64,000 nucleotides of DNA from contig CALQHT020000001.1 of NCBI GenBank assembly GCA_943330455.2, positions 1 through 64,000 on the forward strand, given 5' to 3'. This DNA is from Nitrosovibrio sp. Nv4 (GTDB lineage Bacteria; Pseudomonadota; Alphaproteobacteria; Acetobacterales; Acetobacteraceae). The translations under genes were made by a program, and so were the position numbers. This document shows, one piece after another, positions 1-64,000 of the stretch. The notes beneath the pieces were generated by a model, which was given only the letters and a program-made list of their open reading frames with translations, ran no database searches and was not told where the DNA came from. Numbering within the stretch: position 1 is the stretch's first letter; each line of letters opens with the position of its first letter.

Positions 1-40
1 GTCAAGCCCGGCAATGACGAGAGAGGACGCCGATAGGGCA
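1..40. repeat. Truncated right arm and flank of the same dispersed palindromic repeat, copy 1
   Basis: gtcaagcccggcaatgacgagagaggacgccgatagggc closely matches 2652-2690. Confidence 0.55.
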
Positions 41-75
41 ATGGTATGAAACACGCCGGAGACGGAGGATGTCCC

Positions 76-1032
76 ATGCCCAATGACATAAGGCCGGCAA
101 GTATCGCCGAAATGCCGGCACAGGTCCCAGCTTCGCCCCTGAGTCAGGCAGAAGCCCGCGGCCGCTTCTTCAACACGGGCAATGCGTTCAACGTCCAGCT
201 GCCGCCAGTGCCCGATCGAAGCTTTACCGATGAACCGATCAAGGCGCTGGACCCGGCCACGCCAACGGGCCTGATCCCGTGCGACATCTCCGCCGATCTG
301 GGCTGCGCGTTTCCCGCGACGACACCGCTCGTGCTGGCCCATTACGCCCGCATCCGCGCGGGAGAGAGCCTGACGACCGATTTCGTGACCAGCGGCACGA
401 TCGGCTACGTCATCCAAGGTTCCGGCACGACAAGCTGCGCGGGTGAAGATGTGAACTGGAATCCCGGCGATCTGTTCATTCTGCCAGGTGGCGAGCCGGT
501 GACCCATCAGGCTGGAGGCTCCGACGCGGTGCTATGGCTTGTGACCAACGAGCCGCAGCTTGCGTTTGAAAATCTGCGCGCCCCGGCGCCCGGCGAAGCG
601 CCGACCGATGTGGTTCATTACCGGGCGGACGAAATAAACCGTCAGATCGAGCTGATCTACGATGTCGGACGTAACGAAGAAATCGCCGGTTCGGCTTTGA
701 TCTTCTCCGCCGAACGCCAGGTGGCGACGCGCAATATCCTGCCTACCTTGACGGTGGCGATGAACTCGCTGCCCGGCGGTGTCGTGCAACGGCCGCATCG
801 GCATAACTCTGTTGCCGTGTCGCTGATCATCCGGGGCGATCGTTGCTTTTCGATGATCGATGGCAGGCGCAAGGAATGGGCGCCATGGGCGACAACGATC
901 ACACCGCCGGTTTCGGTGCATTCGCATCATAATGGCGGCAACGAACAGGCGCTGTTCCTGATCATCCAGGATGGCGGCATCTACTACCACGCGCGGGCCA
1001 TGGGTTTCGAATTCACCGATCACCCGGCGTAA
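76..1032 (+). CDS. Bicupin (cupin-domain) protein, possibly dioxygenase-like
   Basis: ORF 46..1032; internal ATG at 76 (MPNDIRPAS). Two cupin-like halves: GTIGYVIQGSGTTSC..GDLFILPGG and PHRHNSVAVSLIIRGDRCFSMI..W..ITPPVSVHSHHN. Confidence 0.75.
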   Translation: MPNDIRPASIAEMPAQVPASPLSQAEARGRFFNTGNAFNVQLPPVPDRSFTDEPIKALDPATPTGLIPCDISADLGCAFPATTPLVLAHYARIRAGESLTTDFVTSGTIGYVIQGSGTTSCAGEDVNWNPGDLFILPGGEPVTHQAGGSDAVLWLVTNEPQLAFENLRAPAPGEAPTDVVHYRADEINRQIELIYDVGRNEEIAGSALIFSAERQVATRNILPTLTVAMNSLPGGVVQRPHRHNSVAVSLIIRGDRCFSMIDGRRKEWAPWATTITPPVSVHSHHNGGNEQALFLIIQDGGIYYHARAMGFEFTDHPA

Positions 1033-1046
1033 CGGAGGGACCTGTC

Positions 1047-1931
1047 ATGGCACAATCCGCCGCAACCCAAATCTCGGTTCGTCCCCTGCATCCCGCCTTG
1101 GGGGCGGAAATTCACGGTATCGACCTGCGTGCGCCGGTGGATGCGGCAACGTGCCGTGCGGTCCACGATGCCTGGATGGCGCATCTGGTGCTGGTGTTCC
1201 CCGACCAGCCGATCACTGATGCCGAACATGTGACGTTCACCCGCAATTTCGGGGAAATCGAGATCTTTCACCAGAAGATCATCCGGTCCAACCGCATGCC
1301 GGAGATCTTTCGGGTATCCAACGTGGACGACGACAACAACCTGATGCCGCCCGAGCATCCGACCGTACAGCAAGTCTCGCTGGCGCAGCTTTGGCACACC
1401 GACAGCAGCTATCGCACCTTGCCCTGCGTCGGATCGTTGCTGCACGGGGTGGAAGTCAGCCGCACGGGGGGCGAGACCCAGTTCACCAACATGTATCTGG
1501 TCTACGATTCACTTCCGGATTCACTCAAGAAACAAGTCCAGGGCCGCCAGGCTCGCCATAATTTCGGGCACCTGCACACTTTGGCGAAGTTGAAGCCATT
1601 GACCGAGGCCGAGAAGGCATCGATGCCGCCGGTCTGGCAGCCAATGGTCCGCAAGCATCCGGTGACGGGGCGGCGGTCGCTCTATATCAGCCCCATCTAC
1701 AATGATGAGGTTGAGGGGATGGGCGGCGCCGAAGCCCGCCAATTGATCGAGGACCTGACCAGCTTCGCGGCCGAAACGCGCTTCGTGTATCGGCACAAGT
1801 GGGAAACCGACGATATCCTGATGTGGGACAATCGTTGCACGATGCACCAGGTCACGCCCCATGACCCGACCGAGCGGCGGGTCATGCATCGTACGACCAT
1901 TGTTGGCACGGAACCGGTGCTGGCAGCCTAA
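1047..1931 (+). CDS. TauD/TfdA family Fe(II)/2-oxoglutarate dioxygenase
   Basis: WHTDSS (HxD) and DNRCTMHQ (distal His) motifs; full-length ORF 15 nt after the cupin gene. Confidence 0.9.
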   Translation: MAQSAATQISVRPLHPALGAEIHGIDLRAPVDAATCRAVHDAWMAHLVLVFPDQPITDAEHVTFTRNFGEIEIFHQKIIRSNRMPEIFRVSNVDDDNNLMPPEHPTVQQVSLAQLWHTDSSYRTLPCVGSLLHGVEVSRTGGETQFTNMYLVYDSLPDSLKKQVQGRQARHNFGHLHTLAKLKPLTEAEKASMPPVWQPMVRKHPVTGRRSLYISPIYNDEVEGMGGAEARQLIEDLTSFAAETRFVYRHKWETDDILMWDNRCTMHQVTPHDPTERRVMHRTTIVGTEPVLAA

Positions 1932-1956
1932 GGCGAGACTGCTCCTGTGAGGCACT

Positions 1957-1990
1957 GGCGGCCAACCCCGTCATGGCGGGGTTGGCCGCC
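1957..1990. terminator. Perfect stem-loop (14-bp stem, 6-nt loop) after the dioxygenase gene; terminator-like, no U-tract
   Basis: ggcggccaaccccg-tcatgg-cggggttggccgcc. Confidence 0.5.
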
Positions 1991-2604
1991 ATCCAGGAGC
2001 GGGTTCCCCGGAACATCGCGGCCGGCGCGAAATCAGTCCGTTGCCCAATCCGTGTGCAATCATGAACGGCAGGGTTAACCCCATGGATCCGGAACGATAC
2101 CCCCCGGTTCCCGCATTGCTTCGTAACGAAAACCCGCCTCACCGGCGCCTGTTCGGAACGGATTACCAAAATTCCATATTTGCGGCAGGAACGTCATACG
2201 CCCAGTAAATTCCGCGTTATCAGATACCTGTAAGCCGAACCGCAACCTGGATGTGAACTCTGGTGGAAAGCGCCAGCAGCCGGTTTTGCCTCAAATTAAC
2301 CATTTGACGTTTTCGTTAGTCATTGCCCAAAATCCAGCCAAAACACCGCCAATCCGAGGGTTTTGATCTCAAAAACCCGCATCTTGCCGTCAAAATCCAC
2401 TTTTTTCTTGCCACCGATCCATCGCCGGACTAGAACAAAAAGCAAACATTCAGCCGATCCCCATATCTTGGAAGCCCCGCGCCAGCCCGATGACCCAAGC
2501 TGCAAAGACCGGAATCGCATACCGACTATCGAAAACGGCGTGATGAAACCGACACCACGTCATACCAACCGGCCGAAAGATTGACCCATGCGCAGCACCG
2601 TTAC

Positions 2605-2670
2605 CGTCATTGCAGGGCTTGACCCGGCAACCCACGTTTCAACCTTGCTGGATCAAGCCCTGCAATGACG
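2605..2670. repeat. Dispersed palindromic intergenic repeat, copy 2
   Basis: Arms cgtcattgcagggcttgaccc (2605-2625) and ggatcaagccctgcaatgacg (2650-2670), one mismatch; related to copies at 1-19 and 20211-20296. Confidence 0.7.
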
Positions 2671-2956
2671 AACGAGACGCGATAGGTCACTGTGTCCGCC
2701 AGTTGGTATCACCCAGCCATTTTCATCAGGGCCCGGAACCCACATTCCGTCCTGCGCCGGCCTTGCTCAGTGATCCTTGCAACGGCCCAAGCCCGCGGAA
2801 ATGCAGGAACCGTTACCTCGATACAGACCCAGGCCCGGCGACGGGAATGCCGCATACGGCCACAATGGGAATGGCGGGAAAACCCGAGCCCGGCCTGTTG
2901 GCTGTCAGATTTTGCGCCACAGGCCGACCCCAGGGTGTGGTTCCCGCCTGAGATGG

Positions 2957-3412
2957 CTACCCTTCCAATTCGAACCAGAAGTCCAGCATCTCGCCCTTCC
3001 GGACGGCGGCGAACTTGGTCATGACGCGCGTCCCAATGGCTAGCTTCTTCGCGGCCTGATGCGGGTCCGTCAGGTCGATGCCCTTGAAATACCCACCCAG
3101 CGCGGTGTCGGCGCCATCCAACAGCACATAGCCGAACGCATAGGGCGGGTCCGGCAGGTTGTTGAATTGCTCATAGACCATGGTGAACGCCTCGATCCGG
3201 CCGCCGGGCCCGACCTTTACCCAATCGGTCGTCGGCAGCAGCGTCTCGTCCGAGAACGCACGAGGTGGCACCAACACATGATTGGTTTTGGCGCAGCGGC
3301 GGCCGTAGATCGCGGCCTCATCGCGAATGCGGGTGTAGAACCAGCTCGCCGTCTCGCCCAAAGCGTGATCGTAGGTGATGTTCCAGGTTTCCTGGCGTCC
3401 CAGCAATTCCAT
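2957..3412 (-). CDS. DUF35 OB-fold protein with degenerate Zn-ribbon (acyl-CoA associated)
   Basis: IYGRRCAKTNHVLVPPR..DW..VGPGGRIEAFT pattern of DUF35 OB-fold proteins; only one ribbon Cys retained. Adjacent to thiolase-fold genes. Confidence 0.75.
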   Translation of the reverse strand: MELLGRQETWNITYDHALGETASWFYTRIRDEAAIYGRRCAKTNHVLVPPRAFSDETLLPTTDWVKVGPGGRIEAFTMVYEQFNNLPDPPYAFGYVLLDGADTALGGYFKGIDLTDPHQAAKKLAIGTRVMTKFAAVRKGEMLDFWFELEG

Positions 3413-3442
3413 CGTATGTATCCTTTCCCGAGACCTGTCCGG

Positions 3443-4624
3443 TTACGCCTCGATAACCATCGTGCCGAAAATCTGATGATCGCCGCCATTGCCGCTGGCA
3501 ATCCCAAGCCGTACCCCCTTCGCCTGATGATCCCCTGCTCGGCCCCACACCTGCAGGGCAACCTCGGCCACCCGCGCCATGGCTGTCACGGCGATGGCGT
3601 TGGTGCACAGCGTGCCGCCCGATGGGTTCACCGGGATGCGGCCGCCCAATTCGAACTCTCCGTCGCGCAACCGCGGGATCGAATCGCCGGGGCGGGCAAC
3701 CAGCCGCGCCGCGTCGATCGAGTGGTATTCCGTGTTGCTGAACGGCGCATACAACTCAGCGACATGCACCTGCTTGGCGGGATCGGTGATGCCCGCCATG
3801 CGATAGGACTTCTCGAACGACCGGCCCAAAGCATAGGCGTCGGCGTGTTCGGCTGTGGGATTGGTCCCCATGCGGTCGCCCATCCAATAGGTCTCTGCCG
3901 CATGGCCGACGCCGGTAATCCAGACCGCGTCAAGGTTATTGTCGCGGATGTACCGTTCGGACGCGAGCACCAGCGCAGCCCCACCCGACGATTGCGGGCA
4001 GCAATCCAGCAGCTTGATCGGCCAGGAGATGTACCGCGAGGTCATCACATCGTCGATGGTAACGACCTTGCGCAAATGAGCGTTGGGATTCAGCGACGCG
4101 TGGCGGCGATTCTTCACCGTTACGAGGGCCATGTCCTCCTCGGTCATGCCGTAGCGCTGCATGTAGCGCACCCCCGACATCGCCAGCATGTTGATAGTGC
4201 CCAAAGGCAGCGGGCGCTCGTAGCTCGGGTCCCAGATCTTGTTCAGGACGGTTTGCGAGTCGCCGCACTCACCGACCTTGTCCGCGCCGGCCGTCAGGAC
4301 GACGTCGAACATGCCGGACGCGACATGGTAATAGGCCGCGGCAACCGACGATATGCCGGTCGCGCCACCGGTGTTGATCCGCAGGAACGGCTTGCTGCGT
4401 CCACCAACGGCATCGACACCCAGTCGTTCGGCGTTACCGATCCCGACCATCGCGTCGGGCGAGAGCGAATATACGATCGCCTGGATCGCATCGAGCTCCA
4501 TTTTGGCGTCGTGCATCGCCAGCACGACGGCTTCCCGCACCAGGTCGGGATAGCTGGCGTCGTCCCGGCGAGACCGGAAGGCCGATTGCCCGATTCCGAT
4601 GATTCCAACACGATCGCCGCTCAT
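3443..4624 (-). CDS. Thiolase-fold protein (lipid-transfer/acetyl-CoA acetyltransferase-like), nucleophilic Cys apparently absent
   Basis: MSGDRVGIIGIGQSAF..; INTGGATGISSVAAAYYHVASGMFDVVLTAGADKVGE; IPVNPSGGTLCTNAIAVTAMARVAE. Start reassigned to 4624, giving ATGA overlap with the upstream gene. Confidence 0.85.
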   Translation of the reverse strand: MSGDRVGIIGIGQSAFRSRRDDASYPDLVREAVVLAMHDAKMELDAIQAIVYSLSPDAMVGIGNAERLGVDAVGGRSKPFLRINTGGATGISSVAAAYYHVASGMFDVVLTAGADKVGECGDSQTVLNKIWDPSYERPLPLGTINMLAMSGVRYMQRYGMTEEDMALVTVKNRRHASLNPNAHLRKVVTIDDVMTSRYISWPIKLLDCCPQSSGGAALVLASERYIRDNNLDAVWITGVGHAAETYWMGDRMGTNPTAEHADAYALGRSFEKSYRMAGITDPAKQVHVAELYAPFSNTEYHSIDAARLVARPGDSIPRLRDGEFELGGRIPVNPSGGTLCTNAIAVTAMARVAEVALQVWGRAGDHQAKGVRLGIASGNGGDHQIFGTMVIEA

Positions 4625-5760
4625 GAGCGTGCCTCCCGTCCCAGAACGATTGCGGCTTGATACTGCATCGCAAAGCCGCTGCCAGCGTGAGCCAGACCCC
4701 GTCGGGCGTTTGCATGTTGATGTGCGCCAGCCTTGCCACGCACTTGATTGACGATTTCGGCAATGCGGATCATGCCGGTGCAGAACACCGGATTCCAGGT
4801 CAACACCCCGCCGGACAGGTTCACCGGCAGGCGCCCGTCGCGAGCGAAACTGCCGTCTCCGGTCCGTGCCGCCCAGTCGTGGCGCGCGCACAACGACAAC
4901 CCATCATAGGCCAGCAGCTCGGAATAGGGGGTCGCATCGGTGATCTCCGCCAGATCGAAAGCGGTCGCCGGGTCGGTGATGCCAGCCAGGTCGTACGCCT
5001 GTTTGGCCGCCGCGGCCAAGGCGGGAGCCTGGGCCAGATCGCGATCTCCCAGGAAGCCGGTCTCTGTCGCCCAGCCCATTCCTTGTATCCACGCCACGTC
5101 ACGGGCCCCGCGTTCGGCGATGAAATCGGGTGCCGCCAGGACCATCGCCACGCATCCGGTGACGGGCGTGCTGGTCATCTCCGGCATCACCGGCCAGCGC
5201 AACGGACCGGCGCCGGTCGACAGGATCGGTGTCGGAAACGCGATGCGTCCATGGGCCCGGTTCTTGGCCACGATGGCTTCGGCGGCCTGCCGAGCGGTGG
5301 GAACCGCATGTTCCAGGGCCGCGGCTTGCAGCGCATGGGAAGACAGCTCGTCCAACGGCAACGCGCGATGGAAATACGGATCGGCCCCCAGTCGCTGGGC
5401 TTCGGACAGGGAGGAGACCTCGGTTGGGCTCCAGGACACCACCAGTTGCGTGCGAAACTGGCCGGAGGCGACCCTGAGCGCACCGAGAACGAAGGCGTGT
5501 TCGGACGCGGACGGTGTCGACATGATGTCGCGATCGACGCCGCCAACCGAACCCGACGCCATCATCACCGAAATTGCTCGCCCGTCGAACTGGTCGTTGG
5601 ATGCCACGACAATGCCGTCGATATCCTCGATGGTCAGGCCGGCATCCGCCAGGGCAAGTTGGCTGGTTTCGTAGATGATCTCTTCCAGAGATTTCTGTCC
5701 GGTGACGATCGCTGGTCGGATCGAGCACCCGATCACACCAGGCTGGACTCGGAAACCCAT
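4621..5760 (-). CDS. Second thiolase-fold protein, nucleophilic Cys apparently replaced
   Basis: LADAGLTIEDIDGIVVASND..; STPSASEHAFVLGALRVASG; LPVNLSGGVLTWNPVFCTGMIRIAEIVNQVRGKAG. Confidence 0.8.
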   Translation of the reverse strand: MGFRVQPGVIGCSIRPAIVTGQKSLEEIIYETSQLALADAGLTIEDIDGIVVASNDQFDGRAISVMMASGSVGGVDRDIMSTPSASEHAFVLGALRVASGQFRTQLVVSWSPTEVSSLSEAQRLGADPYFHRALPLDELSSHALQAAALEHAVPTARQAAEAIVAKNRAHGRIAFPTPILSTGAGPLRWPVMPEMTSTPVTGCVAMVLAAPDFIAERGARDVAWIQGMGWATETGFLGDRDLAQAPALAAAAKQAYDLAGITDPATAFDLAEITDATPYSELLAYDGLSLCARHDWAARTGDGSFARDGRLPVNLSGGVLTWNPVFCTGMIRIAEIVNQVRGKAGAHQHANARRGLAHAGSGFAMQYQAAIVLGREARS

Positions 5761-5792
5761 CGCGTTACTCCAGGCTTGGTTGATGATTGTTG

Positions 5793-6668
5793 TTACAGCA
5801 CGGCCATGGGACTGATCGGGCTGCCAGTGCCGCCGACCACTGGCAGTGGGCTGGCGGCGAACATGAACTGCCCGCGGCCGGTTGCCGCAAGGTCTTGCAG
5901 CACGAGACCTTCCAGCAGTGGAATACCGTAGTCGCGAATGAGCCGTTGATGGACAGGAAACACCGTGCCCTGCGGAAACGGAATGACCTCGATCGCAAAA
6001 TTGTCAGCGCCGAGCAGGGCTATGTTGCGTTCGGCGAGCCAAAGTCCGGCTTCGAGGTCCAAGCCAGGTTCCGCGTCGAACGACACCGGGGCGGTCAATG
6101 CCTGTTGTTCGGCCCATCCGGTGCGGATCAAAACGATGTCGCCTTTGCCGGGCTCCACGCCTGCCAGATCGACGGCGCGCATCAGATCGTCGCGCCCGAT
6201 TGTTTCACCGTTGGCCAATGGCCCACCTCGGACCGCGACGACATCCAGCAGCACGCCGCGTCCCACGATCGGGCCCATCTTGTCGATCCCGCAATGGGTG
6301 GCGCCCGTGGTGCTGCGCGTGCCGGTGCCCGGAAATCCATTGTAGAGCGCATCGTCGTACCACGCATGGCACAGCGCATCGATATGGGTGCCGATATGCA
6401 ACGGCAGGATCACGGTGTCCTCGGCAAACTGGAAGCCGCCCGGCCTGCGAGCCCCCGCCGCGTAATCGCCGCCATCGCGGCCCATGAAATGCTGCACGCC
6501 GGCTCGGTGCTGCGGCACTGGGGTCCGCGGCGACAGATTCTGTGCCAGCGACAGCACCTGGCCGGATTGCACAAGGGTGGCCGCATCGCGAATCTGCTGG
6601 GCATCAATATTGTTGAGCGCCCCACGTTCATCCGTCGCGCCCCAGCGGTTCCAGGCTTCCTTGGTCAT
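5793..6668 (-). CDS. Cyclase family protein (kynurenine formamidase-like metal-dependent hydrolase)
   Basis: HIGTHIDALCH metal-binding motif; start placed at MTKEAWNRWG (6668), ATGA overlap with the upstream ligase. Confidence 0.85.
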   Translation of the reverse strand: MTKEAWNRWGATDERGALNNIDAQQIRDAATLVQSGQVLSLAQNLSPRTPVPQHRAGVQHFMGRDGGDYAAGARRPGGFQFAEDTVILPLHIGTHIDALCHAWYDDALYNGFPGTGTRSTTGATHCGIDKMGPIVGRGVLLDVVAVRGGPLANGETIGRDDLMRAVDLAGVEPGKGDIVLIRTGWAEQQALTAPVSFDAEPGLDLEAGLWLAERNIALLGADNFAIEVIPFPQGTVFPVHQRLIRDYGIPLLEGLVLQDLAATGRGQFMFAASPLPVVGGTGSPISPMAVL

Positions 6669-8242
6669 GACGCGCGGCCCTGCGACAGGGAGGCGGCGAT
6701 CTGCTTCAATTCCCGGCGCATCAATTTGCCGGTGACTGTAACCGGCAGGGATTCCCGGATTTCCACGAAGTCCGGCACTTTGTAGCGGGATGCCAAGGTC
6801 CGGCAATGCGCGATGATGTCATCCCGATTGGGGTGCATGCCTGGTTTCGCCACGATAAAGGCAGCCAGCAATTCACCCTGCTGGCGATCCGGTACGCCGA
6901 CCACGCCGGCCAGTGCCACCGCGTCATGGCGCATCAGCACATCTTCGACCTCGGCGGGGGAGATGTTGATGCCGCCCTTCTTGATCATTTCGGTGACGCG
7001 GCCGCTGAAGGATATGGTTCCGTCGTCGCGGAACCGGCCCATGTCGCCCGTCCGGAAGAAACCATCGTCGGTCAAAGCGGCAGCCGTCTGGTCGGCGCTG
7101 CTGCCGATATAGGCGCGCATGACGTAGCCACGGACCTCGATCAGGCCTTCCTCACCGGCGGGCAGGGTCGCGCCGGTGGTGGCATCGACGATGCGGATTT
7201 CGACACCTGGCAGAGGCGGTCCCTGGCATTCGGCGCGGCGTTCCAGCGGCCAATCATGCGGTGTGACGCAGCAATTCCCATAACTCTCGGTCTGGCCGTA
7301 GACGTTGCAGATCTCCGTCGCGCCCAGCACATTGGCCGCGGTCAGGATGTCCTGAGGCGCACCGATCGTCAGGCCCGTCCGCAAGGTCCGTGTCCGTTCG
7401 GGCTTGAACGTCGGATGCGACACGATGGCGCTGGTGATGGCGGGCAAGGTATAGAGCGCGGTGCAACCGTGCCGTTCGATCAGGGAGATAGCCTCCCCAG
7501 CCTCGAACCGTCCTTGCAACACCAACGTGGCACCGTGAGTCAGCGCCGCGGACATCGCGTTGGCGCTGCCATAGGACCAGAACAGTGGGGGGGCGAGCAG
7601 GACACGGTCGTTCGGGCCATATCCCTGGCGTTCCCCGATGTTGAAGCCGTTCTCAATGATGCCGTAATGGCTCAGCGGCACGGATTTCGGTCGGCTGCTG
7701 GATCCCGATGTGTAGATCACGATTGCATCGTCCGTCGCGCTCGCTCCTTCCCCGGGGGCCAGGCGAACGAGCGGTGCCGGCGCAGCATCGGCAAACAGAC
7801 TGGTTGCACTGTCATGACGCACCAGTTCCACGTCTCGAAGTCCTGGGTAGCGCCCCTCTGCGATGAGGGATTTCAGATCGGCCGCAAAGTCATGATCCAT
7901 GAACCGATCGAGTGAGATCAGCATCCGGATGCCGGAATCGCCAAGTAGCCACTCCAACTCGTCTCGGGTTGACCAGGTGCTGAACGCGACGACCACGGCG
8001 CCGGCCATGGAGGCGCCAAAGAAAGCCTCCAGCCATTCCGGGCGGTTGTTGACCAGCAGCCCGACCCGATCGCCGCGGCGGATTCCCCGGGCGCGCATGA
8101 CCGACGCCACATGGCCGGCACGCTGAGCCAGGTCGGCATAGGAAAGCGTGCGTTGATCCGAGATCACCGCAGGATGGCTCCCATACCGCTCGGCCTGTTC
8201 GACGATCAACTCGCCCAGGGTTCGGCTGAACGGAGGCTTCAT
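6665..8242 (-). CDS. AMP-dependent acyl-CoA synthetase/ligase
   Basis: IYTSGSSSRPKSVPLSH (P-loop-like), NVYGQTE, FFRTGDMGRF, GRVTEMIKKGGINISPAEVE. Confidence 0.92.
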   Translation of the reverse strand: MKPPFSRTLGELIVEQAERYGSHPAVISDQRTLSYADLAQRAGHVASVMRARGIRRGDRVGLLVNNRPEWLEAFFGASMAGAVVVAFSTWSTRDELEWLLGDSGIRMLISLDRFMDHDFAADLKSLIAEGRYPGLRDVELVRHDSATSLFADAAPAPLVRLAPGEGASATDDAIVIYTSGSSSRPKSVPLSHYGIIENGFNIGERQGYGPNDRVLLAPPLFWSYGSANAMSAALTHGATLVLQGRFEAGEAISLIERHGCTALYTLPAITSAIVSHPTFKPERTRTLRTGLTIGAPQDILTAANVLGATEICNVYGQTESYGNCCVTPHDWPLERRAECQGPPLPGVEIRIVDATTGATLPAGEEGLIEVRGYVMRAYIGSSADQTAAALTDDGFFRTGDMGRFRDDGTISFSGRVTEMIKKGGINISPAEVEDVLMRHDAVALAGVVGVPDRQQGELLAAFIVAKPGMHPNRDDIIAHCRTLASRYKVPDFVEIRESLPVTVTGKLMRRELKQIAASLSQGRAS

Positions 8243-8509
8243 GCTCTGGCTACCAGCGATGCGGTCCTGTGCGGCATATCGGGTCCCTGATGGCTCATGA
8301 CGCCTGGCGGTCCATGGTGGTGGGCGCGCGTGGAGGAGCCGAGCGCCATATCCGAATTTTATTCACATTTATGGCGGGTGCGCGTAGCCTGTCAAGCGCG
8401 CGTTTCCGCGCTGGTGTCGGCCACGCCGGTTGGCACTGTATGCAGCGCCCGTTTGTGTCCGCCTCGTTGCGGTCGCATCCGGGTGACACGGAAGGAACCA
8501 GGGCGCGCC

Positions 8510-9250
8510 ATGCCTGACAGAGCCGCCAGACCAGCCACGCCGCGTTGGATCGAGATATTGACCCGGGCCGCGGTTGCCGACGTGGAGGGATCCCGCGACC
8601 TGAAGCAGGATCGCAGCCGACGCCGACAGCAGGACCTGCTGGTGGCTGCCACCCGCATTTTCGCCCGCGATGGCATCGCCAAGGCGAAAATGGCCGATGT
8701 GGCAGCCGAAGCCGGAATCCCGGTATCGTCGATCTACGACTACTATCCCAGCAAGGAGGATCTTGCTTATGCGATCCCGATCCAGCGCCTGACCGCATTC
8801 TACGCCGAATTTCTGGCCGAAGCGCCGTCACGCCCGACCATGCGTGACCGGTTGCATCTCTTCTTGTCCATGGCGACCGACTATGCGCGTCGCAACCCGG
8901 ACTGGGCTCGCCTGCTCTATCTCGAAATCTGGCCGAGCGTTTTGATCGAAGAGGCACGGGTTCGGAGAACGATTGATGATTTCGGGCGGATCGTGGTGGA
9001 GATGATCCGGGAGGGGAGCCGCCTCGGCGAATGGGATGCAAGGTTGGACCCCCACCGCTCCGCCACCATCCTTATGGGCAGCGTGACACACATGATCATC
9101 ACCTGGTTGCTGTATGGCCGGCCGGACGATTTGGCGCAGGCGGCCGGCCCGATGGTTGATCATCTGCTGATGCTGCTGGATGTGGGCGAGCCGCCCGAGG
9201 CGTCGTCAGGGCGATTGCGGGCGACGGAACCGGGTGATGTCGTGACATGA
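8510..9250 (+). CDS. TetR/AcrR family transcriptional regulator
   Basis: RQQDLLVAATRIFARDGIAKAKMADVAAEAGIPVSSIYDYYPSKEDLAYAI HTH; in-frame ATG at 8510; divergent from the ligase-thiolase cluster. Confidence 0.9.
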   Translation: MPDRAARPATPRWIEILTRAAVADVEGSRDLKQDRSRRRQQDLLVAATRIFARDGIAKAKMADVAAEAGIPVSSIYDYYPSKEDLAYAIPIQRLTAFYAEFLAEAPSRPTMRDRLHLFLSMATDYARRNPDWARLLYLEIWPSVLIEEARVRRTIDDFGRIVVEMIREGSRLGEWDARLDPHRSATILMGSVTHMIITWLLYGRPDDLAQAAGPMVDHLLMLLDVGEPPEASSGRLRATEPGDVVT

Positions 9251-9371
9251 CGTGGCCTCCACCATTGCCCGTACGCCGCGTGGGTCATATGACTTCAGCC
9301 CTGACGAGATGAAGGCCCGAGCAGCGCGCCGAGCGGGCGTGAGGCGATGATCAGCAAACCGGAGGAAAGAC

Positions 9372-9779
9372 ATGAAAATCAAGCGCGTCGAGCATATCGC
9401 CATCGCCGTCGATTCCATGAAGCAGTCATTGGAACTCATGCGGGATACCTTCGGCCTGGAGTTGGAATACGAGGAGCAGATCGGGCAGACCAAACTGGCG
9501 ATGCTGCCGGTCGGCCAGACCTATATCGAACTGCTGGAAGGCCAGGGCCCCGAGTCCGGCGTGACCAAGTGGATCGAGCAGAAGGGCACCGGCCTGTTCC
9601 ATATCTGCTTCGAGGTCGAGGATATCGAGGGCGCGATCGCCGAACTGAAGGCCAAGAACGTTAAGCTGCAAAGCGAGACCTGGAAGACCGGCCACGGTGG
9701 GTCGAAGATCGTGTTTCTCGACCCATCCTGCACCGGCAACGTGGTGATCGAACTCGCCGAACTTCCGGCGGGGCACTGA
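9372..9779 (+). CDS. VOC-family protein, methylmalonyl-CoA epimerase-like
   Basis: KRVEHIAIAVDSMKQSLELMRDTFGLELEYEE..GTGLFHICFEVEDIEGAIAELK. Confidence 0.85.
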   Translation: MKIKRVEHIAIAVDSMKQSLELMRDTFGLELEYEEQIGQTKLAMLPVGQTYIELLEGQGPESGVTKWIEQKGTGLFHICFEVEDIEGAIAELKAKNVKLQSETWKTGHGGSKIVFLDPSCTGNVVIELAELPAGH

Positions 9780-9780
9780 C

Positions 9781-10644
9781 ATGACCGGGTTCGTCCATCC
9801 GCAGTTCCTGGTCGAGACCGACTGGCTCGAACAGAATCTGGCCAATCCCGATGTTGTGGTGTTGGACTGCACGGTGCATCTGCAAGTGCAGCCGTCCGGT
9901 CCCTATAAGATCGTCCCGGGCCGGGCGGACTACGAGAAGGGCCACGTCAAGGGCGCCCAGTTCTGCGACGTGTCACGAGACGTGTCCGATACGACGCAGA
10001 AGTTCAACTTCATGCGGCAGAAGCCCGAGGATTTCGCAGCCTCGATGCGCCGCTTCGGGATCAGCAACACGACCCGTATCGTCACTTACAGTACGGCCAA
10101 TCCCTGGTGGGCGACACGGGTATGGTGGCTGCTTCGCGAATTCGGGCATGACAATGCTGCCGTGCTGAATGGCGGTTGGCAGAAATGGAGCAAGGAAGGG
10201 CGGCCGACCGACACTGGCCCCAGCCCCACCCGCGCGCCGGGCGATTTCACCGTGCAGGCCGTCCGCAACCTGATGGCGGACAAAGATGAAGTGAAGGCGG
10301 CGATGGGCAATGCGGCCATCTGCACGCTGAACGCGTTGATGCCCGCGCAATATGCTGGCGGCACCTATGGCAGGCCCGGCCAGATACCCGGCAGTGCGAC
10401 GCTCGCGGCGGCGCATCTGCTCGATCCCGCGACGAACACGTTCCTGCCGGCGGATGAATTGCGCAAGCGCCTGTCCGCGGTTGGGGCCATGGACCGCCCG
10501 GTGATCGCCTATTGCGGTGGTGGCATCGCGGCGACCGCCGACGCGCTGGCGCTGATCATGCTGGGGCACACGAACGTCAAGGTCTATGACGCGTCGCTGT
10601 CGGAATGGGCCAAGGATGAGAGCCTGCCGATACAGGCCGCGTAA
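9781..10644 (+). CDS. Sulfurtransferase, tandem rhodanese (3-mercaptopyruvate sulfurtransferase-like)
   Basis: Two rhodanese domains; active-site-like AYCGGGIAATA; VLNGGWQKW. Confidence 0.88.
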   Translation: MTGFVHPQFLVETDWLEQNLANPDVVVLDCTVHLQVQPSGPYKIVPGRADYEKGHVKGAQFCDVSRDVSDTTQKFNFMRQKPEDFAASMRRFGISNTTRIVTYSTANPWWATRVWWLLREFGHDNAAVLNGGWQKWSKEGRPTDTGPSPTRAPGDFTVQAVRNLMADKDEVKAAMGNAAICTLNALMPAQYAGGTYGRPGQIPGSATLAAAHLLDPATNTFLPADELRKRLSAVGAMDRPVIAYCGGGIAATADALALIMLGHTNVKVYDASLSEWAKDESLPIQAA

Positions 10645-10665
10645 GCACGAGGGAAGGAAACACCG

Positions 10666-11460
10666 ATGCTGGTTCCACTGAACGGACGCAACATCGCCTA
10701 TGATCTGGTCGGATCCGACACGGCTCCGGTCGTGTGCATGACCCACTCGCTGGCCTCGGACGGCGGGATGTGGGCCGAACAGGTGCCGGCACTGCTGGCT
10801 GGTGGCTTCCGTGTGTTGCGTATCGACATGCGTGGTCACGGCGGCAGCAATCCCGTCGCCGGCCCCTACACCATGAGCCAGTTGGCCGGTGACGTTGCCG
10901 CCGTGCTGGATACCCTGGCTCTGACCAAGGTCCATTACATCGGCCTGTCGATCGGCGGCATGATCGGCCAGGCTTTCGCGATCGAGCATGGCAACCGTCT
11001 TCTGTCCGCGATGTGGTGCGACACCATGCCGCAGACACCACCGGGGTCCCAGGCCACCTGGGAGGACCGGCAAAAAATGGTGCGCGACGCTGGCTCCCTG
11101 GAGTCCCTGGCAGACCCGACGGTGGAGCGGTGGCTGACCGATGCGGTCAAGATCGCGCGTCCGAACCGTTACAAGCAGATCCGCGACACCATCGCCGGCA
11201 CCACTCCGGCTGGCTATATCGGTTGTATCGACGCCATCCGGAACTACGACTTTGTGCCGAAGCTGCCATCGCTGAAGCTGCCCGTTCTGGTGGTTTGCGG
11301 CGCCGACGATGCCGGCACTCCGCCGGAGGCAAACCGTCGGATCGCCGAACTGGTGCCGGGCGGGCGCTATGAGCAGATCGCCGCGGCGCGTCATTTTCCG
11401 AATGTCGAACATCCGGAAACCTTCAATCACATCATGATGGATTGGCTGGGCGCCCAATAG
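10666..11460 (+). CDS. Alpha/beta hydrolase (3-oxoadipate enol-lactonase-like)
   Basis: MTHSLASDGGMW..RIDMRGHGGS..IGLSIGGMIGQ nucleophile elbow..ARHFPNVEHPE. Confidence 0.85.
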   Translation: MLVPLNGRNIAYDLVGSDTAPVVCMTHSLASDGGMWAEQVPALLAGGFRVLRIDMRGHGGSNPVAGPYTMSQLAGDVAAVLDTLALTKVHYIGLSIGGMIGQAFAIEHGNRLLSAMWCDTMPQTPPGSQATWEDRQKMVRDAGSLESLADPTVERWLTDAVKIARPNRYKQIRDTIAGTTPAGYIGCIDAIRNYDFVPKLPSLKLPVLVVCGADDAGTPPEANRRIAELVPGGRYEQIAAARHFPNVEHPETFNHIMMDWLGAQ

Positions 11461-11487
11461 CGCCGGCTTTCGAACGGAGGAACGACC

Positions 11488-12267
11488 ATGCGTATGCAGA
11501 ACAAAATCGGCATCGTGACCGCGGCCGGATCAGGCATGGGGCGTGCCGGTGCCATTCGGTTCGCCAAGGAAGGCGCCTCGGTTGCCGTTGTCGACCTTGA
11601 CCAAGGCGCGGCCGAAGCCGTCGTCAATCAGATCACCGCAGCCGGTGGCAAGGCGATTGCCCTGTCCGGCAACCTTCTGGACGACGGATTCGCTCGCAAC
11701 ATCGTGCGGGAGACAACCCGCGCGTTCGGTGCACTTGATTTCGTCTGGAACCATGTCGGACACCCAGGCCCGGCGGCGATCGAGGGGCTGGACTGGAAAG
11801 ACTACGATCTGGCGATGAACCTGAACGTTCGTACCGTTCTGGTTACGACCGAAGCCGCGCTGCCGGAACTGCGGGCCCGCGGTGGTGGATCGCTGCTATA
11901 CACCGCCTCGACATCGGGCCTGACGGGATCGCAGTTCAGCCCGGTGTACAACATCGCCAAGTTCGGGATTGTCGGACTGGTGCACGGTCTGTCCAAGCGC
12001 TACGCTCGCGAAAAGATCCGCGTCAATGCGGTTTGCCCGGGCCCGACCGATACGCCGATGCTGCGCGTGTTCGTGGCACGTCCGGACAGCCAGTTGCCCC
12101 CCGGCGAGACGGCTGAGTCCCTCGTGCAGAAGCGCGGCGGCCAGGTGCCGATGGGCCGACCCGCGCTGCCGGACGAAATCGCCAACGCAGCATTGTTCCT
12201 GTTGTCCGATGAAGCGTCCTACATCACCGGGGTCGCTCTTCCGGTCGACGGTGGCGCGACCGCATAA
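11488..12267 (+). CDS. SDR family NAD(P)-dependent oxidoreductase
   Basis: GIVTAAGSGMGRAGAIRFAKEG; YNIAKFG; RVNAVCPGPTDTPM; SYITGVALPVDGG. Confidence 0.93.
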   Translation: MRMQNKIGIVTAAGSGMGRAGAIRFAKEGASVAVVDLDQGAAEAVVNQITAAGGKAIALSGNLLDDGFARNIVRETTRAFGALDFVWNHVGHPGPAAIEGLDWKDYDLAMNLNVRTVLVTTEAALPELRARGGGSLLYTASTSGLTGSQFSPVYNIAKFGIVGLVHGLSKRYAREKIRVNAVCPGPTDTPMLRVFVARPDSQLPPGETAESLVQKRGGQVPMGRPALPDEIANAALFLLSDEASYITGVALPVDGGATA

Positions 12268-12312
12268 GGATCGGACGCATCGAGGCGATCCCGTTCCGGA
12301 CAGATTCTCCGT

Positions 12313-12344
12313 TCGGCGGTCGATCTGGATCGACCGACCGCCGA
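12313..12344. terminator. Stem-loop between convergent genes
   Basis: tcggcggtcg (12313-12322) / cgaccgccga (12335-12344); no U-tract. Confidence 0.45.
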
Positions 12345-12438
12345 CCCAGGGTGGGATCATGGAGGTTTCGAACGGTCCGGGGCTGAGGATCGAACCCGAT
12401 TGGGGGGCTGTGCGCAGATACCGGATGTTGTGACGCGG

Positions 12439-12927
12439 CTACAGCCGATGGGTCGGGCGCACCCAATGTTTCAGATGCGACCATAATTCGTGGTCCGGCA
12501 CCTTGGTCAGATCCTTGGCCAGGGTGCCAATCAATTTGGCCTCCGTCGGCTTGTCCAGGCCATCCTGCAGTTCCTTCAGGATATGCGCCGGCGCGACCAG
12601 CACCAACTCGTTGAATTCGCCTTGGGTGGATTCCTCACAGATTCGCGCTGCGACCAGTTTGGCGAATTTCGACTTCTCGGCGTCGTGCGGGTCCGTATGA
12701 GGGGAATGGGCGTGGCGGGCCGGGGTCGCGCTTTCAAATGAACGGCCCGGATGATCGCTGCCCAGGTCGTGGGAGCGTTTGTGGACCGTGGCGGAATCCA
12801 CGGCGACCACGGTGTGAAGGGCGTTGTCGGATGCCGGTTTGACAAACCGGGCGTGTCCTCCATCCGCGACGACAAAGCACTGGTTGTGATGCATGACCAT
12901 GGATGGGCACCTCTCATTTGCCGGCAT
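12439..12927 (-). CDS. Host attachment protein-like / baeRF-type protein
   Basis: ADGGHARFVKPASDNALH..; FNELVLVAPAHILKELQDGLDKPTEAKLIGTLAKDLTKVPDHEL; exact start uncertain. Confidence 0.7.
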   Translation of the reverse strand: MPANERCPSMVMHHNQCFVVADGGHARFVKPASDNALHTVVAVDSATVHKRSHDLGSDHPGRSFESATPARHAHSPHTDPHDAEKSKFAKLVAARICEESTQGEFNELVLVAPAHILKELQDGLDKPTEAKLIGTLAKDLTKVPDHELWSHLKHWVRPTHRL

Positions 12928-12990
12928 GCTGACAGCGGAGGGCTTGGCACGCGTTGATTTCGATCAACGGAAGGGGCTGAAAGGGCGGGA

Positions 12991-13066
12991 TGGTGCCCAG
13001 GGGCGGAATCGAACCACCGACACTGCGATTTTCAGTCGCATGCTCTACCAACTGAGCTACCTGGGC
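12991..13066 (-). tRNA. tRNA-Phe (GAA), CCA encoded
   Basis: Reverse complement GCCCAGGTAGCTCAGTTGGTAGAGCATGCGACTGAAAATCGCAGTGTCGGTGGTTCGATTCCGCCCCTGGGCACCA folds as a cloverleaf; anticodon loop CTGAAAA; GGTTCGATTCC T-arm. Confidence 0.97.
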
Positions 13067-13176
13067 ACATGGCAACCGTCGTGAGGTCGGGGTGAATACC
13101 CCATGACCGACCGCGGATCAAGCCACCAATGACGCGCTCGCCGTCACGCCGAGGCATCGATCTTTCAAAACCCGCT

Positions 13177-15369
<2,193 letters not shown>

Positions 15370-15476
15370 GGGTCACTCCTCGGGTCCAACAGATGGCGTG
15401 TTTGGTGGCATGCGTGAAGGGGGCAAAGGCGAGGATCCGATCGTCCGGTAGAGCACGGCCTCGCCCGCGAACCAGT

Positions 15477-16580
15477 CTACTGTCCCGCGGTTTTCGGTGC
15501 CATGCCAAACAGGGTCCGCATCCAAGGCCATGGGCGGATCAGCCCCACATAGAGCGCCATCGTCACCAGTATGTCGCCACCAGCGATCAGGGTGATCTGT
15601 AGCCAGACCGACTGGCCCATCGGGATGATCCACAGCGCCAGCCCCAACAACGGCAGATGGTGCAGGATATAAATGGGGAATGTCGCCTCGCCCAACCAAT
15701 CCAGCCAACGGGACGGAGCCGGCGCCCATCGTCTGGCCAATCCCCAAGTGCCGCCGATGCATCCCCAGGCCATCAACCCGACGCAGAGGCGACCCGGAAC
15801 CGATTCACCAAAATGCACGACACCGTAGCACCCGACCGCCGCCAGAAGCACGAGCCACCATGTATGCGACGACATGGCGTCCTCATACCGCGGCCATGCG
15901 GCGATTGTGGCACCTATCAGAAAGCAAAGGGCGAAATAGGCAAAGTTGCTCCAATCATGGATCAGGTTCGGTAAATACGGCCAATAGCCATTGAATACCG
16001 CCAGAACCAACGCCAGCGGCACTGCGGGCAGGTAGACAGACCACCACGGGGCGGGTGCGGCGATCGGCTTGCGTCCGGCCAACCACGCCAGCAGCGGCAG
16101 CAGGGCAATCGAATATATCGCCAGATAGCCCAGGAACCACAGATGCGACCATGTGGTCAGGACGATGCGGGTGAAGTAACGCGGCAGGAATTCAAGGATT
16201 CCGATCTGGATCGGTTGCACCAAACGAAATCCCGCCAGACCGAGATCGCGGCCTTGGCTGAGCTCGATATATTTGATGAAGGGTCCGAACAGAAAGATGC
16301 CGATGGCCAAAGGCGGCAGCAGGCGGGCCGAGCGGTCGCGGAGGAAACGGGGGACGTCGCGACGTCGGAGCGATGTTAGGGCAGCCCAGCCGGCGAGCGC
16401 AAAGAAGGGCGGCATGGCGAAAATCCGCAATGCCTCATACAGTCCGGTGGCCCAGGCCGGCGAAAGATCGCTTTTGACGTGATAGCGGGGCTCGCTGGCA
16501 AAAATCAGCACCGCGTGCTGGATGATGACGCTGGCGCATAGAACGACCCGCAGCAGGTCCAGATCAGTCCGTCGGTTCAC
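15477..16580 (-). CDS. Acyltransferase-3 family membrane protein
   Basis: RTDLDLLRVVLCASVIIQHA; multiple TM segments; ATGA overlap with the upstream ABC ATPase gene. Confidence 0.85.
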   Translation of the reverse strand: MNRRTDLDLLRVVLCASVIIQHAVLIFASEPRYHVKSDLSPAWATGLYEALRIFAMPPFFALAGWAALTSLRRRDVPRFLRDRSARLLPPLAIGIFLFGPFIKYIELSQGRDLGLAGFRLVQPIQIGILEFLPRYFTRIVLTTWSHLWFLGYLAIYSIALLPLLAWLAGRKPIAAPAPWWSVYLPAVPLALVLAVFNGYWPYLPNLIHDWSNFAYFALCFLIGATIAAWPRYEDAMSSHTWWLVLLAAVGCYGVVHFGESVPGRLCVGLMAWGCIGGTWGLARRWAPAPSRWLDWLGEATFPIYILHHLPLLGLALWIIPMGQSVWLQITLIAGGDILVTMALYVGLIRPWPWMRTLFGMAPKTAGQ

Positions 16581-17260
16581 ACCACCGTTTCCGCAATGCG
16601 TCCATCTTCCATAGCCACCACCCGATCGGCGATGTCCAGGATGCGCGGATCATGCGTCACCAGCAGGATCGGCATTCCATTGCGCTTGGCAAGATCGCGC
16701 ATCAACCGCACCACGTCCTGGCCGGTCTGCCGGTCCAGCGCGGCGGTTGGCTCGTCGGCCAGGATCAGCCCCGGATGGGCAACCAACGCGCGCGCCACCG
16801 CCACGCGTTGTCGCTGGCCGCCCGATAATTTTCCCGGGACGGTGTCCGCGTAATCGGTCAATCCGACCGCTTCCAGCATGGCAGACGCGCGGTCCAGACG
16901 ATCCTGCTCGGTGGAATCCGTGTCCAGTTCCAGCGCCATCGCGACGTTTTGCCGAGCGGTGAGGAATCCCAGGAGATTGTGATGCTGAAAAATAAACCCG
17001 ATGCGCCGGCGGAGTCCGACCCGCTCGGCTTCTGTTGCGCCCATCAGTTCCTTGCCCAGTACCATACAACTGCCCTGCTGCATCGCCCGCAAAGCGCCGA
17101 TCAGGGTTAGCAAGGTTGTCTTGCCGCTGCCGGATGGGCCGGTCAGCAGCACGACTTCCCCGGGCTCGACCGACAGGGTGAGATCGCGCAGGACCGGACG
17201 ACGCAGCGCCCCTTCTCCAAAGGCGTATTCGAGACCCCGCAGGCGGACTGGCGACTCCAT
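16577..17260 (-). CDS. ABC transporter ATP-binding protein, DevA-like
   Basis: GPSGSGKTTLL Walker A, LSGGQRQRVAVARAL signature, LILADEPTAALD Walker B. Confidence 0.92.
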   Translation of the reverse strand: MESPVRLRGLEYAFGEGALRRPVLRDLTLSVEPGEVVLLTGPSGSGKTTLLTLIGALRAMQQGSCMVLGKELMGATEAERVGLRRRIGFIFQHHNLLGFLTARQNVAMALELDTDSTEQDRLDRASAMLEAVGLTDYADTVPGKLSGGQRQRVAVARALVAHPGLILADEPTAALDRQTGQDVVRLMRDLAKRNGMPILLVTHDPRILDIADRVVAMEDGRIAETVV

Positions 17261-17263
17261 CGG

Positions 17264-18436
17264 TCAGAACATATCCGCGGGGTCGGCGTCACGGAGTTTC
17301 CGCATCGCCAGCAGACCGGCGAGAGAGCACATGCCGAAAATCAGACCAAACACGAGCAACCCGCGCGAGGCATCCATCCGCAGTGGCAGCAATGTGGCCT
17401 TGGCGACCAGATCGTACAGCCCGGACGATGCCAGCATCCCCGGAACGAAACCCAGCAATGCCAGGATCGCGGCGGAGGCTAGGACCATCCGATTCAGATA
17501 GCCGCCGGAATACCCCATCGCTTTGAGCGTCGCATATTCGGGCAGATGGGTCGCGATATCCGCGAACAGGATCTGATACACAATGACCATGCCGACGATC
17601 AGCCCCATCAGGCTGCCGAACGCGAAAATGAATCCGATCGGGGTGGCTGTTTCCCAGTAATGCCGTTCCCATTGCACCAATTCGGCGTGTGTCAAAACGA
17701 CGACATCAGCCGGCAACAGCGCGGTCAACTGAGCCTTGACCGAAGCGGGGTCGGCATCTGGCCGCAGCCGGAGTGCCACCAGATCGGTGTTGCTGGCCTT
17801 GCGTTCCTTGATCAACCGACGAAAATTCACCTCGCTCAGCACGACGTTGCCATCGGCGCCGAAGCTAGCTCCCAGTTCCACGATACCGACGATCTCCACG
17901 GTCCGGTTGGCGATTTCCACCTGGATCGAGCCCCGCTCGGCCAGCAACGCCGGGACCGGGCCGAACTCCGGACGGGATCGCGAGTCGAAGGCAACCGTAT
18001 CGGGTCGCTTCAGTGCGTCGATCAATGGCGTCAGGCCTGGGAAGTTGACCGCGCCCGCTTCCATGTCGAACCCTACCAACTGGATGGCCCGCCGCACGCC
18101 CGTCAGCGGGTGCCGCCAACTGCCCTGCGCCAGATAAATCGGGACCGCGTTGGTCACTTCCGGCAGCCCGAGTGTTTGGAACGCGCGGACGCGGGGCAGG
18201 GGCTCAGGCCTGAACAGGGCCGTTGTCAGCGGATGCAGCAGGAACAATTCACCGTGCATGGCGCGTGGCAGCGCGCTGGCACTGTCGAACAGCGCGCTGC
18301 GGAATCCCAACTGCATGAACACCAGAACGCAGGCGAACATCACGCCGGCGATGGCGGAGGCCAGGCGCGTCTTTTCGGCGCGCAGTTGCCGCCATGCCAG
18401 CCTGGCCGGCAGCAGCGCAGTGGCCACGGCTGTCAC
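17264..18436 (-). CDS. ABC transporter permease, DevC/FtsX-like
   Basis: LAWRQLRAEKTRLASAIAGVMFACVLVFMQLGFRSALFDSA; C-terminal TM block; flanked by DevA- and DevB-like genes. Confidence 0.88.
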   Translation of the reverse strand: MTAVATALLPARLAWRQLRAEKTRLASAIAGVMFACVLVFMQLGFRSALFDSASALPRAMHGELFLLHPLTTALFRPEPLPRVRAFQTLGLPEVTNAVPIYLAQGSWRHPLTGVRRAIQLVGFDMEAGAVNFPGLTPLIDALKRPDTVAFDSRSRPEFGPVPALLAERGSIQVEIANRTVEIVGIVELGASFGADGNVVLSEVNFRRLIKERKASNTDLVALRLRPDADPASVKAQLTALLPADVVVLTHAELVQWERHYWETATPIGFIFAFGSLMGLIVGMVIVYQILFADIATHLPEYATLKAMGYSGGYLNRMVLASAAILALLGFVPGMLASSGLYDLVAKATLLPLRMDASRGLLVFGLIFGMCSLAGLLAMRKLRDADPADMF

Positions 18437-19464
18437 GGCTTGATCGCGACCTTCACCTGCATGTTCGTGCGTCGGGACAGCGCCTCTCGGCCGTGATCAT
18501 CGAGAGCCAGCCGGACTTCCACGGTGCGGGCATCGACCGCGGCGACGGGATCGGACCCGGCCTGGGTGGTTCGTCGTACCAGCCATCCGAGTTCCCTGAC
18601 GGTGGCCCGATAGCGGGTGGCGTCGCCGGGGACGATCACCTCGGCCTCCTGGCCCTTGCGCACGCGCGGCAGGTCGGTTTCGTATATATCGGCGACAATA
18701 TCCAATTGCGTGAGGTCGGCCATATCCAACAGTCCGTCCGAGCTGACCAAATCTCCGGCACGGGCGTAGATTTTCAGGATCGTGCCGGCGATGGGTGCTC
18801 TGATCCGCGACAGGGCGGCGTCGGCCTTCAGGCGGTCCAACGTACCCTCGGCGTTATGGACGCGCGCTTCCGCGACGGCTACGTCTTCGGGGCGAGGACG
18901 CGCCAGGGTCTCCAGTTGCGCTTCGGCTTCCGCTCGTTCGGCGGCACTGCGCGCCGCGGCGGCTCGGTTTCGCTCCGCGGCGGCCTTGGCGCCGGCTCCG
19001 GTGGCTTGGAGTTGTTCCGCTCGTTCCGCGTCGCGGCGGTTCATGTTTTCCATCGCCGCCAGCGCGGTGATCCTCGCGTGTTGGGCGACGATCTCGCTGG
19101 GGCGGCCGCCCGCGCGGACTTTCACCAACGTCGCACGAACCTCGGCGAGCGCGGCTTCGGCCTGTAATACGGCAGCGTCCTTTTGGACGGCGTCTGACAA
19201 TTCGGCCAGGAGTTGGCCTTCGGTTACGATGTCACCCTCCCGCACCAAAATGCGTTCCACCCGGTTCACCGAGAACCCGCCGGGTTGGGATAGCTTGCGG
19301 ACACGGGATTCGGGCTCCACCCGACCCAGCGCGCCGACGCCGATCGGGCCTGTTGCCACCGCTTGCGCGGGAGGCACCGCCTGGTTGCTCCGCCACGTTA
19401 GCCATCCGCCGCCGCCTATCGTGGCAACCAGTGTTAAAATGAGAAGGGTGCGACGTCGGGTCAT
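18433..19464 (-). CDS. HlyD/DevB-type membrane fusion protein
   Basis: N-terminal TM, VNRVERILVREGDIVTEGQLLAEL lipoyl-like half, long coiled coil, PIAGTILKIYARAGDLVSSDGLLDMADL. Confidence 0.9.
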   Translation of the reverse strand: MTRRRTLLILTLVATIGGGGWLTWRSNQAVPPAQAVATGPIGVGALGRVEPESRVRKLSQPGGFSVNRVERILVREGDIVTEGQLLAELSDAVQKDAAVLQAEAALAEVRATLVKVRAGGRPSEIVAQHARITALAAMENMNRRDAERAEQLQATGAGAKAAAERNRAAAARSAAERAEAEAQLETLARPRPEDVAVAEARVHNAEGTLDRLKADAALSRIRAPIAGTILKIYARAGDLVSSDGLLDMADLTQLDIVADIYETDLPRVRKGQEAEVIVPGDATRYRATVRELGWLVRRTTQAGSDPVAAVDARTVEVRLALDDHGREALSRRTNMQVKVAIKP

Positions 19465-20024
19465 GGAGCCGGCGCCAGCAGGTGCGAAAGCGCGGCATGG
19501 ATCGCTGAACGTTCGTGGATCGACAGGGTGTAGAGATTGAAGATGCGGGCCATGAACAGCCCGTCCCCGGCGGCCATGATGGCAAGCCCGTGGCCGGGGG
19601 TCAGGCCATCGGCTTCGACGGCCTGTTTCATGCGGGCGATCTGGTCGCGGACCGGTTGCAGCAGCGCTGGGTCGTGGTGGAACGCGACCAGGAAGACAGC
19701 AGCGGCGCGGTCGCAGCGCTCATTGCTTTCGTCGGGTGGCAGGCCGAGCGCCCAGGTGAGCATGGCTCTGGCCACGCGCCCGGGACCGTCGGGCTGATCG
19801 GCTACGCCTTGTTCGAAATCTTCCTGGATGAACGATGCAAGGCGCTTCAGCAGCGCGTCGAGCAGGGCTTCCTTCGAGGCGAAATGATAAAGCAGGCCGC
19901 CTTTCGACACGCCGGCGGTTTGGGCGGCGGCATCGAGTGTAAGCCCGGTGACCCCCCGGGCGCGCACGAGAGTTTCGGCGGCGTCGAGGATGCGCGTTCG
20001 GGCGTCGGACGGTGGCTGAACCAT
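19461..20024 (-). CDS. TetR/AcrR family transcriptional regulator
   Basis: DARTRILDAAETLVRARGVTGLTLDAAAQTAGVSKGGLLYHFASKEALLDAL HTH. Confidence 0.93.
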   Translation of the reverse strand: MVQPPSDARTRILDAAETLVRARGVTGLTLDAAAQTAGVSKGGLLYHFASKEALLDALLKRLASFIQEDFEQGVADQPDGPGRVARAMLTWALGLPPDESNERCDRAAAVFLVAFHHDPALLQPVRDQIARMKQAVEADGLTPGHGLAIMAAGDGLFMARIFNLYTLSIHERSAIHAALSHLLAPAP

Positions 20025-20034
20025 GATTAACTAT

Positions 20035-20048
20035 ACCGTCTGGACGGT
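20035..20048. promoter_or_regulatory. TetR operator-like dyad ACCGTC-TG-GACGGT
   Basis: Perfect 6-bp arms about 10 bp upstream of the TetR start codon. Confidence 0.6.
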
Positions 20049-20210
20049 TCATGCTGCAAGAGCGAAGTTGAGCCACATTCCGGCCGGAGGACGAAGGTCC
20101 AGATGACGGCCCCTGGGCTCCTGCCATGGGCGGCGGTGGCAGACCTGCCCAATGGCATGGCGCAGGCGTGATAGGGTGCGAACCAAAGTTGTGGGATCGC
20201 GAATACGTCT

Positions 20211-20296
20211 CACGGTCATCGCCGGACTTGACCCGGCAACCCACGCTTCAGCGACCGGGGGGGCGGGTTGCCGGTTCAAGTCCGGCGCTGACGGTG
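20211..20296. repeat. Dispersed palindromic intergenic repeat, copy 3 (32-bp arms)
   Basis: cacggtcatcgccggacttgacccggcaaccc (20211-20242) against gggttgccggttcaagtccggcgctgacggtg (20265-20296), about 3 mismatches. Confidence 0.75.
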
Positions 20297-20511
20297 AGGC
20301 GACTCTTTCGGTCCATGGTTAGAGTCGTCGATACAACTCCACGCAATGTTGAATCGCACCCGGCGTGATATGCGCCCTCTGGGCTGACGTGTTATGCCGG
20401 GAGTACGCGGATTCCCAGAAAGACGCGATGCGGATCGCGATATCACCGCCGCGTGGACTTGGCGCGGGCCAGGAGCGACGTCGGGATCCTGCCAGGAGGA
20501 CGAAAGACCGA

Positions 20512-23025
20512 ATGAAACCGATTGGGCTCGATCGACTCGCAGAGATCGTGGGAGGGACTCTGACGCATGCGCCCTCTGATGCCTCCCCGGATACCATAGT
20601 CGATCGCGTGTGCACGGATTCTCGTGGCGCGTCCCCCGGGGCGCTGTTCGTCGCCTTGAAGGGGGCACACACGGACGGACATCGGTTTCTGCCCGAGGCG
20701 TTCCGCAACGGCGCGACCGCCGCACTGGTGGGCCGGGACAGTGTCAGCGCGGCATCGATCGACCCTAGATGGCCGGTGATCTTAACGGACTCCCCACTGC
20801 ATGCGCTGCAACACCTGGCGCGATGGTATCGGCGGCAATTCTTTGGTCGGGTTGTCGCGATCACCGGAAGCAACGGGAAGACCGTCGTCAAGGATGCTCT
20901 GGGAGCCTTGTTGGCGTCATTGGATGCCACGACATCGCCGGGCAGCTACAATAGTCATCTCGGGCTGCCTCTTGCCGTGCTGTCCGGCGAGAAGGAGAGC
21001 CCGCTGGCGGTCCTGGAAGCCGGAGTCTCGGAACCGGGGGACATGGCCGTCCTGGAGGATATCGCCGCGCCGGATTATGGCATTCTGACCAATATCGGCA
21101 TGGCGCATCTCGCCTCTTTCGGAACCAGGCAGGCCATCGCGCAAGAGAAGATGCGGTTGTTTCGACGGATCGGGCCGCAAGGCTGGGTCATCGTGCCCGC
21201 GCATGAGGACACGATTTCAGCGTCTGTCGATGGCTTGCAATGTGTGGTCCATCGCATCGGGGCGACAGACGAGCCCCTGTCCCTGACGCCGCTCGCCACC
21301 AAGGATGAGGGCCAGATCGTAGCCCTGTCGGTGCCCACCGGGGATCGGTTCGAGATTCTGATCCGGACCCGCTCGCCCGACATCGTTCATGATCTTCATA
21401 TCGCGGCGCTCGCTGCCCATCTGCTCGGTGTTGATCTGAGGGAGATCGCGACGACGCTCGACGGCTACAGCCCGTTGCCGACCCGGGCGGAAGTGTGGTC
21501 GTCCTCCCAAGGCGTGCGGATCATCAACGACGCTTACACGTCCGATCCGATTTCCGTGCACAGCGCGTTGCGGACCGCGGCGTTGGGGGCACCTCAGACC
21601 GGCCGGAAGATTTTTGCGTTCGCCGGCATGCGGGAGCTGGGGGCGCAGGATGGCCTCGAACATCGGCAGGTCGGTGCCCATGCGGCCGAATGTGGCTTCA
21701 GCCATCTGTTCCTGGTCGGGCATGGCGGGCTGAAGGACACTGAGGCCGGGTTTCTCTCAGCGCGATCCGATGGGATTGTCATCCCGGTCAACGGGGCGGC
21801 GGAGTTGAAGGACCGGCTGCTGCCGATCCTGCGCCACGGCGATACGGTCTTGTTCAAGGGACCCCGGAACTCCGGCATGGTGCAGGCGGCGCGGGATCTG
21901 GCCGGATCGATGGCCCAGCGCGCCTTCTGGCTGGATTTGGCGGCCATCGGGGAGAACGTCGCCCGGTTTCGCCGGCACTGCCACGGCAGCACCAAGATCA
22001 TGGCGGTTCTGAAGGCACTCGCCTATGGCACCGAGCTTGTGCATCTGGCGTTCTGGATGACACGCCTGGGTATTCACCATATCGGTGTGTCGTCCACCGG
22101 GGAGGGGGTGTCGACCCGCAAGACGGGCGTCACTCAGGATATCTATGTGTTCCTGCCCGATCGCGACGATGTGGACAGTCTGGTGCGCTACCGTCTGACC
22201 CCGATCGTCTATTCCGCGGACCTGGTGGATACGTTCGACAAGGCCCTGTCCGAAGCAGGGCAGACATTGGATGTGCACTTGAAGGTCAATACCGGGATGA
22301 ATCGCCTGGGTGTCGATCCCCGGGAGGCGCTGGATCTCGCCAGGCGCATACGGCAATCCCGCACTATGAAGCTTACCGGTGTCTGCACGCATTTTTCCTC
22401 GGCGGACGACCCCGATCAGGACGACCATACCAGGCGGCAGATTGCCACGTTCGACAGTGTCGTCGGGCAACTCCGAGCCGATGGGTTCGACGATCTTCTG
22501 GTCCATGCGGCCAACACCGCTGGCACGGTCCGCTTCCCCGAGGCGCATTACGACATGGTGCGGGTCGGGCTCGGCCTGTACGGCGTCTACCCGTCACCGG
22601 CGGTGGAGCAGACCCTGCCGCTGGCGCTGGCGGTGGGTGTGACCAGTCGGATCGCCACCATCCAGCATATCGAAGCCGGTGAGAGCCTTGGCTACAACCG
22701 TGCCTATGTCGCTAGGCGCGCACACCGGATTGGGGTGGTGCCGTTTGGTTATGATGACGGGCTGCCGTGGCAAAGAACCGCCAGCGGCGCCGTGCTGGTG
22801 GATGGGCAGGAGGCGCCGATTCTCGGGCGGATCAGCATGGACCAGATGCAGATCGATATCACCGACCTGCCCAATGTCGGGGTCGGTTCCTCGGTACTGC
22901 TGTATGGAACCCATGATGGCCATGTCATCCGACCGGAGCTGGTGGCGGATCGGGCGGGGACCATGGCGCATGAATTGCTGGTCCGATTGGGAAAGCGGGT
23001 GACCCGCATCTATGTCGAACCCTGA
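20512..23025 (+). CDS. MurF-like ligase / alanine racemase fusion protein
   Basis: N-terminal Mur ligase: ITGSNGKTVVKD, SPGSYNSHLGLPLAVL, ILTNIGMAHLASFG. C-terminal racemase: IMAVLKALAYGTE, VNTGMNRLGV, LGYNRAYVARRAHRIGVVPFGYDDG, GRISMDQMQIDITD. ATG at 20512 follows a gaggacg Shine-Dalgarno-like region. Confidence 0.88.
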   Translation: MKPIGLDRLAEIVGGTLTHAPSDASPDTIVDRVCTDSRGASPGALFVALKGAHTDGHRFLPEAFRNGATAALVGRDSVSAASIDPRWPVILTDSPLHALQHLARWYRRQFFGRVVAITGSNGKTVVKDALGALLASLDATTSPGSYNSHLGLPLAVLSGEKESPLAVLEAGVSEPGDMAVLEDIAAPDYGILTNIGMAHLASFGTRQAIAQEKMRLFRRIGPQGWVIVPAHEDTISASVDGLQCVVHRIGATDEPLSLTPLATKDEGQIVALSVPTGDRFEILIRTRSPDIVHDLHIAALAAHLLGVDLREIATTLDGYSPLPTRAEVWSSSQGVRIINDAYTSDPISVHSALRTAALGAPQTGRKIFAFAGMRELGAQDGLEHRQVGAHAAECGFSHLFLVGHGGLKDTEAGFLSARSDGIVIPVNGAAELKDRLLPILRHGDTVLFKGPRNSGMVQAARDLAGSMAQRAFWLDLAAIGENVARFRRHCHGSTKIMAVLKALAYGTELVHLAFWMTRLGIHHIGVSSTGEGVSTRKTGVTQDIYVFLPDRDDVDSLVRYRLTPIVYSADLVDTFDKALSEAGQTLDVHLKVNTGMNRLGVDPREALDLARRIRQSRTMKLTGVCTHFSSADDPDQDDHTRRQIATFDSVVGQLRADGFDDLLVHAANTAGTVRFPEAHYDMVRVGLGLYGVYPSPAVEQTLPLALAVGVTSRIATIQHIEAGESLGYNRAYVARRAHRIGVVPFGYDDGLPWQRTASGAVLVDGQEAPILGRISMDQMQIDITDLPNVGVGSSVLLYGTHDGHVIRPELVADRAGTMAHELLVRLGKRVTRIYVEP

Positions 23026-23065
23026 TGAGCCTGACCGAATTCATGTCATCGCCGCGACCGGTCGC

Positions 23066-23093
23066 CTGACTCCTTCGCGCAAATCCCTATATA
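23066..23093 (+). promoter_or_regulatory. Putative sigma70-type promoter for prfC
   Basis: ctgact (23066-23071), 16-nt spacer, tatata (23088-23093). Confidence 0.35.
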
Positions 23094-23159
23094 AGGTGCG
23101 AATGGCGCCGGGGCGGTCTCCCTCCCCGGCGCTCGTGAGTCAGGACCTCAGGACCCAGT

Positions 23160-24701
23160 ATGACCGATCCCACCACTGAGATCGCCCGCCGCAGAACCTT
23201 CGCGATCATCTCCCACCCGGACGCCGGCAAGACCACGCTGACCGAGCATCTGCTGCGCGCCGGCGGCGCCATCCAGCTTGCGGGCAACGTTCGCGCCAAA
23301 GGCGAGCGCCGACGGACACGATCGGATTGGATGGGGATCGAGCGGGAGCGCGGCATCTCCGTCGTCACCTCGGTCATGACGTTCGAATATTCGGGCTGCG
23401 TCTTCAACCTGCTCGACACGCCAGGCCACGAGGACTTCTCCGAGGATACCTACCGCACCCTGACAGCGGTCGATTCCGCCGTGATGGTGATCGACGCCGC
23501 CAAGGGCATCGAGGCCCGAACGCGCAAGCTGTTCGAGATCTGCCGCCTGCGCGACATCCCGATCATCACCTTCATCAACAAGATGGACCGCGAGGCGCGC
23601 GATCCGATCGAATTGCTGGATGAGGTCGCCTCCACCCTGGCCCTGGATACCAGCCCGGTCACCTGGCCGATCGGACGCGCATCGGACTTCGCCGGGACCT
23701 ACGACCTGCGCAAGCGCGAGATGCACCTGATCAACGAATTGCCCCAGTCCGATCCCCGCATGGTCGCCGTCGCCGATGAGGTCGACCTCGTCCGTTCGGC
23801 TCTCCCCGAATTCGACCTTGAATCGTTCAACGCCGGGCACCTGACCCCCGTGTATTTTGGCAGTGCGATCAAGGGTATCGGCGTCAAGGACCTGCTGGAC
23901 GGTTTGGCAGAGTATGGCCCCAGGCCGCGTGCGCAACCGGCCGACAAACGCTCCATCGAGGCGACGGAACCCGGCCTGACCGCTTTGGTGTTCAAGATCC
24001 AGGCGAACATGGACCCAAACCACCGTGACCGCATCGCCTTCGCCCGGGTGTGCTCGGGCCGGATGGTGCGCGGCATGCGGCTGAAGCAGGTGCGCACCGG
24101 CAAGTCGATCCCGCTGCACGCGCCGCAGTTTTTCTTCGCCCGTGAACGCGAAATCGCGGATGAGGCCTTTGCTGGCGACGTGGTCGGTATCCCGAATCAC
24201 GGCACGTTGCGGATCGGCGATACCCTGACGGAAGGGGAGGACATCCAGTTCATCGGCGTTCCCTATTTCGCTCCGGAAATCCTGCGCCGCGTGCGCCTGG
24301 ATGACGCCATGAAGGCCAAGAAACTGCGCCAGGCCCTGGTGGAACTGGCCGAGGAAGGTGTCGTCCAGCTCTTCCGCCCGCAGAATGGATCGGCGCCGCT
24401 GGTTGGCGTCGTTGGGACCCTGCAGTTGGACGTGCTGCAGGCCCGTCTGGGCGCTGAATACGGGGTTGCGATTGGCTTTGAGACCTCGCCCTATGCATTG
24501 GCCCGTTGGGTTTTCTCGAACGACAAGGCGGCCTTGGCCAAGTTTATAGCGGAAAACCGAACGGCGATGGCGGACGATGTCGATGGGGACCCGGTCTTCC
24601 TGGCCTCCTCGGCGTTCATGATGCGGCGTGCCGAAGACCTGGCGCCCGCGCTGACGTTCCGCGACATCAAGGATATCCGGGCCGACAAGCTGGCGGCCTG
24701 A
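23160..24701 (+). CDS. prfC: Peptide chain release factor 3
   Basis: [90 protein letters not shown]3-type C-terminus. Confidence 0.98.
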
Positions 24702-24753
24702 GGCGGGACGATTTACCCTGCGCGAACCACACGCAAAGGGGGAAATCGTTACC

Positions 24754-25206
24754 ATGGCCGGTTTGTATTACGAGGAGTTCTCCGTCGGGCAGGAATTCAA
24801 CCATCCCTGGACCCGAACGGTGACCGAGATGGACAATGTCCTGTTCACCACACTGACGATGAACGTCCAGCCGCTGCACCTGGATGCCGAATTCGCCGCC
24901 AAGACCGAATTCGGCAAACCCTTGGTGAACTCCATCTTTACCCTGGGCCTAATGGTCGGCGTGTCGGTCAACGACACCACGATCGGCACCACGGTCGGCA
25001 ATCTGGGCTTCACCGAAGTGCGGTTTCCCAAGCCGGTGTTTGCGGGTGACACGTTGCGGTCCCGCACGAAAGTGCTGACGATGCGCGAAAGCAAGTCCCG
25101 CCCGGATGTCGGAATCGTTGAATTCGAGCACACCTGCTGGAACCAACGGGACGAAATGGTGGCGATTTGCAAGCGTCAGGCATTGATGCGCAAGAAGCCC
25201 GCCTAG
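24754..25206 (+). CDS. MaoC-family dehydratase
   Basis: [44 protein letters not shown]. Confidence 0.88.
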
Positions 25207-25225
25207 ACCCAACATCGGAGATTGC

Positions 25226-25789
25226 GTGATGGCCCGAGTCCGTTCCGTTCCATCCACCGAACTGCCCGCGGATGCCGCCGAAGTCTATGAGCGGTTCGCG
25301 GCGGACTACGGGCCGTTTCGCAACCAGGTGGCCGTGTTTGCTCATGTGCCTGCGGCGGTGAAGCACCTGATGGGCATGCTGATGGAGCTTCGCGAGGCAA
25401 AGACCCTCCCGAAGCGCTACCTGGAACTCGCGATCGTCGCGGTCTCCAAGCTGAATGAGTGTGAATACTGCGTCGCGCACCACAAGCCGTTCCTGGTGCC
25501 GGAGGGTATTTCGCCGGATGGCGTGGATCGGGTGCTGGATTACCAGGACCATCCCGAATTCGACGAGATCGACAAGTTGGTTGTCGAATATACGATCGCG
25601 GCGTGGACCCAACCCAATCGGTTGCGGGATGCACTGTTCGGCCGGTTGCGCGCGCATTTCTCCGAGGCGCAGATCGTCGAGCTCACGTTGCGGATCACGC
25701 TGTGTGGCTTCTTCAATAAATTCAACGATGCATTGGGGATCGAGGAAGAGGACGAAGCAATCGCCAGGGTTGCCGAACTTGAGGCGTGA
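25226..25789 (+). CDS. Carboxymuconolactone decarboxylase/AhpD-like protein
   Basis: RYLELAIVAVSKLNECEYCVAHHKPFL with CxxC and His motif. Confidence 0.88.
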   Translation: MMARVRSVPSTELPADAAEVYERFAADYGPFRNQVAVFAHVPAAVKHLMGMLMELREAKTLPKRYLELAIVAVSKLNECEYCVAHHKPFLVPEGISPDGVDRVLDYQDHPEFDEIDKLVVEYTIAAWTQPNRLRDALFGRLRAHFSEAQIVELTLRITLCGFFNKFNDALGIEEEDEAIARVAELEA

Positions 25790-25863
25790 CTGGTTGCTTT
25801 GCTCGACGACCCAACCGCTCAGCCCGATCCGGGGCCGCGGAAACCAATCCGATTGCCGGAACA

Positions 25864-25886
25864 GCCGGACGCGATACGCGTCCGGC
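25864..25886. terminator. Perfect 10-bp stem, 3-nt loop between convergent genes
   Basis: gccggacgcg-ata-cgcgtccggc; no U-tract. Confidence 0.5.
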
Positions 25887-25902
25887 CGAAGCGAGGCAGG
25901 AT

Positions 25903-26229
25903 CTACTTCACCGACGAGTACGGGGTCGGGCCGAGGATGAAATTCTTCACGTTGGCGACGATCGGGCCATTTTCCTCGGTCTTGGCGCGGGCGGCCATCC
26001 ATTCCGGGTCGGCGCCGAACTTGTTCCACTTCTGCTCACGCTCCGCCAGCGACTCCCAGGCGAGCATGTAATACAGGGTCTGGTTGGACTCGCCGATGAC
26101 CGTGGTCCAGAAGCCCGCCTGCTTGATGCCGTGCTTTTCCCACAGCTTCAGCGTGATGGTGTCGAAGCGCTTGTTCAGGTCGGGCAGCTTGCCTGGCACG
26201 CACTCATAGATCCGCAATTCGTACAGCAT
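25903..26229 (-). CDS. NIPSNAP family protein
   Basis: MLYELRIYECVPGKLPDLNKRFDTITLKLWEKHGIKQAGFWTTVIGESNQTLYYMLAWESLAERE. Confidence 0.88.
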   Translation of the reverse strand: MLYELRIYECVPGKLPDLNKRFDTITLKLWEKHGIKQAGFWTTVIGESNQTLYYMLAWESLAEREQKWNKFGADPEWMAARAKTEENGPIVANVKNFILGPTPYSSVK

Positions 26230-26339
26230 GGTGGTTCCTCCCAATCGAGTGACCATCGCAGTGTGCTGTGGTCGGGCGCGGTGGGCAAGCGGCGACACTT
26301 GCGCCGCTCCCCGGGGCAAAACGGAGCAAGCTCCGGGGC

Positions 26340-26380
26340 GAACCCGGGGAGCGAACCCAGGGGCGAACCCAGAGGAGAAC
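26340..26380. repeat. Short near-tandem repeat, four GAAC-containing units
   Basis: gaacccggggagc gaacccaggggc gaacccagagga gaac; GAAC at 26340, 26353, 26365, 26377. Confidence 0.75.
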
Positions 26381-26438
26381 ATTGACGGCGCCCGCCCGCT
26401 GTTTCAGCCTGCCCGCGATTTGGGGGAGACACCACGAC

Positions 26439-28094
26439 ATGGCTTCTGACTACACCGTCGGCGACCTGGTTGCCGAGTTCCTGGCAGCGTGCGGCGTGAC
26501 CACGGCCTTTGGCATCGCATCCGTCCACAACATTCCGATGCTGGACGCGATCGGCCGACGCAACACCATCCGCTTCATGATGGCGCGAGGCGAACTGGGC
26601 GGTGCGCATATGGCGGACGGCTATGCCCGCGTGAACGGTGGGCTCGGTGTCATCTTCTCTTCCACCGGTCCTGGAGCGGCCAACGCGATCGGCGGCCTGA
26701 TCGAGGCGCAATTCGCCGGCTCCCCGGTTCTGCACATCACCGGGCACACCGCGAGCCGCCACGCCGACCGCGAAATGGGCACCGTCCATGATCCCATGGA
26801 TCAGCTCGGCATGATGCGCTCGGTCTGCAAATCCGCCTACCGTATCCGCTCTGCCCAGGGCGCGATCGGCGTGCTGACCCGCGCCGCCGTCGATGCTCTG
26901 TCCGCGCCGATGGGGCCGGTCAGCATCGAGGTGCCGATCGATCTGCAACGCCAGAAGATCGACCGCCCGGCGATCCTGGACAATTTCGTGCTGCCGTTGC
27001 CGACTCCGCGCACGCCCACCGCGTCGGAACTGGACGAACTCGCCGCCCGCGTCATGGCCGCCAAGCGTCCGCTGCTGTGGCTGGGCAACGGCGCCAAGAA
27101 CGCCGGCAAGGAAGCCGCGCGTCTGCTGGACCTGGGCTTCGGCATGGTCACGAGCTGGAACGGGCGCGGCACGGTGCCGGAGGACCATCCGCTCAACCTC
27201 GGCGGCCTGACCGGCAATGGCCTGCCGATGGTCACCGATTTCTACAAGACGGTCGATCTGTGCCTGGTCGTCGGCTGCCGCCTGCGCGGGCATGAAACCG
27301 GCGATTTCGCGGTCACCTTGCCGGAAAATATGATCCAGATCGACACCGACCCCGCGGCCAATGGCCGAACCTACCCGAGCAACTACTTCGTCACCGGCGA
27401 TTCGCAGGCCACGCTCGCCGGCCTGCTTTCCCGGATCGAGGGCAAGCTGGAGGTCGCGCCCGGCTACACCGATGAGTTCGCCGCCCTGAAACGGAACGCG
27501 CAGTCGGAGTTCATCACCACCCTCGGTGCCTATGGCACGTTCTCCGACCAGTTGCGCCAGGTGATGCCGAAGGATGCGATCTGGGTGCGCGACATCACCC
27601 AGAACAACACCACCTGGGGCAACCGCGTCTTCCCGATCTACAATCCGCACCAGAACGTGTACCCGGTCGGTGCCGGCATCGGGCAGGGGCTGCAACTGGG
27701 CATCGGCGCGGCGGCGGCGGCCGGTGACCGCAAGACCGTGGTCATGAGCGGTGACGGCGGCTTCTTCCTGAACGTGGGCGAGTTGTGGACCGCGGTGCAG
27801 GAAAAACTTGATATGTGCGTCATCGTCATGAACGACAACGGCTATGGCGTGATCAAGCGCATCCAGGACGCAACCCAGGGAAGGCGGTTCTTCGCCGATC
27901 TGCAAAGCCCCGACCTGGGCAAGCTGGCCGCGCTGTCGGACATCCCGTTCTTCAAGGTCCAGCAGGCCGAGGCGTTCGGTGCCACGGTCGCCAAGGCTCT
28001 GGCGATCAAGGGCCTGACCATGGTCGAGGTGGATATGACCGCCGTCGGCGAATTCCCGCCCTACTACCCGTTCAACCTTCTGCCCAAGCGGTGA
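26439..28094 (+). CDS. Thiamine pyrophosphate-binding protein (acetolactate synthase large-subunit-like)
   Basis: GELGGAHMADGYARVNGGLGVIFSSTGPGAANAIGG; GDGGFFLNVGELWTAVQEKLDMCVIVMNDNGYG ThDP motif; ATG at 26439. Confidence 0.92.
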   Translation: MASDYTVGDLVAEFLAACGVTTAFGIASVHNIPMLDAIGRRNTIRFMMARGELGGAHMADGYARVNGGLGVIFSSTGPGAANAIGGLIEAQFAGSPVLHITGHTASRHADREMGTVHDPMDQLGMMRSVCKSAYRIRSAQGAIGVLTRAAVDALSAPMGPVSIEVPIDLQRQKIDRPAILDNFVLPLPTPRTPTASELDELAARVMAAKRPLLWLGNGAKNAGKEAARLLDLGFGMVTSWNGRGTVPEDHPLNLGGLTGNGLPMVTDFYKTVDLCLVVGCRLRGHETGDFAVTLPENMIQIDTDPAANGRTYPSNYFVTGDSQATLAGLLSRIEGKLEVAPGYTDEFAALKRNAQSEFITTLGAYGTFSDQLRQVMPKDAIWVRDITQNNTTWGNRVFPIYNPHQNVYPVGAGIGQGLQLGIGAAAAAGDRKTVVMSGDGGFFLNVGELWTAVQEKLDMCVIVMNDNGYGVIKRIQDATQGRRFFADLQSPDLGKLAALSDIPFFKVQQAEAFGATVAKALAIKGLTMVEVDMTAVGEFPPYYPFNLLPKR

Positions 28095-28244
28095 TTTTGG
28101 TGACAGGGCGGGCGCGGAACCGAGAAACGGCGTGATTTTGGACCGCGGTTGTGCCTCTGCCCTGTCGACCGTTTGGGACATGACGCGGTTCATCGCGCCC
28201 CCCCTGTCATCGCGTCGCGACGACGCTGATTCCTCCGGTTCGGC

Positions 28245-29468
28245 ATGAAGATTCCGCTCTGGTTCACGGCGCTGGCGGCCACCACCGGCATACAGATGGC
28301 CACCAGCTACATGAGCCAGAGCCTGCCGGTGATCGCTCCGCTGTTGACCGCCGGCATCGGTGTGGGCCCGGAGCAGATCGGCTCGATCACCGCGTTGAAC
28401 TCGCTGGGTTCGGTGTTGTTCATGGCGTTCGGCACACCCATCGTGGTGCGCTTCGGCCCGCTGCGTGCGTTGCAGGTCGCCGTGATTTGCGCGGCCTGCT
28501 CCCTGGCGCTGCTGTCCGTGGGCATTTGGCCTGTGGTCATCGCCTCGGCGTTGCTGTTGGGGTTGTCCTATGGACCGGCCCCCGCGGCCTCGACCCGAAT
28601 TCTGGCCGCAACGGCGATCGCGCGTCATCGCGGACTGATATTCTCGATCAAGCAGGCGGGAGCGCAATTGGGCGGCGTGCTGGCCGGCCTGACGATCGCC
28701 CCGATGGCGGCCGTGTTCGGCTGGACGGCTGGTCTGGCGCTGCCAGTGACTATCGGCCTGCTGGCGGCGTTGGCGGTCAATCCGCTGCGCCGACCGTTGG
28801 AGATCGCGCGCGATCCGCCGCGGCCGATCTCTCCGAGTGCTCTGTTTCACTGGAACAATCTGCGTGCGCCGTTCAGCGCCGTCATGGCCAGCGGGCAGCT
28901 CATGGCCATGACTGTCCTGACGACGTGCCTGGCGATCGTGCAGGGGTGCCTGTTCTCCTTCTGCGTCACCTATCTGGTCACCACGCGCGGCATGTCCCTG
29001 ACCGAGGCCGGGATCGCTTACGCATGCATGCAGGGTGGCGCGATGGTCGGCAGGATCATCGTCGGTTGGGCGGCTGACCGCACCCAGAGCGCCCTGCGCA
29101 ACATGGTCGTGCAAGGGTGGGCCTCGGCCGGCCTGGTCATGGTTTGGGTGTGGTTGCCCACGGATTCCGGCCTGCTGCTGACCGGCGCGCTCGCGCTGGT
29201 CATGGGCCTTGTCTGTGCCAGTTGGCCGGGCCTGATGCTGTCGGAGATTTCCCGTCTGGCGCCGCCCGGTCGGATCGCCGATGCAGCGTCAGGCTCCACG
29301 ATGATCACGTTCATGGGATACGTGGTCGGGCCCATGCTGTTCGCGCAAGGCCTGCGCATTTTCGAGACATGGACGATCCCCTATGCGCTGGTGACAACCC
29401 AAATGGTGATCATGTCGGCCGTATTGACCGTCTGGGTCTGGCGGCGAGAGCACGCACATTCCGGGTGA
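28245..29468 (+). CDS. MFS transporter
   Basis: 12-TM-like hydrophobic pattern; YGPAPAASTRILAATAIARHRGLIFSIKQAGAQLGG. Confidence 0.88.
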   Translation: MKIPLWFTALAATTGIQMATSYMSQSLPVIAPLLTAGIGVGPEQIGSITALNSLGSVLFMAFGTPIVVRFGPLRALQVAVICAACSLALLSVGIWPVVIASALLLGLSYGPAPAASTRILAATAIARHRGLIFSIKQAGAQLGGVLAGLTIAPMAAVFGWTAGLALPVTIGLLAALAVNPLRRPLEIARDPPRPISPSALFHWNNLRAPFSAVMASGQLMAMTVLTTCLAIVQGCLFSFCVTYLVTTRGMSLTEAGIAYACMQGGAMVGRIIVGWAADRTQSALRNMVVQGWASAGLVMVWVWLPTDSGLLLTGALALVMGLVCASWPGLMLSEISRLAPPGRIADAASGSTMITFMGYVVGPMLFAQGLRIFETWTIPYALVTTQMVIMSAVLTVWVWRREHAHSG

Positions 29469-29595
29469 ACCCCATTGGAACCGGATGGGACCCCCATTGC
29501 AACGCCATCCAGCGCTTGCCAATTCGAAACCGCCAACGCATGAAGACGGTCCGTCTCGCCCCCCAATCTCGTTTCCCAGGATCCCATTGAATCGC

Positions 29596-29964
29596 ATGAA
29601 GTCCAACTGCATGGCGATCGCGCTGGCCCTTGCCGTGTCAGCCTGCGCCGGGCCGCCGCCGCCTCCACCGCCCCCAAAACAAACCGTGGTGGACGGTTTC
29701 TACCGCGGCACCAGCACCAGGTTCCAGGCCGGCAGCCGACAATGCCCGCGCCCGGGGCTTGTCACAGTGCAGATGTGGGATCGTCGCTTCCAGTATCGCT
29801 GGGCCTATCAGGTCTTTGTTGATGCCGAAGTCCTGGACGACGGCACCGTCAGGGGCCAGGGGCCCGGCATCACGCTGCTGGGCCGCTATGCGGACAAGAA
29901 AATGGAGGGCGACGTCACCAATGGCGACTGCGGGTTGCACTTTACGGTGATGCTGCGGGAATAG
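29596..29964 (+). CDS. Small predicted lipoprotein with proline-rich linker
   Basis: MKSNCMAIALALAVSACAGPPPPPPPPKQ (lipobox then Pro tract); internal ATG at 29596. Confidence 0.65.
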   Translation: MKSNCMAIALALAVSACAGPPPPPPPPKQTVVDGFYRGTSTRFQAGSRQCPRPGLVTVQMWDRRFQYRWAYQVFVDAEVLDDGTVRGQGPGITLLGRYADKKMEGDVTNGDCGLHFTVMLRE

Positions 29965-30097
29965 CGGCCGGCCTCTTGGCGGAGGTCCCTGGGCAAGAGA
30001 CATCGACGCGCACACCAAACCCGCGCCCAAAGCGTTTCAGAGCCGTGGAAACGCCCCCTACACTCACCCTGGAACCAGTCCAGGACCAAGCCGCGAC

Positions 30098-31336
30098 ATG
30101 CAATCCCGTCCGATCGATCCATCCAGCGTGGAAAGCCGAGCGTCCTGGGTCATTGCGATCGTAACGCTGATCATTCTGGCGATCGCCTATGGTGCGCCGC
30201 TGATGACCGCGGTTGCGCTCAAGCCGATCGCAGTCGACCTTCAGGTCCCGCGTTCCGACCCCGCGCTAGCAAGTTCGCTCTCCTATCTGGGTGCGGGCCT
30301 GGGGGGCATCCTGATGGGATGGATGACCGAGCGTATCGGCGTGCGCATTATCGTCATGTTTGGCGCGGTGATGATCGCCGCCGGCATGGCGCTGTCCGCC
30401 TCGGGCGGGCTTGGCACGCTCTATATCGGCCATGGCGTGCTGATGGGCCTGTTTGGCGCGTCCTGCATGTTCTCGCCGTTGATGACCTATGTCAGCCGCT
30501 GGTTCGACCGGCGGCGAGGCACCGCCGTCGCCCTCATCTCCTCCGGCCAATACATCGCGGGCGTTGTCTGGCCGAGCCTCATACAACTCGGCGTGGAGTG
30601 GTATGGGTGGCGACCGACGATGATTGCGTTCGGGTTGCTGGTCGCCGGCGGAGTCTTGCCGCTGGCGTTGATCTTCCTGCGTCCACCGCCCGCGGCGCCG
30701 GTGTCAGGTTCTCTTCACGGCGGCCCCCGGGTAGGCACTCGGGTCATCGGCTTGCATCCGAACGTTGCGCTCGGCCTGTTGTCGTTCGCCATTTTCTGCT
30801 GTTGCATGACCATGTCGATGCCGATGCAGCATATGGTGGCGTTCTGTAGCGATATCGGCATCGGCCCGACGCATGGCGCGGCGATGCTGTCGGTCCTGCT
30901 CGGTTGCGCGTTTTTTGCCCGCCAGTTCTGGGGCTGGCTGTCCGACCGGATCGGGGGCCTCCAAACCATTCTGCTCGGTTCCATGGCACAGGCAGTGGCC
31001 ATGAGCGGGTTCCTCGTCACCCAGGACGAAATGGGACTGTTCGCGGTGTCCGCGGCCTTCGGGTTGGGTTTTTCCGGGCTGATCCCATCCTACGTGCTGG
31101 CGGTGCGTGCGTTCTACCCAGCCTCGGAAGCGAGCTGGCGGGTCCCGGTCATTATGTTCGCTGGGCTGCTTGGCATGGCCGGTGGCGGTTGGACCGCGGG
31201 CCTCGTGTATGACCATTATGGCTTCTACACGCCGGCTTTCGCCACCGGACTGGGCTTCAATCTGTTGAACCTGGTGGTGATTTTGCCCATGGTGCTGCTG
31301 CAAAGAACCTCGCGATTGCGCTTGGCGGCCGGATAA
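30098..31336 (+). CDS. MFS transporter (tandem paralog 1)
   Basis: YLGAGLGGILMGWMTERIGVRIIVMFG..SPLMTYVSRWFDRRRGTAVALISSGQYIAG. Confidence 0.92.
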   Translation: MQSRPIDPSSVESRASWVIAIVTLIILAIAYGAPLMTAVALKPIAVDLQVPRSDPALASSLSYLGAGLGGILMGWMTERIGVRIIVMFGAVMIAAGMALSASGGLGTLYIGHGVLMGLFGASCMFSPLMTYVSRWFDRRRGTAVALISSGQYIAGVVWPSLIQLGVEWYGWRPTMIAFGLLVAGGVLPLALIFLRPPPAAPVSGSLHGGPRVGTRVIGLHPNVALGLLSFAIFCCCMTMSMPMQHMVAFCSDIGIGPTHGAAMLSVLLGCAFFARQFWGWLSDRIGGLQTILLGSMAQAVAMSGFLVTQDEMGLFAVSAAFGLGFSGLIPSYVLAVRAFYPASEASWRVPVIMFAGLLGMAGGGWTAGLVYDHYGFYTPAFATGLGFNLLNLVVILPMVLLQRTSRLRLAAG

Positions 31337-31355
31337 CCAGCATGAAAGGCGACCC

Positions 31356-32600
31356 ATGACAGGCCCCAATCCAGGCAGCGGTGCCGGTAGCGTCGAGAGC
31401 CGAACGTCCTGGATCGTCGCGTGCGTGGCCTTGGCGGTCCTGACCATGTCCTATGGCGGGCCGCTCGTCACGGTTGTCGCCCTGAAACCCATAGCCGCGG
31501 AGTTCAACACGACCCGTTCGGCCCCGGCATTGGCGATTTCGCTGACCTATATCGGCGCCGGATTGGGCGGGATCGCGATGGGTTGGCTGGCCGAGCGGAT
31601 TGGAATCCGCGTGGTGGTGATGGGATGCGGCTCGATGATAGGGGCCGGGCTTTTGATCTCGTCGTTCGGTGGGCTGTGGCAGCTATATGCCTGCAACCTG
31701 TTGCTGGTCGGGCTGCTCGGTGCGGCGGGGATGTTCGCGCCCCTGATGACCTATGTCACACGATGGTTTGACCACCGGCGAGGATCAGCGATCGCGTTGA
31801 TCTCCTCCGGCCAATACGTCGCCGGTGCGGTTTGGCCGTCGGTCTTCCAGTTCGGGATCGATGAGGCCGGGTGGCGCTGGACGATGTTCGGGTTCGGGCT
31901 GCTGACCATGCTGGTGATCGTGCCGCTCGCCGCTATTTTCCTGCATCCGCCGCCGGTGCCACCGCAGGAAGGTTCGGCGTATGCCGGTCCGGCCGTCGGC
32001 AAGCGCGTGCTGGGATTGCCGGCGAACGTGGTCATGGCGATGCTCGCGAGCGCGGTGTTCTGTTGCTGTGTCACCATGTCGATGCCGTTGGCGCATATGG
32101 TCGCATTTTGCAGCGATATCGGCATCAAGCCGGCCCATGGCGCCATTATGCTCTCGGTCCTGCTGGGCAGCGCGTTTATCTCGCGGCAGTTCTGGGGCTG
32201 GCTCGCGGACCGAATGGGCGGTTTGAAGACGATCCTGTTTGCTTCCACCGGTCAGGCGGTGGCAATGGCCGGGTTCCTGATGACCCAGGATGAGGTCGGT
32301 CTGTTCACTATTTCCGCCGCGTTCGGCCTTGGGTTCGGTGGCCTGATCCCAGGCTACGTATTGGCGATCCGGGATCTTTTTCCGGCCAGCGAAGCCAGTT
32401 GGCGCATCCCACTCGTGCTGTTTCCCGGCTCGCTCGGCATGGCTGTCGGCGGATGGTTGGCTGGCGCCATGTATGATGCCTATGGCTTCTACGGCCCGGC
32501 GTTTGCGATCGGTGTGCTGTTCAATTTCTTCAACCTGCTCCTGATCGGCGCCCTGGTGATACGCCATCGTGCCGCCCGGCTTGCACCGGTCCCGGGCTGA
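31356..32600 (+). CDS. MFS transporter (tandem paralog 2)
   Basis: YIGAGLGGIAMGWLAERIGIRVVVMGCG..APLMTYVTRWFDHRRGSAIALISSGQYVAG; co-linear with 30098..31336. Confidence 0.92.
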   Translation: MTGPNPGSGAGSVESRTSWIVACVALAVLTMSYGGPLVTVVALKPIAAEFNTTRSAPALAISLTYIGAGLGGIAMGWLAERIGIRVVVMGCGSMIGAGLLISSFGGLWQLYACNLLLVGLLGAAGMFAPLMTYVTRWFDHRRGSAIALISSGQYVAGAVWPSVFQFGIDEAGWRWTMFGFGLLTMLVIVPLAAIFLHPPPVPPQEGSAYAGPAVGKRVLGLPANVVMAMLASAVFCCCVTMSMPLAHMVAFCSDIGIKPAHGAIMLSVLLGSAFISRQFWGWLADRMGGLKTILFASTGQAVAMAGFLMTQDEVGLFTISAAFGLGFGGLIPGYVLAIRDLFPASEASWRIPLVLFPGSLGMAVGGWLAGAMYDAYGFYGPAFAIGVLFNFFNLLLIGALVIRHRAARLAPVPG

Positions 32601-32613
32601 AGCGGAGCGGACG

Positions 32614-33429
32614 ATGCCAGCCCATATCTGCACTGGCTGTGGTGTTCAGTATCCGAATGCCGAGAGTCCGCCCTCGCAGTGTGTCATCTGCCGCGACGAT
32701 CGCCGGTTGGGTGTTGGAGCGAAGCAAACTTGGACCACCCAGGCCGAGATGCGTGGCACCCACTTCAACGCATTCCGCCGGCATGAACCTGGGCTGATGG
32801 GAATCGGGACCTTGCCCAGCTTTGCCATGGGGCAGCGGGCGCTGCTGCTACGGACAGCGCAAGGCAACATTCTTTGGGATTGCCTAAGCTTCCTGGATGA
32901 CGCGACGATCGCTCTGATTGGCGCTCTGGGCGGCATTTCGGCGATTGCGGCGTCCCACCCGCACTACTACGGCGCGATGATCGAATGGAGCCACGCGTTC
33001 AATTCGGCACCGGTCTACCTCCATGCGGCGGACCGGAAATTCATCACCCGGCTCGATTCCAGCATCACGTTCTGGGAGGACGACGCGTTCCAGGTCATCC
33101 CCGGTGTGACCTTGCTGCGGGTTGGCGGCCATTTCGCCGGTAGTTCCGTCATGCACTGGGCGCAGGGCGCGGGCGGGCGAGGGGCATTGCTGGCGAGCGA
33201 CACGCTCCGGATTGGACCGGACGGGATGATTTCATTCATGCGCAGCTATCCGAACCTGATCCCGTTGGATGCCAGCACGGCCTATCGCATCGCCGATACA
33301 TTGTTGGCTCGACCGTTCGATTCCATTTACGGCAGCTTCTGGGATCAGATGGTTGCCGCCGACGGCCAGTCCCTGTTGTCGAGATCGGTGCAACGCTACG
33401 TCCACGCCGTCACCAACCCGCCCGATTGA
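32614..33429 (+). CDS. MBL-fold metallohydrolase-like protein with N-terminal Zn-ribbon
   Basis: CTGCGVQYP..QCVICRDDR; SHPHYYGAMIEWSHAF; ATG at 32614. Confidence 0.75.
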   Translation: MPAHICTGCGVQYPNAESPPSQCVICRDDRRLGVGAKQTWTTQAEMRGTHFNAFRRHEPGLMGIGTLPSFAMGQRALLLRTAQGNILWDCLSFLDDATIALIGALGGISAIAASHPHYYGAMIEWSHAFNSAPVYLHAADRKFITRLDSSITFWEDDAFQVIPGVTLLRVGGHFAGSSVMHWAQGAGGRGALLASDTLRIGPDGMISFMRSYPNLIPLDASTAYRIADTLLARPFDSIYGSFWDQMVAADGQSLLSRSVQRYVHAVTNPPD

Positions 33430-33435
33430 CGGCGT

Positions 33436-35850
<2,415 letters not shown>

Positions 35851-36409
35851 CGGATCAGCCTCTGATGTCGCGGCATGTCTGCTGGGTCAAAGCTCCATCT
35901 TAGAGGCTCCTGGCTCGAATGCCAGAACAAAAAATACCAATAATTCGATATTTTGATATGGCGCTTCTTGGGTCGCTTCCTGGGGTACGCCGCGGGGTGG
36001 ATTGGCGTGGCAATGGAGCGTGACCGACGGCGTGGCAAGCATGGCGAAGGCGGGGGGCGCATGACGAAATTGTCGCGGACTCAGCGCGGGCGCGGGATAA
36101 CCAAGGCGGCAAGGATCCTGCCGCCATATGGTGTCCGTTTCGATGGTGGCGCGTGTGGCTGTCGGAGGCTTGCCGGTGTTCGCGGCAAGGCCAGCCTGAT
36201 GAAGCTGTCAAACGTGCCATGAATGTGGCGGACAGTCTGTCAATCCATCCCTTTCTCGCGGTCGACGCCGCTGATGCCACGGCCGGGATTTTATAACGAA
36301 CCCGGACTGGTCAGACAATGCCAGTATCAAATGAGACAATAGCTGAAACCAACCCAAATGCGCGAAATCCGACGTAAAATTAGCGATAATTCGGAAACGC
36401 TCGGTAGGA

Positions 36410-37315
36410 TTACCCCATCGCCACAATGAGAAGCACACCCAGCACGACCAGGCCCAGACCCGCGACGTCGCTCCGTTTCAGGATTTCCTTCAGATAGAAG
36501 CGGCTGAACAGCAGGGTGAACACGATCTCGATCTGTCCGACCGAGCGAACCAGGGCCACGTCAGCCATCGCAAAGCCGGTAAACCAGCAGGCGGATCCGC
36601 AGCCCGACAGAGTGCCGACCCACATCGAACTGCGCCAACTGGTGAACGCCTTCTTCAACTCCTGCGGTTCCCTCCACCACAGCCAGCCGCCTTGCATCAC
36701 GATCTGGATGGAGTTGGTTACGATCAGGGAAAACAGCGCTCGGACGACCACGTTGTCCCCAATCAGGGAAAGATTGGCCAGTTTGATGAAGACCGTGGTG
36801 AAGCCGAATATCAGGCCGGATCCCAACCCGCACAACGCCGCCGGCTGGATCGTTGCCGCCAGAAGGTCTTTCGGCTTGAAGCCGCGGCCCGCCAGCGAGA
36901 GGGTCATTACGCCGATCAGGCCGACGCCAATCCCCACCCAGGCCATCGGCCGCAACACCTCTCCCAAAACGATCAGGGCGATGATCGCGCTCTGCACCGT
37001 CTCGGTTTTTGTATAGGCGGTGCCGACGGCGAAATTTCGATAACCGAAGGACATGATCAGCAGATTTGTGGCCAGAATCTGACCCAGACCGCCGAGCGCA
37101 CACCATAGCAGGAAATGCGGGTTGATTGCGGGGACCGGAGCCCCGGTCCAGTACAAGGCGATGCAAAAGAGGACCACGGCGGTTGGCCCGCCATAAAGGT
37201 ATCGCACAAACCCCGCACCGTTGACCGAAAGAATCCCGCGCAATTTCTGCTGCATGGCGGTGCGCCAGCATTGGAGCAGCGCCGCGGTCACGGCGATTGG
37301 GATCCATAGGGGCAT
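36410..37315 (-). CDS. EamA/DMT family transporter
   Basis: Ten-TM-like pattern; SFGYRNFAVGTAYTKTETVQSAIIALIVLGEVLRPMAWVGIGVGLIGV. Confidence 0.85.
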   Translation of the reverse strand: MPLWIPIAVTAALLQCWRTAMQQKLRGILSVNGAGFVRYLYGGPTAVVLFCIALYWTGAPVPAINPHFLLWCALGGLGQILATNLLIMSFGYRNFAVGTAYTKTETVQSAIIALIVLGEVLRPMAWVGIGVGLIGVMTLSLAGRGFKPKDLLAATIQPAALCGLGSGLIFGFTTVFIKLANLSLIGDNVVVRALFSLIVTNSIQIVMQGGWLWWREPQELKKAFTSWRSSMWVGTLSGCGSACWFTGFAMADVALVRSVGQIEIVFTLLFSRFYLKEILKRSDVAGLGLVVLGVLLIVAMG

Positions 37316-37548
37316 GGGGTTGGCTCCGGCCTCTTTTGATGGCCGGCGCGGACCGGTGGAGGCAGACGCACCGTAAGGCGGGCGGAATCGCGGTCAAGCC
37401 GGGTTTGTCGGGCAAAGCCGGGTGGCAGCCATGCGGGCCACGATCCGGTGCTGGGTCAGTGCTTGAGGCATGATCACACTGAGCGGAACGTAATGGCGTG
37501 TGGTTCATGCGGCCAAACAAAGAGGTAGATGCGGTTTGGGGCTTCCAA

Positions 37549-38514
37549 TCAGGGCGAAATCGCTCGGGCCAGGAATGCGAGCAGGATCTCGTTGAAGATG
37601 GTCGGTTGCTCCCAATAGGGGCTGTGGCCGGCCTCGGCGATGGTGACAACGTCCGCATGAGGCATGTGCTGAGCTTGCATCCGCAGCAGGGACGGCGGCA
37701 CATACAGGTCCGATTCGCCGGTCAGTAGCAGGGTTGGATGCTTGATGCTTTCCAATTTGGCCCAGGTCAGCACATGCCGCGTTTTTGGCGTGATCCGCGT
37801 GCCTGGGACCGCGGCATGGTCCAGTTCCTGCCACGCGGCGAGCCCGGCCGGATTGCCGGCGCGATAGGACGGCGATAATTCCTGAAAATCATGCGGCAGG
37901 GTGGCGAAGAATTTGGGCCGCAGGCGCGCGTTGACCTCGACGTAATCCGGGTCGGTGATGCCCATCAGGGATGCGACAATGGCCAGGGAGCGGACCTTGT
38001 CCGGATAGCTGAGAACGTAATCGAGCGCGAAGAAACCGCCCTGCGCGGTTGCCACCAGATCGACCTTGTCGAGCTTCAGGTGATTGATCAGGTTGTGCAG
38101 ATCGTCGGAGGCGATGCCGGGATCGGCTGGGTTTCCCGGGTCGGATTTGTAGTAGCCTCGGCGGGAATAGGCGATCACGCGATAGCCGGCCATGGCTAGT
38201 ACGGGTTGCTGATAGGGCCAGCCGGCAGCGCTCTGGGTGCCGGCGTGCAGCAGGATGACCGGGCGCCCCGGCCCGCCGGTATCCCAGTACCAGAGCCGGG
38301 TGCCTGGCAACTCGGCGATATCCTCATGAGCCGGGGCCTGGGGAGGAATCGGGACTGGCGCCCAAACCGGCCCCGAAGCAGCGAGTGCGGAACCGCCGCC
38401 AGTCGCCACCAGACCAGCGCCGACCGCCGCCGTTGCGCATAACAGCCAGCGGCGGTCCATGCCGGCGGACCGATCGTGCGGGTTGTCGTGATCCATGCAG
38501 GCTCTCCCATTCAT
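37549..38514 (-). CDS. Alpha/beta hydrolase with N-terminal export signal
   Basis: GMDRRWLLCATAAVGAGLVATGGGSALAA; ILLHAGTQSAAGW; VATAQGGFFALDYVLSYP; AEAGHSPYWEQP. Start at 38514 or 38496. Confidence 0.8.
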   Translation of the reverse strand: MNGRACMDHDNPHDRSAGMDRRWLLCATAAVGAGLVATGGGSALAASGPVWAPVPIPPQAPAHEDIAELPGTRLWYWDTGGPGRPVILLHAGTQSAAGWPYQQPVLAMAGYRVIAYSRRGYYKSDPGNPADPGIASDDLHNLINHLKLDKVDLVATAQGGFFALDYVLSYPDKVRSLAIVASLMGITDPDYVEVNARLRPKFFATLPHDFQELSPSYRAGNPAGLAAWQELDHAAVPGTRITPKTRHVLTWAKLESIKHPTLLLTGESDLYVPPSLLRMQAQHMPHADVVTIAEAGHSPYWEQPTIFNEILLAFLARAISP

Positions 38515-38580
38515 TGCCGGGGATTGGCGGGACCGCCTTGATTTCAGCCGCCTGGGCCGTCGTCTTTACGCAGAGCCGCG

Positions 38581-39141
38581 TCAGCGCTGGCTTATCGCGC
38601 TGACCAGGACCTTACCCAATGTTGTGCCGATGTCGCGGGCCAGCGCCTCGGTGTCCGCTGTCTTGACCGTACATGCCAGCGATCCGATCCAAAGCTGCTG
38701 ATACGCCCGGTTGTCGCTGACGATCACCGTGAGATTGAGCGAGTTACCCGCAAGCGATGGGTCGTTCGCCGCCGACCCCGGGGCTGATTTCGGCCGCCAC
38801 TCCAAGTCGTTGTAGACACCGGCTTTTGCTGATCCGGGTTTCGGATTGCGGCCAGGACTGATCGAAAAAACCACATTCATGGTTGCCTGGCCTTGGGCAT
38901 CTAGGACGAGTCCCGCGGTCTGGAGCCCGGCTCGGAACGCCTGGCTTCGCGCCTTGCTGGTCGGGCTCGCCTCCCGCAGGGGCACATTGAAGCTGACGCC
39001 AGCGGGCCATGGATGAACCTGGGAGGTCAAGAAATCGCCGGCACAAAGGCTGGACGCCTGGGCAGGGGCGACCACTGCAAGTGCCAGGGTAGCGGCTGCA
39101 AAGGCTGGCCCGAGGAGTCGGAACTGAGACGATGGTTTCAC
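38581..39141 (-). CDS. Predicted secreted protein of unknown function (GTG start)
   Basis: VKPSSQFRLLGPAFAAATLALAVVAPAQASSLC signal peptide; GGAG Shine-Dalgarno before GTG at 39141. Confidence 0.6.
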   Translation of the reverse strand: MKPSSQFRLLGPAFAAATLALAVVAPAQASSLCAGDFLTSQVHPWPAGVSFNVPLREASPTSKARSQAFRAGLQTAGLVLDAQGQATMNVVFSISPGRNPKPGSAKAGVYNDLEWRPKSAPGSAANDPSLAGNSLNLTVIVSDNRAYQQLWIGSLACTVKTADTEALARDIGTTLGKVLVSAISQR

Positions 39142-39545
39142 GGAAACATCTCCTTGCCGACGCGTCACGGTGGTTATCGGCTCATGGCGGGCGAGGCACG
39201 AACGCGGGTCGTTCGATCGGACCCCGCGCGAGCCGAGCCGCCAGGATACAGTCCACGGGTGACCCTCGGTGCATGTCTCTAACATTGCGGTTGCGGGGCC
39301 GACAAGCAGTGCCCAACCGGCCGGACTCCCGTGTCAGGCCCAGGTCGTTTCGTTCGTAACGGATGCAGCCGCGGTGGTGCCGACCGGGTCGATACGGGGC
39401 GAACACGGGACGGGAGCCGGACCTTGGCGGCATTCGGCCAGGTTGATCTATGGGCCGGTACGGGGCACCGCAATTTGCGCATAGACCGATTCGGAGTACG
39501 ATGCCCACCGAACCAAAAGGGCAAATGCCCACGGAAGGACGCGTC

Positions 39546-40733
39546 ATGATTACAAAATTCGACAGCACCTATGCTGGGCATATCGACCTGGAAAACGTTG
39601 GCTATGCCGGCACCCCCGTCAATGATCGGTTCTATTCAAACGAGAAACTGGCCACGGCCCTCCACAAGGCCGAGGTCACGGCTCAGGCATTGGACCGCCT
39701 CGGCTACAACGCATTCTGGATGGCGGAGCATCATTTCCAGCCGGAAGGGACCGAGTGCATCCCGAATGTGCTGATGATGGCGTTCCACCTGAGCCACATC
39801 ACCAAGAACATCAAGCTGGGCTGCGGCTTCAACATCACGCCGATGTGGCATCCGCTGCGTCTGGCCGAAGACTATGCGATGGCCGACATCCTCTCCAAGG
39901 GGCGGGTCATCTTCGGCGTCGGACGCGGGTACCACACGCGGGAAGTGGAGACGTTCGGCGCCCCGTTGCTGGACCAGGAAGCGAACCGCGAACTGTTCGA
40001 GGAACAGGTCGATATCATTTTCAAGTCCTTCAACAACGAGCGCTTCTCGCACAAGGGCAAGCACTACACCCTGCCCCCGGAAGTGCCGTATCGCGGTTAC
40101 ACATTGAAGGACCTGACCCTGGTCCCGCGGCCGGTCAACCTGCCCGTGGAATGCTGGCAGCCGATCCAGGGTGGCAGCCCGCGCGCGCTGGAGTTCATGG
40201 CCAAGCACGGAATCCAAGGTGTCATCGGCGGCGGTTCGGCCGAAGGCGGGATCGTGCACAAGGTCATGGTCGATTTCCAGGCGGCCAACGCGAAATACGG
40301 CCGTGACACCCAACTCGGGGAGCGTCTGGCGATCGGGTTCCAGTTCTATATCGCCGACAGCGTCGAACAGGGCATCAAGGCCGCTGGAAAATACTACGAA
40401 GAGAACATGAAGATGTTCGGCGAACTGCGCCTGGTGAAGGCTCTGTCCGACGAGCAGATCGCCGCGATGCGCGATCCGAAGCTGGCGGTGAACACCAAGC
40501 TGCCGCGTATCGAGGACGCGGTGAAGGCGGGAGGGTTCCTGACCGGCACGCCGGCCGACGTCATCGAAAGCCTGAAAAAGATCGAGAAAGCCTATCCCGG
40601 CCTCTCCCGGATCACTGTCACCCTGCCACTCGGCACACCGCTGGATGTGTGGATGGAGCAGATCGAGCGGTTCTCGAAGGAAGTGATGCCGGCGTTCGGG
40701 GCCGGTGCATCGGTGACGCTCGCCGCGAACTGA
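39546..40733 (+). CDS. LLM class flavin-dependent oxidoreductase
   Basis: LGYNAFWMAEHHFQPEGTECIPNVLMMAFHLSHITKNIKLGCGFNITPMWHPLRLAEDYAMADILSKGRVIFGVGRGYHTREVE. Confidence 0.93.
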   Translation: MITKFDSTYAGHIDLENVGYAGTPVNDRFYSNEKLATALHKAEVTAQALDRLGYNAFWMAEHHFQPEGTECIPNVLMMAFHLSHITKNIKLGCGFNITPMWHPLRLAEDYAMADILSKGRVIFGVGRGYHTREVETFGAPLLDQEANRELFEEQVDIIFKSFNNERFSHKGKHYTLPPEVPYRGYTLKDLTLVPRPVNLPVECWQPIQGGSPRALEFMAKHGIQGVIGGGSAEGGIVHKVMVDFQAANAKYGRDTQLGERLAIGFQFYIADSVEQGIKAAGKYYEENMKMFGELRLVKALSDEQIAAMRDPKLAVNTKLPRIEDAVKAGGFLTGTPADVIESLKKIEKAYPGLSRITVTLPLGTPLDVWMEQIERFSKEVMPAFGAGASVTLAAN

Positions 40734-40751
40734 CCGGAGGCGTCGATCCTG

Positions 40752-40805
40752 GCTGCTGTTCGGGGCATTGTCGGTGCAAGCCGCCGATGTCCCCGAACGG
40801 GCAGC
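40752..40805. terminator. Long imperfect hairpin between convergent genes, candidate bidirectional terminator
   Basis: gctgctgttcggggcattgtcgg against ccgccgatgtccccgaacgggcagc. Confidence 0.5.
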
Positions 40806-40868
40806 ACACCGATCACGAGACCGTGACGGGCTGTTTGACCGTCAGTTCGGACGCGTTCCCCCTCCTGC

Positions 40869-41549
40869 TCAGAAGCCGCGAAATGCCATGAAATCGCGGG
40901 CCGGTGCCCGATCGGTTGTCATGGCGTTCTCGGGCGCGTCCGGGTTCGCGTAACCCAGCGCCATCCCGCAGACCACGACTTCTTCGTCGGTCAGACCCAG
41001 GACAGGGCGCATCGCGCGGTGGTAGTGCGACCATGCCGCTTGCGCACAGGTATCCAGGCCGCGTGCCCGTGCCGCCGCCATGATATTTTGCAGGAACATG
41101 CCGTAGTCCAGCCACGACCCGGTCGCCAACTCGCGATGGATGGTGAACACCATGCCGATGGGTGCATCGAAAAACTGGAAATTCCGCCGGTGTTGCGCCT
41201 TCATCTTGGCGTCCTCCCCGCGCGCGATCCCGAGCCGCCCATATAGGTCCCAGCCCACCTTACGGCGGCGTGACAGATAGGGCTCGAAAAACGAGTCGGG
41301 ATAGTATTGCACCTCCTGCTTGTGCCCCTTCTCCCCCGTATCGAAGATCGCCAGCACGGCGGCTGACAGCGCGTCCTTGGCGGCACCCGCCAGCACATAG
41401 CCGCGCCACGGCTGCATGTTCGTCCCGCTCGGGGCCCGTGCGGCGATGTCCAGGATCTCCGCCACGACGTCCGGCCCGACCGGGGTTGGCAGAAAGGACC
41501 GGACGGACCGGCGGGATGTGATGGCATCGTCGGTGGCGCTATGGCTCAT
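40869..41549 (-). CDS. Nitroreductase family protein
   Basis: AITSRRSVRSFLPTPVGPDVVAEILDIAARAPSGTNMQPWRGYVLAG; MVFTIHRELATGSWLDYGMFLQNIMAAARARGLDTCAQAAW. Confidence 0.93.
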   Translation of the reverse strand: MSHSATDDAITSRRSVRSFLPTPVGPDVVAEILDIAARAPSGTNMQPWRGYVLAGAAKDALSAAVLAIFDTGEKGHKQEVQYYPDSFFEPYLSRRRKVGWDLYGRLGIARGEDAKMKAQHRRNFQFFDAPIGMVFTIHRELATGSWLDYGMFLQNIMAAARARGLDTCAQAAWSHYHRAMRPVLGLTDEEVVVCGMALGYANPDAPENAMTTDRAPARDFMAFRGF

Positions 41550-41596
41550 CGTAAACCCAGGGCTGTGATTGGGCTCCGGGATAGCACCGGTTGGCC

Positions 41597-41616
41597 GCCC
41601 TCCCAAGCGGGAGGGC
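41597..41616 (-). terminator. Perfect 8-bp stem, 4-nt loop after the patatin-like gene
   Basis: gccctccc-aagc-gggagggc, 4 nt past the stop. Confidence 0.45.
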
Positions 41617-41620
41617 AAGG

Positions 41621-43099
41621 TTATGGCCGTCGTGATACGCGCGGAGCGGATCGCGCGGGTTCGGCTGGCTGGTCTCCGGGAAATCCGGTGAGGAACTGCC
41701 GCAGCGGTGCCGATCCCGTGACCGACTCCGTGCCAGCCTGGATCAGAAGATCGACATCGGACTTGTCGATGGTCAGGCCGGTTGGGATTGCCAGCAGCTT
41801 CTGCTTCTCCGGCCCCTCCGGCATGCCGGCCAGGGACACATGCACCAACTCCGCCTGCACATCTTCGCATGGCGCGCCGTCAATCATCTTGCCTCGGGAA
41901 CAACGCAGTCCACGCAACGCTTTCGCCAGATCCTGGATTTGCTGCGACACGGTGGCCATTGTCTCGAAATTGTAGCGATCGATCTGGGCGCCGCTGACCA
42001 GGCCGAACATGGCGAACAGCCCACCGACCATTCGCTGCTGGGGGATCGACGGATCCTGCGTGCCCTGGCCATCGACGCTGATCACCAGAATCCGGCGCAT
42101 CTTGTCGAAGCCGCGAGCCGCCAGGGCGGCCCGGGACTGCGCCATGTTTTGCATCAGGCCGCCCGCGACGCGCAGACCCAGATTGTCGGCGATGCCGCCG
42201 TCGGCGAGATGGACATATTTCGTTTGCTCGGGGTCAAGGTAGCGCTCCAACGAACGCGCCTGGGCGCCCAACCGGGAAATCGGGTCATTTTTCTCCGCGG
42301 TTGAAACGCGCGTGAGCCATCCGGGCTTGCGTCCACCGCAAGCGGCCACACGGCTGGTCAAAGTCACCGGGGAAAACAGGCCAGGGAATCCGTTCGACGC
42401 GGCGACCGCGCGGGCAAGCGGGAACGGATCCAGGTCGGAGCAGATGACGTCGAACACCTCCTGCGTAAACAGGAAGGGCACTCCATAACCGATATCGGTG
42501 GCGCCGATCCCGATCAGCGGCCTGCCTCGGGCGGCGAGGTCGCTGAACTTCGCGCCATGGAACATGGTCTGGTTGTAGACTTTCTCCATGAAGTCGTTCG
42601 TGCCGACCAGCGGGTCCGTCAGCCAGGTCCAGTTCCACGGATACAGATAGATGCCCAGGATGTAGCTGTTGGTATCGGAATAGAGGAAATCCTTCTCGTA
42701 TTGGCCGAAGGCGGCTTCTCGGTGCAGCCCGTAATAGGCCGCGGTGAAGCTGCCACCGGATATCCCCGATATCCCATCCAACTGTGACAGCAGGGATTGC
42801 GGGCCGGTCCGCGTTGGCATCTGCATGTCCCGCATGCCCTTCAGCACGCCGAAACTGAAGGCCGCGGATCGCTTGCCGCCGCCGGACATCGCGACCAGGA
42901 TCAGCCGATCGGGTGGCTCTTCCGATCGGCGCAGCGCGTCGAAGCGGTAGCCGCCACGGGAGATGGCATCGCTGCCCAGGGGGAGCAACTTATCGGCCGG
43001 CAGCGGCGTCGTGTCCGCCACCAGCAGCGACGCGCATCCTCCCAGCAGGAGAGTGATGACAACCAACACAGGTAACACCCGCCAGCACGGTGCGTTCAT
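41621..43099 (-). CDS. Patatin-like phospholipase, predicted lipoprotein
   Basis: VVITLLLGGCASLL lipobox; LVAMSGGGKRSAAFSFGVLKGM; GISGISGGSFTAAYYG (GxSxG); HLADGGIADNLGLR. Confidence 0.9.
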   Translation of the reverse strand: MNAPCWRVLPVLVVITLLLGGCASLLVADTTPLPADKLLPLGSDAISRGGYRFDALRRSEEPPDRLILVAMSGGGKRSAAFSFGVLKGMRDMQMPTRTGPQSLLSQLDGISGISGGSFTAAYYGLHREAAFGQYEKDFLYSDTNSYILGIYLYPWNWTWLTDPLVGTNDFMEKVYNQTMFHGAKFSDLAARGRPLIGIGATDIGYGVPFLFTQEVFDVICSDLDPFPLARAVAASNGFPGLFSPVTLTSRVAACGGRKPGWLTRVSTAEKNDPISRLGAQARSLERYLDPEQTKYVHLADGGIADNLGLRVAGGLMQNMAQSRAALAARGFDKMRRILVISVDGQGTQDPSIPQQRMVGGLFAMFGLVSGAQIDRYNFETMATVSQQIQDLAKALRGLRCSRGKMIDGAPCEDVQAELVHVSLAGMPEGPEKQKLLAIPTGLTIDKSDVDLLIQAGTESVTGSAPLRQFLTGFPGDQPAEPARSAPRVSRRP

Positions 43100-43264
43100 G
43101 GCCGTTCTCTTCCTTCGCGTGAGGCAATCGCCATCAATGAAAACCCGGAATGCCTGTCAAGCCATCCTGGAACCCCCGGACCAGTGCGGCATGTCGAGGT
43201 TTTGCGGCGGGCTGGCCGACGGGCGATCACATCCCGTTGACCGCGACCCGCCCCCGGAGCAAGG

Positions 43265-43897
43265 ATGCGCCGCATGATCCTGCTGATAGACAACTACGAT
43301 AGCTTCACCTTCAACCTGTACCATTTCCTGGGCGAGGTCGGGGCGCAGTGCGACGTCTGGCGCAACGACAAGATCACCGTCGAGGCGGCGCTCGCACTGA
43401 AGCCGGAAGCGATCGTGCTGTCCCCCGGCCCTTGCACGCCAAATGAGGCAGGCATCTGCCTCGACCTCATCGCCGCCGCCGCCGGAAAAATCCCGTTGCT
43501 CGGCGTTTGTCTCGGGCATCAATCCATCGGCCAGGCGTTTGGCGGGCATGTGATCCGTGCGCCCATGCCGATGCACGGCAAGGTTTCGTCGATCACTCAC
43601 AGCGGAACCGATATTCTGGCGGGGCTGCCGTCGCCGTTCTCCGCCACCCGCTACCATTCGCTGATTGTGGAGCGGGACACGTTACCCGATGCCCTGGTGC
43701 CGACCGCATGGACCGATGACGGCATCATCATGGCCATGCATCACCGGACGATGCCGCTCTACGGCGTGCAGTTCCATCCGGAGAGCATCGCCAGCCAGCA
43801 CGGCCATCAGATCCTGGCCAATTTCCTGGCTCTCGCCCGTGGTTCCAATGCGCCCGGCTCCAATGCACCCGGCACAACCGCCTCCCGGGCCGCCTGA
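43265..43897 (+). CDS. trpG: Anthranilate/aminodeoxychorismate synthase component II (glutamine amidotransferase)
   Basis: [70 protein letters not shown]. Confidence 0.95.
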
Positions 43898-43904
43898 TCC
43901 GGTC

Positions 43905-44921
<1,017 letters not shown>

Positions 44922-44988
44922 TACTCTGGCAGGCGCTGTCATGTCCGGTGCCGGTCGTGAAAGTCCGATGCTGAATCAAGGAGATGTC

Positions 44989-45813
44989 ATGGTCGACGAA
45001 CCCCGCGCCGTACCGGACGTGCTGGCCAGGATCTGTGCTGACACCAGGGCCACCGTCGCTGAACGGAAGGCCGCGCGGAGCATTGACGCCCTGCGACGGG
45101 TCATCGACGACCAGGACGATACCCCCCGTGGCTTCGGGCGGGCGCTGAAGGAAACCGCGGCGCGGTCGCGTTTCGCTCTGATCGCGGAGATCAAGAAGGC
45201 GTCGCCCTCGGGCGGTTTGATCCGGCCGGTTTTCGACCCGGCGGCGTTGGCTCTGGCCTACAAGGACGGCGGTGCGACCTGTCTGTCGGTGCTGACAGAC
45301 GAGCCCTATTTCCAGGGAACCGCCGCGCATCTGCAAGCCGCCCGGGCGGCGGTCGATCTGCCGGTCTTGCGCAAGGATTTCATGCTCGATCCGTGGCAGA
45401 TCTATGAAAGCCGAGCGATGGGGGCTGATTGTGTACTGCTGATCATGGCGGCCTTGACGGATGCCCAGGCGCGGGAGTTGGAAGCTGTGGCGCGCGCGCT
45501 CGACATGGATGTTTTGGTCGAAGTGCACGACCTGCGAGAGTTGGAACGGGCGATGGGCCTGGAAACGTCGCTGATCGGCATCAACAACCGTGATCTGAAG
45601 ACGTTAACGACCGATCTGGCGGTGACCGAGACGCTGGCGCCGCATGTCCCGCCGCACCGATTCCTGATCGCCGAAAGTGGGATCCGTACCATCGAAGACC
45701 TGCGTCGCCTGGCTTCTGTTGGCGCGCACGGCTTCCTGGTTGGGGAAAGCCTGATGCGCCAGGACGACGTCACCGCGGCGACTCGCGCCTTGCTGGGAGA
45801 GACCGCCGCATGA
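44989..45813 (+). CDS. trpC: Indole-3-glycerol phosphate synthase
   Basis: [89 protein letters not shown]. Confidence 0.97.
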
Positions 45814-46286
45814 GTGGCTTCACCCATTTCGACCAGGCGGGGAACGCGACCATGGTCGATGTTTCCGCCAAGCCCACGACCGATCGGACCGCAACCGCGC
45901 GGGTTCGCGTGGTGATGGAACCAGCGACCCTCGCCATGATCATGGCCGGTACCGCCAAAAAGGGCGATGTGCTCGGCGTGGCGCGCCTGGCCGGGATCAT
46001 GGGCGCGAAACGCACCGCCGACCTGATCCCGCTGTGCCATCCGCTGCCGATCACGGCTGTGACGCTCGATCTGCTGCCCGACCCGGACGCCAACGCGGTG
46101 GAGATCGCCGCGACGGTTCGCACCACCGGGCAGACAGGGGTGGAGATGGAAGCGCTGACGGCGGCGAGTGTCGCGGCGCTGACCGTCTATGACATGTGCA
46201 AGGCCGTCGATCGGTCGATGCGGATCGATGGGTTGCGGGTCACGCATAAGGCGGGCGGCAAGTCCGGGGAGTTCTCTCAGTCATGA
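45810..46286 (+). CDS. moaC: Cyclic pyranopterin monophosphate synthase
   Basis: [82 protein letters not shown] overlap with trpC. Confidence 0.97.
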
Positions 46287-47530
46287 GCGGCTCGACAGAG
46301 GCTGGCGGCAGCGCCAAATCCCGCGATCTTTCGGTTGACGAGGCTCGCGACCGCATACTGGCCGGATTGCGCCCGACATCGGCGGAGGTGGTGCCTATTG
46401 CCGGCGCCTGGAACCGGGTGACCGCGGAACCGGTGCGGGCACGTTTGACGCAGCCGCCGGCGGATGTTTCGGCGATGGACGGCTATGGGCTGCGCGCGGC
46501 GGATGGCGGCTTGGGTGCGACCCTTACGGTGATTGGTGCGGCGCCGGCGGGGCATCCGTTTGCAGGCCAGGTTGGCTCCGGTCAAACGGTGCGGATCTTT
46601 ACCGGCAGCGTGATCCCAGACGGCGCCGATGCCGTGCTGCTGCAGGAAGATGCGACCCGGAACGGTGGCGCCCTTGTCGTGAATGAGGCGGTTACCCTGG
46701 GCCGCCATATCAGGCGTGCCGGCCAGGACTTCGCGCGGGGCGATGAAGTGATCCCAGCCGGCCGGCGTATGACCGCGCGTGATGTCGGGCTGGCCGCCGC
46801 GGCCGACCATCCCTGGGTCACCGTGCATCGGCGTCCCAGGGTGGCGATCCTGGCCACCGGCGACGAAATCGCGTTGCCCGGCGAACCCATTCCCACCGGC
46901 GGGATCGTCAGTTCCAACTCGCACGCACTGGCCGCTCTGATCCGGGCGCTGGGTGGTGAGCCGATCGTGCTGCCGGTCGCCAAGGACACGACGGAGGCGG
47001 TCGCCGCCGTTGCCGATTCGGTGCACGGGATGGACATGCTGGTCACGACCGGCGGGGCCTCCGTCGGCGATCATGACCTGGTGATTGCCGGCCTTCAAAC
47101 CCGCGGACTGGTGGTGGATTTCTGGCAGATCGCCATGCGCCCGGGCAAGCCGCTGCTGTTCGGCAATCTCGGCGCGGTGCCCGTCCTCGGGTTGCCCGGG
47201 AATCCGGTGTCGGCCCTGGTCTGTGCCATCCTATTCCTGTTGCCATCAATCGCCCGCATGAGCGGGTTGCCCGCCGCACCACCCCCGGTGACCCGCGCCA
47301 TCGCCGGCGCGGCATTGCGGGAAAACGACCGGCGAGCGGATCATCTGCGCTCTACCATTGCAACGGACGCGGACGGGCGGATCGTCGCCACACCGTTTCC
47401 GGTGCAGGATTCGGCGATGTTGCGGCGTCTTGCCCTGGCGGATGCGCTGATTCTGCGCCCGCCGCATGCACCCGCACTGCCGGCGGGAGCCGAGGTGCCG
47501 ATCATTCGCCTCGATTCCCTCGGCCTTTAA
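46283..47530 (+). CDS. moeA: Molybdopterin molybdenumtransferase
   Basis: [91 protein letters not shown]. Confidence 0.96.
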
Positions 47531-47562
47531 GCTGGAATTTTTGGATTCCTCCACGGTTTGAC

Positions 47563-47592
47563 TTGACGGGCGATTCAGAACCAACATAGAAC
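47563..47592 (+). promoter_or_regulatory. lexA promoter with LexA (SOS) box GAAC-N7-GAAC
   Basis: GAACCAACATAGAAC at 47578-47592; TTGACG at 47563-47568 as possible -35. Confidence 0.85.
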
Positions 47593-47599
47593 AAGGTCG

Positions 47600-47614
47600 G
47601 TTTCTGATTTGTTC
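47600..47614 (+). promoter_or_regulatory. Candidate second, degenerate LexA box GTTT-N7-GTTC
   Basis: GTTTCTGATTTGTTC; one mismatch to GTTCN7GTTC. Confidence 0.4.
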
Positions 47615-47640
47615 CGGATAAAGCCCAGGGGGGTTCCCAC

Positions 47641-48360
47641 ATGCTTACGCGCAAGCAATACGAGCTGTTGGTCTATATCGACCGTCACCTGAAGCAGACC
47701 GGTTTTTCTCCGAGCTTCGAGGAGATGAAGGAAGCCCTTCAGCTCAAGTCGAAGTCCGGTATTCACCGGTTGATTTCAGCGTTGGAGGAGCGTGGCTATC
47801 TCGGTCGCCGTCACCACCGCGCTCGCGCGCTGGAGGTATTGAAGTTGCCGGATAACCTCATCGCGCGGGCGGAAGCTGACCTGCCGGACGATGAGGAGGC
47901 GGGTGGTTTCTCGCCCAATGTGATCAAAGGTGACTTCACGTCCCGGCTGCCAGGGGTGCGGGCGGCCGATGACGCGGTCGCGGTACAATTGCCGCTTTAC
48001 GGGCGCATCGCCGCGGGTCTGCCGATCGAAGCCCTCCGCGATTCCTCCAGCCAGGTCGACGTCCCCATCAGCCTGCTCGGCAATGGCGAGCACTACGCGC
48101 TGGAAGTCGCCGGCGATTCGATGATCGAAGCTGGGATTCTCGATGGCGACACAGTCATCATCAACAAGGGCGAATCGGCTGAAAACGGCCAGATCGTCGT
48201 CGCGTTGGTCGATGAAAATGAGGTGACGTTGAAGCGGCTGCGCCGGCGCGGCAACTCCATCGCCCTGGAACCCTGCAACGCCCGCCATGAAACCCGCATC
48301 TTCCCGGCGGATCGGGTCAAGGTTCAGGGACGACTTGTCGCTCTGATGCGCCGGTTCTAG
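47641..48360 (+). CDS. lexA: LexA repressor
   Basis: [70 protein letters not shown] cleavage region; [17 protein letters not shown]. Confidence 0.98.
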
Positions 48361-48439
48361 AACTTAGCCGGCGTGGTCGGAGATGTAGCAGGCGCCGCCC
48401 TCGCTGGTGCCCGTTGCAACCGTAAGCCCAAGAGACCCG

Positions 48440-48619
48440 ATGTCGTCGCAGTCCGAGACCCTTGCCCCCTGGATTCGACTGCTGGTGGGCGCCGTCCTTG
48501 CGCTGCTGGGGGTGTTGGGCGGGGTTATGTTCGGCGGCCTGAACCCAGCGTTGCTGCTGGGGTGGGCCTTTGGGGTGACCATCGCGGCAGGGTTGATTTT
48601 GTTTCGCCGGCGGGGGTGA
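48440..48619 (+). CDS. Small two-TM hypothetical membrane protein
   Basis: APWIRLLVGAVLALLGVLGGVMFGGLNPALLLGWAFGVTIAAGLILFRRRG; ATG at 48440. Confidence 0.5.
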   Translation: MSSQSETLAPWIRLLVGAVLALLGVLGGVMFGGLNPALLLGWAFGVTIAAGLILFRRRG

Positions 48620-48644
48620 TGACCCCCGGCCGGACGTTGCAAAG

Positions 48645-51134
48645 CTACGCCGCCTTTCGCGACGCAATGCGCTCCAGGAACGATAGCAACTGAGCCTGTG
48701 CCGCATCGTCCGCCCTGAATGCGACCCGCAATTCGTTCATGCCGGCATAGCGAACGGTAAAAGGTAAAGCGCCGTTCAGCCCGTCGATCTTGACTGAACC
48801 GGACACACCGACCGATAGCGACGGACCGCCCTTGATCATTGCACCGCCATCGGAGATGTCGGTGATCCGCGCCTGACGGACCGCTTCGCCTGGAACGGTG
48901 ATGTGGCACGCCATGTCCACGGCGATCCGCTCCGACATTCGTCGATTGACCTCGGTCGCCGAGGTCCGCACGGTCCGCACAACCGATCGTTTCAGATCGG
49001 CCACGGCCCCGTCCAGTTCCTTGAGGTTTTCCAGCACCTGAGCGGCATGTTGCCCGGACTGCGTCGCCTGGGTCGCGACGTCGGCGTTCAGGCTGGTCAT
49101 TTCGCTGGCGGCGGTCGCGGTTTCCGTGACGTTGCGTGCGATTTCCGCGGTCGCGGCGCCTTGCTCCTCCACGGCGGCGGCGATGGACCCGGCGATCGCA
49201 CTGATCTCGCCGATTCGCGTCTCGATCTGGGCAACGGCGGATACCGCCGCATTGGTGGCCGTCCGTACTTCGTTGATGCGGCGGCTGATCTCCTCGGTCG
49301 ACCGTGCGGTCTGGGTGGCGAGTTGCTTGACCTCTGACGCCACCACCGCGAATCCCTTGCCGGCGTCACCCGCCCGTGCTGCTTCGATTGTCGCGTTCAG
49401 CGCCAGAAGGTTGGTCTTGGCGGCAATTTCGCCGATCATGTCGGCCACGGTTCCGATCTGGCCGACCTGTTCGGTTAGTGCCTCGATCGCATCGCGGGTC
49501 TCACTGCCGGCGGTCACGGCCTGTCCGACAATCTGACTGGACCGCGCAACCTGACCGCTGATTTCCTGGATCGAGGCCGCGAGTTCCTCTGCCGCGCTGG
49601 CGACGGTTTGGGCATTGCCGAGCGCCTGGGCGGCGGCTGCGGCGGCTGCTTGGGCGGAGGAGCCGGTCTGATCCGCCAACGCGGTCATCTGGCCGGCGGT
49701 ATTTGTCATGGATGCCGTGCTGAGGCCGATCTGTGTCAAGGCGTCTCCGGCTGATGTCTCGATCTTCTCGGCCATGTTCATCAGGGCTTGGCGCTTGGCT
49801 TCCTCGGCCTGGGCGCGTTCCTCGTCCTGTTGCAGGCGCAACCGCTCCATTTCCACGGCGTTGTCCTTGAACACCTGGACGGTGGCCGCCATCCCACCGA
49901 TTTCGTCCCGGCGGTCCTGGCAGGGAACGTCGGGTTTCTCCCCGGCGGCCAGGGCGCGCATGGCGCTTGAAAGCTGGGCCAGCGGACGTGTGATGAGGGA
50001 TGCGATGAACAGGCCAAGCAGAACGGCCAAAATGATGCCACCTCCAACCACGGTGCCCAGGCCGATGACCGCCTGCCTGGCGGTGGCATGCGCGGTTCGT
50101 TCGGCTTCCAGTTCCAGCTTTTCCGCCGCGGCGCCTGCCTGCGCCAAGGCCGTGCGATAGGTCGCCTCGCTCGTCGCGATGATACGTTGGGCCGCGTCGT
50201 AGGCAGCGGATGCCGCAATGGCGTCGCGCCGAGCGGCGAAGATGCCATCCTTACCGTCCAAGGTGGCTTGGATGATGGTCAGCCCCTGGCGCGCCGCGGC
50301 CATCTTCGCTTTGGCTTCCTCGCTGCGCAGACGGCTGGCCAGGCGCTGGAGTGCATTCCCGCCAGTCCGGATGGTGCGCTGCGCGTCCTGCTCCAACGGC
50401 GCGATGGCGTCCAGACTGGTGGCCGCGCGGGCGGTCTTTGCCAGTTCTTCCAGTTTGGCCAGGTCTCGCATCAGGCGGTAGGCGCCCTGCAAGGCGGGAA
50501 ATGTTTCGTTCATCGATTCGGCGATCATGTCGCCCAGCGAGTCGACCGTCGCTTTGCCGGCCTGGACGTTCATCTTCGCGGAGTCCTCGACGGCGACCAT
50601 ACGCTGTTCCAGATCGGCCGCGAGTTCCTGCAGTTGCTTTTGCAGCGCTGTTTTTGCCTGCTCGAAGCGTTCCAGGCGCTGTTCGGCCTGGCGTATCGCG
50701 GTGGAGCGGCGCTCGCTTTGATCGATCGCGCTTTCAATGCCCTTAAAGAGGTCCGCCTGCGCGACGGCGGTCGACGCGAGGTCCAGGCCGCTGCCCGATG
50801 CGTCAGCCAACACCCGCAGTCGATCCAGGCCCGCTCGGCCTTGCTTCGTATACTCGGCCAGTTGCGCCCGCAGGACGGCGGGATCGGCCAGTTCGGACGC
50901 CTGTGGCGCTGCCTTGCGCACCAATTCGGCATTCAACGCCAGGTCCTGACTCTGCCGCAGTAATGGCAGAGCGACCTCGGCAAGGGCGGTTACACCCTTG
51001 CCGATCTGGTCGACAAACCAAAGGCCGGCCCCGCCCGTGACCCCAATCAGGGTCGCGAGCGAGAGAAACGCCACTACGAGGCGGCCCCGTATTCCCATGC
51101 CACGACGCATTTTCGCTTCGGTCTTGCCGGCCAT
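48645..51134 (-). CDS. Methyl-accepting chemotaxis protein with C-terminal PilZ domain
   Basis: N-terminal TM, helical sensor, HAMP, MCP core [36 protein letters not shown], then [31 protein letters not shown] (RxxxR, DxSxxG). Confidence 0.93.
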
Positions 51135-51165
51135 TACACCATCTCCCTTGCGCTATCGACCTGGA

Positions 51166-52122
51166 TCAGGACCCAGCGCCACCCGGGGTCGGACGGAACA
51201 CCTGAACGCGGTTGTTGGCGGTGTCGGCGACGTAGATGTGGCCAGTCTTCTTGTCGACGATGATGCCGTGCAGGTTGCCGAACTCGCCGTTGCCGGAGCC
51301 CTTCTTGCCCCACATCGCCAGGAACTTGCCTTCCTTGTCGAAGACCTGGACCCGGTCGTTACCGATTTCCGTGACGTAGATGCGGTCCTGCGCATCGATG
51401 GCCACGCCGGCCGGAGCCTTGAACTCGCCCTTGTCGTCGCCGGTCTTGCCCCAGCCGAATAGCAGTTTGCCGTCCGCGCTGAACACCTGCATGCGGTCGT
51501 TCTTCAGGTCGCTGACATACAGACGTCCGTCGGAAGCAAAGCGCGCGGCCTCGGGGTTGTTCATCTTGCCGGGCTCGGTGCCCAGGCCGCCGAACAGGTA
51601 AAGGAACTTGCCGTTCAGGTCGAAGACGTTGACGCGATGGTTGCCGGCTTCCGGCATGAACAGCTTGCCGTCGCGGATGTCCATGAACTCCGACTTGATA
51701 TTCTGGCCGGGAGCGGTGCCGTATTCGCTGAACGTCGACAGCCATTTGTAGCTGGCGTCGTATTTCTTCACGAAGCCGGTGTTGTAGTCGGCGACGAAGA
51801 TATTGCCGGCGGGATCGACCGCGATGCCTTCCGGCTTGTCCAGATGCTGGTCGTCGTCGCCCTTGCCGCCGAAGCGGGTGATGAACTTGCCGCTGGCGGG
51901 ATCGAAAACCTGCACCCAGGCATGAAACGCGTCGGTGGCCAGCAGTTTGCCGTCCTTCGTCCAGGCGAAGTCCTCGACATATTTGAACTGACCCTCGCCC
52001 GTGCCTTCCGTGCCGATGTTCAACACATGTTCGAATTTCAACCCGTCGGCGCGGGCCGGCGCGGGCGACAGGAGAAGACCGCCGGCGAACAACGCCGCCG
52101 CGGCGAGAAGCATCGATTTCAT
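51166..52122 (-). CDS. Secreted NHL-repeat/6-bladed beta-propeller protein
   Basis: Signal peptide MKSMLLAAAALFAGGLLLSPAPARA; repeats such as PAGVAIDAQDRIYVTEIGNDRVQVFDKEGKFLAMWG. Confidence 0.9.
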   Translation of the reverse strand: MKSMLLAAAALFAGGLLLSPAPARADGLKFEHVLNIGTEGTGEGQFKYVEDFAWTKDGKLLATDAFHAWVQVFDPASGKFITRFGGKGDDDQHLDKPEGIAVDPAGNIFVADYNTGFVKKYDASYKWLSTFSEYGTAPGQNIKSEFMDIRDGKLFMPEAGNHRVNVFDLNGKFLYLFGGLGTEPGKMNNPEAARFASDGRLYVSDLKNDRMQVFSADGKLLFGWGKTGDDKGEFKAPAGVAIDAQDRIYVTEIGNDRVQVFDKEGKFLAMWGKKGSGNGEFGNLHGIIVDKKTGHIYVADTANNRVQVFRPTPGGAGS

Positions 52123-52128
52123 ATAAGC

Positions 52129-52158
52129 ACCCTCATGACCGTTACGGGTGATGAGGGT
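52129..52158 (-). promoter_or_regulatory. 5'-leader stem-loop containing the predicted Shine-Dalgarno of the NHL-repeat gene
   Basis: Minus strand: ACCCTCAT-CACCCGTAACGGTC-ATGAGGGT-GCTTAT-ATG; GAGGG lies in the 3' arm. Confidence 0.5.
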
Positions 52159-52245
52159 CGCTGAAATGGGTAAAGAATGGCTTAATATCGTCGCGGCGGC
52201 CGCGGGCTTTGTTCAGATTGCGTTAGTATTCCGTGCCGTCCCGCG

Positions 52246-53844
52246 TTACCGATCCAGCCAGACCGCCTCGAACCGAGGGCTGTTATAAACGCTGTTCACC
52301 ATGGGGGTGTACCCCTTCAGATAGGGGTGCCAGCAGGTCGCGGCCGGGTAATGGTAAAGGATGGGCCGAGCCATGTCCTGTTGCAGCTTGCGGTCGATGT
52401 CCCAGACGAGCTTTTTGCGGGTCTCGACGTTGGTTTCCTGGGATTGCCGGTCGAACAAGGGCTCCAGGTCGCGGTTGCAGTACTGGGTGAAATTGCGTGC
52501 CGATCCGCAGGCGTAGTTCTCGTAGAAATTCTGATCGGGGTCGTCGACCGCGCCGCAGGTGATGTTCGGCCCGATCGCATAGTCCTTCCGCGCGATTTTC
52601 GGGAACCAACTGGCCGTATCCACCGGCTCCAGCTCGGCGTCGATATAGATATGCTTCAGCGCGTCGACCAGCAGGATGCCGGGGTCGCGGTGGGTCGGGA
52701 TATTGCGGGCCGAGACCTTCAGCTTCAGACGTTTGTCGGGTCCGTAACCCAGGGACGCCATGATTTTCCGGGCCTCGGCACGGTTCGCCTCCGGGTCCGG
52801 TCCGTAGCCCGGCAAATCTTCCAGCATGGCGGTCGGCATGCCCCACACACCTTCCGGCGGGGGTTGCATGGAGCCACCGATGGTGCCCTTGCCCTCGGTC
52901 AGGATGTCGATGAACGTCTGGCGGTCCAGGGTCAGGGCCAGGGCGCGCCGCATCTCCGGGTTGTCGAACGGCGCACGTTCCCGGTTCACGATGACGTTCA
53001 CCGCGCAGTTGTTCGGCACCAGTTTGCAGACCGCCTGCGGGGCCTGTTCCTGCAGGCCTTTCAGCAGCGGGACCGTGACCTCGTTGGGGAAAGTCATGTC
53101 GAACTTGCCGGTCACGAAGGCCAGCATTGCGGTGGAGCGGTTGGTGATGATGGTATATTCGACGCTGTCCAGATACGGCCGGCCGGGCTTCCAGTAGTCG
53201 GTGTTACGGGTCAGCTTGATCGACTCGTTCTGCTTGAATTCCACGAACTTGAACGGGCCGGAGCCGATCGGGTGGGTGCGCATGTCGCGCGGGGCAACAT
53301 GGCACGGATAGATGGCGGAATAGCCGGACGCGAGCAGGGCCAGCAGTGCGGGTTGCGGACGACCGAGTTGGAAGGTGATCTCGAAGTCGCCGTTGGGGAT
53401 GACGTCTTTCAGGTTGTGGTACCAACCCCCGCGCAGATTGTTCCGCAACGGCACGGCCGCCTTGCCCATCAGCAGGTCCCAGGTGCATTTCACATCCTTG
53501 GACGTGAAGGGCTTGCCATCGTGCCATTTGACCCCTTCGCGCAGTTTGAAGGTCAGGGCGGTGTTGTCCGCGCTCCACGACCACGACGTAGCGAGTTCGG
53601 GCTGGATGGTTTCGATGCTGTTGCGGGGCTGCTCCTGGTCGTAGAGCACCAGGTTGTTGAACATGGCCATGAACGGGGTGGTGACCGAGTTGCTGGATTC
53701 CTCCAGGATCGACGGGCTGCCCGGGCTGTCGCGGTGATACAGTTTCAGGATTCCGCCCGGCTTCGGGTCCGCGGCGATCCCCGCGGTCGACAGGGTCAGG
53801 ACGGTCGCGGCCGCCAGCAGGCACCGCTGTAGAAATCTGGACAT
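52246..53844 (-). CDS. ABC transporter substrate-binding protein, family 5 (peptide/opine/nickel type)
   Basis: Signal peptide MSRFLQRCLLAAATVLTLSTAGIAA; LATSWSWSADNTALTFKLREGVKWHDGKPFTSKDVKCTWD; PIGSGPFKFVEF. Confidence 0.93.
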   Translation of the reverse strand: MSRFLQRCLLAAATVLTLSTAGIAADPKPGGILKLYHRDSPGSPSILEESSNSVTTPFMAMFNNLVLYDQEQPRNSIETIQPELATSWSWSADNTALTFKLREGVKWHDGKPFTSKDVKCTWDLLMGKAAVPLRNNLRGGWYHNLKDVIPNGDFEITFQLGRPQPALLALLASGYSAIYPCHVAPRDMRTHPIGSGPFKFVEFKQNESIKLTRNTDYWKPGRPYLDSVEYTIITNRSTAMLAFVTGKFDMTFPNEVTVPLLKGLQEQAPQAVCKLVPNNCAVNVIVNRERAPFDNPEMRRALALTLDRQTFIDILTEGKGTIGGSMQPPPEGVWGMPTAMLEDLPGYGPDPEANRAEARKIMASLGYGPDKRLKLKVSARNIPTHRDPGILLVDALKHIYIDAELEPVDTASWFPKIARKDYAIGPNITCGAVDDPDQNFYENYACGSARNFTQYCNRDLEPLFDRQSQETNVETRKKLVWDIDRKLQQDMARPILYHYPAATCWHPYLKGYTPMVNSVYNSPRFEAVWLDR

Positions 53845-54093
53845 TGTGGTCTCTCCCCCGTCGCATGATGTCGGTGGTTTCGGTCGGAGGTTTCCTGGGT
53901 CCGCCGGCCGGTCCACGTGACGCTGTTTCGGTGCGGGAAGTGTCCGACGTTTGCCGGAAGGCGTCCAGAGGCGCGGAGGGGCAGGCCGAGGGGACGGGCG
54001 GGATTTGACTCGCGCGCAAGACCGGGATCAGTCTGGCGGAACAAGAGCGGATCGGCGCCGACCCGAGTGACCCGATGCGCGCAAACATACCTT

Positions 54094-54119
54094 GCTCATG
54101 ACGGGTCCGGTTCATGAGC
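54094..54119 (+). promoter_or_regulatory. Perfect 8-bp dyad (10-nt spacer) immediately upstream of the TauD-family gene
   Basis: GCTCATGA-cgggtccggt-TCATGAGC. Confidence 0.45.
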
Positions 54120-54137
54120 GTCGGAGGAGAGCCGCCC

Positions 54138-55037
54138 ATGAGCATCACCTTCACCCCCTTGCATCCCGTGATCGCGGCCGAGTGCCATGGCGCGGATATC
54201 GCCAAGCCCCTGACAGCCCAACAGGCGGCGGCGATCGATGCGGGCATGGACAAATATGCGGTGCTGGTGTTTCGCCAGGGGACGCCGCTGACGACCGAAC
54301 AGCAGGTCGCCTTTACGAAGAATTTCGGCGACCTGGAGCCACCTTATCGCCAAATCCATGCCGCCGAGGGCGTGCGGCTGAAGGACCCGGCGCTGTCCGA
54401 TATCTCCAACCTGGGTCCGGACGGACGGGTGCTGGAACGCGATGACCGCAAGCGGCTGTTTGGGCTGGGCAACCAGCTTTGGCACAGCGACAGCAGCTAT
54501 AAGGTGGTCCCGGCTCGCTACTCGCTGTTATGTGGGCATGTCATTCCGCCGGAGGGCGGCAACACTCAGTTGGCCGACATGCGGGCCGCCTATGACATGC
54601 TGGACGCGGCCACCAAGGCCATGATCGAGGATCTGATCTGCGAGCATTCGCGGATTTTCTCCAAGGGCGCGCTGGGCTTCACTTTCACCGACCAGGAAGT
54701 GCAGGCGTTCGCGCCGGTGCGGCAGCGGTTGGTGCGGACGCATCGGAAGACCGGACGCAAGTCGTTGTATCTGTCGTCTCATGCCGGGCGCATCCTTGGC
54801 TGGCCGATCCCCGAGGCTCAGATGTTGTTGCGGGAATTGACCGAGCACGCGACGCAACGGGAGTTTGTCTATACCCATAAGTGGCAGGTCGGTGACCTCG
54901 TTGTCTGGGACAACCGCGCCACGATGCACCGTGCTCGCCCGTACAACGACACGAAGTATCCGCGGGATTTGCGGCGTACCACGTTGACCGACGGGGTGCC
55001 GACGGTCGAACAGGCGATGGCGGAAGCGGCGGAGTGA
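54138..55037 (+). CDS. TauD/TfdA family Fe(II)/2-oxoglutarate dioxygenase
   Basis: WHSDSSYK and DNRATMHR motifs; GGAGGAG Shine-Dalgarno before ATG at 54138. Confidence 0.93.
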   Translation: MSITFTPLHPVIAAECHGADIAKPLTAQQAAAIDAGMDKYAVLVFRQGTPLTTEQQVAFTKNFGDLEPPYRQIHAAEGVRLKDPALSDISNLGPDGRVLERDDRKRLFGLGNQLWHSDSSYKVVPARYSLLCGHVIPPEGGNTQLADMRAAYDMLDAATKAMIEDLICEHSRIFSKGALGFTFTDQEVQAFAPVRQRLVRTHRKTGRKSLYLSSHAGRILGWPIPEAQMLLRELTEHATQREFVYTHKWQVGDLVVWDNRATMHRARPYNDTKYPRDLRRTTLTDGVPTVEQAMAEAAE

Positions 55038-55051
55038 TCTGACCGGGGGCG

Positions 55052-55417
55052 TTACGGCACGCGGGTCGCCTGTCGCACCAGCATCCTCCAGGTGCCGGCT
55101 TGGCGCACCCAGACCAGGGTGGTGAGCAAGGTCACGGGTGGGTGGGGACGTCCGCGCTCGCCACCCATGAAGTCGAGCGTCGTATAGACGGATGCCATGT
55201 CGCCTGAGACGTGGACGGATTCCGAGATAGGCCGCACACGCTCATACTCGTAAAGACCGTCGCGAACCCCATCCAGGAACTGGCGTTTGGTTTCCGCCAG
55301 TCCGGTTGAATGAACGTAGACGACGTCATCGGCCAGAAGACCATCCAGCGCGGCCAGATCATGGGCCAGCATCGCGCTGTATAAAGCGCGCACCGCGGCT
55401 TCGACGGACGCGGTCAT
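55052..55417 (-). CDS. SnoaL/NTF2-like (DUF4440-type) protein
   Basis: ALYSAMLAHDLAALDGLLADDVVYVHSTGLAETKRQFLDGV..; ATGA overlap with the upstream gene. Confidence 0.8.
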   Translation of the reverse strand: MTASVEAAVRALYSAMLAHDLAALDGLLADDVVYVHSTGLAETKRQFLDGVRDGLYEYERVRPISESVHVSGDMASVYTTLDFMGGERGRPHPPVTLLTTLVWVRQAGTWRMLVRQATRVP

Positions 55418-56448
55418 GCCGCTGACTCCAACCGGCGGATAAAGTCTCGCAGCGCCGGCGCCCATTTCTCGGCGTCCGCGCCCGAGGCCAGGTGGCCGTG
55501 ATCGCTGTCCAGGGGGAAATAGGTGGCGTCGACCCCGGCGGCTCGGAGTCCGTCGATCACGCCTGGTGCCAGGGAAGGGGGGAACAGGGCGTCCGTGCGG
55601 GACAGCACATACAGCACCGGCACCCGGATCTTCTTGTAGTCCTTGGTGATGTCGTAGGTCTCCATCGCTCGTCCCAGGATGAAGAGGGAGTTCGCGTCGA
55701 ACACATCCGCCCAGGCAGCGGCGATCCGGCGCAGTTCGGCGTCTCGCGCATCCTTCTCAGGGAAAGCGGCGGCCAGACTGTCCGCCATGCCATAGCGGGT
55801 CAGGGTATCGACCCGGAGATTGGTCATCGTCTCCTTGACGCCGCCGTTCTCGTAGTAGTCGCCGTTGTTCCAGTTGGGGTCTGGCCCGAACCATTTCATC
55901 AATCCCGCGACCCGATCCGATGTCGGCGGCAATGGAGACGTGACCACCGGCACGATCCCATCCATGAAGTCGGGGAACGTGACGCCCCATTGGAACGCCT
56001 GGAACCCGCCATAGGACGGGCCGACCACCGCGCGCAGATGCACCACCCCCAGATGCTGCAGCAACCGGTGCTGCGCCGTTACGATATCGGCGACGGTAAT
56101 CGCCGGAAACCTCGACCCATATGGCTTGCCGGTGCGCGGATCGATCGAGGCCGCGTTGGTCGATCCATAACTGGACCCCAACATATTGGAGCACACGACG
56201 AAATACCGATCCGTATCGATCGGCGCGCCTGGCCCGACCAGGGTGCTCCACGCGCCTTCGGAGGAGCCAGAGCCGGATTCGATCATCCGATGACTGCTGG
56301 TATAGCCATGCGTGACCAGGATCGCGTTGCGCCCGGTCGCGTCGAGCTTGCCGCGCGTGACATAGGCCAAGGTGACCTCGGGCAGGACGGCACCGTTGCT
56401 CAGCGGGAAGTCCTTGATCGTGTATGTCGCGTGCGTTGCGTCGCTCAT
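55414..56448 (-). CDS. Alpha/beta hydrolase of the homoserine O-acetyltransferase (MetX)-like family
   Basis: LAYVTRGKLDATGRNAILVTHGYTSSHRM, VVGPSYGGFQAFQWGVTFPDFMD, FPLDSDHGHLAS. Confidence 0.85.
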   Translation of the reverse strand: MSDATHATYTIKDFPLSNGAVLPEVTLAYVTRGKLDATGRNAILVTHGYTSSHRMIESGSGSSEGAWSTLVGPGAPIDTDRYFVVCSNMLGSSYGSTNAASIDPRTGKPYGSRFPAITVADIVTAQHRLLQHLGVVHLRAVVGPSYGGFQAFQWGVTFPDFMDGIVPVVTSPLPPTSDRVAGLMKWFGPDPNWNNGDYYENGGVKETMTNLRVDTLTRYGMADSLAAAFPEKDARDAELRRIAAAWADVFDANSLFILGRAMETYDITKDYKKIRVPVLYVLSRTDALFPPSLAPGVIDGLRAAGVDATYFPLDSDHGHLASGADAEKWAPALRDFIRRLESAA

Positions 56449-56557
56449 GGTCGTCTCCCGGGCTTGTTCGTTTGCTGGTCCCAGGTTGCCACCCTGCCCG
56501 GGATCATGCCAGGGAATGTACCAGTCGGCACGATCCGCGACACAGGAGAGGTTCAGG

Positions 56558-57625
56558 ATGGAATTCGGGATTGCACTGCCCACCGCGGCCGATGCCTGGA
56601 AGACCGTGAAACGCGCCGAGGAACTGGGCTTCACGCATGCCTGGTTCTACGACACGCAGATGCTGTGCGCGGATTGCTTCGTGGCCATGGGGGCCGCGGC
56701 CGTCCACACATCTCGTATCAGGCTGGGCACTGGGGTGCTGATCCCGTCCAACCGGATCGCGCCCGTGACCGCCAATGGGTTCGCGTCGCTGAACCAGCTT
56801 GCGCCCGGGCGGATCGATTTCGGCGTCGGGACCGGCTTCACCGGGCGGCGTACCATGGGTCTCGGCGCGATCAAGCTGTCCGAGATGGAGGAATACATCC
56901 GTGTGGTGATGGGGCTGCTGGACAGCCAGACGGTGGAATTCCAGGTCGAGGGCAAGCGTCAGAAGATCGCGTTCCTCAATCCGGAACTGGACCTGATCAA
57001 CCTGCGCGATCCGGTTGGATTGCATATCTCGGCCTATGGTCCGCGCGCCCGGGCGCTGACCGCGAAACTCGGTGCTGGGTGGTTGAATTTCGTGGGGGAG
57101 GTCGCGAGTGGCGTGACCGCGATGCAGGCGATGCGGAAGTCCTGGACCGATGCCGGTCGCTCCGCCGGGGATCTGACCGCGGTGGCGTTTGCGCTGGGGT
57201 GTATCCTGGAGCCGGGGGAGAAGCTGGATTCGGATCGCGCCATCGCCCAGGCCGGGCCGCGTGCGGCGGTGCTGCTGCATCGCGCGGCGGATGAGGCGCT
57301 GGCCGGGTTGCCGAACACGTCTCCGGTGCCCGCATCCGTTGCGGAACCGGTCGCCGCCTATGTCGAACTGGCGAAAACCTATGAGCCGGCGGATGCCCGC
57401 TACCTGGAAAACCATCGAGGCCACCTGATGGCGGTGAAGCCTCGCGAACGCCCTTTCGTCACCGCGGAACTGATCCGCCAGACCACGTTCACCGGCACCG
57501 AGCCGGACCTGCTGGACCGCATCGCCGCCTTGCGCGACGCCGGCTATACGCAGTTCACCATCCAGCTCGTTCCCGGCCAGGAAGCCGCGATCGAGGATTG
57601 GGGGCGGCTGAAGGCCAAATTCTGA
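56558..57625 (+). CDS. LLM class flavin-dependent oxidoreductase
   Basis: MEFGIALPTAADAWKTVKRAEELGFTHAWFYDTQMLCADCFVAMGAAAVHTSRIRLGTGVLIPSNR; GAGAGG Shine-Dalgarno. Confidence 0.92.
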   Translation: MEFGIALPTAADAWKTVKRAEELGFTHAWFYDTQMLCADCFVAMGAAAVHTSRIRLGTGVLIPSNRIAPVTANGFASLNQLAPGRIDFGVGTGFTGRRTMGLGAIKLSEMEEYIRVVMGLLDSQTVEFQVEGKRQKIAFLNPELDLINLRDPVGLHISAYGPRARALTAKLGAGWLNFVGEVASGVTAMQAMRKSWTDAGRSAGDLTAVAFALGCILEPGEKLDSDRAIAQAGPRAAVLLHRAADEALAGLPNTSPVPASVAEPVAAYVELAKTYEPADARYLENHRGHLMAVKPRERPFVTAELIRQTTFTGTEPDLLDRIAALRDAGYTQFTIQLVPGQEAAIEDWGRLKAKF

Positions 57626-57777
57626 TAGGGCCAGCGACCACGCCCACGAAAGTCGGCTCTCCACCGTCCGCGGCGGACGGGTGGACGTGAAGACGATCCG
57701 GGCTTTGCCGTCGGGGTAGACGACGCTTGCACTAGCCGGGACGGCGCACCCATATTGAACGGGTTAACGGAGGCAGG

Positions 57778-58383
57778 TTGCTTGCCATGAACGTCGCCAT
57801 GCGCCGCAGGGTTCCGGGCCGTATGACAGTCGAGGAGTTCATCGCCTGGTGCGACGATGACGCGCGGGGCAAGTGGCAACTCGTGGATGGGGAACCGGTC
57901 CTGACACCGCCAGCGTCGGTTTTGCATGGTCGCATCCAGGCGCGACTTGCAGCTCTGTTGGAAGGCCACCTGGAAACACGGGGTGGTTCGTGCGTCGTCC
58001 TGACGAAACCGGCGATCCGGCCCCGGCTGAGGGCCGGGATCAATCTGCGTGTCCCCGACCTCGCGGTGACTTGTGAGACGCTGCAATCCGGGCAAATCCC
58101 GCTGGCCGAACCGGTGGTGATCGTCGAGGTGCTTTCGCCGAGCAACGAACTCGATACGTGGGATAATGTGTGGACCTATGCTTCGGTCCCCAGCGTGCGG
58201 GAAATCCTGGTGGTGCACTCCACCCGTGTCCTGGTGGAACTCCTGCGGCGGCAGGATGACGGCGGCTGGGCGGAGAACCCGGTTCGCCTCGGGATTGGTG
58301 AGCCGGTCGAATTGACCAGCATCGGGTTCGGTTGTGACGTGGGGTCGATCTACCGGGGCACACCATTGGTGGCGGCCGCCTGA
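57778..58383 (+). CDS. Uma2-family (DUF820) endonuclease-like protein
   Basis: MTVEEFIAWCDDDARGKWQLVDGEPVLTPPASVLHGRIQARLAALLE..VPDLAVTCE..PVVIVEVLSPSNELDTW. Confidence 0.88.
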   Translation: MLAMNVAMRRRVPGRMTVEEFIAWCDDDARGKWQLVDGEPVLTPPASVLHGRIQARLAALLEGHLETRGGSCVVLTKPAIRPRLRAGINLRVPDLAVTCETLQSGQIPLAEPVVIVEVLSPSNELDTWDNVWTYASVPSVREILVVHSTRVLVELLRRQDDGGWAENPVRLGIGEPVELTSIGFGCDVGSIYRGTPLVAAA

Positions 58384-58556
58384 TCGAAGCCTGGGTAGGG
58401 CGAACCCACGGTCGGCGCGATAGCCGGGCCATCCGATGCCGCACTTCGACGGCGAGTGAAATTGGTCTGGGGGGATTCTCTAAATTCGGCGATATGGATC
58501 GGACCGAAATCTGGCAGATTAGCCCCTCCGCCGCACGGTCCCGACAGGAAACCCTC

Positions 58557-59183
58557 ATGTATATCCCCCAGCACTTCAACGAAGACCGGATCGATGTGCT
58601 GCATGCGGCAATCCGAGGCTGCGGCCTTGCGACCCTGGTCAGCATGACGCCGGACGGTCTGATTGCCAGCCATGTCCCGCTGCTGCTGGACCCCAACCCC
58701 GCGCCCTACGGCACATTGATCGGCCATTTCGCCCGCCCGAACCCGCATGCCCGCGTCACCGACCCGAATGTGCAGACCCTCGCGATCTTCCAGGGACCCG
58801 ACGGCTACATCACCCCATCTTGGTATCCGACGAAGCAAGAGAACGGCAAAGTCGTCCCGACCTGGAACTATTCCGCCATCCACGCCTACGGCACGTTGGA
58901 AATCTTCGACGATCGGGACCGGCTGCTGGATATCGTTACCCGCCTGACCGACCGCCATGAAGCGTCCTTTGCCAAACCGTGGGCGGTGTCCGACGCGCCG
59001 GCCGATTACGTGCAGGGCATGCTGAAGGGCATTCTCGGGATCGCATTGCCGATCGCTCGCCTGGAAGGCAAGGTCAAGATGAGTCAGAATCGTCCCCCGG
59101 CCGACCGTGCCGGCGTCATCCAGGGACTGCAAAACATCGACCGCCCGGACCTTGCGGACCGGATCGACGCGCCGCGGCCCTGA
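58557..59183 (+). CDS. FMN-binding negative transcriptional regulator (PaiB-like)
   Basis: MYIPQHFNEDRIDVLHAAIRGCGLATLVS..GYITPSWYPTKQENGKVVPTWNYSAIHAYGTLEIFDD. Confidence 0.92.
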   Translation: MYIPQHFNEDRIDVLHAAIRGCGLATLVSMTPDGLIASHVPLLLDPNPAPYGTLIGHFARPNPHARVTDPNVQTLAIFQGPDGYITPSWYPTKQENGKVVPTWNYSAIHAYGTLEIFDDRDRLLDIVTRLTDRHEASFAKPWAVSDAPADYVQGMLKGILGIALPIARLEGKVKMSQNRPPADRAGVIQGLQNIDRPDLADRIDAPRP

Positions 59184-59201
59184 CCTGCCTGTCCCGGGCG
59201 G

Positions 59202-60356
59202 CTACTCCGCCGCGGCCCGGGGTGCCACCCGGGAGGCCTGCCGTTCGGCGATCATCTGCTTCGTCAGCGGCAGCAGGGACCGCCCATATTCGACATTGTC
59301 GTCCAGCGGATCGAACCCACGGATCAGGAACGTCGTGATCCCCATGTCGTAGTATTCGCACAACGCCTCGGCCACCTGTACCGGCGTGCCCACCAGGCTG
59401 GTGGTGTTGCCCCTGGCGCCGGTCGCCAGCGCGGCGCCGGTCCAGAGCCGCTTGTCCAACCGCTCTCCCTGCGCCGCCGCGGCGAGAAGCCGCTTCGAGC
59501 CCTCGTTCACCGGCGTCTTCGCTGTCAGCCCCGCCTTGGCGCGCAGTTCGATGATCCGTTGCTTGATGGCCTCGGCGCGTGCCCAGGCCTCGTCCTCGGT
59601 CGGAGCCAGGATCGGGCGGAATGACAGGCTGAACCGCAGGGTGCGGCCATGCTTCGCTGCCTCGGCGCGCAGGCGAGCGGTGATTTCACGCACCTGGGCA
59701 TGGGTTTCGCCCCACAGCGCATAGACATCGGCATGTTTGGCGCTGACCGCCAAGGCCGCATCCGACGCACCGCCGAAATAGATCGGGATCCGAGGCTGCT
59801 GCACGCAGCGTATGGCGGTGGAGGCGCCGGCGAACCGATAGAACCGTCCGTCATGATCGACCGTCGGCGCAGGATCGGTCCAGAGGCGCTTCAGAATATC
59901 GACATATTCGTCGGTCCGTTGATACCGCTCCTCCTTGGTCGAGACATCCCCGTCGCGGAACATGTCCGCATCGTCGCCGCCGGTGATGACATGGATCGCG
60001 GCCCGCCCGCCGGTGATCTGGTCGAGGGTGGCGAATTTGCGAGCGGCAACGGGAGGGGACACGAAGCCAGGCCGATGCGCGACCAGGAAACTCAGGCGCT
60101 CGGTGTGTTGAGCGGCGGCGGCGGCGACCATGAACCCGTCCGCTCCGTCGGCGAAATACCCGACCAGGACACGGTCGAAGCCGCCGATCTCGGCTGCCTG
60201 CGCGAAATCGCGGATATAGCCGCGATCCAGCACGACGGGCGGAGCGGGGCGGATTTCCGAGCCCTGCTTGTGGTGGATCATGCCGATGAATTCCACGCTC
60301 GCGGCGGGATCGATCGGTCCTGTATCGGCGACGCGGCCGGTGGATAAAGCAGTCAT
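59202..60356 (-). CDS. LLM class flavin-dependent oxidoreductase (alkanesulfonate monooxygenase-like)
   Basis: RLSFLVAHRPGFVSPPVAARKFATLDQITGGRAAIHVITGGDDADMFRDGDVSTKEERYQRTDEYVDILKRLW. Confidence 0.92.
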   Translation of the reverse strand: MTALSTGRVADTGPIDPAASVEFIGMIHHKQGSEIRPAPPVVLDRGYIRDFAQAAEIGGFDRVLVGYFADGADGFMVAAAAAQHTERLSFLVAHRPGFVSPPVAARKFATLDQITGGRAAIHVITGGDDADMFRDGDVSTKEERYQRTDEYVDILKRLWTDPAPTVDHDGRFYRFAGASTAIRCVQQPRIPIYFGGASDAALAVSAKHADVYALWGETHAQVREITARLRAEAAKHGRTLRFSLSFRPILAPTEDEAWARAEAIKQRIIELRAKAGLTAKTPVNEGSKRLLAAAAQGERLDKRLWTGAALATGARGNTTSLVGTPVQVAEALCEYYDMGITTFLIRGFDPLDDNVEYGRSLLPLTKQMIAERQASRVAPRAAAE

Positions 60357-61567
60357 GGCACGACCTCCCGCATGACGCGCGCGACCAGGTCGGCCAGACG
60401 CGCGTAGTCTTCCGGCTCATTGTAAGCAAAAGCCGACAGGCGTAGCCAGACCGCCCCCTCGAACAGGAACACCGGGGCGTCGGTGCCGGCCTCCAGCAGG
60501 CGGTCACGCAGGGTTTGCGCCACCGAATCCGACACCGGAACCGGCAACCGCACCACGCCCATGGCACCGGCCAGGTCGCCTGACGCGCCGACCTCGGTGT
60601 TCAGGCGACGAGCGAGCATCCCGCTCGCAACCGCGGCCAGGGCGATATTCCGCGCCCTCAGGGCCTTCCCACCGAGTTGCTGGTGGAACTCGATCGCATC
60701 GGGCACCGACAGTGCGCCCGACGGATCGCGGGTGCCGGTCCAGTCGAACTCGGTCAGGAACCCCTTCCCAAGGCCGTGAGAAATCACCGTCGGATGCAAG
60801 TCCTGTTGCCGGTCCGGGGATGCCCACAGAAACGCCACCCCCTTCGGCGCGCACAGCCATTTATGGCAGTTGCCGGTGTACCAATCCGCGCCGGTTGCCG
60901 GTACGTCCAGGTCCAGATGGCCCGGCGCATGTGCCCCATCCACCAGCACGGGCACGTCGGCCGCATGGCAGACCGCGGTGATGCGCGACAGCGGCAACAC
61001 CAGGGCGCTGGCCGAAGTAATGTGGTCGATCACCGCCAGTCTGGTCCGTACCGTCAGGCCGGCCGCCACCGAGGCGACAATCCCATCCGCGTCGGGCGCC
61101 GGAAACGGCACCGCGACCTCCGTCATACGGGCGCCCGAACGCTCGGTCACGAAACGCACGGTGTTGCGCACGGCGTTGTAGCCGTGGGTCAGGACCAGGA
61201 CCTCATCGCCTGGTTCCAAGCGCAAGGAGCGCAGCACCGCGTTGCATCCGGCCGTCGCGTTGTCGACGAAGCCGAGATCCTTGCCCTCCGCACCCAGGAA
61301 GCTGGCCAGGCAGTCTGCCGCCTCCCGCAGCGCATCGGGCAGGATGGACCGCATGAAGCGGCTTGGCTGCGCTTCCATGCGTGCCCGCCATTCCTGTTGG
61401 GCGGCCAGCACCTGCAGGGGCGTGGCACCGAACGATCCGTGGTTCACCGTCAGGAAGTCGGGATCAAGTCGCCACGCGGACCTCACCGCTCGGCCTAACG
61501 GCAGCGGCAACACTGTCATGACAGGGATCGCATGTGGGTCAGGTTCCCTTGGCGGCAGGGTGGACAA
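60353..61567 (-). CDS. Class V aminotransferase-fold PLP enzyme (isopenicillin-N epimerase-like)
   Basis: FLTVNHGSFGATPLQVLAAQQEWRARMEAQPSRFM; VLVDGAHAPGHLDLDVPATGADWYTGNCHKWLCAPKGVAFLW; ATGA overlap with the downstream LLM gene. Confidence 0.92.
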   Translation of the reverse strand: MSTLPPREPDPHAIPVMTVLPLPLGRAVRSAWRLDPDFLTVNHGSFGATPLQVLAAQQEWRARMEAQPSRFMRSILPDALREAADCLASFLGAEGKDLGFVDNATAGCNAVLRSLRLEPGDEVLVLTHGYNAVRNTVRFVTERSGARMTEVAVPFPAPDADGIVASVAAGLTVRTRLAVIDHITSASALVLPLSRITAVCHAADVPVLVDGAHAPGHLDLDVPATGADWYTGNCHKWLCAPKGVAFLWASPDRQQDLHPTVISHGLGKGFLTEFDWTGTRDPSGALSVPDAIEFHQQLGGKALRARNIALAAVASGMLARRLNTEVGASGDLAGAMGVVRLPVPVSDSVAQTLRDRLLEAGTDAPVFLFEGAVWLRLSAFAYNEPEDYARLADLVARVMREVVP

Positions 61568-61786
61568 GATCGCGGTGGATCTCGCGATGATAGGCGGTCA
61601 GACCGCTTCCGCCAGTGCCAATTTGACGTCGGTTCGGAGCGGTTCGCCGACCTGGGTGCGGCCGATGGACAGACCGCCCAGGAACCCGCCATGCTATGGC
61701 CCAACAATGCACATGCGGCGAGCCCGTTACGGGTGCGCCGTCATTGAAACCATAACCAGGGCAACCTGGAAGCCGGGAGAAAACGC

Positions 61787-62890
61787 ATGACACGCATCAT
61801 GCCCGACGCGATTCGACACGACCGGCCGGCGGTCGCCGCTGCGACATCGGGGGCTCGCGCCATAAGGGCGGCATCGCGCCTTTGCCTTGCGTTGCTCGCG
61901 TTGGCCGGCACCGCGAAGGCCGCCGAAATGGACCCGAAGCTCGTGGAAGCGGCGCAAAAGGAAGGCACCGTCGTCTGGTATAGCGGCATGATCGTGAACC
62001 AGATCCTCCGCCCCATGGTGGAGGCATTCGAGAAGAAATACCCCGGCATCAAGGTCCAATATTCGCGCGCCAGCGGGAACGACAACGCGCTGAAGATCAT
62101 CAACGAAGCCCGCGCTCGCCGGCCTCTGGCGGACATGGTCGACGGATCGACCGCGTTCAACGCGTTGCTGGACACGGGCCTGATTGCGGAATACCGGGCC
62201 GTGGAATCCGCCCGCTACCCAGCCGACAGGAAGGACCCGAAAGGGCTCTGGGTCTCCCCCAATGTCTATTACTACACCGCGGCCTACAACACGGACCTGG
62301 TGAAGGCGGCCGAGGCGCCGCAGACCTACGACGATCTGCTGGACCCGAAATGGAAGGGCAAGATCGCCTGGACCTACGACCTGACCGTCGGAGGCCCGCC
62401 CGGCTTCATCCACAACATCCTGACCATCAAGGGCCAGGAAAAGGGGATGGCGTATCTGCGAGAGTTCGCCAAGCAGCAGCCTGCGGTGATCCCGGCCGCC
62501 CAACGCGTCGTGCTGGATAAGGCGATCGCCGGTGAATACCCGATCGCACTGATGACGCTCAGCTACCATTCGACCATCAGCGCGGCCAAGGGTGCCCCGA
62601 TCCAGTGGCTGAAAATGCCGCCGATGATCATGTCGGTGAACACGCTCAGTATCCTGAAAGGCGCCCCGCACCCCAACGCCGCCCGCCTGCTGACGGAGTT
62701 CACCCTGTCTCGCGAAGGACAGGAGATCATGGCGGCAAACGACTACATGCCCGCTGACCCAGAGGTCCCGATCAAGGACCCCGGCCTGCAACCGGAACAC
62801 GGCAAATTCACCATCACCGTCGTTCCTCCGGAACAACAGAAGGCCGAACTGCCGAAATGGATCGCGATCTATAACGAGCTGTTCAAGTGA
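61787..62890 (+). CDS. ABC transporter extracellular substrate-binding protein (Fe3+/family 1 type)
   Basis: Signal region ALLALAGTAKA; LVEAAQKEGTVVWYSGMIVNQILRPMVEAFEKKYPGIKVQYSRASGNDNALKIINEARARRPLADMVD. Confidence 0.92.
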   Translation: MTRIMPDAIRHDRPAVAAATSGARAIRAASRLCLALLALAGTAKAAEMDPKLVEAAQKEGTVVWYSGMIVNQILRPMVEAFEKKYPGIKVQYSRASGNDNALKIINEARARRPLADMVDGSTAFNALLDTGLIAEYRAVESARYPADRKDPKGLWVSPNVYYYTAAYNTDLVKAAEAPQTYDDLLDPKWKGKIAWTYDLTVGGPPGFIHNILTIKGQEKGMAYLREFAKQQPAVIPAAQRVVLDKAIAGEYPIALMTLSYHSTISAAKGAPIQWLKMPPMIMSVNTLSILKGAPHPNAARLLTEFTLSREGQEIMAANDYMPADPEVPIKDPGLQPEHGKFTITVVPPEQQKAELPKWIAIYNELFK

Positions 62891-64000
62891 GTGCATCCTC
62901 CACGGTGGCGGAGCGGGCACAAGCCGCCCGACCCGCGCCGTGGCTGAACTGGCTGCGCCAGGACCCTCGACGGTTGATCGCGTTCCTGGTTGGCATCGTG
63001 CTGACGGTGCTGATGGTGCCGCCGCTGTGGATGCTGGTGCTGGACAGCGTCACGACCCAGGACGCGATCGGGGAGATCACCGGCTTTACGTTTGGCCATT
63101 TCGCCAAGCTGGGGACGGAAAAGAACGCGCTGATCAGCCTGTGGAACAGCCTGGTCTTCGCGGCGGGAAGCACGGTGCTGTCCCTGCTGCTGGGCGGCGT
63201 GCTGGCATGGCTGGTGGAGCGGACCAATGCGCCCCTGAAGGTGCTGGCCTATCTGGCCACCATCATATCCATGGGCACGCCCTATATCCTGCACGTCATC
63301 GCGTGGCTGTTCCTGCTGGGCAAGGTCGGGCCGCTGAACGATGCCTATCGGATGGTCACCGGATCTCCCGACGCTCTGTTCAACGTCAATTCCATGGCCG
63401 GGATGGTGCTGATCGAGGGATTCCTGTGGTCGCCGCTGGTCTTCCTGCTGCTGGGCGCCACCTTCCGCGCCGCCAATGCCGACATGGAAGAAGCCGCGCG
63501 CATGAGCGGGGCCACCGTCTATGACACGTTGCGGCGGATTTCTTTGCCTCTGGCGATGCCGGCGATCCTGGCTTTGGCGCTGTTCGTCTTCATCCGCGCC
63601 ATCGGCGGATTCGAGGTGCCGGCCCTGGTCGGCATGCCCGCCCGCATCTACGTGCTGACCACGGATGTGTATCAGGCAACGATCGTGGTGCCCCCCGATC
63701 TTGGCTACGCCGCCGCGTTTTCCATCGTGATGGTGCTGATTGTCGTGGTGTTGCTCTATTTCTACGGGCGGCTGTCGAAAAGCGCCGAGAAATATCATTC
63801 CGTCACCGGCAAGGGTTATCGGCCGCGCCCGTTCGACCTGGGCCGCGGCCGCTGGATCGCCGGCGCCGTCATCATCGTGAACTTCATGATCGTGCTGGTG
63901 CTGCCGCTGATCACCTTGCTGTGGATGGCGCTGCTGCCCTTTGTGCAGGGATTCAGCACCAAGGCGCTGGCCACACTCAGCCTGCACAATTTCACGACGG
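62887..64000 (+). CDS. ABC transporter permease (FbpB-like), truncated by window end; absent from the supplied ORF track
   Basis: GTG start overlaps the SBP stop (GTGA). Manual translation: VSASSTVAERAQAARPAPWLNWLRQDPRRLIAFLVGIVLTVLMVPPLWMLVLDSV..EEAARMSGATVYDTLRRISLPLAMPAI (EAA motif). Confidence 0.9.
   Translation, partial: MSASSTVAERAQAARPAPWLNWLRQDPRRLIAFLVGIVLTVLMVPPLWMLVLDSVTTQDAIGEITGFTFGHFAKLGTEKNALISLWNSLVFAAGSTVLSLLLGGVLAWLVERTNAPLKVLAYLATIISMGTPYILHVIAWLFLLGKVGPLNDAYRMVTGSPDALFNVNSMAGMVLIEGFLWSPLVFLLLGATFRAANADMEEAARMSGATVYDTLRRISLPLAMPAILALALFVFIRAIGGFEVPALVGMPARIYVLTTDVYQATIVVPPDLGYAAAFSIVMVLIVVVLLYFYGRLSKSAEKYHSVTGKGYRPRPFDLGRGRWIAGAVIIVNFMIVLVLPLITLLWMALLPFVQGFSTKALATLSLHNFTT

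Follow-up and report, generated by a model that had tools for sequence, protein, structure and literature searches.

Default annotation labels thiolase-fold proteins that lack the nucleophilic Cys as thiolases or lipid-transfer proteins. Among the closest described systems, the steroid retro-aldolases Ltp2-ChsH2 and Sal-Shy join a thiolase fold to a DUF35 partner, with Gly in place of the Cys and Tyr in place of the His of the HDxF motif; catalytic roles have been described for Tyr302, Cys304 and Gly89 of CtSal, and for Tyr294 and Tyr344 of Ltp2 (PMC12329534). The DUF35 protein BbsA likewise has a role in the BbsA-BbsB benzoylsuccinyl-CoA thiolase of an aromatic pathway (PMC12329534), in which the SCP2-type BbsB keeps its catalytic Cys and the HDAF and GHP motifs intact. 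In PhlACB, which acts in 2,4-diacetylphloroglucinol biosynthesis, only PhlC is catalytic although all three proteins are needed; Cys88 of PhlC is required, and the phenol is bound by His347 (PMC6392133). In ibuprofen degradation, IpfDE combines a CoA ligase with a thiolase-like retro-aldolase for aromatic catabolism (PMC9195938). The genes ltp4 (Rv3522) and ltp3 (Rv3523) are neighbours (PMC6429209).

The window analysed here, a stretch of 64,000 nucleotides, contains five open reading frames on the minus strand in the order lig-cyc-thB-thA-duf35. The first gene of the operon, lig (6665..8242), encodes an AMP-forming acyl-CoA ligase of 525 amino acids (Pfam AMP-binding, 251 bits; AMP-binding_C, 67 bits). 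It is followed by cyc (5793..6668, 291 amino acids), a "cyclase" metal-dependent hydrolase (Cyclase, PF04199, 84.6 bits) with an intact HxGTHxDxxxH metal motif (HIGTHIDALCH) that is conserved in six aligned sequences, and whose nearest solved structure, 5ibz, is uncharacterised. The next two genes, thB (4621..5760, 379 amino acids) and thA (3443..4624, 393 amino acids), encode thiolase-fold chains (Thiolase_N/Thiolase_C_1; Thiolase_C_1 in thB), and duf35 (2957..3412, 151 amino acids) starts 30 bp downstream of thA. The preliminary description had reported ATGA overlaps between lig and cyc (6665-6668) and between thB and thA (4621-4624), with the DUF35 gene directly downstream, and the coordinates of the reading frames bear this out. 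Both overlaps recur in relatives, one of which has lig at 7422-9086 with cyc from 9083, and thB at 10001-11140 with thA from 11137; the lig stop codon also overlaps the cyc start in Rhodococcus ZPP.

Alignment with SCP2-thiolase, BbsB, archaeal ACAT and Ltp2 confirms the register of the nucleophile loop that had been read by eye as GATG in thA and SASE in thB. In thA the CASG loop becomes G87-A-T-G, placing Gly87 at the nucleophile position, while HDxF is replaced by Y292-A-P-F and GHP by N342-A. Residues Y292, P294, F295, C340, N342 and H383 are invariant across 14 thA orthologues. In thB the loop reads S84-A-S-E, with Ser84 at the nucleophile position, the exact register being less sure because of a 4-column gap in that loop; HDxF becomes TDAT, GHP becomes N323-P, and no Cys at all occurs between Cys12 and Cys203. 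The proposed loss of the thiolase Cys thus holds for both proteins, as the orthologues of thA and of thB are all free of Cys at this site. An intact Cys in a shifted register was rejected, none being found near the loop in any orthologue. Neither chain has the CxSG-loop Cys or the HDxF and GHP His residues that characterise SCP2-type, ACAT and BbsB thiolases. The thiolase fold of thB is supported by its predicted structure (AlphaFold pTM 0.71), for which Foldseek returned SCP2-thiolase, BbsB, PhlC and Ltp2 with TM-scores of 0.67-0.74; the thA model (pLDDT 38) was not used.

The resemblance of thA to Ltp2 and Sal is partial. Their Gly and Tyr substitutions are found in thA (G87, Y292) but not in thB. 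Their second catalytic residue, Tyr344 in Ltp2 and Cys304 in Sal, is missing in thA, which has A343/N342 and P294 there. The aldolase motif YDHF/YDCY is YAPF in thA, lacking both the Asp and the third-position residue. Since these motif residues and the equivalent of Ltp2 Tyr344 are absent, no second catalytic residue is identified in thA. The module also differs from Ltp2/Sal in having two thiolase-fold chains, a zinc-less DUF35 protein, no MaoC hydratase partner for the pair, and no steroid genes. In the tree, Ltp2/Sal-type proteins form their own clade (SH-aLRT 99) and thA lies in a separate A-type clade; residues and tree together rule out simple membership in Ltp2/Sal or BbsB. The parallel drawn earlier with Ltp2/ChsH2 and BbsA/BbsB is not borne out as stated, given the separate grouping, the missing second residue of Ltp2/Sal and the lack of a MaoC partner.

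The DUF35 protein scores 31.4 bits against PF01796 (cut-off 27.1; OB_ChsH2_C), so that an OB-fold domain is present. Its zinc-ribbon CxxC...CxxC is missing (GRRCAKTN...FSDETLL), as it is in all eight aligned orthologues, whereas a Rhodococcus relative has it.

The A-type clade to which thA belongs is a wider, Cys-less, PRK08313-like group whose members neighbour a degenerate thiolase partner and a DUF35 protein. The Cys is likewise missing from A-type proteins of four other lineages, which carry Tyr and Asn at matching places, and paired thiolase-like genes next to a DUF35 gene recur on plasmids of Simplicispira, Rhodococcus, Cupriavidus and Streptomyces. The PRK08313 and PRK07937 pair on a Streptomyces clavuligerus plasmid resembles the present locus in its two adjacent thiolase-fold genes with DUF35, an arrangement seen in the window and in relatives with complete loci, and its A-type chain shares the Gly, Tyr and Asn substitutions of thA. 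However, both His residues lost from thB are retained in the B-type chain of Streptomyces, and the linkage here is instead to lig-cyc and gdo-tauD. NCBIfam scores of 274 bits for thA (PRK08313, cut-off 514) and 88 for thB (PRK07937, cut-off 419) place both outside the curated families. In sterol degradation, the adjacent genes ltp3 and ltp4 appear to provide a known example of the paired thiolase-like and DUF35 arrangement; according to a study cited in PMC10398937, Ltp3/Ltp4 are reportedly needed for C24-branched sterols. Among the papers searched, none described a ligase-cyclase-thiolase pathway. The term "undescribed" applies to this pathway only, the paired arrangement being recurrent elsewhere.

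To evaluate linkage, we surveyed a sample of 300 Acetobacteraceae genomes from 102 genera, a family whose members hosting the module are known mainly from metagenomes. The same 15 genomes, in nine genera, hold both thB and cyc. Two of these genomes carry thB and cyc on separate contigs, the sequence around thB spanning at least 30 kb, and the two genes still co-occur. The linkage is real: lig, cyc, thB, thA and duf35 are co-inherited, and the survey upholds the coupled module proposed earlier. A Sal-type protein with a YDCF motif is encoded close to lig-cyc in Rhodococcus ZPP and four further genomes, which makes CoA-thioester aldol chemistry plausible in this setting. That this protein replaces thA/thB in the Rhodococcus version is a weakened idea, as the same four genomes have thA/thB alongside the Sal-type gene, which is common across the family (42 of 300) and not specific to the module.

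Two plus-strand genes accompany the module. The first, gdo (46..1032), encodes a bicupin protein resembling ring-cleavage dioxygenases, with crossed-over matches to gentisate dioxygenases that indicate a permuted cupin order; H-x-H...H is conserved in the C-terminal cupin. It is present in all ten genus genomes with thB and in 11 of the 15 family genomes with thB. Its partner tauD (1047..1931) encodes a TauD/TfdA-type 2-oxoglutarate-dependent oxygenase (PF02668, 218 bits) whose best solved matches are 2,4-D and phenoxypropionate dioxygenases, and adjoins gdo in nine related loci and on a Variovorax plasmid. Across loci, the neighbours comprise the ring-cleavage dioxygenase, the 2-oxoglutarate oxygenase, a Liv-type uptake transporter and CoA transferases.

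With the Cys, the HDxF His and the GHP His all lost, non-thiolytic C-C cleavage, as first suggested, stands as the best reading. We propose, with about even confidence and from sequence comparison, that thB, thA and the DUF35 protein form a heteromeric C-C lyase of thiolase fold that works without the thiolase Cys, most likely a retro-aldolase that would release an aldehyde or ketone from a beta-hydroxyacyl-CoA and leave an acyl-CoA. The catalytic chain would be thA: Y292, which sits where Ltp2 has Tyr294 and Sal has Tyr302 as base, with G87 where both have Gly, may act as the base, and the acid may come from C340, N342 or H383. A structural role seems plausible for thB and the zinc-less DUF35 protein, as for PhlA and PhlB towards PhlC. 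If thB-thA-DUF35 is an aldolase, the whole PRK08313-like clade, known from Actinobacteria, Alpha- and Betaproteobacteria, would have to be re-annotated, and a breakdown route of uncultured Acetobacteraceae comes into view.

The surrounding pathway is most likely an undescribed catabolic one, probably for aromatic acids. An acid would be taken up by the Liv-type ABC transporter, oxidised and then ring-opened by tauD and gdo, and converted to a CoA thioester by lig; the cyclase may hydrolyse a lactone- or enol-type intermediate before thA/thB/DUF35 cleaves the chain. More tentatively, we regard it as possible that this is a new CoA-dependent lower pathway, in which ring cleavage of an aromatic acid falls to a permuted dioxygenase of the gentisate type, the product becomes a CoA thioester that the cyclase processes, and a two-chain thiolase-fold lyase, stapled by a zinc-free DUF35 protein and using a catalytic set unlike that of Ltp2/Sal (Tyr292 with Cys340, Asn342 or His383), cleaves the chain. 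In that case the A-type clade would represent one more independent lineage of C-C lyases built on the thiolase fold. The IpfDE system, likened here by description, differs in its dioxygenase system, which forms a dihydrodiol. The module is small, strongly conserved and closely co-inherited, and lends itself to direct tests of what such thiolase-fold pairs do: it takes three short genes, a single residue is the likely base, and the defined partner ligase would reveal the substrate class.

The window's cluster contains no hydratase or dehydrogenase able to make a beta-hydroxyacyl-CoA. Because a hydratase is lacking, a beta-keto substrate would need fewer missing steps, and this favours a hydrolytic retro-Claisen reaction, in which water activated by Tyr292 or His383 would split a beta-ketoacyl-CoA, such as a ring-fission product that lig has activated, into an acid and an acyl-CoA. 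The absent nucleophile, the conserved acid/base set of thA and the linked ring-cleavage dioxygenase and hydrolase-type cyclase are all compatible with this. Yet we know of no hydrolytic retro-Claisen enzyme with a thiolase fold, which counts against it. The nearest characterised Cys-less relatives with Tyr are aldolases (PMC12329534), and we consider retro-Claisen hydrolysis rather unlikely.

Loss of the three classical catalytic motifs in both chains, loss of the DUF35 zinc ribbon and strict co-occurrence with lig-cyc might also be expected of a catalytically dead pair that serves the ligase and cyclase as CoA-ester carrier, chaperone or scaffold. However, no other protein of the cluster is as conserved as thA (mean identity 85%; 70% to a betaproteobacterial orthologue), and the replacements in it fall at specific residues (invariant Y292, C340, N342 and H383), as would be expected of an active site rather than of a scaffold. 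A dead pair is thus decidedly improbable. The overall dN/dS of 0.06-0.14 implies purifying selection on thA and thB, with the motif changes conserved, and favours the proposed lyase. That thB is a decaying pseudogene was rejected from its dN/dS of 0.07-0.14 and its many invariant residues.

A PhlACB-type C-acyltransferase or deacylase, moving an acyl group on or removing it from a phenolic ring, would account for the three-part composition of degenerate chain, thiolase-like chain and OB-fold protein, for the gene order (phlA-phlC-phlB matching thB-thA-duf35), for the PhlC-type structures that top the Foldseek matches of thB, and for the aromatic-type neighbours. It seems very improbable nonetheless, as Cys88 and His347 of PhlC are replaced at the equivalent motifs of thA by Gly87 and Asn342, and PhlA is HMG-CoA-synthase-like whereas thB is SCP2-thiolase-like. 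Least probable of all is the biosynthetic direction, an aldol-type addition of acyl-CoA to a carbonyl yielding a secondary metabolite: aldol reactions are reversible and the patchy spread (9/102 genera) is that of accessory clusters, but the neighbouring dioxygenase, oxygenase, uptake transporter and CoA transferases argue against it, and we saw neither carrier-protein genes nor polyketide or peptide synthase genes next to the module.

The 1 kb gap at 1932-2956 holds no remnant of a periplasmic binding protein gene. A methylmalonyl-CoA-epimerase-like gene (9372-9779), considered as part of the module for a propionyl-CoA product, was discarded, since the relatives examined carry no orthologue of it next to the module. 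On the plus strand, tetR (8297..9250) encodes a TetR-family regulator divergent from lig, with TetR_N at residues 114-159; its true start is probably downstream, near 8510-8600, and an orthologue is divergent from lig in four related loci.

All five genes of the module lie on the minus strand at the places named in the preliminary description, and Pfam assigns them to an AMP-forming acyl-CoA ligase (lig, 8242-6665), a cyclase (cyc, 6668-5793), two thiolase-fold proteins (thB, 5760-4621; thA, 4624-3443) and a DUF35 OB-fold protein, OB_ChsH2_C (duf35, 3412-2957). Both ATGA overlaps claimed there are real when the sequence is checked. Along its full length, the predicted model of thB (pTM 0.71) aligns with SCP2-thiolases, BbsB, PhlC and Ltp2 at TM-scores of ~0.7, which, on the model, makes thB a thiolase fold despite the absent Thiolase_N match. 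In a sequence alignment, the zinc-ribbon cysteines are gone from the DUF35 protein of the module.

A joint alignment of thA and thB with SCP2-thiolase, BbsB, archaeal ACAT and Ltp2 bears out the earlier claim that both lack the nucleophilic cysteine. Its position is occupied by Gly87 in thA, which carries Y292-A-P-F in place of HDxF and N342-A in place of GHP, while the three sites of thB read Ser84, T-D-A-T and N323-P. These changes are kept in aligned orthologues, and G87, Y292, P294, F295, C340, N342 and H383 of thA are invariant in 14/14 aligned sequences. With dN/dS at 0.06-0.09, thA is under purifying selection, as is thB (0.07-0.14), and thA is on average the most conserved protein of the cluster (85% identity, the other four ranging from 70 to 81%).

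Among 33 genomes of the genus, 10 contain thB; cyc is present in all 10 and one more, and gdo (46-1032, plus strand), encoding a bicupin dioxygenase-like protein, in all 10 and five more (hypergeometric p of 1e-7 and 3e-5, respectively, ignoring relatedness). Across 300 genomes of the family, the thB and cyc sets are identical (15 genomes, 9 genera), and of these 15, 11 also carry gdo, as do 10 others. Since cyc and thB lie on separate contigs in G007 and G022, where thB is flanked by 30 kb or more on each side, the co-occurrence is not merely physical linkage. Three separately movable units are kept within the same genome: thB-thA-duf35, lig-cyc and gdo-tauD, the last often accompanied by a periplasmic binding protein gene. 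The Cys-less thiolase-fold and DUF35 complex, presumably a heteromer, is always found with the ligase-cyclase pair in the sampled genomes. In a phylum sample of 399 genomes thB occurs solely in the window's own genome. Apart from one betaproteobacterial MAG (Lake Baikal) and an unclassified proteobacterial MAG, the named records all come from Acetobacteraceae MAGs. In several genera thB is directly preceded by a family III CoA transferase gene that the window's cluster lacks (L081 7343-8476, L079 2885-4048, L084 452-1825; similarly L076 and L078), and in others Liv-type transporter genes lie within or adjoin the cluster. In L101 (3003-6226), L050 (5831-9114) and L055 (4258-7478), another acyl-CoA ligase gene, only distantly related, immediately precedes lig.

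The same thB-like/thA-like/DUF35 layout is also carried by plasmids of Simplicispira, Rhodococcus, Cupriavidus and Streptomyces, the Streptomyces pair being PRK08313 and PRK07937, whose curated cut-offs thA and thB do not reach in profile scores. By alignment, the thA-like (A-type) chains of these plasmids all lack the cysteine and have Tyr and Asn at the positions of thA; therefore, the loss is a property of the clade and not specific to the window. In the tree, thA joins the A-type chains (SH-aLRT 95), Ltp2/Sal-type proteins are separate from this group (SH-aLRT 99), as are SCP2-type thiolases, and the thB-like (B-type) chains fall outside; the position of two long branches is uncertain. The adjacent genes ltp4 (Rv3522) and ltp3 (Rv3523) (PMC6429209) are probably a pair of the same general kind; the title of a work cited in PMC10398937 gives them as required for C24-branched sterol side chains. 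The observation of the preliminary description is borne out and extended, while its reading as an undescribed catabolic module is supported in part only: the cluster specifies a Cys-less thiolase-fold and DUF35 complex, probably heteromeric, whose kind is already known and whose variant is new.

In CtSal, a steroid retro-aldolase, Tyr302 of YDCY is the base and Cys304 the acid, and the backbone of a Gly at the thiolase Cys position contacts the substrate hydroxyl; the catalytic pair of Ltp2 is Tyr294 and Tyr344 (PMC12329534). thA shares this Gly and Tyr but not the second catalytic residue, for which C340, N342 and H383 are candidates by position only. In the three-chain acyltransferase PhlACB, which has the same gene order and serves as our model for subunit roles, only PhlC is catalytic, yet all three chains are required (PMC6392133). 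Because of the shared Gly and Tyr and this subunit model, we favor, at roughly even odds, a retro-aldolase in which thA would be the catalytic chain. The main rival, hydrolytic retro-Claisen cleavage, seems unlikely.

As to the pathway, gdo matches gentisate dioxygenases with the two cupins swapped: its C-terminal cupin (HRH..H) resembles their N-terminal metal cupin and its N-terminal cupin their C-terminal one, which at the sequence level is a permuted domain order. TfdA/RdpA-type oxygenases are nearest to tauD (1047-1931, plus strand) among solved structures, and lig most resembles feruloyl-CoA/fatty acyl-CoA synthetases. Together, these likenesses point to aromatic acids as the probable substrate class of the pathway. 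The gdo-tauD pair, present for instance in L104 and L105, is a conserved unit in its own right, which occurs apart from the thiolase module and on a Variovorax sp. SRS16 plasmid from linuron soil (L089 8986-10806). Two gdo orthologues carry an in-frame stop codon (L030 9713-10678, G027:C407; and G221:C970).

A Sal-type protein with a YDCF motif, annotated 'thiolase family protein', is encoded beside lig-cyc in one Rhodococcus plasmid and four family genomes, in Rhodococcus with its own zinc-ribbon DUF35. Loci with genes of this type include L085 7840-8991 (Rhodococcus sp. ZPP plasmid pRZP2), L003 (G000:C36, in the window's own genome) and L102 10010-11314. The location beside lig-cyc fits with aldol chemistry taking place nearby on CoA thioesters, and lends this weak support since relatives occur in 42 of the 300 family genomes, the window's own included. 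The latter genome has eight DUF35 genes (L001-L008), several of which adjoin thiolase-like genes whose products are relatives of the Sal-type protein.
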